A stretch of 34,879 bases of DNA from Chlorobiaceae bacterium (GTDB lineage: Bacteria; Bacteroidota; Chlorobiia; Chlorobiales; Chlorobiaceae), in NCBI GenBank assembly GCA_013334435.1, contig JAAXXP010000011.1:1-34879 (forward strand), in the 5' to 3' direction. Below, piece by piece: positions 1-34,879 of this stretch; within the stretch, counting starts at the first letter, position 1, and every line of letters begins with the position of its first letter. The notes under the pieces are model-generated. The model did no database searches, was not told the origin of the DNA, and was given only the letters and a program-made list of their open reading frames with translations. The position numbers were made by a program, and so were the translations under genes.

Positions 1-652
1 CGGCGAGGTCGCCGTCATTATGGCTGTGGATGCCTATAGGGCGTCCGGTATTCTCATGTACGCTGCGTACGATGTCAGAAATCTCTCCGGGCAGGGAGCC
101 GCCGTTCGTGTCGCAGAGCACCAGGCGTGACGCACCGCCGTCGGCTGCCGAGCGCAGCATCCTGAGTGCGAACTCCGGATCGTCCTTGTAGCCGTCGAAA
201 AAGTGTTCAGCGTCGAAGAATACCTCGCGCCCGTGCGAACGGAGAAATGATACCGATCGGTAGATCAGCTCGGCGTTCTCCTCCTCCGAAATGCCCAGTC
301 CCTTGACGGTATGGGCTTTCCAGGTTTTTCCGAAAATCGTTATGACCGGAGTCTCCGACTGCAGCAGCCCCTGCAGGTTCGGATCGTTCTCGATGTTCGC
401 GAGCGATCGCGCCGTCGAGCCGAAGGAGCAGAGTTTCGAGTGCGAGAGCCGGAGATTGCGGACCTTCAGGAAAAACTCTTCATCCTTCGGGTTGCTCGAC
501 GGCCACCCGCCTTCGATATAGTCCATGCCGAACTCATCGAGCTTTTCGGTGATGAGCAGCTTGTCCTGTACCGAGAGATTGATGTGCTCACCCTGCGTGC
601 CGTCACGCAGGGTGGTGTCGTAGAGTTCTGTTGCCTTTGGCATTTCATGCAT
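1..652 (-). CDS. cimA: (R)-citramalate synthase, N-terminal part (cut by window edge)
   Basis: This reading frame runs open off the left edge, so only about 217 N-terminal residues are visible. It begins with the DRE-TIM metallolyase signature (TTLRDGTQGE, residues 13-22), where Arg16 and Asp17 would be the catalytic base and metal ligand. It later shows LCDTNGG and HSHNDGDLA, the metal-binding His motif near residues 208-216. The family joins acetyl-CoA to a 2-oxo acid; the GEH after the RDGTQ motif and the LCDTNGG strand fit the citramalate branch better than 2-isopropylmalate synthase. Citramalate would feed LeuCD and LeuB to give 2-oxobutyrate for isoleucine without threonine dehydratase. 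The ATG at 652 lies 4 bases after the leuD stop; an in-frame ATG at 643 is an alternative. It is the last visible gene of the operon. An isopropylmalate synthase cannot be fully excluded because the C-terminal regulatory domain is missing. Confidence 0.82.
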   Translation of the reverse strand, partial: MHEMPKATELYDTTLRDGTQGEHINLSVQDKLLITEKLDEFGMDYIEGGWPSSNPKDEEFFLKVRNLRLSHSKLCSFGSTARSLANIENDPNLQGLLQSETPVITIFGKTWKAHTVKGLGISEEENAELIYRSVSFLRSHGREVFFDAEHFFDGYKDDPEFALRMLRSAADGGASRLVLCDTNGGSLPGEISDIVRSVHENTGRPIGIHSHNDGDLA

Positions 653-656
653 AGTG

Positions 657-1223
657 TCAGCTCTTGGCCATTAAATTCTCCTGCCGGGCATAGGCGAAAA
701 TGCCGCCGGCCTGGACGATGCTGAACACGTCACCGAGCGGACTGAGCGTATAGGCTTTTCCCGTGGTAAGGTTGGTTACAGTGTTCGCCTCGATGTCGAT
801 TTTCAGTTCGTCTCCGGTTTTTACCGCTTCAGTGAGCGGAACCGCGGTTTCGTAGGGTATGACAAATCCGCCGTCCACGCAGTTGCGGTAAAAAATCCGT
901 GCGTAGGATTCGGCAATGATGGCTTTCGCTCCGGCAACCTGCAGCGCGAAGGGCGCATGCTCGCGCGAGGAACCGCAGCCGAAGTTCGGACCGGCGACGA
1001 TGACGGTGTAGTCCGAGCGGAAGCTGCCCTCGCTGACGAACGGAATGTTTCCCTCCGGCAGGCCGCCCTGTTCGGGAGGCACGCCGGAAAGGGCATATTT
1101 GCCGTAGAGCTTCACCTCTTCCGGATCGGAGAGGCTGTAGACGAGGTGCTCGGCCGGTATGATCTGGTCGGTGTCGATGTTTTTGCCTAACACGTAGGCT
1201 TTTCCCTGAATGATGGTGTCCAT
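657..1223 (-). CDS. leuD: 3-isopropylmalate dehydratase small subunit
   Basis: The small subunit of the LeuCD isomerase (188 aa) provides the swivel domain that closes over the iron-sulfur active site. It turns 2-isopropylmalate into 3-isopropylmalate and, with citramalate synthase next door, probably also handles citramalate. Visible motifs are GKNIDTDQIIPAEHL (about residues 14-28), the NFGCGSSREHAP loop, and the AKAIIAESYARIFYRNCVDGG segment split by the usual active-site loop. The compact size is close to the archaeal/bacterial LeuD2 type of about 165 residues. The ATG at 1223 follows leuC by 38 bases. The stop at 657-659 sits four bases before the start of the citramalate synthase gene, consistent with coupled translation. 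Confidence 0.95.
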   Translation of the reverse strand: MDTIIQGKAYVLGKNIDTDQIIPAEHLVYSLSDPEEVKLYGKYALSGVPPEQGGLPEGNIPFVSEGSFRSDYTVIVAGPNFGCGSSREHAPFALQVAGAKAIIAESYARIFYRNCVDGGFVIPYETAVPLTEAVKTGDELKIDIEANTVTNLTTGKAYTLSPLGDVFSIVQAGGIFAYARQENLMAKS

Positions 1224-1261
1224 GTATCTTGTTCCTTAGCGTTTCATTCGTTCTCTGCCGT

Positions 1262-2557
1262 TCAGAGGAAATCCCTCGGATCGGTAAGTTTTCCGGTGAC
1301 GGCCGATGCTGCGGCGGTGAGCGGCGAGGCAAGATAGACTCCTGCCCTCTTGCTGCCCATGCGGCCGGGGAAGTTGCGGTTCGTCGTCGAGACCACAACA
1401 TCGTAATCGACCGAGCGCCCGACCGTATCGGCAGGCCCGCCGAGGCAGGCTGCGCAGGAGGGCAGGGCGATGCTGCATCCGGCATCCTCGAAAATCTTTT
1501 TCAGCGTCACACCATCAAAGGTTTCGCATTCGAGATCGCGGGCGACCTTTACGGTTGCAGGAACGATATTGGTGTGGACGGCGACCTGCCTTCCTTTGAG
1601 AATTTTCGCGGCAAGCATGAAATCGGTGAGCTTCCCTCCGGTGCAGGAGCCGATATAGGACTTGGTGATTTTCGTTCCCTCGACGCTTCTGACGGTAGCC
1701 CGGTTGTCCGGACTGTGCGGCTGGGCCACCACCGGCTCCATTTCCGCAACGTTGTAGCGCCTGATGCTGTGGTAGCGCGCATCGGGGTCGCTCCGGAATA
1801 CCTCATAGGGCTTGCTGCTGTGAGCCTTCACGTAGGCTTCGGTTATCGCGTCGGCTGCGATGATGCCGTTCATGCCCCCTGCTTCGATAGCCATGTTGCA
1901 GAGTGTCATGCGCTCGTCGACAGGAAGGGAGTAGACCGCTTCGCCGTCGAACTCCATGGCCCGGTAGGTTGCTCCGTCGGTGCCGATGTCGCCGAGAATC
2001 TGCAGGATGAGATCCTTGGCGCAGAGGTATTCAGGCATATCGCCCTCGAACGTGAACTTCATGGACTCGGGCACCTTTTCCCAGAGCTTGCCGGTGCCGA
2101 GAATGAAGGCTGCATCGGTGTTGCCGATACCGGTGCCGAACATGCCGAACGCACCCGATGTGCAGGTGTGCGAGTCGGTGCCGAACAGCACGGTTCCGGG
2201 GAGGTTGAAGCCCTCTTCGGCAAGCGCGACATGGCAGACCCCCCTGTATCGGCTGGTGCCGACATCGTAGTAGTTGGGCAGGCCCTGCTCGGCGGCGAAC
2301 TGGCGCAGCAGGTCTATGTTGCGGTGCGCATGCTCGTTGGCCGTAAAGATATAATGGTCGGGCAGGACGACGACCTTTTCGGGGTCCCAGACTTTCGCGT
2401 CGGGACCGAACTCCTGCTTGAAGATGTCGAATGTCGGCGGTCCGCACACGTCATGGGTCAGCAGGACGTCAACGTTGAGCCAGACGCTTTCGCCGGGGTC
2501 TACGAACCTCCGGTTTGCGGCTCTTGACAGGATTTTCTGGGTTATGGTTTGTGCCAT
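1262..2557 (-). CDS. leuC: 3-isopropylmalate dehydratase large subunit
   Basis: The catalytic large subunit (431 aa) carries the [4Fe-4S] cluster of the aconitase-like LeuCD enzyme. The three cluster ligands are visible as Cys305 in SYIGSCTGGK and Cys368 and Cys371 in PSCAACLGG. The substrate-binding GTDSHTCTSGAFG motif lies at about residues 126-138. Its length matches the short LeuC/HacA class (about 420 residues) that pairs with a small LeuD2-type subunit, as here. The start at 2557 gives the expected TITQKIL N-terminus. It lies 47 bases after leuB and 38 before leuD in one minus-strand operon. Confidence 0.96.
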   Translation of the reverse strand: MAQTITQKILSRAANRRFVDPGESVWLNVDVLLTHDVCGPPTFDIFKQEFGPDAKVWDPEKVVVLPDHYIFTANEHAHRNIDLLRQFAAEQGLPNYYDVGTSRYRGVCHVALAEEGFNLPGTVLFGTDSHTCTSGAFGMFGTGIGNTDAAFILGTGKLWEKVPESMKFTFEGDMPEYLCAKDLILQILGDIGTDGATYRAMEFDGEAVYSLPVDERMTLCNMAIEAGGMNGIIAADAITEAYVKAHSSKPYEVFRSDPDARYHSIRRYNVAEMEPVVAQPHSPDNRATVRSVEGTKITKSYIGSCTGGKLTDFMLAAKILKGRQVAVHTNIVPATVKVARDLECETFDGVTLKKIFEDAGCSIALPSCAACLGGPADTVGRSVDYDVVVSTTNRNFPGRMGSKRAGVYLASPLTAAASAVTGKLTDPRDFL

Positions 2558-2604
2558 GGTTTCTTTAACCCTCGGTTCTGTAATGGTTTTCGGTTGTGAA
2601 CAGT

Positions 2605-3663
2605 TTAATCGCCGATGTTTCTCCGGATCGCCGCGGTCATTTCCGTTGTCGAGACCGTGCTCTGGCCTGCCTTGGCGATATCGGCGGTCCTGAGTCCTTC
2701 GGCCAGGGTCTTCTCGATCGCTCCGTATATTTCGCTGGCGATATCCGGCATGCAGAAGCTGTGCTCGAACATCATGGCGACCGATGCGATGGTGGCTATC
2801 GGGTTCGCCCTGTTCTGTCCGGCGATATCGGGTGCGCTGCCGTGGATCGGCTCGTAGAGAGCGTGGTTCCTGCCGATGCTTGCAGAGGGCAGCATGCCGA
2901 GGCTTCCGGTGATCATGCCTGCGATGTCACTGAGGATATCGCCGAACAGATTGCCGGTCACGATGACGTCGAACTGCTTCGGGTTCCTGACGATCTGCAT
3001 GGCGGCGTTGTCTACGTACATATCGCTCAGTTCGATGTCGGGAAAATCGCGGTGGACTTCATGCACCACGTTCCGCCAGAGCTGCGATACCTCGAGGACG
3101 TTGGCCTTGTCGATCGAGGTGACTTTTCCTCCCCGTTTCTGGGCGGCTTCGAACGCGATGCGGGCGATACGTTCCACCTCGTAGCGTTCGTAGACCATGG
3201 TGTTCCAGCCCTTGTTCTGGTCATAGCCTCTCGGCTGGCCGAAATAGATGCCTCCGGTCAGCTCCCTGAAGACGATGAAATCGGTTCCGCCGACCACTTC
3301 CGCCTTGAGCGACGATGCCTCGACAAGCGCGTCGTACACCTTGGCCGGCCTGAGATTGGCGAAGAGCCCGAGTTCCCTGCGGATTTTCAGCAGTGCCGCT
3401 TCCGGTTTATGTTCGTGCGGCAGGTTTTCCCATTTCGGGCCGCCCACGGCCCCGAGCAGCACGGCGTCGCAGTTCCGGCAGGCTTCGAGGGTTTCGTCGG
3501 TCAGCATCTCGCCGTGCAGGTCGTAGGATGCGCCGCCGAAGGGGTGTTCCTCGACCACGATTTCAAATCCGTGCTTTTCCGAGAGCCGGTTCAGGACTTC
3601 CAGAGCTCCGGCTACGACTTCCGGGCCGATGCCGTCACCCGGTATGGATACGATCTTGTACAT
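2605..3663 (-). CDS. leuB: 3-isopropylmalate dehydrogenase
   Basis: LeuB (352 aa) is an NAD-dependent oxidative decarboxylase that makes 2-oxoisocaproate from 3-isopropylmalate. In the citramalate route the same reaction on 3-methylmalate yields 2-oxobutyrate. The order of motifs is typical: the N-terminal IPGDGIGPEV nucleotide strand, TGGIYFGQPRG, the metal-binding DNAAMQIVRNP and TGNLFGDILSD segments, and EPIHGSAPDIAG near the C-terminus. Length is normal for the family (350-370 aa). It starts 21 bases after the ilvC stop, within the same operon. Confidence 0.96.
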   Translation of the reverse strand: MYKIVSIPGDGIGPEVVAGALEVLNRLSEKHGFEIVVEEHPFGGASYDLHGEMLTDETLEACRNCDAVLLGAVGGPKWENLPHEHKPEAALLKIRRELGLFANLRPAKVYDALVEASSLKAEVVGGTDFIVFRELTGGIYFGQPRGYDQNKGWNTMVYERYEVERIARIAFEAAQKRGGKVTSIDKANVLEVSQLWRNVVHEVHRDFPDIELSDMYVDNAAMQIVRNPKQFDVIVTGNLFGDILSDIAGMITGSLGMLPSASIGRNHALYEPIHGSAPDIAGQNRANPIATIASVAMMFEHSFCMPDIASEIYGAIEKTLAEGLRTADIAKAGQSTVSTTEMTAAIRRNIGD

Positions 3664-3684
3664 GCTTGTAATTTTCCCGGTGCA

Positions 3685-4677
3685 TTATTTTTTAATCAGC
3701 CAGCTCATCATGTCGCGCAGTTTTGCGCCGACCTTCTCGATGGCATGACCGCTGTTTTCGGCACGAAGCCTGTTCAGGTTGTGGTATCCGCCGTTGCATT
3801 CGTCGATGAACTCTTTGGCGAAGCGTCCGTCCTGAACCTCTTCGAGGATTTTTTTCATCTCGGCTTTCACCGCAGGGGTGATGACGCGCGGTCCGCGGGT
3901 CATGCCGCCATATTCGGCGGTGTCGCTGACCGAGAAGTTCATTCTCGAAAGTCCGCCTTCGTAGTAGAGATCGACAATGAGTTTCAGCTCGTGCATGCAC
4001 TCGAAGTAGGCGAGCTCTTCAGGATATCCCGCTTCGACAAGGGTCTCGAAACCTGCCTTGATGAGCTCGGCTGAACCGCCGCAAAGCACGGCCTGTTCGC
4101 CGAACAGGTCGGTTTCGGTCTCGTTCTTGAATGATGTTTCGATAACGCCGGCCTTGGTGCCGCCGATGCCTTTGGCCCAGGCAAGAGCCTGCTGGCGGGC
4201 TTCGCCGGTAGCATCCTGATGCACCGCGATCAGGCAGGGTACGCCGTTGCCCTGCGTGTAGGTGCGGCGGACGAGGTGCCCGGGGCTTTTCGGTGCGATC
4301 ATGATGACGTTCAGCGATGCATCGGGAACGATCTGCTTGTAATGAATATTGAAGCCGTGCGCGAAGGCAAGGGTGTTGCCCGGCTGCAGGTTCGGAGCTA
4401 TTTCTGATTCATAGATGGCTTTCTGGTACTGGTCGGGCAGGAGCACCATGACGATATCGGCCCATTTGACGGCTTCGGCAACGGTGTTGACCTGCAGGCC
4501 GGCTTCACGTGCCCTGTCGCAGGACGAACTGTCGGGGCGCAGGCCCACACAGACGTTCATGCCGCTCTCCTTGAGGTTCAGGGCGTGCGCATGGCCCTGG
4601 CTGCCATAGCCGAGTATGGCGATATTTTTTCCCTGCAGATAACCGAGATCGGCATCCTGCTCATAATAAGCGTTCAT
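3685..4677 (-). CDS. ilvC: Ketol-acid reductoisomerase, class I, NADP-dependent
   Basis: IlvC (330 aa) isomerises and reduces acetolactate or acetohydroxybutyrate to the dihydroxy acids used by IlvD. The N-terminal Rossmann fold shows [13 protein letters not shown]. The following strand, VGLRPDSSS, has the serines expected for NADPH preference. The C-terminal knotted domain contains the magnesium-binding [11 protein letters not shown] stretch and SDTAEYGG. At 330 residues it is the short class I form, not the approximately 490-residue class II form of enterobacteria. It lies 42 bases after ilvN and 21 before leuB. Confidence 0.96.
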
Positions 4678-4719
4678 TTCTTCAAGATGTTTTGATTGAC
4701 TGTAAGTGAAAAATAATGC

Positions 4720-5199
4720 TCAGGATTCACCCCGGTGAATGGCTACCGCACCGGAGCGGGCAAGCTCCCTGATGCCGTACGACCTGAAAATATCAATGGT
4801 TGTATTGATCTTGTCCGGAGAGCCAATGACCTCAATAGTAATGGATTTTTGTTTTATATCCACGACTTTGCCTTTAAAAACATTGATCAGTTCGAAAATC
4901 TCATGCTGCGTGGTTTTGCTGAGTTTCAGGGTCATGAGCAGCAGCTCCCGCTCGACATGAGGCTGTTTCGTCAGGTCGGTAACCTTGATGGTATCGATCA
5001 GCCGGTTGAGCTGTTTGAGCACCTGGCTGACGATCTGATCGTCACCCCGGGTGACGATGGTCATCCGGGAAAATTCCGGATCTTCTGTCTCCCCTATGGA
5101 GATGCTCTCGAGGTTGAACCCCCGGGCGCTGAACATGGCGGCGACCCGGTTGAGGGTGCCGAATTTGTTTTCGACCAGTACGGATATAATGTGTTTCAT
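4720..5199 (-). CDS. ilvN: Acetolactate synthase regulatory (small) subunit
   Basis: This is the ACT-domain regulatory subunit of acetohydroxyacid synthase, binding valine (or other end products) and activating IlvB. The first 75 residues form the ACT domain, beginning MKHIISVLVENKFGTLN and continuing with the RGFNLESISIG strand. The second half (from about residue 80) is the ALS small-subunit C-terminal domain. The ATG at 5199 is chosen because it gives the conserved family start. A TTG at 5211, four codons upstream and overlapping the ilvB stop, is a possible coupled alternative giving 163 residues. Neither has a clear Shine-Dalgarno. Confidence 0.93.
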   Translation of the reverse strand: MKHIISVLVENKFGTLNRVAAMFSARGFNLESISIGETEDPEFSRMTIVTRGDDQIVSQVLKQLNRLIDTIKVTDLTKQPHVERELLLMTLKLSKTTQHEIFELINVFKGKVVDIKQKSITIEVIGSPDKINTTIDIFRSYGIRELARSGAVAIHRGES

Positions 5200-5207
5200 A
5201 GTGCGTT

Positions 5208-6929
5208 TCAAACCATTGTTTTCGGGTTCAGTCTCTCAAGCAGCATGTCGGAAATCGAGCCGCCCGCCGGGACCATCGGGAAAACCATATCTTTTTTGAC
5301 AACCTTGAATTCGACAAATACGGGACCTTCGTTCCATGCCAGCGCTTCCGTGATGGCTTTTTTCGCCTCCGCCGGATTTTCCGCCCGCAATGCCTTGCAA
5401 CCGAATGCCTCGGCAACCTTCACGAAATCCGGATTGCTGTCGCCGAGATCGGTGAAGGAGTACTTCTCCTGATGGAAGAGCTCCTGCCACTGGCGGACCA
5501 TGCCGAGAAAGCTGTTGTTGATCAGGAATATCTTGACCGGAACCTTGTAGTGCACGGCCGTGACCAGCTCCTGAACGTTCATCATGAACCCGCCGTCTCC
5601 GCAGAACAGCACGACCGGCCGGTCGGTGACGCCGAATGCCGCGCCTATGGCCGCAGGAAGGCCGTAACCCATGGTGCCGAGTCCGCCGCTGGTGATGATC
5701 GAGCGGGGTTTTCTGAACCGGTAGTACTGCGATGTCCACATCTGGTGCTGTCCGACATCGGTCGTGACGACAGCATCTCCGCTGGTTTGCCGGGAAACTT
5801 CGTCGATGACGTACTCGGTTTTCAGCGAATCCTCTTCGTTCGTATACGCCAGCGGACACTGTTCCTGCCACTTGCGAATCTCGGCCAGCCAGGGCGTGCG
5901 GTCTTCATGCTGTTTCGGCATCGCTTCCAGGAGCGTCTGCAGAAAGTGCTTCGCATCGCCGACGACCGGCAGATCGACCTTGATGTTCTTGTCGACGTTT
6001 GTTGGGTCTATATCGTTATGAATGATATAGGCCTGGGTTGCGAAGGTGTCGGTTTTTCCGGTAACCCGGTCGTCGAAGCGTGCGCCGACGGCAATCAGCA
6101 GGTCGCAGCTGTTGACGGCCTGGTTCGCCCAGAATGTTCCGTGCATGCCGAGCATGCCCATGGAGAGCGGGTGGTCGCCAGGAAATGCGCCAAGTCCCTG
6201 CAGGGTCATGGTTACCGGAATGTTCTGCTGCGTGGCGAGCTCGCGGAGCTCCTCGGACGCATTGGCGCTGATGACGCCGCCCCCTATGTAGAAGAGCGGT
6301 TTTTTTGCCTTTGCTATTTTCTGCGCAGCCTTTTCAACCTGGTTCTGATGGCATTTGACGGTGGGCTTGAACCCCCTGATTTCAACGGTTTCAGGCCACT
6401 CGAAGGTGCAGGTGGCGTTCAGCACGTCTTTCGGCATATCGACAAGAACCGGTCCCGGCCGGCCGTTCGTGGCCAGATAGAACGCCTTGCGGATGGTGGA
6501 TGCGAGCTCCCTGACATCCTTGACGAGGAAGTTGTGTTTGGTGATGGGTCTTGTGATGCCGACGATATCCGCCTCCTGGAAGGCATCGTTGCCGATCAGG
6601 GTGCTGGGCACCTGGCCGGTGAAGACAACCATCGGCGAAGAGTCCATATAGGCATTGGTGATGCCGGTAACGGTATTGGTCGCTCCCGGTCCTGAGGTGA
6701 CGAGCACGACACCGGGTCTGCCGGTGGCTCTCGCATACCCTTCGGCCATGTGGGTCGCTCCCTGTTCGTGCCGGACGAGAATATGCTTGATGTCCTTGAC
6801 ATCGTAGAGCGTTTCGTAAACTTTCAGCAGGGCTCCTCCGGGGTAGCCGAAGATATATTCAACGTTTTCACGCCGCAGACATTCGAAGAATATTTCCGAT
6901 CCGTTCAGTTTCTGTCCTGATGCAGGCAT
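5208..6929 (-). CDS. ilvB: Acetolactate synthase catalytic (large) subunit
   Basis: This is the TPP-, FAD- and Mg-dependent enzyme that condenses pyruvate with pyruvate or 2-oxobutyrate, the committed step to Val/Leu and Ile. The N-terminal domain has VEYIFGYPGGALLKVYE and the catalytic glutamate in VRHEQGATHMAEGYA. The TPP-binding GDGGFMMNVQEL motif and its NN end lie in the C-terminal domain. The length, 573 residues from the ATG at 6929, is normal. An in-frame GTG at 6950 overlaps the ilvD stop and would add seven residues. No strong Shine-Dalgarno distinguishes the two starts. It is directly followed by its regulatory subunit gene. Confidence 0.96.
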   Translation of the reverse strand: MPASGQKLNGSEIFFECLRRENVEYIFGYPGGALLKVYETLYDVKDIKHILVRHEQGATHMAEGYARATGRPGVVLVTSGPGATNTVTGITNAYMDSSPMVVFTGQVPSTLIGNDAFQEADIVGITRPITKHNFLVKDVRELASTIRKAFYLATNGRPGPVLVDMPKDVLNATCTFEWPETVEIRGFKPTVKCHQNQVEKAAQKIAKAKKPLFYIGGGVISANASEELRELATQQNIPVTMTLQGLGAFPGDHPLSMGMLGMHGTFWANQAVNSCDLLIAVGARFDDRVTGKTDTFATQAYIIHNDIDPTNVDKNIKVDLPVVGDAKHFLQTLLEAMPKQHEDRTPWLAEIRKWQEQCPLAYTNEEDSLKTEYVIDEVSRQTSGDAVVTTDVGQHQMWTSQYYRFRKPRSIITSGGLGTMGYGLPAAIGAAFGVTDRPVVLFCGDGGFMMNVQELVTAVHYKVPVKIFLINNSFLGMVRQWQELFHQEKYSFTDLGDSNPDFVKVAEAFGCKALRAENPAEAKKAITEALAWNEGPVFVEFKVVKKDMVFPMVPAGGSISDMLLERLNPKTMV

Positions 6930-6936
6930 AGTCGGG

Positions 6937-8634
6937 TTATTTTGGTTCACAGTAAACAGGGGTTTTCATGATTGCTCCGGTACTTGCCGAGGTCACGAGC
7001 TGCGAGTAGCGGGCAAGGTACCCCTTTTTTATTTTCGGTTCGAAAGGCTTGAGTGCGGCCAGCCTTGCGGCTATGACCGTTTCTGTCAGCTCCATCGAGA
7101 TCGTGCGGTTCGGGATGTCGATGGTGATCATGTCGCCGTTTTCAAGTGCGGCGATCGGCCCTTTTTCGGCAGCTTCAGGCGATACGTGGCCGATGCAGGC
7201 CCCCCTCGATCCTCCGGAAAACCGTCCGTCGGTTATGAGTGCTACCGAACCACCCAGTCCGCGGCCCATGATGGCGCTGGTGGGGGAGAGCATTTCGGGC
7301 ATTCCCGGTCCTCCCTTGGGTCCCTCGTAGCGGATGACCACCACATCGCCGGCCCTGACGTCGCCCTCCATGATGCCTTTCAGGGCATCGTCCTGCGAAT
7401 CGTACACCTTTGCCGGTCCGGTATGTTTCATCATTTCCGGGCTGACAGCGCCGGTCTTGATGACCGCGCCCTGGGGGGCAAGGTTGCCGTACAGGACGGC
7501 CAGGCCTCCCGTGGCGGAGTAGGGATCCCCGATGCTTCTGATGACGCTCCGGTCAAGCACTTCAGCTCCGGAGATGTTCTCTCCGAGCGTTTTTCCGGTA
7601 ACGGTCGGCGCCGAGAGGTCGAGCAGGCCGTCGATACGGCTCAGCTCTTTCAGGATGGCCGAAATGCCCCCTGCCCGGTCGACATCCTCGATGTGGACAT
7701 CCATGGTGGCCGGGCTCACCTTGCAGATATAAGGCGTTTTAGCCGAAAGGGCATTGAGTTCCGAGAAATCGAAATCCAGTTCCGCTTCATTGGCTATGGC
7801 CAGGGTGTGCAGGATGGTGTTGGTGCTTCCGCCCATGGCAAAATCCAGCGCAAAGGCGTTCAGCAGGGACTTCCTGGTGATGATGTCTCTTGGCCGTACA
7901 TCGTCTCTGACCAGATCGATGATCCGGCGTGAAGCCTCCCTGACCAGTTCGTTGCGTCGGGGATCAACTGCCAGCACGGTTCCGTTGCCGGGAAGGGCTA
8001 TGCCGAGCGCTTCGGAGAGGCAGTTCATCGAATTGGCGGTGAACATGCCGGAACACGAACCGCATCCGGGGCAGGCGCTGTCCTCAATGGTTTCGAGCTC
8101 CGATTCCGTGATCTCTCCGGTGCTGCACTGGCCGACGGCTTCGAAAACCGAGATCAGATCGACGGTTCTGCCCGAAGGCGTCCGGCCGGCCTTCATGGGA
8201 CCTCCCGAAACGAAAATGACCGGAATATTGATGCGCAGGGCGGCCATCATCATGCCGGGGGTGATCTTGTCGCAGTTCGGAATACAGACCAGGCCGTCCA
8301 GACGGTGCGCCTCGGCAACGGTTTCGACGCTGTCGGCAATGATCTCGCGGCTGGCAAGCGAATAGCGCATGCCGATATGGCCCATGGCTATGCCGTCGCA
8401 GACTCCGATGGTATTGAATTCGAAGGGGACGCCTCCGGCTTTGCGAACCTCCTCTTTCGCTATTCTTCCCAGCTCCTGAAGGTGGGCGTGGCCCGGTATG
8501 AGCTCGTTGAAGGAGTTGCAGATGCCGATAAAGGGCTTTTTGAAGTCACTGCCGGAAGCAATGGCTCCGGTAGCTTTCAGAAGGCTGCGGTGCGGCGCTT
8601 TTTCAAATCCGTTTTTTACCGTGTCAGATCTCAT
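6937..8634 (-). CDS. ilvD: Dihydroxy-acid dehydratase
   Basis: IlvD (565 aa) dehydrates dihydroxyisovalerate and dihydroxymethylvalerate to the 2-oxo acid precursors of Val/Leu and Ile, using an Fe-S cluster. Cysteine motifs [12 protein letters not shown] and [11 protein letters not shown] are both present. The C-terminal half has the GTGAV-like loop and [16 protein letters not shown]. The frame stays open upstream to a non-ATG start at 8709, but the ATG at 8634 ([10 protein letters not shown]) gives the family N-terminus. The upstream codons fall inside a regulatory inverted repeat. It is first in the operon; its leader region is described separately. Confidence 0.96.
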
Positions 8635-8642
8635 GATGAAAA

Positions 8643-8711
8643 TTTTGACAATTAACAAAACAACCCCAGGGCCTGCCGTTCCCGAAGCCATCAGATTTGC
8701 TATTGTCAAAA
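8643..8711 (-). promoter_or_regulatory. Ten-base inverted repeat just before ilvD start
   Basis: The plus-strand words TTTTGACAAT at 8643-8652 and ATTGTCAAAA at 8702-8711 are perfect reverse complements separated by 49 bases. In the ilv mRNA they could close a long stem that ends only eight bases before the ilvD ATG, hiding the ribosome-binding region. Between the leader stop and this stem, CCGGTCCC and GGGAACGG could pair as an alternative structure. No classic GC hairpin plus U-run was found, so control could be translational rather than by termination. The pairing is seen directly; the role is inferred. Confidence 0.45.
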
Positions 8712-8742
8712 AGGATAAATGGACTTGGGACCGGCTTTCTGT

Positions 8743-8856
8743 TCAGAGCACAGAAATAATAACCTGTACGGGAAGTACAGATACCGAAATTCCGATCCTG
8801 ATACCGAGGGTATCGAGCATGCTGCCTGCACTGCCGCTGTGAGCAACAGGGCTCAT
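8743..8856 (-). CDS. ilv operon leader peptide (candidate attenuator)
   Basis: This short frame ends 108 bases before ilvD. From its ATG at 8856 it encodes 37 residues; starts at 8916 (57 residues) and 8820 (25 residues) are in the same frame. The ATG at 8856 is preferred because AGGA lies a few bases upstream. In the last 25 residues, five are Ile, five Val and four Leu, ending VQVIISVL before TGA. Such a run of the amino acids made by the downstream operon is the hallmark of ribosome-stalling leader peptides. The coding region also contains two perfect 6-bp hairpins (8800-8814 and 8764-8780), the second next to the Val/Ile codons. Function is inferred from composition and position. Confidence 0.7.
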   Translation of the reverse strand: MSPVAHSGSAGSMLDTLGIRIGISVSVLPVQVIISVL

Positions 8857-8989
8857 GATTCCTGTGCTGGCAGGAGTCTGTTCCGCAGAGCGGTTATGTG
8901 TTCCTGTTTCAGGCATCTACTCGGTCAATACAGGTTTTCTTGTAAAGCGTTGCACAAAAAGCAACAAAATAAATCCGGCGATAATTTAC

Positions 8990-8995
8990 ATTATA
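8990..8995 (-). promoter_or_regulatory. Candidate -10 box of the ilv-leu operon
   Basis: The minus strand reads TATAATG here, a perfect -10 hexamer, about 135 bases upstream of the preferred leader-peptide start. The corresponding -35 position is weak (TTCGTG with a 17-base spacer). Transcription would begin near 8983. A second, poorer candidate (TTGTTG, 17 bases, TACAAG) lies around 8940. Confidence 0.4.
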
Positions 8996-9049
8996 GCTTT
9001 TATTAAAGCAAACACGAAAAATAGTAAAAAAAGCTCCTCCGGATTTTTT

Positions 9050-9077
9050 TATAATTACAGTAACTGTTACTGTAATT
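9050..9077 (+). promoter_or_regulatory. -10 box overlapping a perfect 25-bp palindrome (operator candidate)
   Basis: Bases 9053-9077 form two perfect 12-base arms (AATTACAGTAAC and its complement) around a single T. A plus-strand TATAAT at 9050-9055 overlaps its left edge, so a bound dimeric regulator would block RNA polymerase for the kinase gene starting at 9149. The site also lies about 60 bases upstream of the minus-strand -10 of the ilv operon and might affect both. The matching -35 element is not obvious. I do not recognise the regulator. Confidence 0.55.
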
Positions 9078-9148
9078 TATGGTTGAATGCGGCCGGGCCG
9101 TAAATCGTTCCTGTTCCAGACGTATCTGCAACAAAACAAGCAAGCAAT

Positions 9149-10726
9149 ATGCTGAATCTTCAGGCACCGCTTCCAAAGGACCTCCCGTCGTTTTTTATGA
9201 CCATCTCCCTTGTACTGTCCGTTATTCTTCTGGGGGAACTGCTTATCCGAAGGTTCAGTGTCAGTGCCTTCGTTGTCCGAAAAATCATCCATCTCGGCAT
9301 GGGTATCGTGGTTTTTTTCGTGCCGGCCTATTTTACCTCGAACTTTTACCCGCTGCTTGCGGGCCTGCTCTTTCTTCTTCTGAACGGCCTGAACCTGTTC
9401 AGGGGGTGGTTCCTGTCGCTGCATTCCGAAACGGTCGAGCCGGGAGGCCAGCAAGGGTTGAGCAGTTACGGTTCGATGCTTTTCCCTTTTGTGTTCATGC
9501 TGCTCGCCCTGTTTCTGTGGGACGACAACAAGTGGATCCTGCAGTCGGCGATGCTGGTTATGGGGGTAGGCGACTCGCTTGCAGCTCTTGTCGGCAGCAC
9601 GGCGGGACGGCGCCATATCGAGCATCTGACGGAGAGCCCGAAAACGCTTGAAGGTTCGGCAACCATGTTCGTGGTCTCCTTTCTCCTGCTGCTCATGTGC
9701 CTGTTTTTTTTCAGTGGCGACATCAACGGCGCCCTTGCTTCGCAGCCGTTCTGGATAATCCTGCTCTTCGCCCTCTTCCTCGCCCTGGTTGCCACGGCGG
9801 TCGAGGCGCTGCTTTCAAGGGGGCTCGACAATCTTTTCATTCCGGTCGCCATCGCCTATGTGCTGTATGTGCTCGAAATGAACCATACCGTCCAGCTGGG
9901 GAATTTTATTGTCGGCGGTCTGCTTGCCCTGTTCATGGCGGTGTTTTCCGTAAAGGTGAAATTTCTCAACAACAGCGGTGCTACGGCGACATTTCTGCTT
10001 GGAACGACGATTTTCGGAATCGGAGGCATTGCATGGACCGTTCCGATGCTGACCTTCTACCTGCTCTCTTCGGTGCTCTCGAAGCTCGGCAAGAAAAGAA
10101 AGGCGAAATTCGACCTGGTTTTTGAAAAGGGTTCCCAGCGGGATGCCGGTCAGGTTTACGCCAACGGCGGCATCGCCTGGATTCTCATGATCGTCTTCTC
10201 CCTTACCGGCCATCCGGCGGTATTTTTTGCCTATCTTGGCACCCTTGCCGCCGTTCAGGCCGACACCTGGGCGACGGAGATCGGCACCATGTGGCCGAAC
10301 CCGAAAGCCTGGCTTATAACCTCCTTCAGGGAGGTGCCGGTAGGAACGTCCGGCGGTGTATCGGTGCCCGGCACCTCCGGGGCGTTCATCGGATCGCTTT
10401 TCATCTGCACCAGTGCGCTTCTGGTCAATGTCGGATGGCTCTATGAGTTCGGCGTGCTGCCCTCGCTCCTGCTTATCGGGCTTTCAGGACTTGCGGCCAG
10501 CCTTGTCGACAGCTTTTTCGGAGCCACCGTTCAGGCGCAGTATTTCGACCCCATAAGGGAGAAGGTTACCGAAAGAACGCACAGTATCGCCGCCGACGGC
10601 TCGCTTGTAGAAAACCGGCTGCTCAAGGGCGTCCCTTTCGTGAACAATGACCTGGTCAACACGCTTTGTGCGCTTTCGGGTTCGGCTCTGGCTTATATTG
10701 TCGTCGTGAACCTCGGGATTTTTTAA
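9149..10726 (+). CDS. Fused phytol kinase / phytyl-phosphate kinase (VTE5-VTE6 type), membrane protein
   Basis: A 525-residue polytopic membrane protein made of two families. Residues about 1-245 resemble the dolichol/phytol kinase (SEC59/VTE5) family, with VRKIIHLGMG (43-52), GDSLAALVGSTAGR (141-154) and the SPKTLEGSATMF motif (163-174). Residues about 250-525 are DUF92, the family of plant VTE6, with RDAGQVYANG, ADTWATEIGT, VPVGTSGGVSVPGTSG and SLVDSFFGAT. Together they could convert phytol, farnesol or geranylgeraniol to monophosphate and then diphosphate, recycling alcohols released from bacteriochlorophylls. VTE5 and VTE6 activities are established in plants; substrate here is inferred. 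Its stop lies 20 bases before tolQ, so it may be cotranscribed with tol genes. No good Shine-Dalgarno is visible at 9149. Confidence 0.78.
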   Translation: MLNLQAPLPKDLPSFFMTISLVLSVILLGELLIRRFSVSAFVVRKIIHLGMGIVVFFVPAYFTSNFYPLLAGLLFLLLNGLNLFRGWFLSLHSETVEPGGQQGLSSYGSMLFPFVFMLLALFLWDDNKWILQSAMLVMGVGDSLAALVGSTAGRRHIEHLTESPKTLEGSATMFVVSFLLLLMCLFFFSGDINGALASQPFWIILLFALFLALVATAVEALLSRGLDNLFIPVAIAYVLYVLEMNHTVQLGNFIVGGLLALFMAVFSVKVKFLNNSGATATFLLGTTIFGIGGIAWTVPMLTFYLLSSVLSKLGKKRKAKFDLVFEKGSQRDAGQVYANGGIAWILMIVFSLTGHPAVFFAYLGTLAAVQADTWATEIGTMWPNPKAWLITSFREVPVGTSGGVSVPGTSGAFIGSLFICTSALLVNVGWLYEFGVLPSLLLIGLSGLAASLVDSFFGATVQAQYFDPIREKVTERTHSIAADGSLVENRLLKGVPFVNNDLVNTLCALSGSALAYIVVVNLGIF

Positions 10727-10746
10727 TTAACCTCCATTGAACTGTT

Positions 10747-11412
10747 ATGGCTGATTCTCAATTCGGGCTTTTTTCGCTTGTTTCGAATTCCGGGCCGGTT
10801 GTCCTTGCCGTCCTTCTTCTGCTGCTCTCGTTTTCCGTGCTCTCATGGACCATCATCGCGTATAAATTCGGTCATATCAGAAAATCCAGGCATGAATCGG
10901 ATGAATTTCTCGACTGTTTTTTCGAGGTTTCAAATCTCGACAGGGTTTTTGCCGAAAGCGAAAAGTACCGGAACGGTTCCCTTGCAAGGGTATTCCGTGC
11001 GGGCTATATCGAGTACCGGGCGGCCGGAAAATCCGGGGAGGGCGAACGGATCAGGCGTGCGATCAAACGCGAGGTCAACGCTGAAAACAAGCGGCTTGGC
11101 CGTCTTGTACCGTTTCTCGCCACGGTCGGCAATACGGCCCCCTTCATCGGACTTTTCGGTACGGTCTGGGGTATCATGAACTCCTTCCACAATATAGGCC
11201 TGACGCAGTCCGCCTCCCTTGCCGCGGTCGCTCCCGGTATTTCCGAGGCGCTTGTCGCCACGGCCGCCGGACTTGCAGCGGCGATTCCCGCCGTGATGGG
11301 CTATAACTATCTGATCCAGCAGATCGGCACTATCGAGCAGGATCTCGAGGATTTTTCCGGAGAGTTCGCTTCCGCCTGTCTTGAGAAAACCGATACCCCA
11401 CCGAACGCATGA
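10747..11412 (+). CDS. tolQ: TolQ/ExbB-family proton channel subunit
   Basis: A 221-residue inner-membrane protein of the MotA/TolQ/ExbB family. It has one N-terminal membrane segment (about residues 15-38), a cytoplasmic loop, and two further segments after GRLVPFLATVGNTAPFIGLFGTVWGIM and near EALVATAAGLAAAIPAVMGYN, both hallmark regions. With TolR it uses the proton gradient to energise TolA. Its stop overlaps the tolR start in an ATGA arrangement. Followed by tolR, tolA, tolB and pal, the assignment to TolQ rather than ExbB is secure by context. Confidence 0.93.
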   Translation: MADSQFGLFSLVSNSGPVVLAVLLLLLSFSVLSWTIIAYKFGHIRKSRHESDEFLDCFFEVSNLDRVFAESEKYRNGSLARVFRAGYIEYRAAGKSGEGERIRRAIKREVNAENKRLGRLVPFLATVGNTAPFIGLFGTVWGIMNSFHNIGLTQSASLAAVAPGISEALVATAAGLAAAIPAVMGYNYLIQQIGTIEQDLEDFSGEFASACLEKTDTPPNA

Positions 11413-11831
11413 TGACATCCGGAAAAAAAGGGTTGATGAGCGAGATCAACGTGACGCCGTTTGTCGACGTCATGCTTGTGCTGCTCATCATTTTTATGGT
11501 GACGGCTCCGATGATGACCCACGGAGTGAAGGTCGATACGCCCCAGACCACGCATGAAAAAATGGATATCGACGCAAAGTCCATCATCATCGCCATCGAC
11601 GCGAACCGTCAGGTATTCATCAATCAGTATCAGCTCGATGCCTCTGAAGTAGGGGAGCGTCTTCCGACCATTCTCGACGTGCGCCAGACCAGGGAGGTTT
11701 ACCTGAAAGCCGACAAATCGCTGCCTTACGGCCTTGTCATGAACGTGATGGCGCAGATAAGGGAGGCCGGTATCGAAAAAATCGGCATGGTCACCGAGCC
11801 GCAGCCGGTTCGAAAGGATCCGGAGAGGTAG
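11409..11831 (+). CDS. tolR: TolR/ExbD-family stator protein
   Basis: TolR (140 aa) has a short cytoplasmic N-terminus, one membrane helix and a periplasmic domain. The helix contains the essential aspartate in NVTPFVDVMLVLLIIFMV, the proton-carrying residue of this family. The periplasmic part shows VYLKADKSLPYG, typical of the ExbD/TolR fold. The ATG at 11409 overlaps the tolQ stop by four bases, indicating translational coupling. It is followed after nine bases by tolA. Confidence 0.94.
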   Translation: MMTSGKKGLMSEINVTPFVDVMLVLLIIFMVTAPMMTHGVKVDTPQTTHEKMDIDAKSIIIAIDANRQVFINQYQLDASEVGERLPTILDVRQTREVYLKADKSLPYGLVMNVMAQIREAGIEKIGMVTEPQPVRKDPER

Positions 11832-11840
11832 GCCCAGTCT

Positions 11841-12746
11841 ATGAAAAGAAGTCAGGAATTCAGGATAGAGAAAAAACGGTTTTCGTTCTGGCTTGCCGTC
11901 GCCGCAGGGATGCATCTGCTGGTGCTGCTTTCAGCCCTGGCGTATCAGTATTTTCTCGGAAGCAGCCCGAACCCTCCGAAAATAGTCAATGTCAGTCTTG
12001 TTTCGCTTCCCGGTCCGGGCGGTTCATCGCTGCCGGCTGAAGATGGAGAATCCGGTCAGGCGTCTGCAGAAACGCTTCCCGCGGAGTTTCCGGACCTCCC
12101 TCCGGAAGCTGCCAAATCCGTCGAAAGTGAACAGGCTCCGGTAAAAAAAGCGGTTTCCGAACCGGTAAAGGTGAAAATCCCGGAAAAACCGGTCAGGGAG
12201 AAACCGGCCGTAAAAAGCGAGCCGGTCATGAAAACGCCGGAAAAGCAGGTAAATCTCGGCAAGGCTCTCGAAAAGCTCAGGCAGTCGGTGGACCGTAAAG
12301 CAGCGGCATCCGGTTCCGCAAAGCAGGACAACCTGGGCAGTGCTCTTGCCCGGCTGCAGCAGAAGGTCTCCTCCCAGGGGTCCGGCAAAGGCACGGGAGG
12401 CGGTGGAGGCGGGTCTGCCGCCGGAAGCGGTACCGGGCGGGGCGGAGGGGGGACAGCCGATCCCTACAAGGTAAGGATCGCCTCCATTATCCAGAAAAAC
12501 TGGGAGTTCTCCTCGCAGATGCTGCAGAGCAGTTACGGTATGGAGGTGTATGTGCATATATTCGTCCTTTCCGACGGGACGATAAGGGATATCACCTACG
12601 ACAGAAGGGCGCCGAGCGCCTACCTGAATAACTCGGTGAAAAGGGCGCTCGAACAATCATCTCCGCTGCCTCCGCTGCCATCGGATTACGGGTCCGGTGG
12701 CATATCGATCGGCTTCGTGTTTACCCCTGAAGGTATCGATATGTAA
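11841..12746 (+). CDS. tolA: TolA-like energy transducer with TonB-type C-terminal domain
   Basis: A 301-residue protein with a cytoplasmic basic N-terminus, a single membrane anchor (about residues 17-40), a long Pro/Lys/Glu-rich periplasmic linker with KPVREKPAVKSEPV-like repeats, a glycine-rich hinge (about 184-208), and a C-terminal TonB/TolA-type domain beginning DPYKVRIASIIQKNW. The linker repeats NLGKALEKLRQSV and NLGSALARLQQKV once each. It would couple TolQR to Pal and TolB. It is shorter than enterobacterial TolA and could be called TonB on sequence alone; position between tolR and tolB decides for TolA. Confidence 0.88.
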   Translation: MKRSQEFRIEKKRFSFWLAVAAGMHLLVLLSALAYQYFLGSSPNPPKIVNVSLVSLPGPGGSSLPAEDGESGQASAETLPAEFPDLPPEAAKSVESEQAPVKKAVSEPVKVKIPEKPVREKPAVKSEPVMKTPEKQVNLGKALEKLRQSVDRKAAASGSAKQDNLGSALARLQQKVSSQGSGKGTGGGGGGSAAGSGTGRGGGGTADPYKVRIASIIQKNWEFSSQMLQSSYGMEVYVHIFVLSDGTIRDITYDRRAPSAYLNNSVKRALEQSSPLPPLPSDYGSGGISIGFVFTPEGIDM

Positions 12747-12982
12747 CAGAGGCCGAGGCGCCGGATGCAGGCACAACGGCTGTATGTTCGACCAAACAGG
12801 GCAGGTTATTTCTTGTATGTGTTTTTTTATGCGTATATTACTTTCACAGGTACCAGTGTAACCATTTTCATCCGGTTTCTGGTGCTTTCCGACGGCATTT
12901 CCAGTTGCCCCCTGTAATAAATAGCGTTTTGCACTGACAAAGATATTTAGTAGTATAAACGTAAACGTTAACTGCCGTTTCT
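12747..12982 (+). promoter_or_regulatory. tolA-tolB intergenic region with possible promoter
   Basis: This 236-base gap is long for an operon. It ends with an AT-rich stretch containing TATAAA at 12954-12959 and a small inverted repeat (AACGT, two bases, ACGTT), 20-30 bases before tolB. TTGCAC lies 19 bases upstream of TATAAA, a poor -35. No clear terminator after tolA is visible. A secondary promoter for tolB-pal is likely but not proven. Confidence 0.3.
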
Positions 12983-14314
12983 ATGATAACTTGTGGCATG
13001 AATTCAAGAACTTCGAAAGGTGTGATTGCCGCTGTACTGCTGCTGTGGAGCCTGTTTCTTTCGCCATTTTTTCTGCATGCCGAGGAGCAGGGAGAGTACA
13101 TTGCGATTCGCAAGCAGGGCGGAGGCAAGATCGCGCTTGTTCTTGACCGTGCTGCCGCAAAAGGCGGAAAAGAGTCCGAATGGGCTCAGGAATTCGATAA
13201 AACCGTCAAGGAAGGTCTCGGTTTTTCCAACCTTTTCTCGATTCTTCCTCCGCCATCGAATGTTCGTGCCGGAAGTGACGGCAAAGCCGGTGGCGTGAAT
13301 TTCGGAGCCCTCAGTTCGGTAGGAGCCGAAGTGTATGCGGGAGGAGCCGTTTCAAAAAAAGGCGGCAAGGTAAACATCGACATGGAGGTCTACGATACCT
13401 TCGGTACAAAGCTTCTCCTGAAGAAGTCCTACAGCGGCAAGGAAGAGCATCTTCGTTCCCTGGGACATGCGTTCTGTGCCGATCTCATCGAACTTCTGAC
13501 CGGCAAGAAATCCTTTTTCGGCAGCAAGATCGTTTTCATATCCAGCAAGACGGGATCAAAAGAGGTCTACCGGTGCGATTTTGATGGCCATGGGGTTGAG
13601 CAGGTCACCAATTTCCGCTCGATATCCCTTACTCCGGTGCTTTCACCAGACGGACGTTATCTTGCCTATACATCCTACACCTCCGGGCGTCCCACGCTCT
13701 ATATCAGGAACCTGCAGGACAACAAGATTTCGTCGGTCGCCAAGAACGGGGTCAGTGTCGATCCTTCATGGAGAAACGCAACCGAGCTGGCCACCACCCT
13801 CTCATTCGAAGGCGATCAGGAGATATATCTTGTCCGGCCTGACGGAGGTATTGTCAGAAGGCTCACCAACAGCAAGGGCATCGACGTCTCCCCGACTTTT
13901 TCGGCCGATGGCCGCCAGATGGCTTTCGTATCGGCAAGAAACGGTCTTCCCCAGATTTTCATTCAGGATATGCAGTCCGGCCTCACCAGGAGGCTTACCT
14001 ACAGCGGACGTTACAATACCCAGCCCTCATGGTCTCCGGCAGGTGATAAAATTGCCTACTCGACATGGGAAAAAACAGGGGAAATCAATATATTTGTTAT
14101 AAATGCCGATGGTTCCGGCCTGAAAAGGCTTACCAGTGGTGTACGTGAAAACGAATCACCTTCGTGGTCTCCCGATGGGAGTATGATCGTTTTCACCTCC
14201 AATCGTCAGGGAGGAAAGAAGCTCTATGTTATGAGTTCGAACGGAGAAAACCAGCGGCGTTTATTGCAGGTGGATGGCGATCAGATGCAGCCGTCCTGGT
14301 CTTTGTTCCGTTAG
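12983..14314 (+). CDS. tolB: TolB, periplasmic beta-propeller of Tol-Pal
   Basis: A 443-residue exported protein. A signal peptide occupies about residues 6-34 (hydrophobic AAVLLLWSLFLSPFF, cleavage near LHAEE). The N-terminal alpha/beta domain extends to about residue 165 and is followed by WD40-like propeller blades with recurring signatures such as LSPDGRYLAYTS, FSADGRQMAFVS, WSPAGDKIAYST and WSPDGSMIVFTS. TolB interacts with Pal and TolA in the periplasm. An in-frame ATG at 12998 (MNSRTSKG) gives a more typical signal peptide and may be the true start; neither start has a strong Shine-Dalgarno. It is followed 37 bases later by pal. Confidence 0.94.
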   Translation: MITCGMNSRTSKGVIAAVLLLWSLFLSPFFLHAEEQGEYIAIRKQGGGKIALVLDRAAAKGGKESEWAQEFDKTVKEGLGFSNLFSILPPPSNVRAGSDGKAGGVNFGALSSVGAEVYAGGAVSKKGGKVNIDMEVYDTFGTKLLLKKSYSGKEEHLRSLGHAFCADLIELLTGKKSFFGSKIVFISSKTGSKEVYRCDFDGHGVEQVTNFRSISLTPVLSPDGRYLAYTSYTSGRPTLYIRNLQDNKISSVAKNGVSVDPSWRNATELATTLSFEGDQEIYLVRPDGGIVRRLTNSKGIDVSPTFSADGRQMAFVSARNGLPQIFIQDMQSGLTRRLTYSGRYNTQPSWSPAGDKIAYSTWEKTGEINIFVINADGSGLKRLTSGVRENESPSWSPDGSMIVFTSNRQGGKKLYVMSSNGENQRRLLQVDGDQMQPSWSLFR

Positions 14315-14351
14315 TATATTTTTTCGTTAATAACCTTAAAAAGGGGGAAGC

Positions 14352-14837
14352 ATGAGAACCGTCAAACCACTACTCAGAAGCATGTTCATACCAGGCATGC
14401 TCTTTCTTGGAGCCTGCTGCTGCCAGGAAGATGTCGTCGTAGCTCCTGAAGTGTTACCGCCGCCTGTCGAGCTTGGCGATATTTTCTTCGATTACGACAA
14501 GTCAGAGCTCCGCGCCGAAGCTACACAGCAGCTTCAGAAGAACTTTGACTGGATGAAGCAGAATGCCACAGGCACTCTCGTTGTTGAAGGCCATTGCGAC
14601 GAGCGCGGCACCAACGAATACAACATGGCTCTCGGCGAGCGCCGTGCCAATGCTGCCAAGGACTACATGGTCAACATCGGCGCTGATCCTGCCAGAATGC
14701 AGGCCGTCAGCTTCGGTGAAGAGCGTCCGTTCGCTCTCGGCCATGACGAGGCTTCGTGGGCTCAGAACAGAAGAGCGCACTTCGTCGGACAGGGCGCAGC
14801 AGCACCTGCACCAGCACCTGCTGCAGAAGCAAAGTAA
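14352..14837 (+). CDS. pal: Peptidoglycan-associated lipoprotein Pal (first copy)
   Basis: A 161-residue lipoprotein. The lipobox LGAC puts the lipidated Cys at about residue 23, followed by two more Cys. The OmpA-like domain starts GDIFFDYDKSELRAEA and contains the peptidoglycan-binding NEYNMALGERRA motif. It ends with a Pro/Ala-rich tail. Pal tethers the outer membrane to the cell wall and is the terminal partner of Tol. The ATG is preceded by a strong Shine-Dalgarno (GGGGGAAG), stronger than that of its neighbours, suggesting high expression. A strong terminator follows. Confidence 0.95.
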   Translation: MRTVKPLLRSMFIPGMLFLGACCCQEDVVVAPEVLPPPVELGDIFFDYDKSELRAEATQQLQKNFDWMKQNATGTLVVEGHCDERGTNEYNMALGERRANAAKDYMVNIGADPARMQAVSFGEERPFALGHDEASWAQNRRAHFVGQGAAAPAPAPAAEAK

Positions 14838-14865
14838 GACAGGCAGCTTGTTTGTTGTAACAATG

Positions 14866-14896
14866 GGGCAGGCAGTGATGCCTGCCCTTTTTTTTT
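14866..14896 (+). terminator. Rho-independent terminator after first pal
   Basis: A perfect 9-bp stem (GGGCAGGCA with TGCCTGCCC) around GTGA, followed by nine T. It ends the tol-pal transcript between the two Pal genes, so the second copy depends on readthrough or on its own promoter. Confidence 0.93.
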
Positions 14897-14918
14897 CACG
14901 ATATAAATTCAGGATACC

Positions 14919-15428
14919 ATGAAAACCAGACTCAGGGGATTACTTGTAATAGCGATGATGGCAAGTGCCGGATGTTCGTCAAAAACCGCCGTGACCTCTT
15001 CAGACAGCGATGCCGGACAGGGTTCTTCTCTTCCGGGCAGTACTTCAGGCGCCGGATCGGCAGCAAGCCGCGGATACGGATTCGACGAGTGGCAGACCGG
15101 TCCGGTCGGGGACGTTTTTTTTGATTACGACAGTTCGATTCTTGCCGCCGAAGCTCAACAGCGCCTGACGGAGAATGCGGCATGGATGAAAAGCAACTCC
15201 GCCAAACAGGTTGTTATCGAAGGCCATTGCGACGACCGCGGCACTTCCGAATACAACATCGCTCTTGGGGAGCGCCGGGCAACTACCGCCAAAGAGTTCA
15301 TGACAAGACTCGGTGTTGCTCCTTCACGCCTTGAGACCATTACCTACGGAGAAGAGCGCCCGTTTGACAAAGGCCAGAACGAAGAGGCCTGGGCAAAGAA
15401 CCGTAGAGCTCATTTTATTGTAAAATAG
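14919..15428 (+). CDS. Second Pal-like OmpA-domain lipoprotein
   Basis: A 169-residue paralog of the upstream gene. It has a lipobox ASAGC (Cys at about residue 19), a Ser/Gly-rich linker to about residue 60, and an OmpA domain with [16 protein letters not shown] and [12 protein letters not shown]. The C-terminal region ([17 protein letters not shown]) mirrors the first copy, but the linker is longer and the Ala/Pro tail is absent. The domain sequences are clearly similar, pointing to tandem duplication followed by divergence. A strong terminator separates the copies, so they may be expressed at different levels. Confidence 0.92.
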
Positions 15429-15433
15429 CCGGC

Positions 15434-15456
15434 ATATCCCGCAGTTTACGGGATAT
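15434..15456 (+). promoter_or_regulatory. Hairpin just upstream of cpoB start
   Basis: ATATCCCG and CGGGATAT form an 8-bp perfect stem with a 7-base loop, ending eight bases before the cpoB ATG and covering the only GGGAT-like Shine-Dalgarno. It has no T-run, so translational control or mRNA processing is more likely than termination. Confidence 0.4.
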
Positions 15457-15464
15457 CCGATGAT

Positions 15465-16247
15465 ATGATGAACAAACCTTTATTCCGACCTATGAAAATC
15501 AAGGGCGTTTTATTCTTTCTTTTTCCGGCAGTTGTGTTCAGTGGCTGTGCATCGAAATCCGATCTTGTCGTCGTTTCCGACGATGTCAGAAAACTCCGGA
15601 CGGAATCGGAAACCATAAAATCACAGTCAGCAGCCTCCTATTCCGATGTTCAGCAGGTTCGCGACGAGGTGGCACAGTTGCAGGGAAAATTCGATGAGAT
15701 GGGCTACAGGAACCAGCAGACCTTCGGGCGGCTTGGTCTCGAGGATTCCCTCCTGGTGCAGAAAATGGACAATATCGATACCCGGCTCGGACGCATCGAG
15801 CAGCAGCTCGGACTTGGTTTGCAGAAGCCGGCGGCCCCGAAGGGAAGCGCGCCCGCTGCGGGTTCCGTGCCCTCTTCGGCCTCAACCGACAGTGCCCTCC
15901 TCAACGAAGGCGTGCAGAAGCTCGCAAAAAACAGTTATGCTTCTGCCAGGGAGAGTTTTACGGCGCTTATGCAGACCTACCCGAAATCCAGTCTGTTCGA
16001 CGATGCGCAGTTCTATATCGCCGAAAGCTACTTCAGCGAGAAATGGTACGAAAAGGCCGTTCTTGAGTATCAGGTCGTCATCGCCAGATACACGAAAAGC
16101 AACAAACGCCCGGCCGCACTGTACAAGCAGGGACTCTCCTTTGAACAGCTTGGCGACCAGGTGAACGCAAACGCCCGGTTCAGGGATCTCCTGAACGTCT
16201 ATCCCGCTTCACCGGAAGCTGCAATGGCCAAAAAGAAACTCCGGTAA
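15465..16247 (+). CDS. cpoB: Tol-Pal system protein CpoB (YbgF)
   Basis: A 260-residue periplasmic protein. The lipobox-like FSGCAS at about residues 25-30 suggests lipidation in this lineage, while enterobacterial CpoB is soluble. Residues about 40-120 are a heptad-rich coiled coil, followed by a Pro/Ala/Ser linker (125-145) and three TPR-like repeats, as in LLNEGVQKLAKNSYASARES and AQFYIAESYFSEKWYEKAV. CpoB coordinates Tol with cell-wall synthesis during division. Alternative starts at 15468 and 15492 exist. A terminator follows directly, closing the tol-pal block. Confidence 0.9.
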   Translation: MMNKPLFRPMKIKGVLFFLFPAVVFSGCASKSDLVVVSDDVRKLRTESETIKSQSAASYSDVQQVRDEVAQLQGKFDEMGYRNQQTFGRLGLEDSLLVQKMDNIDTRLGRIEQQLGLGLQKPAAPKGSAPAAGSVPSSASTDSALLNEGVQKLAKNSYASARESFTALMQTYPKSSLFDDAQFYIAESYFSEKWYEKAVLEYQVVIARYTKSNKRPAALYKQGLSFEQLGDQVNANARFRDLLNVYPASPEAAMAKKKLR

Positions 16248-16275
16248 AACCGTTCATGGACGGACAGGCTCGATG

Positions 16276-16301
16276 AACCCCGGTGATCCCGGGGTTTTTT
16301 T
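16276..16301 (+). terminator. Rho-independent terminator after cpoB
   Basis: AACCCCGG and CCGGGGTT form an 8-bp stem with a 5-base loop, the stem's final TT running into five more T. It separates the Tol-Pal block from the iron locus. Confidence 0.92.
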
Positions 16302-16330
16302 ATTGCCCTGTTTCTTATTTGTATTTAATC

Positions 16331-16369
16331 TGAATAATAATATATTCAACGATTAATTATAGATAATCG
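16331..16369 (+). promoter_or_regulatory. Two AT-rich dyads upstream of iron-uptake genes
   Basis: TGAATA (16331-16336) and TATTCA (16343-16348) form one inverted repeat with a 6-base spacer. CGATTA (16350-16355) and TAATCG (16364-16369) form a second, with an 8-base spacer. They lie 60-100 bases before the porin start in the expected promoter position. Size and AT-rich composition resemble Fur- or DtxR-type boxes, but neither matches a textbook consensus, so an iron-responsive repressor is only inferred from the downstream genes. Confidence 0.45.
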
Positions 16370-16430
16370 AAGGGCGGGGCAGCAGCCCGTTCTTCTTCCG
16401 GATCGTCAATGTTTAAACACATTTCCAGTA

Positions 16431-17432
16431 ATGAACAGAGTCAAAAAAACCATTTCACTCGCCTGTCTCGGCGTACTGCTTTCCCTTCCCGCTTCAGCCG
16501 CCGAAAATGATCCTGAGAAAACCGCTCTCATAAAAGGGGTGAGTTTTTCCGGGCTTATAGAGGTTGAAGGTTCGTATGTCGACAACGATGGCGACAGTTC
16601 GAGCGATCTCTCTCTTGCAACTTTCGAGCTCGATCTTGAAGCCAGAGTGACAGACTGGCTCAGCGCTCATGCCGTGCTGCTCTATGAGGAGGACGGCGAC
16701 GACGAGCTGCTTGTGGACGAAGCCTACATCAGAATGAAAAAAGAGGATATGCCTTTCTTCGCCGAAGCCGGCCGTATGACCCAGGCCTTCGGTAATTTTG
16801 CGACCGGCATGATTTCCGATCCTCTGACCCTCGAACTTGGCGAAACCAAGCACCATGCCTCGCTTCGGGTAGGTTACGAGGCCGATCCGCTGACGGCATC
16901 GCTCGCTCTTCTGAAGGGCGACGTGCAGAAAGCCGGAAAGGACGATATCAACACGTTTGTGGCGGCCATAGGCGCTGCCGGAGAGGTTAACGAATCGTTC
17001 CGCTACGGCCTCGGTGCTTCATATATCAGCAACATCGCAGATACCGACGGCCTGCAGGATGCCTACGAACCCTATGGTCATGAGACCTCGGAGTTTGTCG
17101 GGGGATACTCCGTTTACGGCATCGCCGGGATAGGCAGCTTCGAATTCCGGGCAGAATACCTCACGGCGGCAGATGCATTTTCCGATGGCGATCTGGCGGG
17201 CATGCAGCCGCAGGCCTGCAATTTCGAAATCGGTTATGATTTTGCGCTTCCGCTCCATCTCGCTCTCCGCTACGCAGGCGCTGATGATTTCGAGGTGGAA
17301 AAGCAGTACGGAGCCACGCTCGCCTATGACCTTGCCGAAGAGGCCACGCTTGCGCTGGAGTACCTGCACATGAAAAACGAAGACAGTACGAAAAGCGATA
17401 TGGTGACGCTTCAGCTTGCCATGGAATTTTAA
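16431..17432 (+). CDS. Outer-membrane porin, LbtU-like, in iron locus
   Basis: A 333-residue beta-barrel protein. A signal peptide occupies residues 1-24 (KKTISLACLGVLLSLPASAA). The mature protein is rich in alternating amphipathic strands, such as LATFELDLEARVTDWLSAHA, and ends in Phe (LQLAMEF), the outer-membrane insertion signal. The region with FAEAGRMTQAFGNFATGMI resembles the LbtU family described as a siderophore porin in Legionella. It starts the iron operon and its stop lies 19 bases before feoA, so a role in letting iron across the outer membrane fits. Substrate is unknown. Confidence 0.75.
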   Translation: MNRVKKTISLACLGVLLSLPASAAENDPEKTALIKGVSFSGLIEVEGSYVDNDGDSSSDLSLATFELDLEARVTDWLSAHAVLLYEEDGDDELLVDEAYIRMKKEDMPFFAEAGRMTQAFGNFATGMISDPLTLELGETKHHASLRVGYEADPLTASLALLKGDVQKAGKDDINTFVAAIGAAGEVNESFRYGLGASYISNIADTDGLQDAYEPYGHETSEFVGGYSVYGIAGIGSFEFRAEYLTAADAFSDGDLAGMQPQACNFEIGYDFALPLHLALRYAGADDFEVEKQYGATLAYDLAEEATLALEYLHMKNEDSTKSDMVTLQLAMEF

Positions 17433-17451
17433 AAATCAGGGAGAAGAGGTG

Positions 17452-17745
17452 ATGTGTCCATTGGTAATGCTGAGCTGCGGTGAAACAGCAGAAATAGTCG
17501 GCGTCAGGCATGCAGGGCGGCATCAGTCCGGCGCTTGTGCCCGTCACGGTGAGTGCGGCGGCAGTGACGGCAGGGTCGAGGCGCGCTCGGCGCGTCTTTC
17601 CGAAATGGGCTTTTCGCCGGGCCAGGTTGTCGAGGTGGTGCAGAACACTCCCGGAGTGCCGCTGCTGCTCAGGGTCAGGGATGGGAAAATGGCGCTGGAT
17701 AAGCGAACGGCTATGCAAATAATAGTAAGAAGGATACTCAAATGA
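17452..17745 (+). CDS. feoA: FeoA-like protein with Cys/His insertion
   Basis: A 97-residue FeoA/SH3-like protein that would act on the FeoB channel. The start ATG at 17452 is preceded by GAGAAGAGGTG; upstream codons in the same frame are inside the porin tail. The second half (RLSEMGFSPGQVVEVVQ, then KMALDKRTAMQIIV) is the standard FeoA core. Between the first beta strand and this core lies an extra segment with the pattern H-x3-H-x4-C-x2-H-x2-C (residues 20-35), plus Cys2 and Cys9. This suggests a metal-binding site not found in plain FeoA. It overlaps the next feoA by four bases. Confidence 0.88.
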   Translation: MCPLVMLSCGETAEIVGVRHAGRHQSGACARHGECGGSDGRVEARSARLSEMGFSPGQVVEVVQNTPGVPLLLRVRDGKMALDKRTAMQIIVRRILK

Positions 17746-17969
17746 ATTTATCGGAATTAAGAAAAGGGCAGGCCGGCAGGGTCCTGAAGATCGATGCCAT
17801 ACCGGCTTTACGCAAAAGGCTTCTCGATATGGGGGTTTTGGCCGGCGAGGTAATCAGGGTTGAGGGTGTTGCGCCGTTTGGCGATCCTATTGAAGTGTCT
17901 GTAAGAAACTACAGGCTTTCGCTTCGAAAAAAAGAGGTTGAAGGAATACTTGTAGAGGAGGTGGAATGA
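17742..17969 (+). CDS. feoA: FeoA (second copy, plain)
   Basis: A 75-residue FeoA with the normal compact SH3-like fold: LSELRKGQAGRVLKI, the ALRKRLLDMGVLAGEVIRV segment and the NYRLSLRKKEVEGILVEE end. It binds and regulates FeoB. It overlaps the preceding feoA (ATGA) and the following feoB (ATGATG) by four bases each, so the three are translationally coupled. Two FeoA proteins per FeoB occur in several anaerobes. Confidence 0.93.
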   Translation: MNLSELRKGQAGRVLKIDAIPALRKRLLDMGVLAGEVIRVEGVAPFGDPIEVSVRNYRLSLRKKEVEGILVEEVE

Positions 17970-20317
17970 TGCATACAGAGGAAATGATTGGAACTGTGGT
18001 GAAGCCGGATGGCATGAAGGTTAAGGGGTGCGTCGTGGCCGTCGTGGGGAATCCGAATTGCGGCAAGACCACGCTGTTCAACGCGCTGACCGGATTGAAC
18101 CAGCGGGTTGGAAACTGGCCGGGCGTGACGGTCGACCGGAAGACCGGTCACTTTACGCATAACGGCACGGCATACGAGCTTGTCGATCTGCCCGGCATTT
18201 ATTCGCTCTCGGCACTTTCCCAGGATGAGGAGATAGCCCGGGACTATATCATGTCGGGTGAGGCGGATCTTATCGTCAACATTGTTGATGCTTCGAATCC
18301 GGACAGGAATCTCTATCTGACGAGCAGGCTGCTTGAAATGCAGGTTCCGGTAGTCGTTGCACTCAACATGATCGATGTTGCTGCAGAAAAAGGCATTGAA
18401 ACCGATGTCGAAGAGCTTTCCAGGCGTCTCGGAACAGCGGTTGTGCCCCTGGTCGCATCGCGCGGTGACGGGATCGGCGAGCTTAAAGCGGCTATTGCCA
18501 GGGGGGTTGCTGAAAAGAGGGTGGCGGGCAGCCGGGTTACCTATCCAGGCGCTCTCGACAAGGCGATCAGGGAGATGTCGGTGGAGGTTTCCCCGGCAGC
18601 CGGAGCGTTGCGGTACGATCCGTCATGGCTTGCCCTCAAGCTGCTCGAAGGTGATCATCGTCTCGAAGCGAAACTCGACGACAGCATGCGGCAGCTTGTC
18701 GACCGTCGACGGGAAGCGCTGGTCAGGCAGCTCGGGGATGATGCCGATATCGTCATAGCCGATACCCACTACCGTTTCGTTGGCGATCTGTCGGCAAGCG
18801 CCGTCAAAAGAAGTATTGATAAGAAGATGACACTCACCGATCGTATCGACCGGGTGGTGCTGAACAGATTCCTCGGCATCCCGGTGTTTCTTCTTGTGAT
18901 GTATCTGATGTTTCTTTTTACCATCAATATAGGAGGCTCCTTTATTGATTTCTTCGACATCGCTGCCGGCGCACTGTTCGTTGACGGTTTCGGGCACCTG
19001 CTCGCATCCCTCGGATCCCCCGAGTGGTTTGTCGCCATCCTTGCTGGAGGGCTTGGCGGTGCACTGCAGACCATGGCCACCTTCATCCCTCCCATCGGAT
19101 TCATGTTCATTTTCCTCTCCGTCCTCGAAGATTCAGGATACATGGCCAGAGCCGCCTACGTCATGGACCGGGGAATGAGGGCGATAGGCCTGCCGGGGAA
19201 AGCCTTCATTCCCATGCTCGTCGGTTTCGGCTGTTCGGTGCCGGCCATCATGTCGGCAAGGACCATGAACGACGAGCGCGACAGGATCATGACCATCATG
19301 ATGGTGCCGTTCATGTCCTGCGGCGCAAGGCTTCCGGTTTATGCGCTTTTCGCGGCGGCATTCTTTCCTGTTGGAGGTCAGAACCTCGTGTTTCTGCTCT
19401 ATCTTATGGGAATAGCCGTTGCCGTGATGACCGGATTCATCCTGAAAAATACCCTGCTCAGGGGCGACGTCTCCCCGTTTATCATGGAGATGCCTGCATA
19501 CCATCTGCCGACGCTGCAGGGTATTGCCATCAGGGTGTGGGAGCGGCTGAAGTCATTCCTTTTCAAGGCCGGGAAAGTGCTGGTGCCCGTTATCATGGTG
19601 CTGAGCTTCATGAACTCGCTGGGCACCGACGGAACCTTCGGCAATGAAGATACCGAACGTTCGGTGCTTTCCGTTACCGGAAAGGCCATAACGCCGGCAT
19701 TCTCCCCGTTCGGTGTCGGCGAGGAAAACTGGCCTGCAGCCGTTGGTCTCTTTACCGGTATTTTTGCCAAAGAGGCCGTGGTAGGGACGCTGGACAATCT
19801 CTATGCGCAGATGTCGTCAAACGATGAAGGCGCTGCGGAAGAGGAGGTGTCGTTCAGTCTCTTCGGCGCGCTGTCGGAGGCGTTTGCCACGATACCTGAA
19901 AATCTTGCCGGTGTGACGGAAAAGTTGCTCGATCCTCTCGGCATCTCGATCGGCGATGTATCCGACAAGGCAGCTGCTGCCGAAGAACAGGAGGTCGGCA
20001 CATCGATTTTCGGTTCGATGGTATCGCTTTTCGACGGAACGGCAGGAGCCTTTGCCTACCTGGTGTTCATACTGCTCTATTTCCCATGTTCGGCGGCTAT
20101 CGCCGCAGTCTATCGCGAAACCAATATCGGATGGACACTTTTTGCGGGTGCATGGACTACCGGACTTGCGTATTTCTTTGCCGTCATCGTCTACCAGACG
20201 GCAACATTCAGCGTTCATCCGGCTTCATCGGCGGTATGGATCGGCGGCATGGCGCTTCTGCTTCTTGCGGCGATCGGTCTGATGTATCTGAAGGGCGGAC
20301 GAGCTGAAACCCGATAG
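17966..20317 (+). CDS. feoB: FeoB ferrous iron transporter
   Basis: A 783-residue ferrous iron transporter. The N-terminal G domain has G1 GNPNCGKTT (28-36), G3 DLPGIYSL and G4 NMID. A GDI-like helical region follows, then the polytopic membrane domain with two Gate motifs, including ARAAYVMDRGM, GFGCSVPAIMSARTM and SCGARLPVYALFAA, the last two holding conserved cysteines. A charged loop lies near residues 610-680. The start has a strong Shine-Dalgarno (GAGGAGGTGG). It is coupled to feoA and followed by a hairpin and a FeoC-like gene. Confidence 0.97.
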   Translation: MMHTEEMIGTVVKPDGMKVKGCVVAVVGNPNCGKTTLFNALTGLNQRVGNWPGVTVDRKTGHFTHNGTAYELVDLPGIYSLSALSQDEEIARDYIMSGEADLIVNIVDASNPDRNLYLTSRLLEMQVPVVVALNMIDVAAEKGIETDVEELSRRLGTAVVPLVASRGDGIGELKAAIARGVAEKRVAGSRVTYPGALDKAIREMSVEVSPAAGALRYDPSWLALKLLEGDHRLEAKLDDSMRQLVDRRREALVRQLGDDADIVIADTHYRFVGDLSASAVKRSIDKKMTLTDRIDRVVLNRFLGIPVFLLVMYLMFLFTINIGGSFIDFFDIAAGALFVDGFGHLLASLGSPEWFVAILAGGLGGALQTMATFIPPIGFMFIFLSVLEDSGYMARAAYVMDRGMRAIGLPGKAFIPMLVGFGCSVPAIMSARTMNDERDRIMTIMMVPFMSCGARLPVYALFAAAFFPVGGQNLVFLLYLMGIAVAVMTGFILKNTLLRGDVSPFIMEMPAYHLPTLQGIAIRVWERLKSFLFKAGKVLVPVIMVLSFMNSLGTDGTFGNEDTERSVLSVTGKAITPAFSPFGVGEENWPAAVGLFTGIFAKEAVVGTLDNLYAQMSSNDEGAAEEEVSFSLFGALSEAFATIPENLAGVTEKLLDPLGISIGDVSDKAAAAEEQEVGTSIFGSMVSLFDGTAGAFAYLVFILLYFPCSAAIAAVYRETNIGWTLFAGAWTTGLAYFFAVIVYQTATFSVHPASSAVWIGGMALLLLAAIGLMYLKGGRAETR

Positions 20318-20334
20318 GCTTCGAAAAATGAAAA

Positions 20335-20367
20335 AAAGGAGCGGTTACGCGCCTGGGCCGCTCCTTT
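20335..20367 (+). terminator. Stem-loop between feoB and feoC-like gene
   Basis: AAAGGAGCGG and CCGCTCCTTT form a perfect 10-bp stem with a 13-base loop. The T-run is only the final three bases, so it may act as a partial terminator or mRNA-stabilising hairpin, lowering feoC relative to feoB. A separate Shine-Dalgarno (AGAGGAGG) serves feoC. Confidence 0.65.
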
Positions 20368-20395
20368 CACATAATCATAACAAGAGGAGGATGGC

Positions 20396-20620
20396 ATGAC
20401 ACTTACAGATCTCAGGGGGTTTCTCAGAGAGAGAAACCGGGTATCGCTCGGTGAAGTTGCCGGGCATTTCAATACCGATAAGGGGATAGCCGAGTCAATG
20501 CTTGAGCACTGGGTCAGAAAAGGCAGTGTCGAGAAGAAAACCGGAGATGTTTTTTCAAGCACCTGCTGCGGCAAGTGCAGCGGGCACAGGACGACCTGGT
20601 ATCAATGGATCGGGGGGTAG
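20396..20620 (+). CDS. feoC: FeoC-like small winged-helix protein with Cys cluster
   Basis: A 74-residue protein. Residues 1-45 form a likely winged helix (LTDLRGFLRERNRVSLGEVA, then AESMLEHWVRKGSVEK). The C-terminal part has Cys57, Cys58 and Cys61 in STCCGKCSGH, matching the iron-sulfur-binding loop of FeoC proteins. FeoC is thought to regulate or stabilise FeoB and sense iron or oxygen. Its position directly after feoB supports the call. A weak AACGG/CCGTT hairpin with eight T follows near 20650-20678. Confidence 0.83.
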   Translation: MTLTDLRGFLRERNRVSLGEVAGHFNTDKGIAESMLEHWVRKGSVEKKTGDVFSSTCCGKCSGHRTTWYQWIGG

Positions 20621-20678
20621 GCGAGCCGCCGGGAACGGGTGACGATGAACGGTTTGTTCAGCATTCCGTTTTTTTTGT

Positions 20679-20726
20679 GACAGTTTTATTAATTATAAAT
20701 AGTCTAAATAAATAAAAGGAGAAACC
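20679..20726 (+). promoter_or_regulatory. AT-rich promoter region of the Cys/His protein gene
   Basis: This stretch contains TATAAAT at 20694-20700 followed by AGTCTAAATAAATAAA and a strong Shine-Dalgarno (AAGGAG). The TCTAAATAA word resembles TCTGAATAA at 16329-16337 upstream of the porin, suggesting a shared iron-responsive site. The resemblance is short and seen by eye only. Confidence 0.35.
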
Positions 20727-21083
20727 ATGAACTCTGCTGGAGAGGGGAAGAACGGGTGCCATTTTCATTGTCAGGTTCAGAAATGTACATGCGGCGCATT
20801 TCATCTGCATTACCGGTATGCCATGGTGGTGCTGCACAAGCAGGCACTTTTCCGGATCATGGAAGAGTGCTATCGCAGGGAGGAACAGCACGCCGGCGAC
20901 AAATCGGGACGCAACCCTGCGCCCATGATCATCATGCTTGGAATCGTTTCGCTGATCGTTCCCGAAGAGGATTTCAGCATGTTCAGCAATGCAGTTCATG
21001 AGGCGGTTTCAGAGGAACTTGGCTTGCCCGCGCTTTTGGGCGAAAGCTTTCCGTTGCCGGGAAAGGAAGATGGCGGAATGTGA
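20727..21083 (+). CDS. Small Cys/His-rich protein of the iron locus, function unknown
   Basis: A 118-residue soluble protein not firmly recognised. Its N-terminus holds a dense group of possible metal ligands, CHFHCQVQKCTCGAFHLH (residues 11-28). The middle (VVLHKQALFRIMEECYRREE) looks alpha-helical, then a hydrophobic segment with PMIIMLGIVSLIV and an acidic end. The layout of a short CxxC-type knuckle followed by a helix recalls small Bacteroidetes proteins grouped as DUF6686, but this is uncertain. A strong Shine-Dalgarno (AAAAGGAG) precedes it. Between feoC and flavodoxin it is likely in the iron regulon. An iron-binding or chaperone role is speculation. Confidence 0.7.
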   Translation: MNSAGEGKNGCHFHCQVQKCTCGAFHLHYRYAMVVLHKQALFRIMEECYRREEQHAGDKSGRNPAPMIIMLGIVSLIVPEEDFSMFSNAVHEAVSEELGLPALLGESFPLPGKEDGGM

Positions 21084-21126
21084 ACAGGAACAGTATTCTA
21101 TCAACAGTTAAAACATCAAACGGAAT

Positions 21127-21633
21127 ATGAAAAAAATAGGCCTTTTCTGGGGATCGCAGACCGGTAACACCGAAAATGCAGCCGATCTCATCGCCTCCGT
21201 CATCGGTTATGAGCACGTGGACAGCTACAATATCAGGGATACCGGCGCCGATACGCTTGCTGGCTATGATTCGCTCGTCATCGGCACATCGACATGGGGA
21301 GCCGGAGAGCTGCAGGACGACTGGTACAAGGTATTTCCGACTCTCGATTCGCTCGACTGCAGGGGAAAAACAGTCGCCTTGTTCGGGCTGGGCGACCAGC
21401 TGAGTTACGGCGACTTTTTTCTCGACGGCATGGGAATCCTGTATGAGAAATTCGTCGAAAGAGGCGCAAAGGTGACCGGGGCATGGCCCGCTGACAGCTA
21501 TGACTACTCCGGTTCGAGGGCCTTCGTACAGGGTTCTTTTGTCGGGCTCGCACTGGACGCCGATAATCAGGACCATCTGAGCGCTTCGCGTATTCAGCAG
21601 TGGGTAGGCATGATCAGACCAGTGCTGCTTTGA
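21127..21633 (+). CDS. fldA: Flavodoxin, long-chain
   Basis: A 168-residue FMN-binding electron carrier. The phosphate-binding loop is GSQTGNTENAA (residues 9-19). The FMN-stacking loops are STWGAGELQDDW (with Trp) and LGDQLSYGDFFLDGMG (with Tyr). The extra loop near residues 115-140 and total length place it in the long-chain class. Flavodoxin replaces ferredoxin under iron limitation, which fits its position at the end of the Feo locus. In green sulfur bacteria it could accept electrons from the type I reaction centre. A bidirectional terminator follows. Confidence 0.95.
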   Translation: MKKIGLFWGSQTGNTENAADLIASVIGYEHVDSYNIRDTGADTLAGYDSLVIGTSTWGAGELQDDWYKVFPTLDSLDCRGKTVALFGLGDQLSYGDFFLDGMGILYEKFVERGAKVTGAWPADSYDYSGSRAFVQGSFVGLALDADNQDHLSASRIQQWVGMIRPVLL

Positions 21634-21665
21634 CTGGTTGAGTTACGTCGGAAGCGGATAAAAAC

Positions 21666-21706
21666 AAAAAAAGCCATGCATTCTAAGGAGTGCATGGCTT
21701 TTTTTT
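21666..21706. terminator. Bidirectional terminator between flavodoxin and the convergent gene
   Basis: AGCCATGCA and TGCATGGCT form a stem with a 10-base loop. An A-run precedes it and eight T follow, so it can stop transcription from both sides. The convergent hypothetical gene ends 25 bases away. Confidence 0.92.
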
Positions 21707-21731
21707 GTACAGCTGAAGAAAAATCTGACGC

Positions 21732-22166
21732 TTATTTGAAGAACTCGTTAAGCGTGTAGGTGCGCCGGTCGATCTCAACGCACAACTCCCTGTTGAGCGA
21801 ATTGTAAAACACCGGGATATCCCTCATGGTCCACTTAACGCCCCGCTTGTCGAAATCGATCACATAGCGGTTTTCGTTATCGAGAACCTTCTGTTCGAGA
21901 TTGATGGCGATGTCGGGCTGGGTGGTCAGCACATAGAGTTCAATCTCTCCGGCGATGAGTCTGCTGATCATCTCTTTGGTTGGAGAGAGCTTTGTCCTTC
22001 CGGATGCAGGGCATATTTCAAGTTGAAGGCGGTCGTTCCGGTCTCTCTTGGCCGAAGTAATGAAATACTTTTGGGCTTTGTGGACTGCGTTCCCCGACCA
22101 GGGACCCGAGGTGCTTGACCGTACCTGGTTTTCTCCGGTAAATGGTCGACTGAGCTGAGGTTGCAT
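21732..22166 (-). CDS. Conserved-looking hypothetical protein
   Basis: This 144-residue frame (from ATG 22166) is not recognised. An in-frame GTG at 22175 would add three residues. The first 30 residues are Ser/Pro/Gly-rich and probably disordered. The rest alternates short hydrophobic and charged segments ([49 protein letters not shown]) that look beta-rich, with no signal peptide or membrane helix. The terminator placement and normal codon use suggest a real gene. The nearby ACACAC/GTGTGT hairpin at 22198-22213 lies upstream of the start and may be regulatory. Confidence 0.65.
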
Positions 22167-22434
22167 CGTTTGCACATGATTTGGATTGGCAAATAAAACA
22201 CACAGCGGTGTGTACCTTCAACAATACCCAAGTTAGCAAAACATCGTCAAATAAAAAAAAGATTCGGTTTGAATCCCTCCAGACGCCATCTTCTGCGCTT
22301 TTCCGGGTTTTTGCGAAAAGCCTTTCCGGTTAAGGGTCCTCTTTTTTTTGTTCTTTTTGGTTTATAAAGCCTTTTTTATTACTTTTGAGGTAAACGATGA
22401 CAGCATAGTAAGCGTGCGAATGTGTTGTGTATCG

Positions 22435-22532
22435 TCCCGCAGTCCCCGAAGTGTTTTTCCGTATCTCCTTGCAGTTTCATAGCAGTCGACCTGTTGGATA
22501 ACCCCTCCCCCAGTGAGGATGGTGCAGCTATG
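22435..22532 (+). promoter_or_regulatory. Conserved 5' leader of small-protein unit 1
   Basis: This stretch aligns with 22938-23034. Shared blocks include CAGTCCCCGAAG, TGCAGTTTCATAGC and TTGGATAACCCC, then TGAGGAT before the start codon. Between the blocks the bases differ, and one possible stem changes from CTG/CAG here to TTG/CAA in the second copy. Conservation outside coding sequence suggests a functional RNA or operator rather than drift. No known riboswitch class is recognised. Confidence 0.6.
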
Positions 22533-22640
22533 ATTCCCCAACTGTTTACCGATGTGCTGATTCTCTCGGCATGGTATTTCTCCTTAGGGATCTTTTTCAG
22601 CGTATTCTTGCTCAGATGCCGCAAAAAAAGGGGCGATTGA
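22530..22640 (+). CDS. Small single-pass membrane protein, copy 1 (36 aa)
   Basis: A 36-residue protein starting MIPQL, with one hydrophobic helix (about residues 8-28, DVLILSAWYFSLGIFFSVFL) and a basic tail RCRKKRG. GTGAGGAT lies upstream as Shine-Dalgarno. The frame is open further upstream, but the homologous second copy has an in-frame stop there, which fixes MIPQL as the start. It shares 22 of 36 positions with copy 2, and both have DxLxLSAWY and LGxFF. The shape resembles type I toxins or small subunits of membrane complexes. No family is recognised and the function is unknown. Confidence 0.72.
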   Translation: MIPQLFTDVLILSAWYFSLGIFFSVFLLRCRKKRGD

Positions 22641-22696
22641 GTTATGAGCATCGATGTTCCGGGAGAGGCTGCCTTTGCACCAGTGGCTTGTCGCCG

Positions 22697-22730
22697 AAAC
22701 CCGTCTGTGGAAGCGGCCCTACGGGTTTTT
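22697..22730 (+). terminator. Terminator after small-protein unit 1
   Basis: AAACCCGT and ACGGGTTT form an 8-bp stem with a 16-base loop, followed by further T. A second possible stem (GCCGG/CCGGC, then TTTTT) follows at about 22783-22813. Together they close unit 1 as its own transcript. Confidence 0.7.
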
Positions 22731-22825
22731 CCGTAATGCGCTAAGAAAGCTGAAAAAGCGCATCCGAAAAGCCTTTGCTGCCGGTTGATGCCAACGTCCG
22801 GCACTCCCTTTTTATTCTTGCTGTC

Positions 22826-22856
22826 AAAAATCACTATTTATAATAAAATGATTTTT
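22826..22856 (+). promoter_or_regulatory. AT-rich dyad with -10 box upstream of unit 2
   Basis: AAAAATCA (22826-22833) and TGATTTTT (22849-22856) are reverse complements around a TATAAT at 22839-22844. This may be an operator enclosing a promoter for unit 2. A second weak promoter (TTGTAT, 16 bases, TAGTAT) lies near 22870-22897. Confidence 0.4.
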
Positions 22857-22903
22857 TTTATTATTGCTTTGTATATCAAAGTAATTTTGATAGTATTCGG
22901 GTG

Positions 22904-22936
22904 AACGGCGGTTACTCTGAAAATAGCGCCGTTTTT
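22904..22936 (+). terminator. Terminator-like hairpin directly before unit 2 leader
   Basis: AACGGCG and CGCCGTT form a 7-bp stem with a 16-base loop, followed by TTT. It stands immediately before the conserved leader of unit 2, so it could be a transcription attenuator or the end of an incoming transcript. Unit 1 lacks the same hairpin. Confidence 0.5.
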
Positions 22937-22937
22937 C

Positions 22938-23034
22938 GTCCGTCAGTCCCCGAAGCGCCTTCGGTATATCCGTGCAGTTTCATAGCCCCCTACTTGTTGG
23001 ATAACCCCTTCCCCATGAGGATATTGCAACGATG
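22938..23034 (+). promoter_or_regulatory. Conserved 5' leader of small-protein unit 2
   Basis: This is the second copy of the leader at 22435-22532, with the same ordered blocks. Here CCGAAG and CTTCGG (around 22950-22964) make a perfect 6-bp hairpin that is weaker in copy 1. The block GTTGGATAACCCC and the Shine-Dalgarno ATGAGGAT are kept. Whether the RNA or a DNA-binding site is conserved cannot be decided from two copies. Confidence 0.6.
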
Positions 23035-23151
23035 ATTCCACAATTGTCCAATGATTTGCTGGTTCTTTCAGCATGGTATTTGTTTTTAGGTTTTTTTTTC
23101 AGGATGTTTCCTTTACGGCGTCGCCCCAAAAAAGGGCAGGTTGAGTTATGA
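23032..23151 (+). CDS. Small single-pass membrane protein, copy 2 (39 aa)
   Basis: A 39-residue protein, paralog of the one at 22530. It starts MIPQLSND, has one hydrophobic helix (about residues 9-28, with LLVLSAWYLFLGFFFRMF), and a strongly basic tail RRRPKKG ending QVEL. The Shine-Dalgarno is TGAGGAT, and a stop codon 18 codons upstream in frame confirms the start. Substitutions between copies are mostly conservative in the helix, and both keep Trp-Tyr at 15-16, which supports selection on the protein. It is too short for standard gene finders and easily missed. Function unknown. Confidence 0.75.
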   Translation: MIPQLSNDLLVLSAWYLFLGFFFRMFPLRRRPKKGQVEL

Positions 23152-23190
23152 TCTTCGGTGCCTGAAAGGATTTTTTGCCCGTACAATGCA

Positions 23191-23222
23191 GCCGGCAGGC
23201 GATGAGCCTTCCGGCTTTTTTT
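23191..23222 (+). terminator. Terminator after small-protein unit 2
   Basis: GCCGG-x-AGGC pairs with GCCT-x-CCGGC (one mismatch, 5-base loop), followed by seven T. It ends unit 2 about 40 bases after its stop codon. Confidence 0.88.
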
Positions 23223-23446
23223 GTTTTTCTCTGTACGCGGGGGTACTGGGGATGTCGCCCCTCTTTTTACGGAAAAATCATTATCTTCAGCGTAACACCC
23301 GATATTCCGGACAGTTCCGTTCGTAAACCCTGTCAGCTTTTTCGCGGTATGGCCGCCAAACTGTTTCGCTTCAGGAAAATTCCTTTTGCAGGTACAAGCG
23401 CCGCACCGGCCGCCGGTTTTCGCCCTTCGGAAGGAGCTGATTTCTG

Positions 23447-24070
23447 ATGGCTCCTTTCGAAATCCAGCATTATGCGAGTTTCGTTTCCTCGATCCTGCTT
23501 TTCCAGCTCATGCCCGGACCGGGCACCGTGGTGATTCTCGATACCGCTGGCCGGTGCGGCAAACGGGCGGGATTGGCCGCAGTCGCAGGGACGCTTGCGG
23601 GCGACTTCGTTTACATGCTTGCCGCAGTGACCGGTCTTGCCACGTTCATGCCGGACGGGTATTCGCTGTTGCAGATCTTGCAGTGGATCGGGGCAGGGTA
23701 TCTCTGCTGGATCGGATTGCAGCAGTTCCTTGCCGGCGGCAGGCTTTGTGCATGCAGGCAGGTGAGCACGAACGTTTCGCACGCTTTTTCACGCGCTTTA
23801 GCCGTAAGCCTTACCAATCCGAAGGTCGTATTGTTCTTTTTTTTCTTTTTTCCGCTCTTTCTGCTTCCCGGTGCATCAGGTTTCACTCTCATGGCCATGA
23901 TGGCGCATGTCACCATTATCAGCTTCGTCTATCAGGCAGGCCTCGTGCTTATGGGCAGCATGGCGACATCCCGGTTTGCCGCCATGCCGAAAGTTCATGG
24001 TCTTGCACGGCGGATCGCCGGTCTTGCGCTCATCGGCTTCGGCGTCAGGCTCGCCTTCGCGAGCAGGTAG
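23447..24070 (+). CDS. LysE/RhtB-family exporter
   Basis: A 207-residue inner-membrane transporter with about six hydrophobic segments. The family signature FQLMPGPGTVVIL follows the first helix (about residues 19-31), and SLTNPKVVLFFFFFFP (about 121-136) matches the second conserved loop. Members export amino acids such as lysine, homoserine or threonine; the substrate here cannot be told. The ATG at 23447 is preceded by AAGGAG. The C-terminal half ends RLAFASR. It is convergent with umuC and not obviously linked to its neighbours. Confidence 0.9.
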   Translation: MAPFEIQHYASFVSSILLFQLMPGPGTVVILDTAGRCGKRAGLAAVAGTLAGDFVYMLAAVTGLATFMPDGYSLLQILQWIGAGYLCWIGLQQFLAGGRLCACRQVSTNVSHAFSRALAVSLTNPKVVLFFFFFFPLFLLPGASGFTLMAMMAHVTIISFVYQAGLVLMGSMATSRFAAMPKVHGLARRIAGLALIGFGVRLAFASR

Positions 24071-24122
24071 TCTCCTTCGGGCGAGTTTTTCCCTGTACCC
24101 GCAACCCCGGGTTTTCCACTTT

Positions 24123-25397
24123 CTACCCGCTCAGCGTGAGGATGTCGCTCCAGGCCGTGGTGTACTGCGCTGACTTCATTGCCTGATTCGGTTTCCATGC
24201 ATCGTCGTTCTCTGCGGCTATACGGACTGCTGCGGGGCCGTACCGGCGGTTGATGCTCTCCATCGCTTCCATGAGGCGTTTTTCCCGGTCATTTCCGGCA
24301 GTGTCCTCTTCGGTGAACAGCGCGATCTCCCGTTCTGATGATGATGCCGGTGCGAGACCGCTGACGATCACGCCCGCCTTTTTGTACTCGAATCCTTCCC
24401 GGTAGATCGATGCCAGCGCCAGTTCAGCGGTCCGGATTACGGAGATGGTGTCCCGCGACGGCCGTGGCATGGCCAGGGTTCGGGTTCCCCGGTATTTCCG
24501 GTGCGGTTCGTCGAACGGGCTGGTGCAGATAAAGACGGTGAGCATCGATGCGACGGAACCCTCCTCTCGGAGCTTACGGGCGCATGTTCCGGCAAAGGTT
24601 GCCACAGCCTGCTGCAGCTCGTCCAGCGAGATAACCGTGCGTCCGAATGAACGGGAGGTGCAGATGCTCTGCTTTGGCGGCCTGACCTGTTCCAGTGGCA
24701 GGCATGAGTGTCCGTTGAGTTCCTCCTGAATGCGGATTCCGGGGATGTGCAGGTTTTTCCGGATCCACGATGCCGGAGTTCGGGAGTAGTCGAGGGCGGT
24801 CCGGATGTTCCGCGTTTCGAGCAGCCGGTTCCATTGCCGTCCGATTCCCCAGATATCGTCAACTTTCAGGGTAGTCAGGGCATCGGAAATTTCTTTCCGT
24901 GTGGAGAGCATGCAGACGCCTTCGTACCCTGGGTTTTTCTTCGCCATCCGGCTGGCCGCCTTGGCCAGGGTTTTTGTGGAGCCTATGCCGATGCTGACCG
25001 GAATGCCGGTGTGCTTTCTTACCGTGGATCGGATACGGCTTGCGTGATGTTCCAGTCCGAACCGGCTGAAGCCGCCGAGGTCGACAAAGGCCTCGTCGAT
25101 GGAGTAGATCTCGATTTCAGGTGCAAGGTCGCCGATTGTGGCCATCACCCTGGAGGACATGTCGCCGTAGAGCGGGAAGTTTGCCGAAAAGACCCTGACC
25201 CGGTTTTTTTGGAGGATATCCCGGAACTTGAAGGCCGGCCCGCCCATCGGCAGGCCGAGAGCCTTTGCCTCGTCGGAGCGTGCGATAAAGCAGCCGTCGT
25301 TGTTCGAGAGCACGACCACGGGTTTTCCGGTCAGCGACGGGTTGAAAGCCCTTTCGCAGGAGACGTAGAAGTTGTTGCAGTCGACCAGGGCGAACAT
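24123..25397 (-). CDS. umuC: DNA polymerase V catalytic subunit UmuC
   Basis: A 424-residue Y-family polymerase for translesion synthesis. Catalytic residues are visible as Asp6 in [14 protein letters not shown] and Asp101-Glu102 in [14 protein letters not shown]. The fingers contain [15 protein letters not shown], and the helix-hairpin-helix region contains [14 protein letters not shown]. The C-terminal UmuC-specific domain has [13 protein letters not shown]. Length matches E. coli UmuC (422 aa). It lies 53 bases downstream of umuD in a two-gene operon. Confidence 0.97.
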
Positions 25398-25450
25398 GAC
25401 CGGTGTTTTTTTTGATTTTTTGTGCGGTTGGCGGCTGTTTACCCGGAAAT

Positions 25451-25903
25451 TCAGCGGGCCTTGTGGATGACGTAAGTGACGATCCCCCAGACGGTGAAGT
25501 CGTTTGCTTCGGTGATCCGGATCGGCTTGAACCGTTCGTTTGCAGGCATGAGGCAGAGTTCCCCATCCGTGCGGGCGATGCGCTTGACGGTGAATTCCCC
25601 GTCGATAAAGCAGACCGCAATATCGCCCTCCTTTGGGTCGAGGGCCTTGTCGATCACCAGCAGATCTCCGTCGAGGATGCCGGCGCCGGTCATGGATGTC
25701 CCTTTGGCGCGGGCGTAGAAGGTGGCTGCCGGATGCTTGATGAGCGCCTTGTTCAGGTCGAGCGTCACCTCTTCGTAATCCTCCGCCGGGGAAGGGAAGC
25801 CTGCGGCAATGCCGGTTCCTGCAAGCGGCAGTTCAAGTTCCGAGGCAAGATCGGCTGTAAAAAAATCCGCCACGGGGCCGGTATGGATTCGGGATAGCTG
25901 CAT
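25451..25903 (-). CDS. umuD: UmuD, self-cleaving SOS protein
   Basis: A 150-residue LexA-like protease that, after RecA-stimulated self-cleavage, forms the accessory subunit of Pol V. The predicted cleavage is at Ala34-Gly35 in IAAGFPSP, equivalent to Cys24-Gly25 in E. coli. The catalytic dyad is Ser70 ([10 protein letters not shown]) and Lys107 (FTVKRIAR). All positions are shifted by exactly ten from E. coli UmuD (Ser60, Lys97), because of a longer N-terminus. No LexA box matching the enterobacterial or Gram-positive consensus was found upstream. Confidence 0.95.
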
Positions 25904-26080
25904 AGTGCAATGTGTTGAGTTTTCTCCCGCTTTGCAAGTGCTCTGTTAAGCATGCCGCAAACCTGATGTGAACAAAATCCGGGACGGCGGTATCTCCTTT
26001 CGGTAACCGGAACTGGTCCAGAGTGTCGAGTCGTTGTGCGAGCGTTCAGAAGGCCTGCCGTGCGGCCGGTAAAAGCGAAT
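25904..26080. other. Non-coding region upstream of umuD
   Basis: This 177-base stretch must hold the umuDC promoter on the minus strand. No good sigma-70 pair was found, nor a CTGT-N8-ACAG or GAAC-N4-GTTC operator. The overlapping open frames on both strands do not look like genes. Confidence 0.3.
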
Positions 26081-26165
26081 GCGGGTTTCAGGCTGGCGCC
26101 TGTAAACCCGCATCGATGAAAGTGAGTCTCATGGCTGGCGCCATGAAACTCACCGTGCTTTTTTT
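26081..26165 (+). ncRNA. Twin hairpins with identical core, ending in a T-run (candidate small RNA or terminator)
   Basis: Two adjacent hairpins share the core GGCTGGCGCC. The first (26081-26111) has 13 paired bases and one bulge, flanked by GCGGGTTT/AAACCCGC. The second (26122-26153) has 13 of 14 pairs, flanked by GTGAGT/ACTCAC. Only the core and loop are shared, while the outer stems differ, so the structure rather than the sequence is repeated. Seven T (26159-26165) follow the second hairpin on the plus strand. The unit may be a structured small RNA ending in a terminator. No upstream promoter was found. Confidence 0.45.
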
Positions 26166-26478
26166 GCTTAACAAGTGTGAAGGTAGAGGAGAGATTCTGC
26201 GGAAACAAGTTTTCGTGGCTTTTATGCAAGTGAAAGTGATAAATATCTCAGGATGCTGTTTTCAGGTCTTGTCGGATAATTCGCTTTTTTCCGTACTCTT
26301 ACAGAGAGTGTTTTTTTGATGAAGCCCCCCACTGACTCAAAAGAACCGGGTCCTTACCCCTGTTACGCCATCGTTTTTTCACCAGCCGGTAAGGCGTGGT
26401 TTTTCCCCTTTCGAACACCGGGCGGCTTCTCCTGTTCTTTTCGCTTGCCAGTCAACGAAAAATAAAAAGGAGAGTGCC
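26166..26478 (+). other. Non-coding region upstream of metallophosphoesterase gene
   Basis: This 313-base stretch has no convincing gene. A weak 5-bp stem (ACGCC 26365-26369 with GGCGT 26393-26397) followed by GGTTTTT could be a terminator. The last bases hold the Shine-Dalgarno AAAAAGGAG for the next gene. No clear promoter was identified. Confidence 0.3.
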
Positions 26479-28374
26479 ATGAAAAAACAGGTGGTGGTCC
26501 TGAGCGATATCCATATCGGCGACAATTCGCCGACCTGCTGGTATCAGTCCGCCATTCATGACGAGTATCTGATAACGGTACTCGACGCCATCGCAGACAA
26601 CGCCGCCGCAGTGCGCGAGCTTGTGCTGCTTGGTGATGTTGTCGATATGTGGACCTATCCTTTCGATGCAGTGCCTCCGACGTTCGCAGAGATCACTGCA
26701 AAAAATCCTGCTATTTTCAGTCAGAAAGGGGTGCTCGCAAGGGTGCTCGATGCGCTCGACGGAGCGGTGACCTACATTCCCGGTAATCACGACATGGCAG
26801 TTACCGAAGCCGACGTCGCCTCCATCACCAGTCCCGGCGGCCACCGTCTCCGCTATGCCCGACAATTCTACAATCCGGCAGGGGATAGCCGGGTGCTCAT
26901 GACTCACGGTCACGAGTTTACGCTTTTCAACGCCCCCGATCCCGCAACCATGTGGGCACCGCTGCCGGTCGGGCACTTCGTGACCAGAAGCGTGGCTACC
27001 TACTGGAAGTCGCACCTGAAACCTGGCCAGAACGTCTCCGACCTGAAGGATCAGGGGTACCCCAACGGCATCGATGTGCTCTCGATCATCAAGCATGCGC
27101 TGAAGTCGCTCGACGTTTCTCTCTCCGACGCGCTGATCGACGGCATTGCGGGCAAGCTCGGCATATCGGAATCGGCGCCCATTCGGATCACCGAACACCA
27201 GACAACCACCCTGAGCGGGGTCAAACAGGCCTACAAAAGCCTGTTCTCACGCTGGATAACGGAGAACGGCGGGGGCGAGGACGGACTGCTTGTTGCCACC
27301 AAGGCAGCAATGGCCGACTACGACTCATCCTTCATGGGGTGGTTCGCGCAGCGAGAAGCCTTCCGACGCAACGCCGACCTTGTCGTGCTGGGCCATACGC
27401 ATGCATCGGTTTCGAAGCTCAGAACGTCGATGGTCAACTACGTCAATACCGGTTTCATGTGCCCCTCCAGCGCCGACATGCCCGGACGTTTCGTCTCCTA
27501 CGCCACGGTCAGTCTCGATTCGCCTCCGGTCGTGAAAAACATGCAGGCAGTCAGGCGCGGGGGTGGTATAGCCGTGAACCCTTTCGAGGCTCCGTCAGCA
27601 TCTATCGTGGTCGAGCCCTGCATGGACTTCTCCTGCTACGTTCGGGTGGACAACAGCCCCAATACGAAGGACCTGTGGTGTGTGGGAACCGAAGTCGGCC
27701 ACGGTCACTTCGTGGAGCTGCCCAGGTGCATCAAGGCGGGCTCCTTTTCCACCCTATGGCTGCAGGATTATCCGAACCTCGTTCCTCCACATGGTTCGGA
27801 CGCAACGGTTACCTACCGCGACGACGGCGGTACGGTGGCGACCTTCAACTTCGACTGCCCGACGGGCATCTACCCGAACAGCTGTTCGGGAGGGAGCGGT
27901 TTTCAGGCGAAAGCAGGCGATGGACCGTGGCTGCCGCCGGGCCAGGTGCCCTCAACCGGCCATCCGCTTTTCGTACGTTTCAGCGTCACACCGGGATCCG
28001 TGGCGGGCACATTCAAGGGGGCTTGCGGAGTGAATTCCTTTGCGGTTTCGGCAACCGGCGGCCTCAATCCTGGTGAGAATGTGGTGCTCAACGGAAAGAC
28101 AGACCTGTCGGATTGCATGGTTGCCAACGACGACGCGAAGGTTTTCGGTATACGGCTCGACAAGACGTCGGGAGTCTACGAATACTGCCTCAGGGTCGAT
28201 GCCCAGGGCCCGAAAGGCATGTTATCGGGATCCATGTACCTTTACTTCACCGACCAGAGCGGAGATCGCTACCTGCTGACCGTTTTCGATCATGCCCGCA
28301 AGATGCACACCCTGCAGTACAACAGCTGCGCTCCGGCAATCATGAAGATCGAGTGGAGCAATACCGCCAAATAG
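26479..28374 (+). CDS. Metallophosphoesterase with aegerolysin-like C-terminal region
   Basis: A 631-residue protein without signal peptide. Residues 1-345 are a calcineurin-like phosphoesterase with all metal-binding motifs: LSDIHIGD (Asp10, His12), LGDVVD (Asp53), PGNHD (Asn103, His104), THGH (143-145) and GHTH (305-308). From about residue 370 come two domains that are not part of the enzyme. The first contains VDNSPNTKDLWCVG, then GSDATVTYR and FNFDCPTGIYPNS, a pattern I associate with aegerolysins, small beta-sandwich proteins binding membrane lipids. The second (about 500-631) is unrecognised. The enzyme call is firm, the lipid-binding domain a guess. It has a strong Shine-Dalgarno and stands alone. 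Confidence 0.85.
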   Translation: MKKQVVVLSDIHIGDNSPTCWYQSAIHDEYLITVLDAIADNAAAVRELVLLGDVVDMWTYPFDAVPPTFAEITAKNPAIFSQKGVLARVLDALDGAVTYIPGNHDMAVTEADVASITSPGGHRLRYARQFYNPAGDSRVLMTHGHEFTLFNAPDPATMWAPLPVGHFVTRSVATYWKSHLKPGQNVSDLKDQGYPNGIDVLSIIKHALKSLDVSLSDALIDGIAGKLGISESAPIRITEHQTTTLSGVKQAYKSLFSRWITENGGGEDGLLVATKAAMADYDSSFMGWFAQREAFRRNADLVVLGHTHASVSKLRTSMVNYVNTGFMCPSSADMPGRFVSYATVSLDSPPVVKNMQAVRRGGGIAVNPFEAPSASIVVEPCMDFSCYVRVDNSPNTKDLWCVGTEVGHGHFVELPRCIKAGSFSTLWLQDYPNLVPPHGSDATVTYRDDGGTVATFNFDCPTGIYPNSCSGGSGFQAKAGDGPWLPPGQVPSTGHPLFVRFSVTPGSVAGTFKGACGVNSFAVSATGGLNPGENVVLNGKTDLSDCMVANDDAKVFGIRLDKTSGVYEYCLRVDAQGPKGMLSGSMYLYFTDQSGDRYLLTVFDHARKMHTLQYNSCAPAIMKIEWSNTAK

Positions 28375-28426
28375 CGGTGGTTCGTACGGTTTCGTTCCGG
28401 TGACGGAGAAACCGGTTTTCATGTAT

Positions 28427-28467
28427 AACAGGCAAGCCCCGGTTTTTCTTTCCGGGGCTTGCCTGTT
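28427..28467. terminator. Long perfect stem-loop between convergent genes
   Basis: AACAGGCAAGCCCCGG pairs perfectly over 16 bases with its complement around a 9-base loop. T-runs are short on both sides (TTT after the plus-strand stem). It lies between the phosphoesterase and dnaK ends and probably terminates both. Confidence 0.8.
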
Positions 28468-28514
28468 TACTGCGTTCGTGCTGTTACGAGCGTGATGTTT
28501 CAGCGGCTTGCGGT

Positions 28515-30434
28515 TTACTTGTCGTTGCCGTCGATCACTTCGTACTCGGCGTTTTCGACCTCGCCCTCTCCGCCTTTCTTGCCGCCCTGGTCGCCGCCGC
28601 CGGCCGAAGGGCCGGAAGTTCCGGGAGCGCCAGCGTCCGGGGTCTGATAAAGGTTGGAGGCTACATCGCTCCACTCCTTGTTCAGGTCGTCCATTGCGGA
28701 CTTGATCGATTCGGCGGTGCCGTTCTTGTAGGCCTCTTTCAGCTTTTCAAGAGCACCTTCCATACGCGGTTTTTTGTCGGCCGGAATCTTGTCGCCAAGT
28801 TCGGCGAGCTGCTTTTCGGTGCTGAAGATCAGCGAGTCTGCCGCGTTGCGGATGTCGATCTCCTCCTTCTTTTTCTGGTCTTCTGCCGCATGCTCCTTGG
28901 CGTCCTGCTTCATTTTTTCGATTTCGGCATCGTTGAGTTTGCCGCTGGCCTCGATCCGGATGGTCTGTTCCTTTCCGGTTGCCTTGTCTTTTGCCGATAC
29001 GCTCAGGATGCCGTTCGAGTCGATGTCGAAGGTCACCTCGATCTGCGGAATGCCTCTTGGCGCCGGCGGAATATCGCCAAGGTGGAAACGTCCGAGGGTT
29101 TTGTTGTCGGCAGCCATGGGCCTTTCACCCTGTACCACGTGGACTTCAACGGATGTCTGGCTGTCGGCAGCCGTCGAAAATACCTCCTGTTTTTTGGTAG
29201 GAATGGTGGTGTTGGCCTCGATAAGCCGGGTCATCACGCCGCCGAGCGTCTCGATGCCGAGCGAGAGCGGTGTTACGTCGAGCAGGAGCACGTCGGTCAC
29301 GTCGCCCTTGAGCACGCCGCCCTGAATGGCTGCACCGATAGCCACAACCTCGTCGGGGTTGACGCTTCTGTTTGGCTCACGGCCGAAAAACTCCTTGACC
29401 AGGGCCTGTACTTTCGGAATACGGGTTGAACCGCCCACCAGCACGACCTCGTCGATCTCCTTCATCTCGAGCTTCGAATTTTTAACGGCGCGGTGGCAGG
29501 GCTCGAGAATTTTCTCGAACAGGTCGGCGCTCATGGCCTCGAATTTCGCCCTTGTCAGGTTGATGACCAGATGTTTGGGGCCCTCCTGGGTTGCCGTGAT
29601 GAACGGAAGGTTGATTTCCGTGTCGGTTCTCGACGAGAGCTCGACTTTGGCTTTTTCGGCTGCCTCCTTGAGCCTCTGCAGGGCGATGGCGTCGCTGCGA
29701 AGATCGATGCCTTCCTGCTTCTTGAACTCGTCAGCAAGGAAGTCGATGATTTTCTGGTCGAAGTCGTCTCCGCCGAGATGGGTGTCGCCGTCGGTGGACT
29801 TCACTTCGAAAACGCCGTCTCCGAGTTCGAGAATGGAGATGTCGAACGTTCCGCCGCCAAGGTCGAAAACCGCGACCTTTTCGTTCTCCTGCTTTTTGTC
29901 GAGACCGTAGGCAAGCGCGGCAGCTGTCGGTTCGTTGATGATCCGCTTCACGTCGAGACCGGCAATTTTGCCCGCGTCCTTGGTTGCCTGCCGCTGTGCG
30001 TCGTTGAAGTACGCCGGAACGGTGATGACGGCTTCGGTGACCTTTTCGCCGAGGAAGTCTTCGGCAGTCTGTTTCATTTTCTGCAGGATCATTGCAGAAA
30101 CTTCCTGCGGAGAGTAGATCTTGTCGTTGATCTTTACCCGGGCTTCGCCGTTTTCGTTGATGATATCGTACGGAGCCAGCTTTTTCTCGTTTGGCACTTC
30201 CTCATATTTGCGTCCCATAAAACGCTTGATCGAGGATACCGTATTTTTCGGATTGGTTATTGCCTGGCGTTTCGCCGCCTGGCCGACAAGCCTGTCGCCC
30301 GTTTTGGTTACAGCAACGATAGAGGGAGTCGTACGGTTTCCTTCGGAATTTTCGATAACCGTCGGCTGAGTGCCCTGCATGACGGCTACGCACGAGTTCG
30401 TGGTTCCGAGGTCGATACCGATAATTTTTCCCAT
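28515..30434 (-). CDS. dnaK: Chaperone DnaK (Hsp70)
   Basis: A 639-residue Hsp70. The ATPase domain starts [18 protein letters not shown] and contains [14 protein letters not shown] and the [11 protein letters not shown] motif. The substrate-binding domain has [14 protein letters not shown] and the [14 protein letters not shown] segment. A helical lid follows. The end is a Gly/Pro-rich linker and the conserved acidic AEYEVIDG. It folds and protects proteins with DnaJ and GrpE, which are not in this window. A Shine-Dalgarno (AAGGAA) lies upstream. It is 87 bases after hsp20. No CIRCE element was seen nearby. Confidence 0.98.
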
Positions 30435-30475
30435 AGTTGTAATTCCTTTTTCCTGATTGTGTAATGAAAGATTAT

Positions 30476-30507
30476 CCGGCTTTCATCCCCGGAGGGGTGG
30501 AAGCCGG
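30476..30507 (-). promoter_or_regulatory. Hairpin between hsp20 and dnaK
   Basis: CCGGCTT and AAGCCGG form a 7-bp outer stem and CCCC/GGGG an inner one, separated by small internal mismatches. There is no following T-run. It may be a processing site or partial terminator that sets different levels for Hsp20 and DnaK. Confidence 0.55.
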
Positions 30508-30521
30508 ACTGGTGAAACTGT

Positions 30522-30926
30522 TTACCTGATCGATATTTCCTTGGTTTTTCTTACCGGCTGCGCTTTCGGCAGGGTAACATGCAGCACGCCGTTTTCAAAA
30601 TCGGCGCCGATGTTTTCCTGGTCGATCATCTCTCCGAGATTGAAGCTTCTTGAAAAACTGCCGTATGATCGTTCAATCCGGTGGAAATCCTTTTTCTTCT
30701 CTTCCGATTCCTGTTTGCGTTCAGCCTTGATGGTCAGCACGTCGTCTTCGATGTTCAGCGCGATCTGTTCTTTCGAAAGGCCGGGAAGTTCGGCGTCGAT
30801 GTGAAAGGCGTGTTCGTCTTCCGATATGTCGACCTTGAATGCCGGTGCGCTGGCCGGAGCCATCTGGTTGCCCGACCAGATATCGTCGAAAAGTCTCAGG
30901 GGGTCTTTTGCCAATTTGACAAGCAT
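30522..30926 (-). CDS. Small heat-shock protein Hsp20
   Basis: A 134-residue alpha-crystallin protein. The central domain runs from [20 protein letters not shown] (about residue 30) to the conserved [12 protein letters not shown], with [10 protein letters not shown] between. The C-terminal I-x-I anchor is ISI. The start at 30926 (MLVKLAKDP) is chosen because GGAGG sits eight bases upstream. The ATG at 30941, five codons earlier, would put that Shine-Dalgarno inside the gene. It holds unfolding proteins for DnaK, its downstream neighbour. A weak promoter (TTGATC, 18 bases, TACACT) lies near 30980-31010. Confidence 0.95.
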
Positions 30927-31307
30927 CTCTGTGTCCTCCATGGTGTAATGTTGACTGACGTTGTTTTTTTATAACAGTGTATGCATCTGTACGCCATTAG
31001 ATCAACAAGTAGCGTGCCAAACCTGTTTTTGCGGATTTCCGGTGCGTCAGAAGCGCCTTTTTGTCAGATATATGGGTATTTTGTCATACCAGGAAGGAGT
31101 TTTTCTTGAAATCGTGTCAGATTCGGTCGGTATTGCCATGCCGTTGCTCAGGGAACGGAAGCTGAACGCCACGGTGAAAGGCATTGAGACGCGGACGGAA
31201 GATGGAGATGGAATACAGAGAAGGAAAAGAGAGGGCTCGGGCACGGGACATGGTGAATGCGCCTTCGGGGAAGAGATCGTTAGGTTTTCGGGGCGACGGT
31301 GCAGGGC
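30927..31307. other. Non-coding region between hsp20 and arsR-type gene
   Basis: This 381-base stretch has no convincing gene on either strand. It must hold the hsp20 promoter on the minus strand. The overlapping open frames (up to 125 codons) do not match any family I know and have atypical composition. No repeat or strong hairpin was noticed. Confidence 0.35.
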
Positions 31308-31706
31308 TCAGGCAGTAAGATTGCTGTTGACCTTCTGAATCCAGCTCAGGCGGTCCTGCAGGTTTTCAACCACACTTTTCGAAATAAGATAACAGGCGAA
31401 AATAATGCTGTCGTCGGCGATGCGGTAGTAGCATTTAAGCCCCTCTTTTCGACGGTGGACCACCCCGTTGTCGTGCATGAGGGCAAGATGTTTCGAGATG
31501 TTGGCCTGACTCGCATTGACCTCTTTAACGATGTCCTGAACGGTACGTTCCCGTTCGCAAAGCACCCGAAGAATTCTCAGTCGCATAGGCTCCGAAAGCA
31601 GCTTGAAGCGGTTCGATACGGCTTCGAGCATTTCATCAGGCATATTGAGATTCCACTTCTTTACTTCGTCTTCGGATATCGTAATCGTTTTACCCATAAC
31701 AATCAT
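31308..31706 (-). CDS. ArsR-family transcriptional repressor
   Basis: A 132-residue winged-helix regulator. The helix-turn-helix is [23 protein letters not shown] then [19 protein letters not shown], followed by a wing [11 protein letters not shown]. The canonical metal site ELCVCDL of ArsR/SmtB is missing, so its signal is unclear. Cysteines in RVLCERE, LKCYY and FACYL might be redox or metal ligands. ATG at 31706 is used; 31697 (MGKTIT) is an alternative. It has its own promoter and operator-like palindrome upstream. Its target is not evident. Confidence 0.9.
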
Positions 31707-31750
31707 TTTGGTGCATGCAGGTCATCACTGCCCTTCACGGGAGAATGACG

Positions 31751-31800
31751 ACGCCATTTGTGGCGTTATGGCTATATAGCTATAAATTCATATTATTCAA
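31751..31800 (-). promoter_or_regulatory. Promoter and operator candidate of the ArsR gene
   Basis: On the minus strand TTGAAT (31795-31800) and TATATA (31773-31778) are 16 bases apart. Immediately downstream, ACGCCA and TGGCGT (31751-31766) form a perfect 6-bp dyad with a 4-base centre at the expected transcription start. GCTATATAGC (31771-31780) is another palindrome overlapping the -10. This is the normal place for ArsR autorepression, but binding is inferred. Confidence 0.55.
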
Positions 31801-31803
31801 ACC

Positions 31804-31828
31804 AAAAAAGCCCCATTATGAGGGCTTT
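31804..31828 (-). terminator. Terminator after anti-sigma factor gene
   Basis: On the minus strand AAAGCCC and GGGCTTT pair over seven bases with an 8-base loop, continuing into TTTT. It closes the sigma/anti-sigma operon just before the arsR promoter. Confidence 0.88.
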
Positions 31829-31836
31829 GACGGAAA

Positions 31837-32103
31837 TCATGAAATTTGATCGAACATGAGGGCTTCTTCGGTCTGCCGGCTTGAAATGATTCCGAGCTGG
31901 AGCACGGAATCGACAAGCGACTGGGGAGCTTTGAATCGTACGATTTTCTCCCGGATAATCAGTTTGGTCTTTTTTGCTTCGGTGAACTCTTCGGCACACG
32001 CCATGCACTCGGAAAGATGCTGCTGAAACTCCTGCTCCTCCTTTGGCGTCAGCTCCCCGTCAAGTGCGCAACTCATGAGCACTCGGGCTTTTTTGCAGTT
32101 CAT
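31837..32103 (-). CDS. Zinc-finger anti-sigma factor
   Basis: An 88-residue ZAS-type anti-sigma factor. It starts MNCKKARVLMSCALDGEL, and the metal site is HLSECMACAEEF (H-x3-C-x2-C), which with an early Cys binds zinc. In RsrA-like proteins disulfide formation there releases the sigma factor under oxidative stress. The frame is open further upstream, overlapping the sigma gene, but this ATG gives the family N-terminus and a 28-base gap. No membrane segment is present, so it acts in the cytoplasm. A role in redox sensing is inferred. Confidence 0.85.
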   Translation of the reverse strand: MNCKKARVLMSCALDGELTPKEEQEFQQHLSECMACAEEFTEAKKTKLIIREKIVRFKAPQSLVDSVLQLGIISSRQTEEALMFDQIS

Positions 32104-32131
32104 AGTAAAAAAGGTCTGGATGTGTATTGTG

Positions 32132-32764
32132 TTACTCTTCTTCTTTATCGGTATTAAAGCCATATTTTCTGGCATAGTTTTCAAGTTGACCGCGAAGCAG
32201 TTTACGGCCGCGGTACAACCTTGACCTTACTGTCCCGATAGGGCTTTCCACCATATTGGCAATCTCCTCGTAGGTGAATCCCTCAATATCACACAACTGT
32301 ATCACTTCCCTGAACTCCTCAGGCAGCGATTGCAGCGCCTGATAGACCTCTTCGTGCATGAGCGAATGGAAATAGTCGGAATCGGTTTCGCTCGTGTCGC
32401 TTCTCGTATCCTTTATCGAATGATAAAAATCCTTTATAAGATCGTAATCAACTTTGCCCGGTTCCCTCGAGTTCTTGCGGAATCTGTTGATATAGTTATT
32501 TTTAAGGATTTTAAACAGCCATGCCTTGCAGTTTGTTCCCCGTTCAAAAGAATTAAAGAATTTGTAGGCCTTGAGGTAGGTTTCCTGGACAAGGTCTTCT
32601 GCATCGTCGGGATTCATGGTCAGATGCAGCGCGTAGTTATAGAGTGAGTTGATGTGGGCAACAGCTTCTTCCTGAAACTCCTGCTGTTTTTTCAGTTCTT
32701 CACGGGTAAGGGTTTCCTTGCCCTGTTTCTGTTTTTTTTTCTCTGGGGATTCGTGAGTATCCAT
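32132..32764 (-). CDS. ECF-type RNA polymerase sigma factor
   Basis: A 210-residue sigma-70 factor with only regions 2 and 4. Region 2 shows [20 protein letters not shown] and [18 protein letters not shown]. Region 4 has [20 protein letters not shown], then [20 protein letters not shown]. The long acidic linker and a soluble zinc-finger anti-sigma downstream resemble the SigR/SigH (RsrA-controlled) group. The N-terminus is Lys/Glu-rich. Its regulon cannot be seen here. Confidence 0.94.
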
Positions 32765-32798
32765 AACATGGTTTGTTCTTTATACCGGCAGTCGGCAC

Positions 32799-32868
32799 TG
32801 AACCTTGCAGGTTCAAGGTGTTATGCGGTTAAATAGTTAATTTATAACATTTATTTTTAAGAAGACAA
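32799..32868 (-). promoter_or_regulatory. Promoter and inverted repeat of the sigma factor gene
   Basis: On the minus strand TTGTCT (32863-32868) and TATAAA (32841-32846) are 16 bases apart, a usable sigma-70 promoter. Downstream, TGAACCT and AGGTTCA (32799-32815) form a perfect 7-bp dyad with a 3-base centre in the 5' untranslated region. It may be an operator or hairpin. No SigR-type GGAAT/GTT promoter was recognised. Confidence 0.5.
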
Positions 32869-33020
32869 ACTGATCCGGCGAATTAAAGGACGCCGTTGTC
32901 AATTGTCGACGGCGATCGTTATCCGTAGCCGGGATGAGATCCTCCGCCGCGTTGCGAGGCTTTCCGGTTCGCGCACGGCAACGTGAGGGGGAGGTGTACA
33001 GAAACTACAGATGTTACCCT

Positions 33021-34532
33021 ATGAGTGAGCAGGCAGACGTTATTGTTATCGGAGCTGGAATCGGCGGGCTGACTGCCGCCGCGCTGCTTCAGGAAAGAGG
33101 CATCCACACCGTGGTTTTCGAAAAAAACGGTTTTCCCGGCGGAAGCTGTGCGTCATTCGAGAGGGACGGCTACAGGTTCGATGCCGGAGCTTCGGTTTTT
33201 TACGGCTTTTCTGAAAACGGTCAAAGCGGGACGCTGAACCTGCATACCAGGATATTCCGTAAACTCGGGGTCGAGATCGCTACGGTGCCGGATCCGGTCC
33301 AGATCCATTATCACCTGCCTGAAGGCTTCAATGTGGCGGCCTCATTCGACCGCCAGGAGTTTCTCGACTCCCTTGCCGCCCGCTTTCCTCTCGAGAAAGA
33401 GGGGATAGAGCGCTTCTACAGGGAACTCGAGGAGGTCTACGACATTCTCAGCTCCCTTCCTGCCGGTTCGCTCGAGGATGTGATGCATCTGGCCTCGGTT
33501 GGCGGGCGCTACCCGCTCAAGACCGCCATGCTTGCCCTCAAGACCTTCCGCTCGATGGGCAGGACTGCCCGGAAGTATATCCGTAACGAGGAACTGCTCC
33601 GTTTTATCGATATCGAATCCTATTCCTGGGCGGTGCAGGATGCTCTTTCGACCCCTCTGGTAAACGCAGGGATATGCCTTGCCGACCGGCACCATGGCGG
33701 CATAAACTATCCGATAGGCGGATCGGGGCGGATACCCGAAGCGCTCTGCCGCGGCCTGGAGAAGTTCGGCGGGCGTGTTCGCTATCGTTCGGAAGTCACC
33801 GAAATCATCGTGGAAAACGGTATTGCCCGGGGAGTCAGGCTTGCTGATGGCGAAACCGTTCTGGCCGGTTCGGTCATCACCAACGCCACCGTGTGGGATA
33901 CCTTCAACCGCATGGTCAGGGATTCGCGCTACAGGGTGCCCGAAGAGCGGTTTCGCCGTGCGCCGAGCTGGTTCCAGATGTTCCTCGGCGTCGATGCCGC
34001 GGTCATTCCCGAGGGATTCAACGTGCACCATATTCTCGTCGACGACTGGAGCGCCTACGATACGCCCGGGGGCACCATCTATTTTTCCGCACCCACCATT
34101 CTCGATCCGTCGCTCGCTCCGCCTGGTCGGCACATCGTGCATGCGTTCGTGACCTCGGAAACCGATATGTGGGATCGGTACGGGCGCGGCAGCGCCGGGT
34201 ACCGCGAGGCGAAGGAGCGCTACGCGGATTCGATCATCGCCCGGACGGAAAAAATCCTTCCGGGTCTCCTGAGCGCAGTGAAGCTGAAGGTTCTGGCGAC
34301 TCCGCAGACCCACGAACGCTACCTGAACCGCTGGAAAGGCTCATACGGCCCCATGCTCAAGCCCGGCCAGAATATTCTGCAGAAGCCGCAGAACCGCACG
34401 CTGGTGAAAAACCTGTTTGCCGTCGGCGACAGTACCTTTCCGGGCCAGGGCGTCATTGCGGTGACCTATTCCGGGGTGTCGTGCGCTTCACTGGTGGCGC
34501 GCAGGCTGGGAAAGCCTCTCGATTATCTATAG
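33021..34532 (+). CDS. crtH: Carotenoid cis-trans isomerase CrtH-type (phytoene desaturase family)
   Basis: A 503-residue FAD flavoprotein. The N-terminus has the dinucleotide motif VIVIGAGIGGLTAAALL, followed by VFEKNGFPGGSCASFERDGYRFDAGAS. NYPIGGSGRIPEAL marks the central domain. The C-terminal FAD motif is LFAVGDSTFPGQGVIAVTYSG. Length and motifs fit the CRTISO/CrtH branch, which turns poly-cis-lycopene into all-trans lycopene for chlorobactene-type carotenoids. CrtI-like desaturase is the alternative. The ATG at 33021 is used; the open frame upstream to 32934 lacks family sequence. A five-codon mini-frame (ATG at 33011) after the strong GGGGGAGG overlaps this start. It stands alone, divergent from the sigma gene. 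Confidence 0.85.
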   Translation: MSEQADVIVIGAGIGGLTAAALLQERGIHTVVFEKNGFPGGSCASFERDGYRFDAGASVFYGFSENGQSGTLNLHTRIFRKLGVEIATVPDPVQIHYHLPEGFNVAASFDRQEFLDSLAARFPLEKEGIERFYRELEEVYDILSSLPAGSLEDVMHLASVGGRYPLKTAMLALKTFRSMGRTARKYIRNEELLRFIDIESYSWAVQDALSTPLVNAGICLADRHHGGINYPIGGSGRIPEALCRGLEKFGGRVRYRSEVTEIIVENGIARGVRLADGETVLAGSVITNATVWDTFNRMVRDSRYRVPEERFRRAPSWFQMFLGVDAAVIPEGFNVHHILVDDWSAYDTPGGTIYFSAPTILDPSLAPPGRHIVHAFVTSETDMWDRYGRGSAGYREAKERYADSIIARTEKILPGLLSAVKLKVLATPQTHERYLNRWKGSYGPMLKPGQNILQKPQNRTLVKNLFAVGDSTFPGQGVIAVTYSGVSCASLVARRLGKPLDYL

Positions 34533-34590
34533 GTACCGGCAGGTTGGCCCTCTGCGGGGGCGAATTGGCTCTCGCACGTCGTTGCGGGGT

Positions 34591-34701
34591 ACTTGACACT
34601 CGCGTCCCCTGTAAGAAGACTTGACACTCGCGCCCCCTCTAGGAGGACTTGACACTCGCGCCCCCTCTAGGAGGACTTGACGCTCGCGTCCCTCTAAGGG
34701 G
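34591..34701. repeat. Four-copy 28-bp tandem repeat
   Basis: Units start at 34591, 34619, 34647 and 34675. Copies 2 and 3 are identical; 1 and 4 differ by a few bases. Each starts ACTTGACACTCGCG and ends with a small dyad CCTC-TAG-GAGG. There are no unique spacers, so it is not CRISPR. Each unit contains TTGACA, a -35-like word, without a -10. It lies in the intergenic region between crtH and a convergent gene and might be a slippage-prone minisatellite. Confidence 0.9.
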
Positions 34702-34765
34702 CTTGGGCTGGTGGTGGTTCGGCGTTCATCCGGAACCGAAGACGGGTTCCTTGCGGGTTTTCTTT

Positions 34766-34879
34766 TCAGCTTGCGGCCAGCAGCATGTCGATCTCCCTGA
34801 AGGGGAAATCGGTCAGTTCGGAGAGGATTTTCTTGGTTACGTACCCTTTGAACAGATAGGTGCCTTTTCTCAGGCTGTG
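34766..34879 (-). CDS. C-terminal end of an unidentified protein (perhaps alanine dehydrogenase)
   Basis: Only the last 37 codons are in the window, entering from the right edge and ending TGA at 34766-34768. The text LRKGTYLFKGYVTKKIL, then FPFREIDMLLAAS, has the look of the end of an alanine dehydrogenase-like enzyme of Bacteroidetes and Chlorobi type, but this is from memory and weak. It converges on crtH. Confidence 0.5.
   Translation of the reverse strand, partial: HSLRKGTYLFKGYVTKKILSELTDFPFREIDMLLAAS

Follow-up and report, generated by a model that had tools for sequence, protein, structure and literature searches.

Two adjacent units in the window (the whole stretch of 34,879 nucleotides analysed, from contig JAAXXP010000011.1 of a Chlorobiaceae bacterium) are tandem copies of a stand-alone gene, and we tentatively read its family as membrane proteins that resemble type I toxins and are controlled at the level of translation. 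The resemblance to type I toxins is drawn from a single helix with a basic tail, tandem copies, a narrow taxonomic range, decaying copies and a leader element. Since the defining features of a type I system are the antitoxin RNA and the toxicity, resemblance and not membership is claimed here. On the genomes searched so far, the family is restricted to one genus, and the window units are two copies of it.

Tandem units and their locus

The region 22427-23222 is made up of two units with common blocks in equal order, offset by 502-504 nt; blocks of 25, 56, 92 and 33 nt are 84%, 84%, 76% and 82% identical, respectively. Comparison of the window region with itself using blastn aligned 169 nt at 78.7% identity (E 3e-27), which bears out the tandem duplication described in the original prediction. 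The 36- and 39-codon genes that it listed are present at 22530-22640 and 23032-23151, and its count of 22 common residues out of 36 fits the 61% identity measured between the unit 1 and unit 2 proteins. The features of the two units are as follows:

22438..22529, + strand: unit 1 leader, common to unit 2 and the genome G001 (repeat blocks, alignment, blastn)
22502..22511, + strand: unit 1 C-tract (CCCC T CCCCC); its final run begins at -23 relative to the ATG (sequence; family statistics)
22515..22518, + strand: unit 1 GAGG, Shine-Dalgarno-like, able to pair with CCUC of the C-tract (centroid fold, not above shuffles)
22530..22640, + strand: unit 1 gene, single-helix protein of 36 aa (ORF, profile searches)
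22700..22729, + strand: possible unit 1 terminator hairpin (z -0.89)
22780..22814, + strand: possible second unit 1 terminator, GCCGG..CCGGC followed by a T-rich stretch (weak, z -1.07)
22942..23031, + strand: unit 2 leader (repeat blocks, alignment)
23005..23014, + strand: unit 2 C-tract (CCCC TT CCCC); its final run begins at -21 (sequence)
23032..23151, + strand: unit 2 gene, single-helix protein of 39 aa (ORF, profile searches)
23190..23222, + strand: predicted unit 2 intrinsic terminator, hairpin and U-run (-21.2 kcal/mol, z -1.5)

A terminator had been proposed for each unit; that of unit 2, a hairpin with a U-run, stands, whereas the unit 1 candidates are weaker (z -0.9 and -1.1). Over their first 105 coding bases the two genes differ at 35 positions (19 third, 10 first and 6 second codon positions), and dS between them is saturated.

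Two smaller elements were also seen. A small hairpin spans the codons for LxLSA in both ORFs (22553-22573 and 23057-23073); two one-sided changes, a silent one and an Ile to Val replacement, leave it intact. The imperfect palindrome CTTTGTATATCAAAG lies at 22867-22881, 5' of unit 2, and in G001 its reverse complement lies at the 5' border of the conserved leader.

The relative G001 has a single unit at the equivalent locus, where leader and ORF together are 75% identical over 153 nt; the leader is kept, and the ATG and the Asp are lost in a gap of 30 nt against unit 1. In seven further relatives (L179-L185) the equivalent flanking gene has no unit 5' of it, and the units therefore look gained in the window lineage or lost in the others. 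The units adjoin pscD, with feoB nearby. This divergent neighbour (21732-22175, - strand) is a P840 reaction-centre gene (Pfam E 3.5e-87) present in 64 of 65 same-genus genomes. Against about 22270-24100 of the window, in G063 (L179) the pscD upstream region reaches an impB/mucB-type polymerase gene (78%, 420 aa) after about 240 nt, with neither a LysE-type gene nor a unit between pscD and the polymerase gene; because both are missing there, the LysE gene and the units may be one segment, gained here or lost elsewhere.

Range and copy number of the family

The initial single-protein search of the 65 same-genus genomes returned a few distant look-alikes, which had in common an Asp, hydrophobic residues, Gly/Ala-Trp-Tyr, Leu-Gly and a basic tail. 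Profile A2 matched in 30 of the 65 genomes at E<=0.05, some of these matches being plainly due to chance. The original prediction was to be given up if no genome held further copies; profile A3 located 56 places in 23 of the 65 same-genus genomes at E<=0.02, the other 42 having no match at that threshold. Copy number rose to 10 in one genome, G008 (rated 7% contaminated). The other genus of the family gave no match in 21 genomes, and in the rest of the order two of 12 genomes, from another family, matched weakly (E 0.004 and 0.009); one of these two loci, L172, was viewed and was not convincing as a member. Using profile A2 on a phylum sample of 296 genomes, 18 genomes outside the genus matched weakly (E 8e-4 to 0.05), and neither of the two loci viewed among these matches resembled the family. 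With one family member as query, phages yielded no match and plasmids yielded five, all at E 3 or more.

Because members had entered the profiles by their own score, a held-out test was made with profile A4, built from eleven members without the window units and without the G001 copy at the window locus. In G000, the genome of the window, only the two units fell below E 1 (4.4e-5 and 5.3e-4; the next match 1.42), a test that is not fully independent because the eleven members came from searches with unit 1 or with A2, a profile that contains it.

Pfam, NCBIfam, PHROGs, PADLOC and PDB held no trusted match for family members. The type I toxin families named in Pfam include Ldr, Hok, Fst, Ibs, TisB and others, and no such model was among the families matched by 32 members at E<=0.1. 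The lack of a trusted match in Pfam, NCBIfam and PHROGs thus assigns the members to no named toxin family.

Start codons of members were set by rule, as the first ATG 10-22 codons before the Trp, and this choice affects leader positions. Locus L170, which is without the Trp, was dropped, the weak matches L171 and L172 were kept out of the member set, and the leader counts below leave out G001:C31 and L165, both of which are without an ATG.

Protein features and selection

Members have a median length of 38 aa (23-70 as cut, decayed copies included) and agree with the description of type I toxins as small hydrophobic, usually single-helix proteins under 60 aa. In 43 of the 54 members with an ATG, hydropathy over a 19-residue stretch peaks at 1.6 or more, and in 53 of these 54 positive charge is greater on the C-side than on the N-side. 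The Trp is invariant and the Asp near-invariant in 32 aligned members, which were chosen by pattern.

Judged from dN/dS, purifying selection is shown to act in most orthologue pairs, the value being below 0.6 in 30 of 32. At one locus, 21 pairs ranged from 0.09 to 0.59; ten of 11 further pairs ranged from 0.04 to 0.72, and the remaining pair reached 1.51, probably because start codons were set differently. A lack of selection on the protein had been named beforehand as evidence against the original prediction; the family values refute that condition; the window pair is itself saturated in dS.

The leader and its C-tract

A C-tract just 5' of the ATG is shown, at the level of sequence, in about 60% of leaders and is a new observation. 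CCCC occurs in the last 60 nt before the ATG in 29 of 49 non-redundant leaders compared with 21 of 199 control genes, taken from the family loci (p 4e-12). CCCCC was found in 23/49 leaders and 7/199 controls, and GGGG in 3/49 and 27/199, respectively. In neighbouring 60-nt stretches of the members CCCC occurs in 3, 2, 8, 6 and 5 of 49 (3/49 for the next 60 nt upstream), and in intergenic 60-mers of family loci in 59 of 492. When proteins were grouped at 55% identity by single linkage, a majority of leaders had CCCC in 13 of 23 groups (p 1e-6 versus controls). CCCC is missing from 20 of the 49 leaders, including those of a subfamily with a clear Shine-Dalgarno sequence.

The last C-tract starts between -18 and -15 in 16 of the 30 leaders with a tract, seven of these 16 being orthologues from one locus. 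Both window tracts (-23 and -21) lie outside this mode, with GAGG between the tract and the ATG. In the last 40 nt, members carry Shine-Dalgarno-like words less often than controls do (6/50 versus 66/199). The C-tract is predicted to be unpaired (probability paired < 0.5) in 28 of 32 members with a tract, a count made without a shuffled control, and may therefore be accessible to an RNA or a protein. Pairing of the tract with a fixed partner in the mRNA was considered and rejected, as the partners vary and the tract is unpaired in those 28 of 32 members (again without a shuffled control).

The conserved leader of about 95 bases that had been described holds between the units and G001; in much of the wider family, a short C-tract is the common element instead. 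A structured or covarying leader was not upheld. Both window leaders fold in an ordinary way relative to shuffles (z 0.17 for unit 1 and 0.52 for unit 2). In unit 1, GAGG and the start codon are predicted to be paired, GAGG with part of the C-tract and the ATG within a TCATAGC/GCTATGA helix; unit 2 retains little of either pairing. For nine orthologues from one locus, RNAalifold returned a weak consensus (-1.6 kcal/mol), confined to the coding part, in which one of 14 pairs had a two-sided change. Searching Rfam 15 gave no match at gathering score in the window, and a permissive search of 22150-23330 gave two matches (E 1.2 and 3.4), both below gathering scores. That the leader might be part of a longer protein was rejected, since the frame is open in unit 1 and broken by a 1-nt difference in unit 2.

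Promoters were scanned in 52 of the 56 members, leaving out two without an ATG and two too near the locus end. The mean z was 0.48 for sense and -0.3 for antisense promoters; the latter were no better than shuffles, with z>=2 in one of the 52 members. Their commonest position was -100 to -51 (17/52), from where an RNA would be driven away from the leader. At the locus of the nine orthologues above, the -10 box of the best sense promoter lies at -37 to -40 in seven members, of which only two have a z of 2 or more. The window has four promoter-like sites compared with 1.3 in shuffles, and a 9-of-12 minus-strand site at 22879-22851, between the units, is directed into unit 1. A trans RNA pairing with the leader over a long stretch was sought in G000 and rejected: the three 3-mismatch matches beyond the units equal those of the reversed control (three), a search that a short seed would escape. 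The antisense RNA over the leader that the original prediction envisaged thus found no backing, neither in the antisense promoters of the 52 members nor in the leader matches in G000, which are at background.

Tandem pairs, decay and genomic context

The family has multiplied both in tandem and at dispersed sites. Tandem pairs occur at five loci: the window, G067:C85, that of G008:C16 and G030:C1, G070:C26, and the locus of G035:C23, G070:C56 and G084:C23. At this last locus (L123, L129 and L126) the pair consists of two subtypes and is kept in three genomes, and in one of these subtypes a Shine-Dalgarno-like sequence lies between AACC and GGTT, which could pair. Decayed copies are found in G016 (in-frame TGA), G067:C75 (truncated) and G001 (ATG lost).

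The nearest downstream gene of the 56 places is convergent in 31, on the same strand in 20 (at 73 nt or more) and not seen in five, and on the upstream side 33 places have a divergent nearest gene, 20 have one on the same strand (at 115 nt or more) and in three none was seen; these distances are approximate because genes were taken as the longest ORFs. No neighbour at operon spacing was seen. Gene context varies from subfamily to subfamily. One subfamily is convergent to an AP_endonuc_2-type gene, with an ABC ATPase gene nearby, in nine genomes, in seven of which an Nramp gene lies on the opposite side (the Pfam names come from one locus). Other subfamilies are near glutamate-kinase-like or lipocalin-like genes, named by eye.

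Comparison with known systems

Translation of type I toxins is often, although not universally, restricted by leader structure. Ldr is a single helix with a basic tail. In E. coli, according to an excerpt of PMC4147584, LDR encodes a 35 aa protein and exists as three tandem repeats and a fourth, each repeat encoding Rdl. The tandem units with proteins of 36 and 39 aa described here resemble this arrangement, as far as the excerpt describes it; they differ in that an Rdl accompanies each LDR repeat, whereas here no antisense RNA was found and Pfam gave no Ldr match. The search in which ZorO was discovered looked, among other things, for small hydrophobic proteins duplicated in tandem, and the 5' UTR of zorO hides the ribosome site by secondary structure (PMC8309996, in excerpt). 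The 5' UTR of zor in E. coli O157:H7 controls translation (PMC11264685, in excerpt). The tandemly duplicated small hydrophobic protein is thus common to the ZorO/OrzO system of E. coli O157:H7, in what these excerpts give of it, and to the window; a difference is that the zorO 5' UTR is folded over the ribosome site, whereas the window leaders fold no better than shuffles. Part of the type I or riboregulated pattern that had been proposed for the units, a leader beside a tandem single-helix protein, agrees with how ZorO was found (PMC8309996, in excerpt), and its other part, the antisense RNA and the structured leader, found no support here. A report of a type I system or of this protein family in Chlorobium was not found in the open-licence literature.

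Small membrane regulators such as AcrZ, MgtS and KdpF are alike in having one helix and fewer than 60 aa. They are known as single copies, whereas the window family is multi-copy, patchy and partly decaying.

Putative function

In the toxin-like reading, the protein would reside in the inner membrane, its basic tail facing the cytoplasm. Translation would be kept low at the leader by a putative RNA or protein repressor, with the C-tract as contact point, and would be released under some condition; the protein would then act on the membrane itself and lower membrane potential or growth, in the manner of type I toxins. Several results count against this reading. Antisense promoters in the 52 members and leader matches in G000 are at background, the leaders fold no better than shuffles, no named toxin family is matched, and 20 of 49 leaders are without CCCC. 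Conservation at one locus in nine genomes would moreover be expected of a useful, non-toxic protein as well. The main rival is a non-toxic small regulatory or accessory subunit that, in the manner of AcrZ, KdpF and MgtS, would bind and tune larger membrane proteins such as transporters or the complexes of the reaction centre or of electron transport. We regard it as possible, though somewhat less probable than the toxin-like reading. It would account for the purifying selection, for the invariant Trp and near-invariant Asp of the 32 aligned members, for the constant pair of neighbouring genes that one subfamily keeps in nine genomes (with Nramp in seven), and for the position of the window units next to pscD and near feoB. 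However, no neighbour is at operon spacing and neighbours differ by subfamily, 42 of 65 same-genus genomes are without a match at E<=0.02 while one has 10, and some copies have decayed.

The cationic tail and the multi-copy, tandem and diverging genes might also suit exported or surface peptides, whether leaderless bacteriocin-like or for signalling, whose copies diversify after duplication. This seems improbable, given a clear membrane helix whose C-side positive charge suggests a membrane anchor and no candidate export or immunity gene at operon spacing. Repeats that are selfish or degenerating, and whose ORF has little function, would be in line with the decayed copies, the patchy presence and the seven relatives without units at the window locus, but are hard to reconcile with the 30 of 32 orthologue pairs that have dN/dS below 0.6 and with a C-tract retained across divergent subfamilies, and we give them little credence. 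The toxin-like reading is therefore preferred, tentatively.

The family is a sizeable one, mostly of proteins under 60 residues, without a trusted match in Pfam, NCBIfam, PHROGs or PADLOC, and it occurs in a photosynthetic genus. A specific hypothesis follows from its leaders, namely that the C-tract by the ribosome-binding position may be a control site common to unlinked genes. An unlikely but consequential extension is that one trans-acting G-rich RNA or C-tract-binding protein might silence many dispersed copies by covering the C-tract beside the Shine-Dalgarno position. If true, this shared silencer would serve a whole family of tiny membrane toxins as their one antidote; in the open-licence literature searched, no type I system was seen for this genus.
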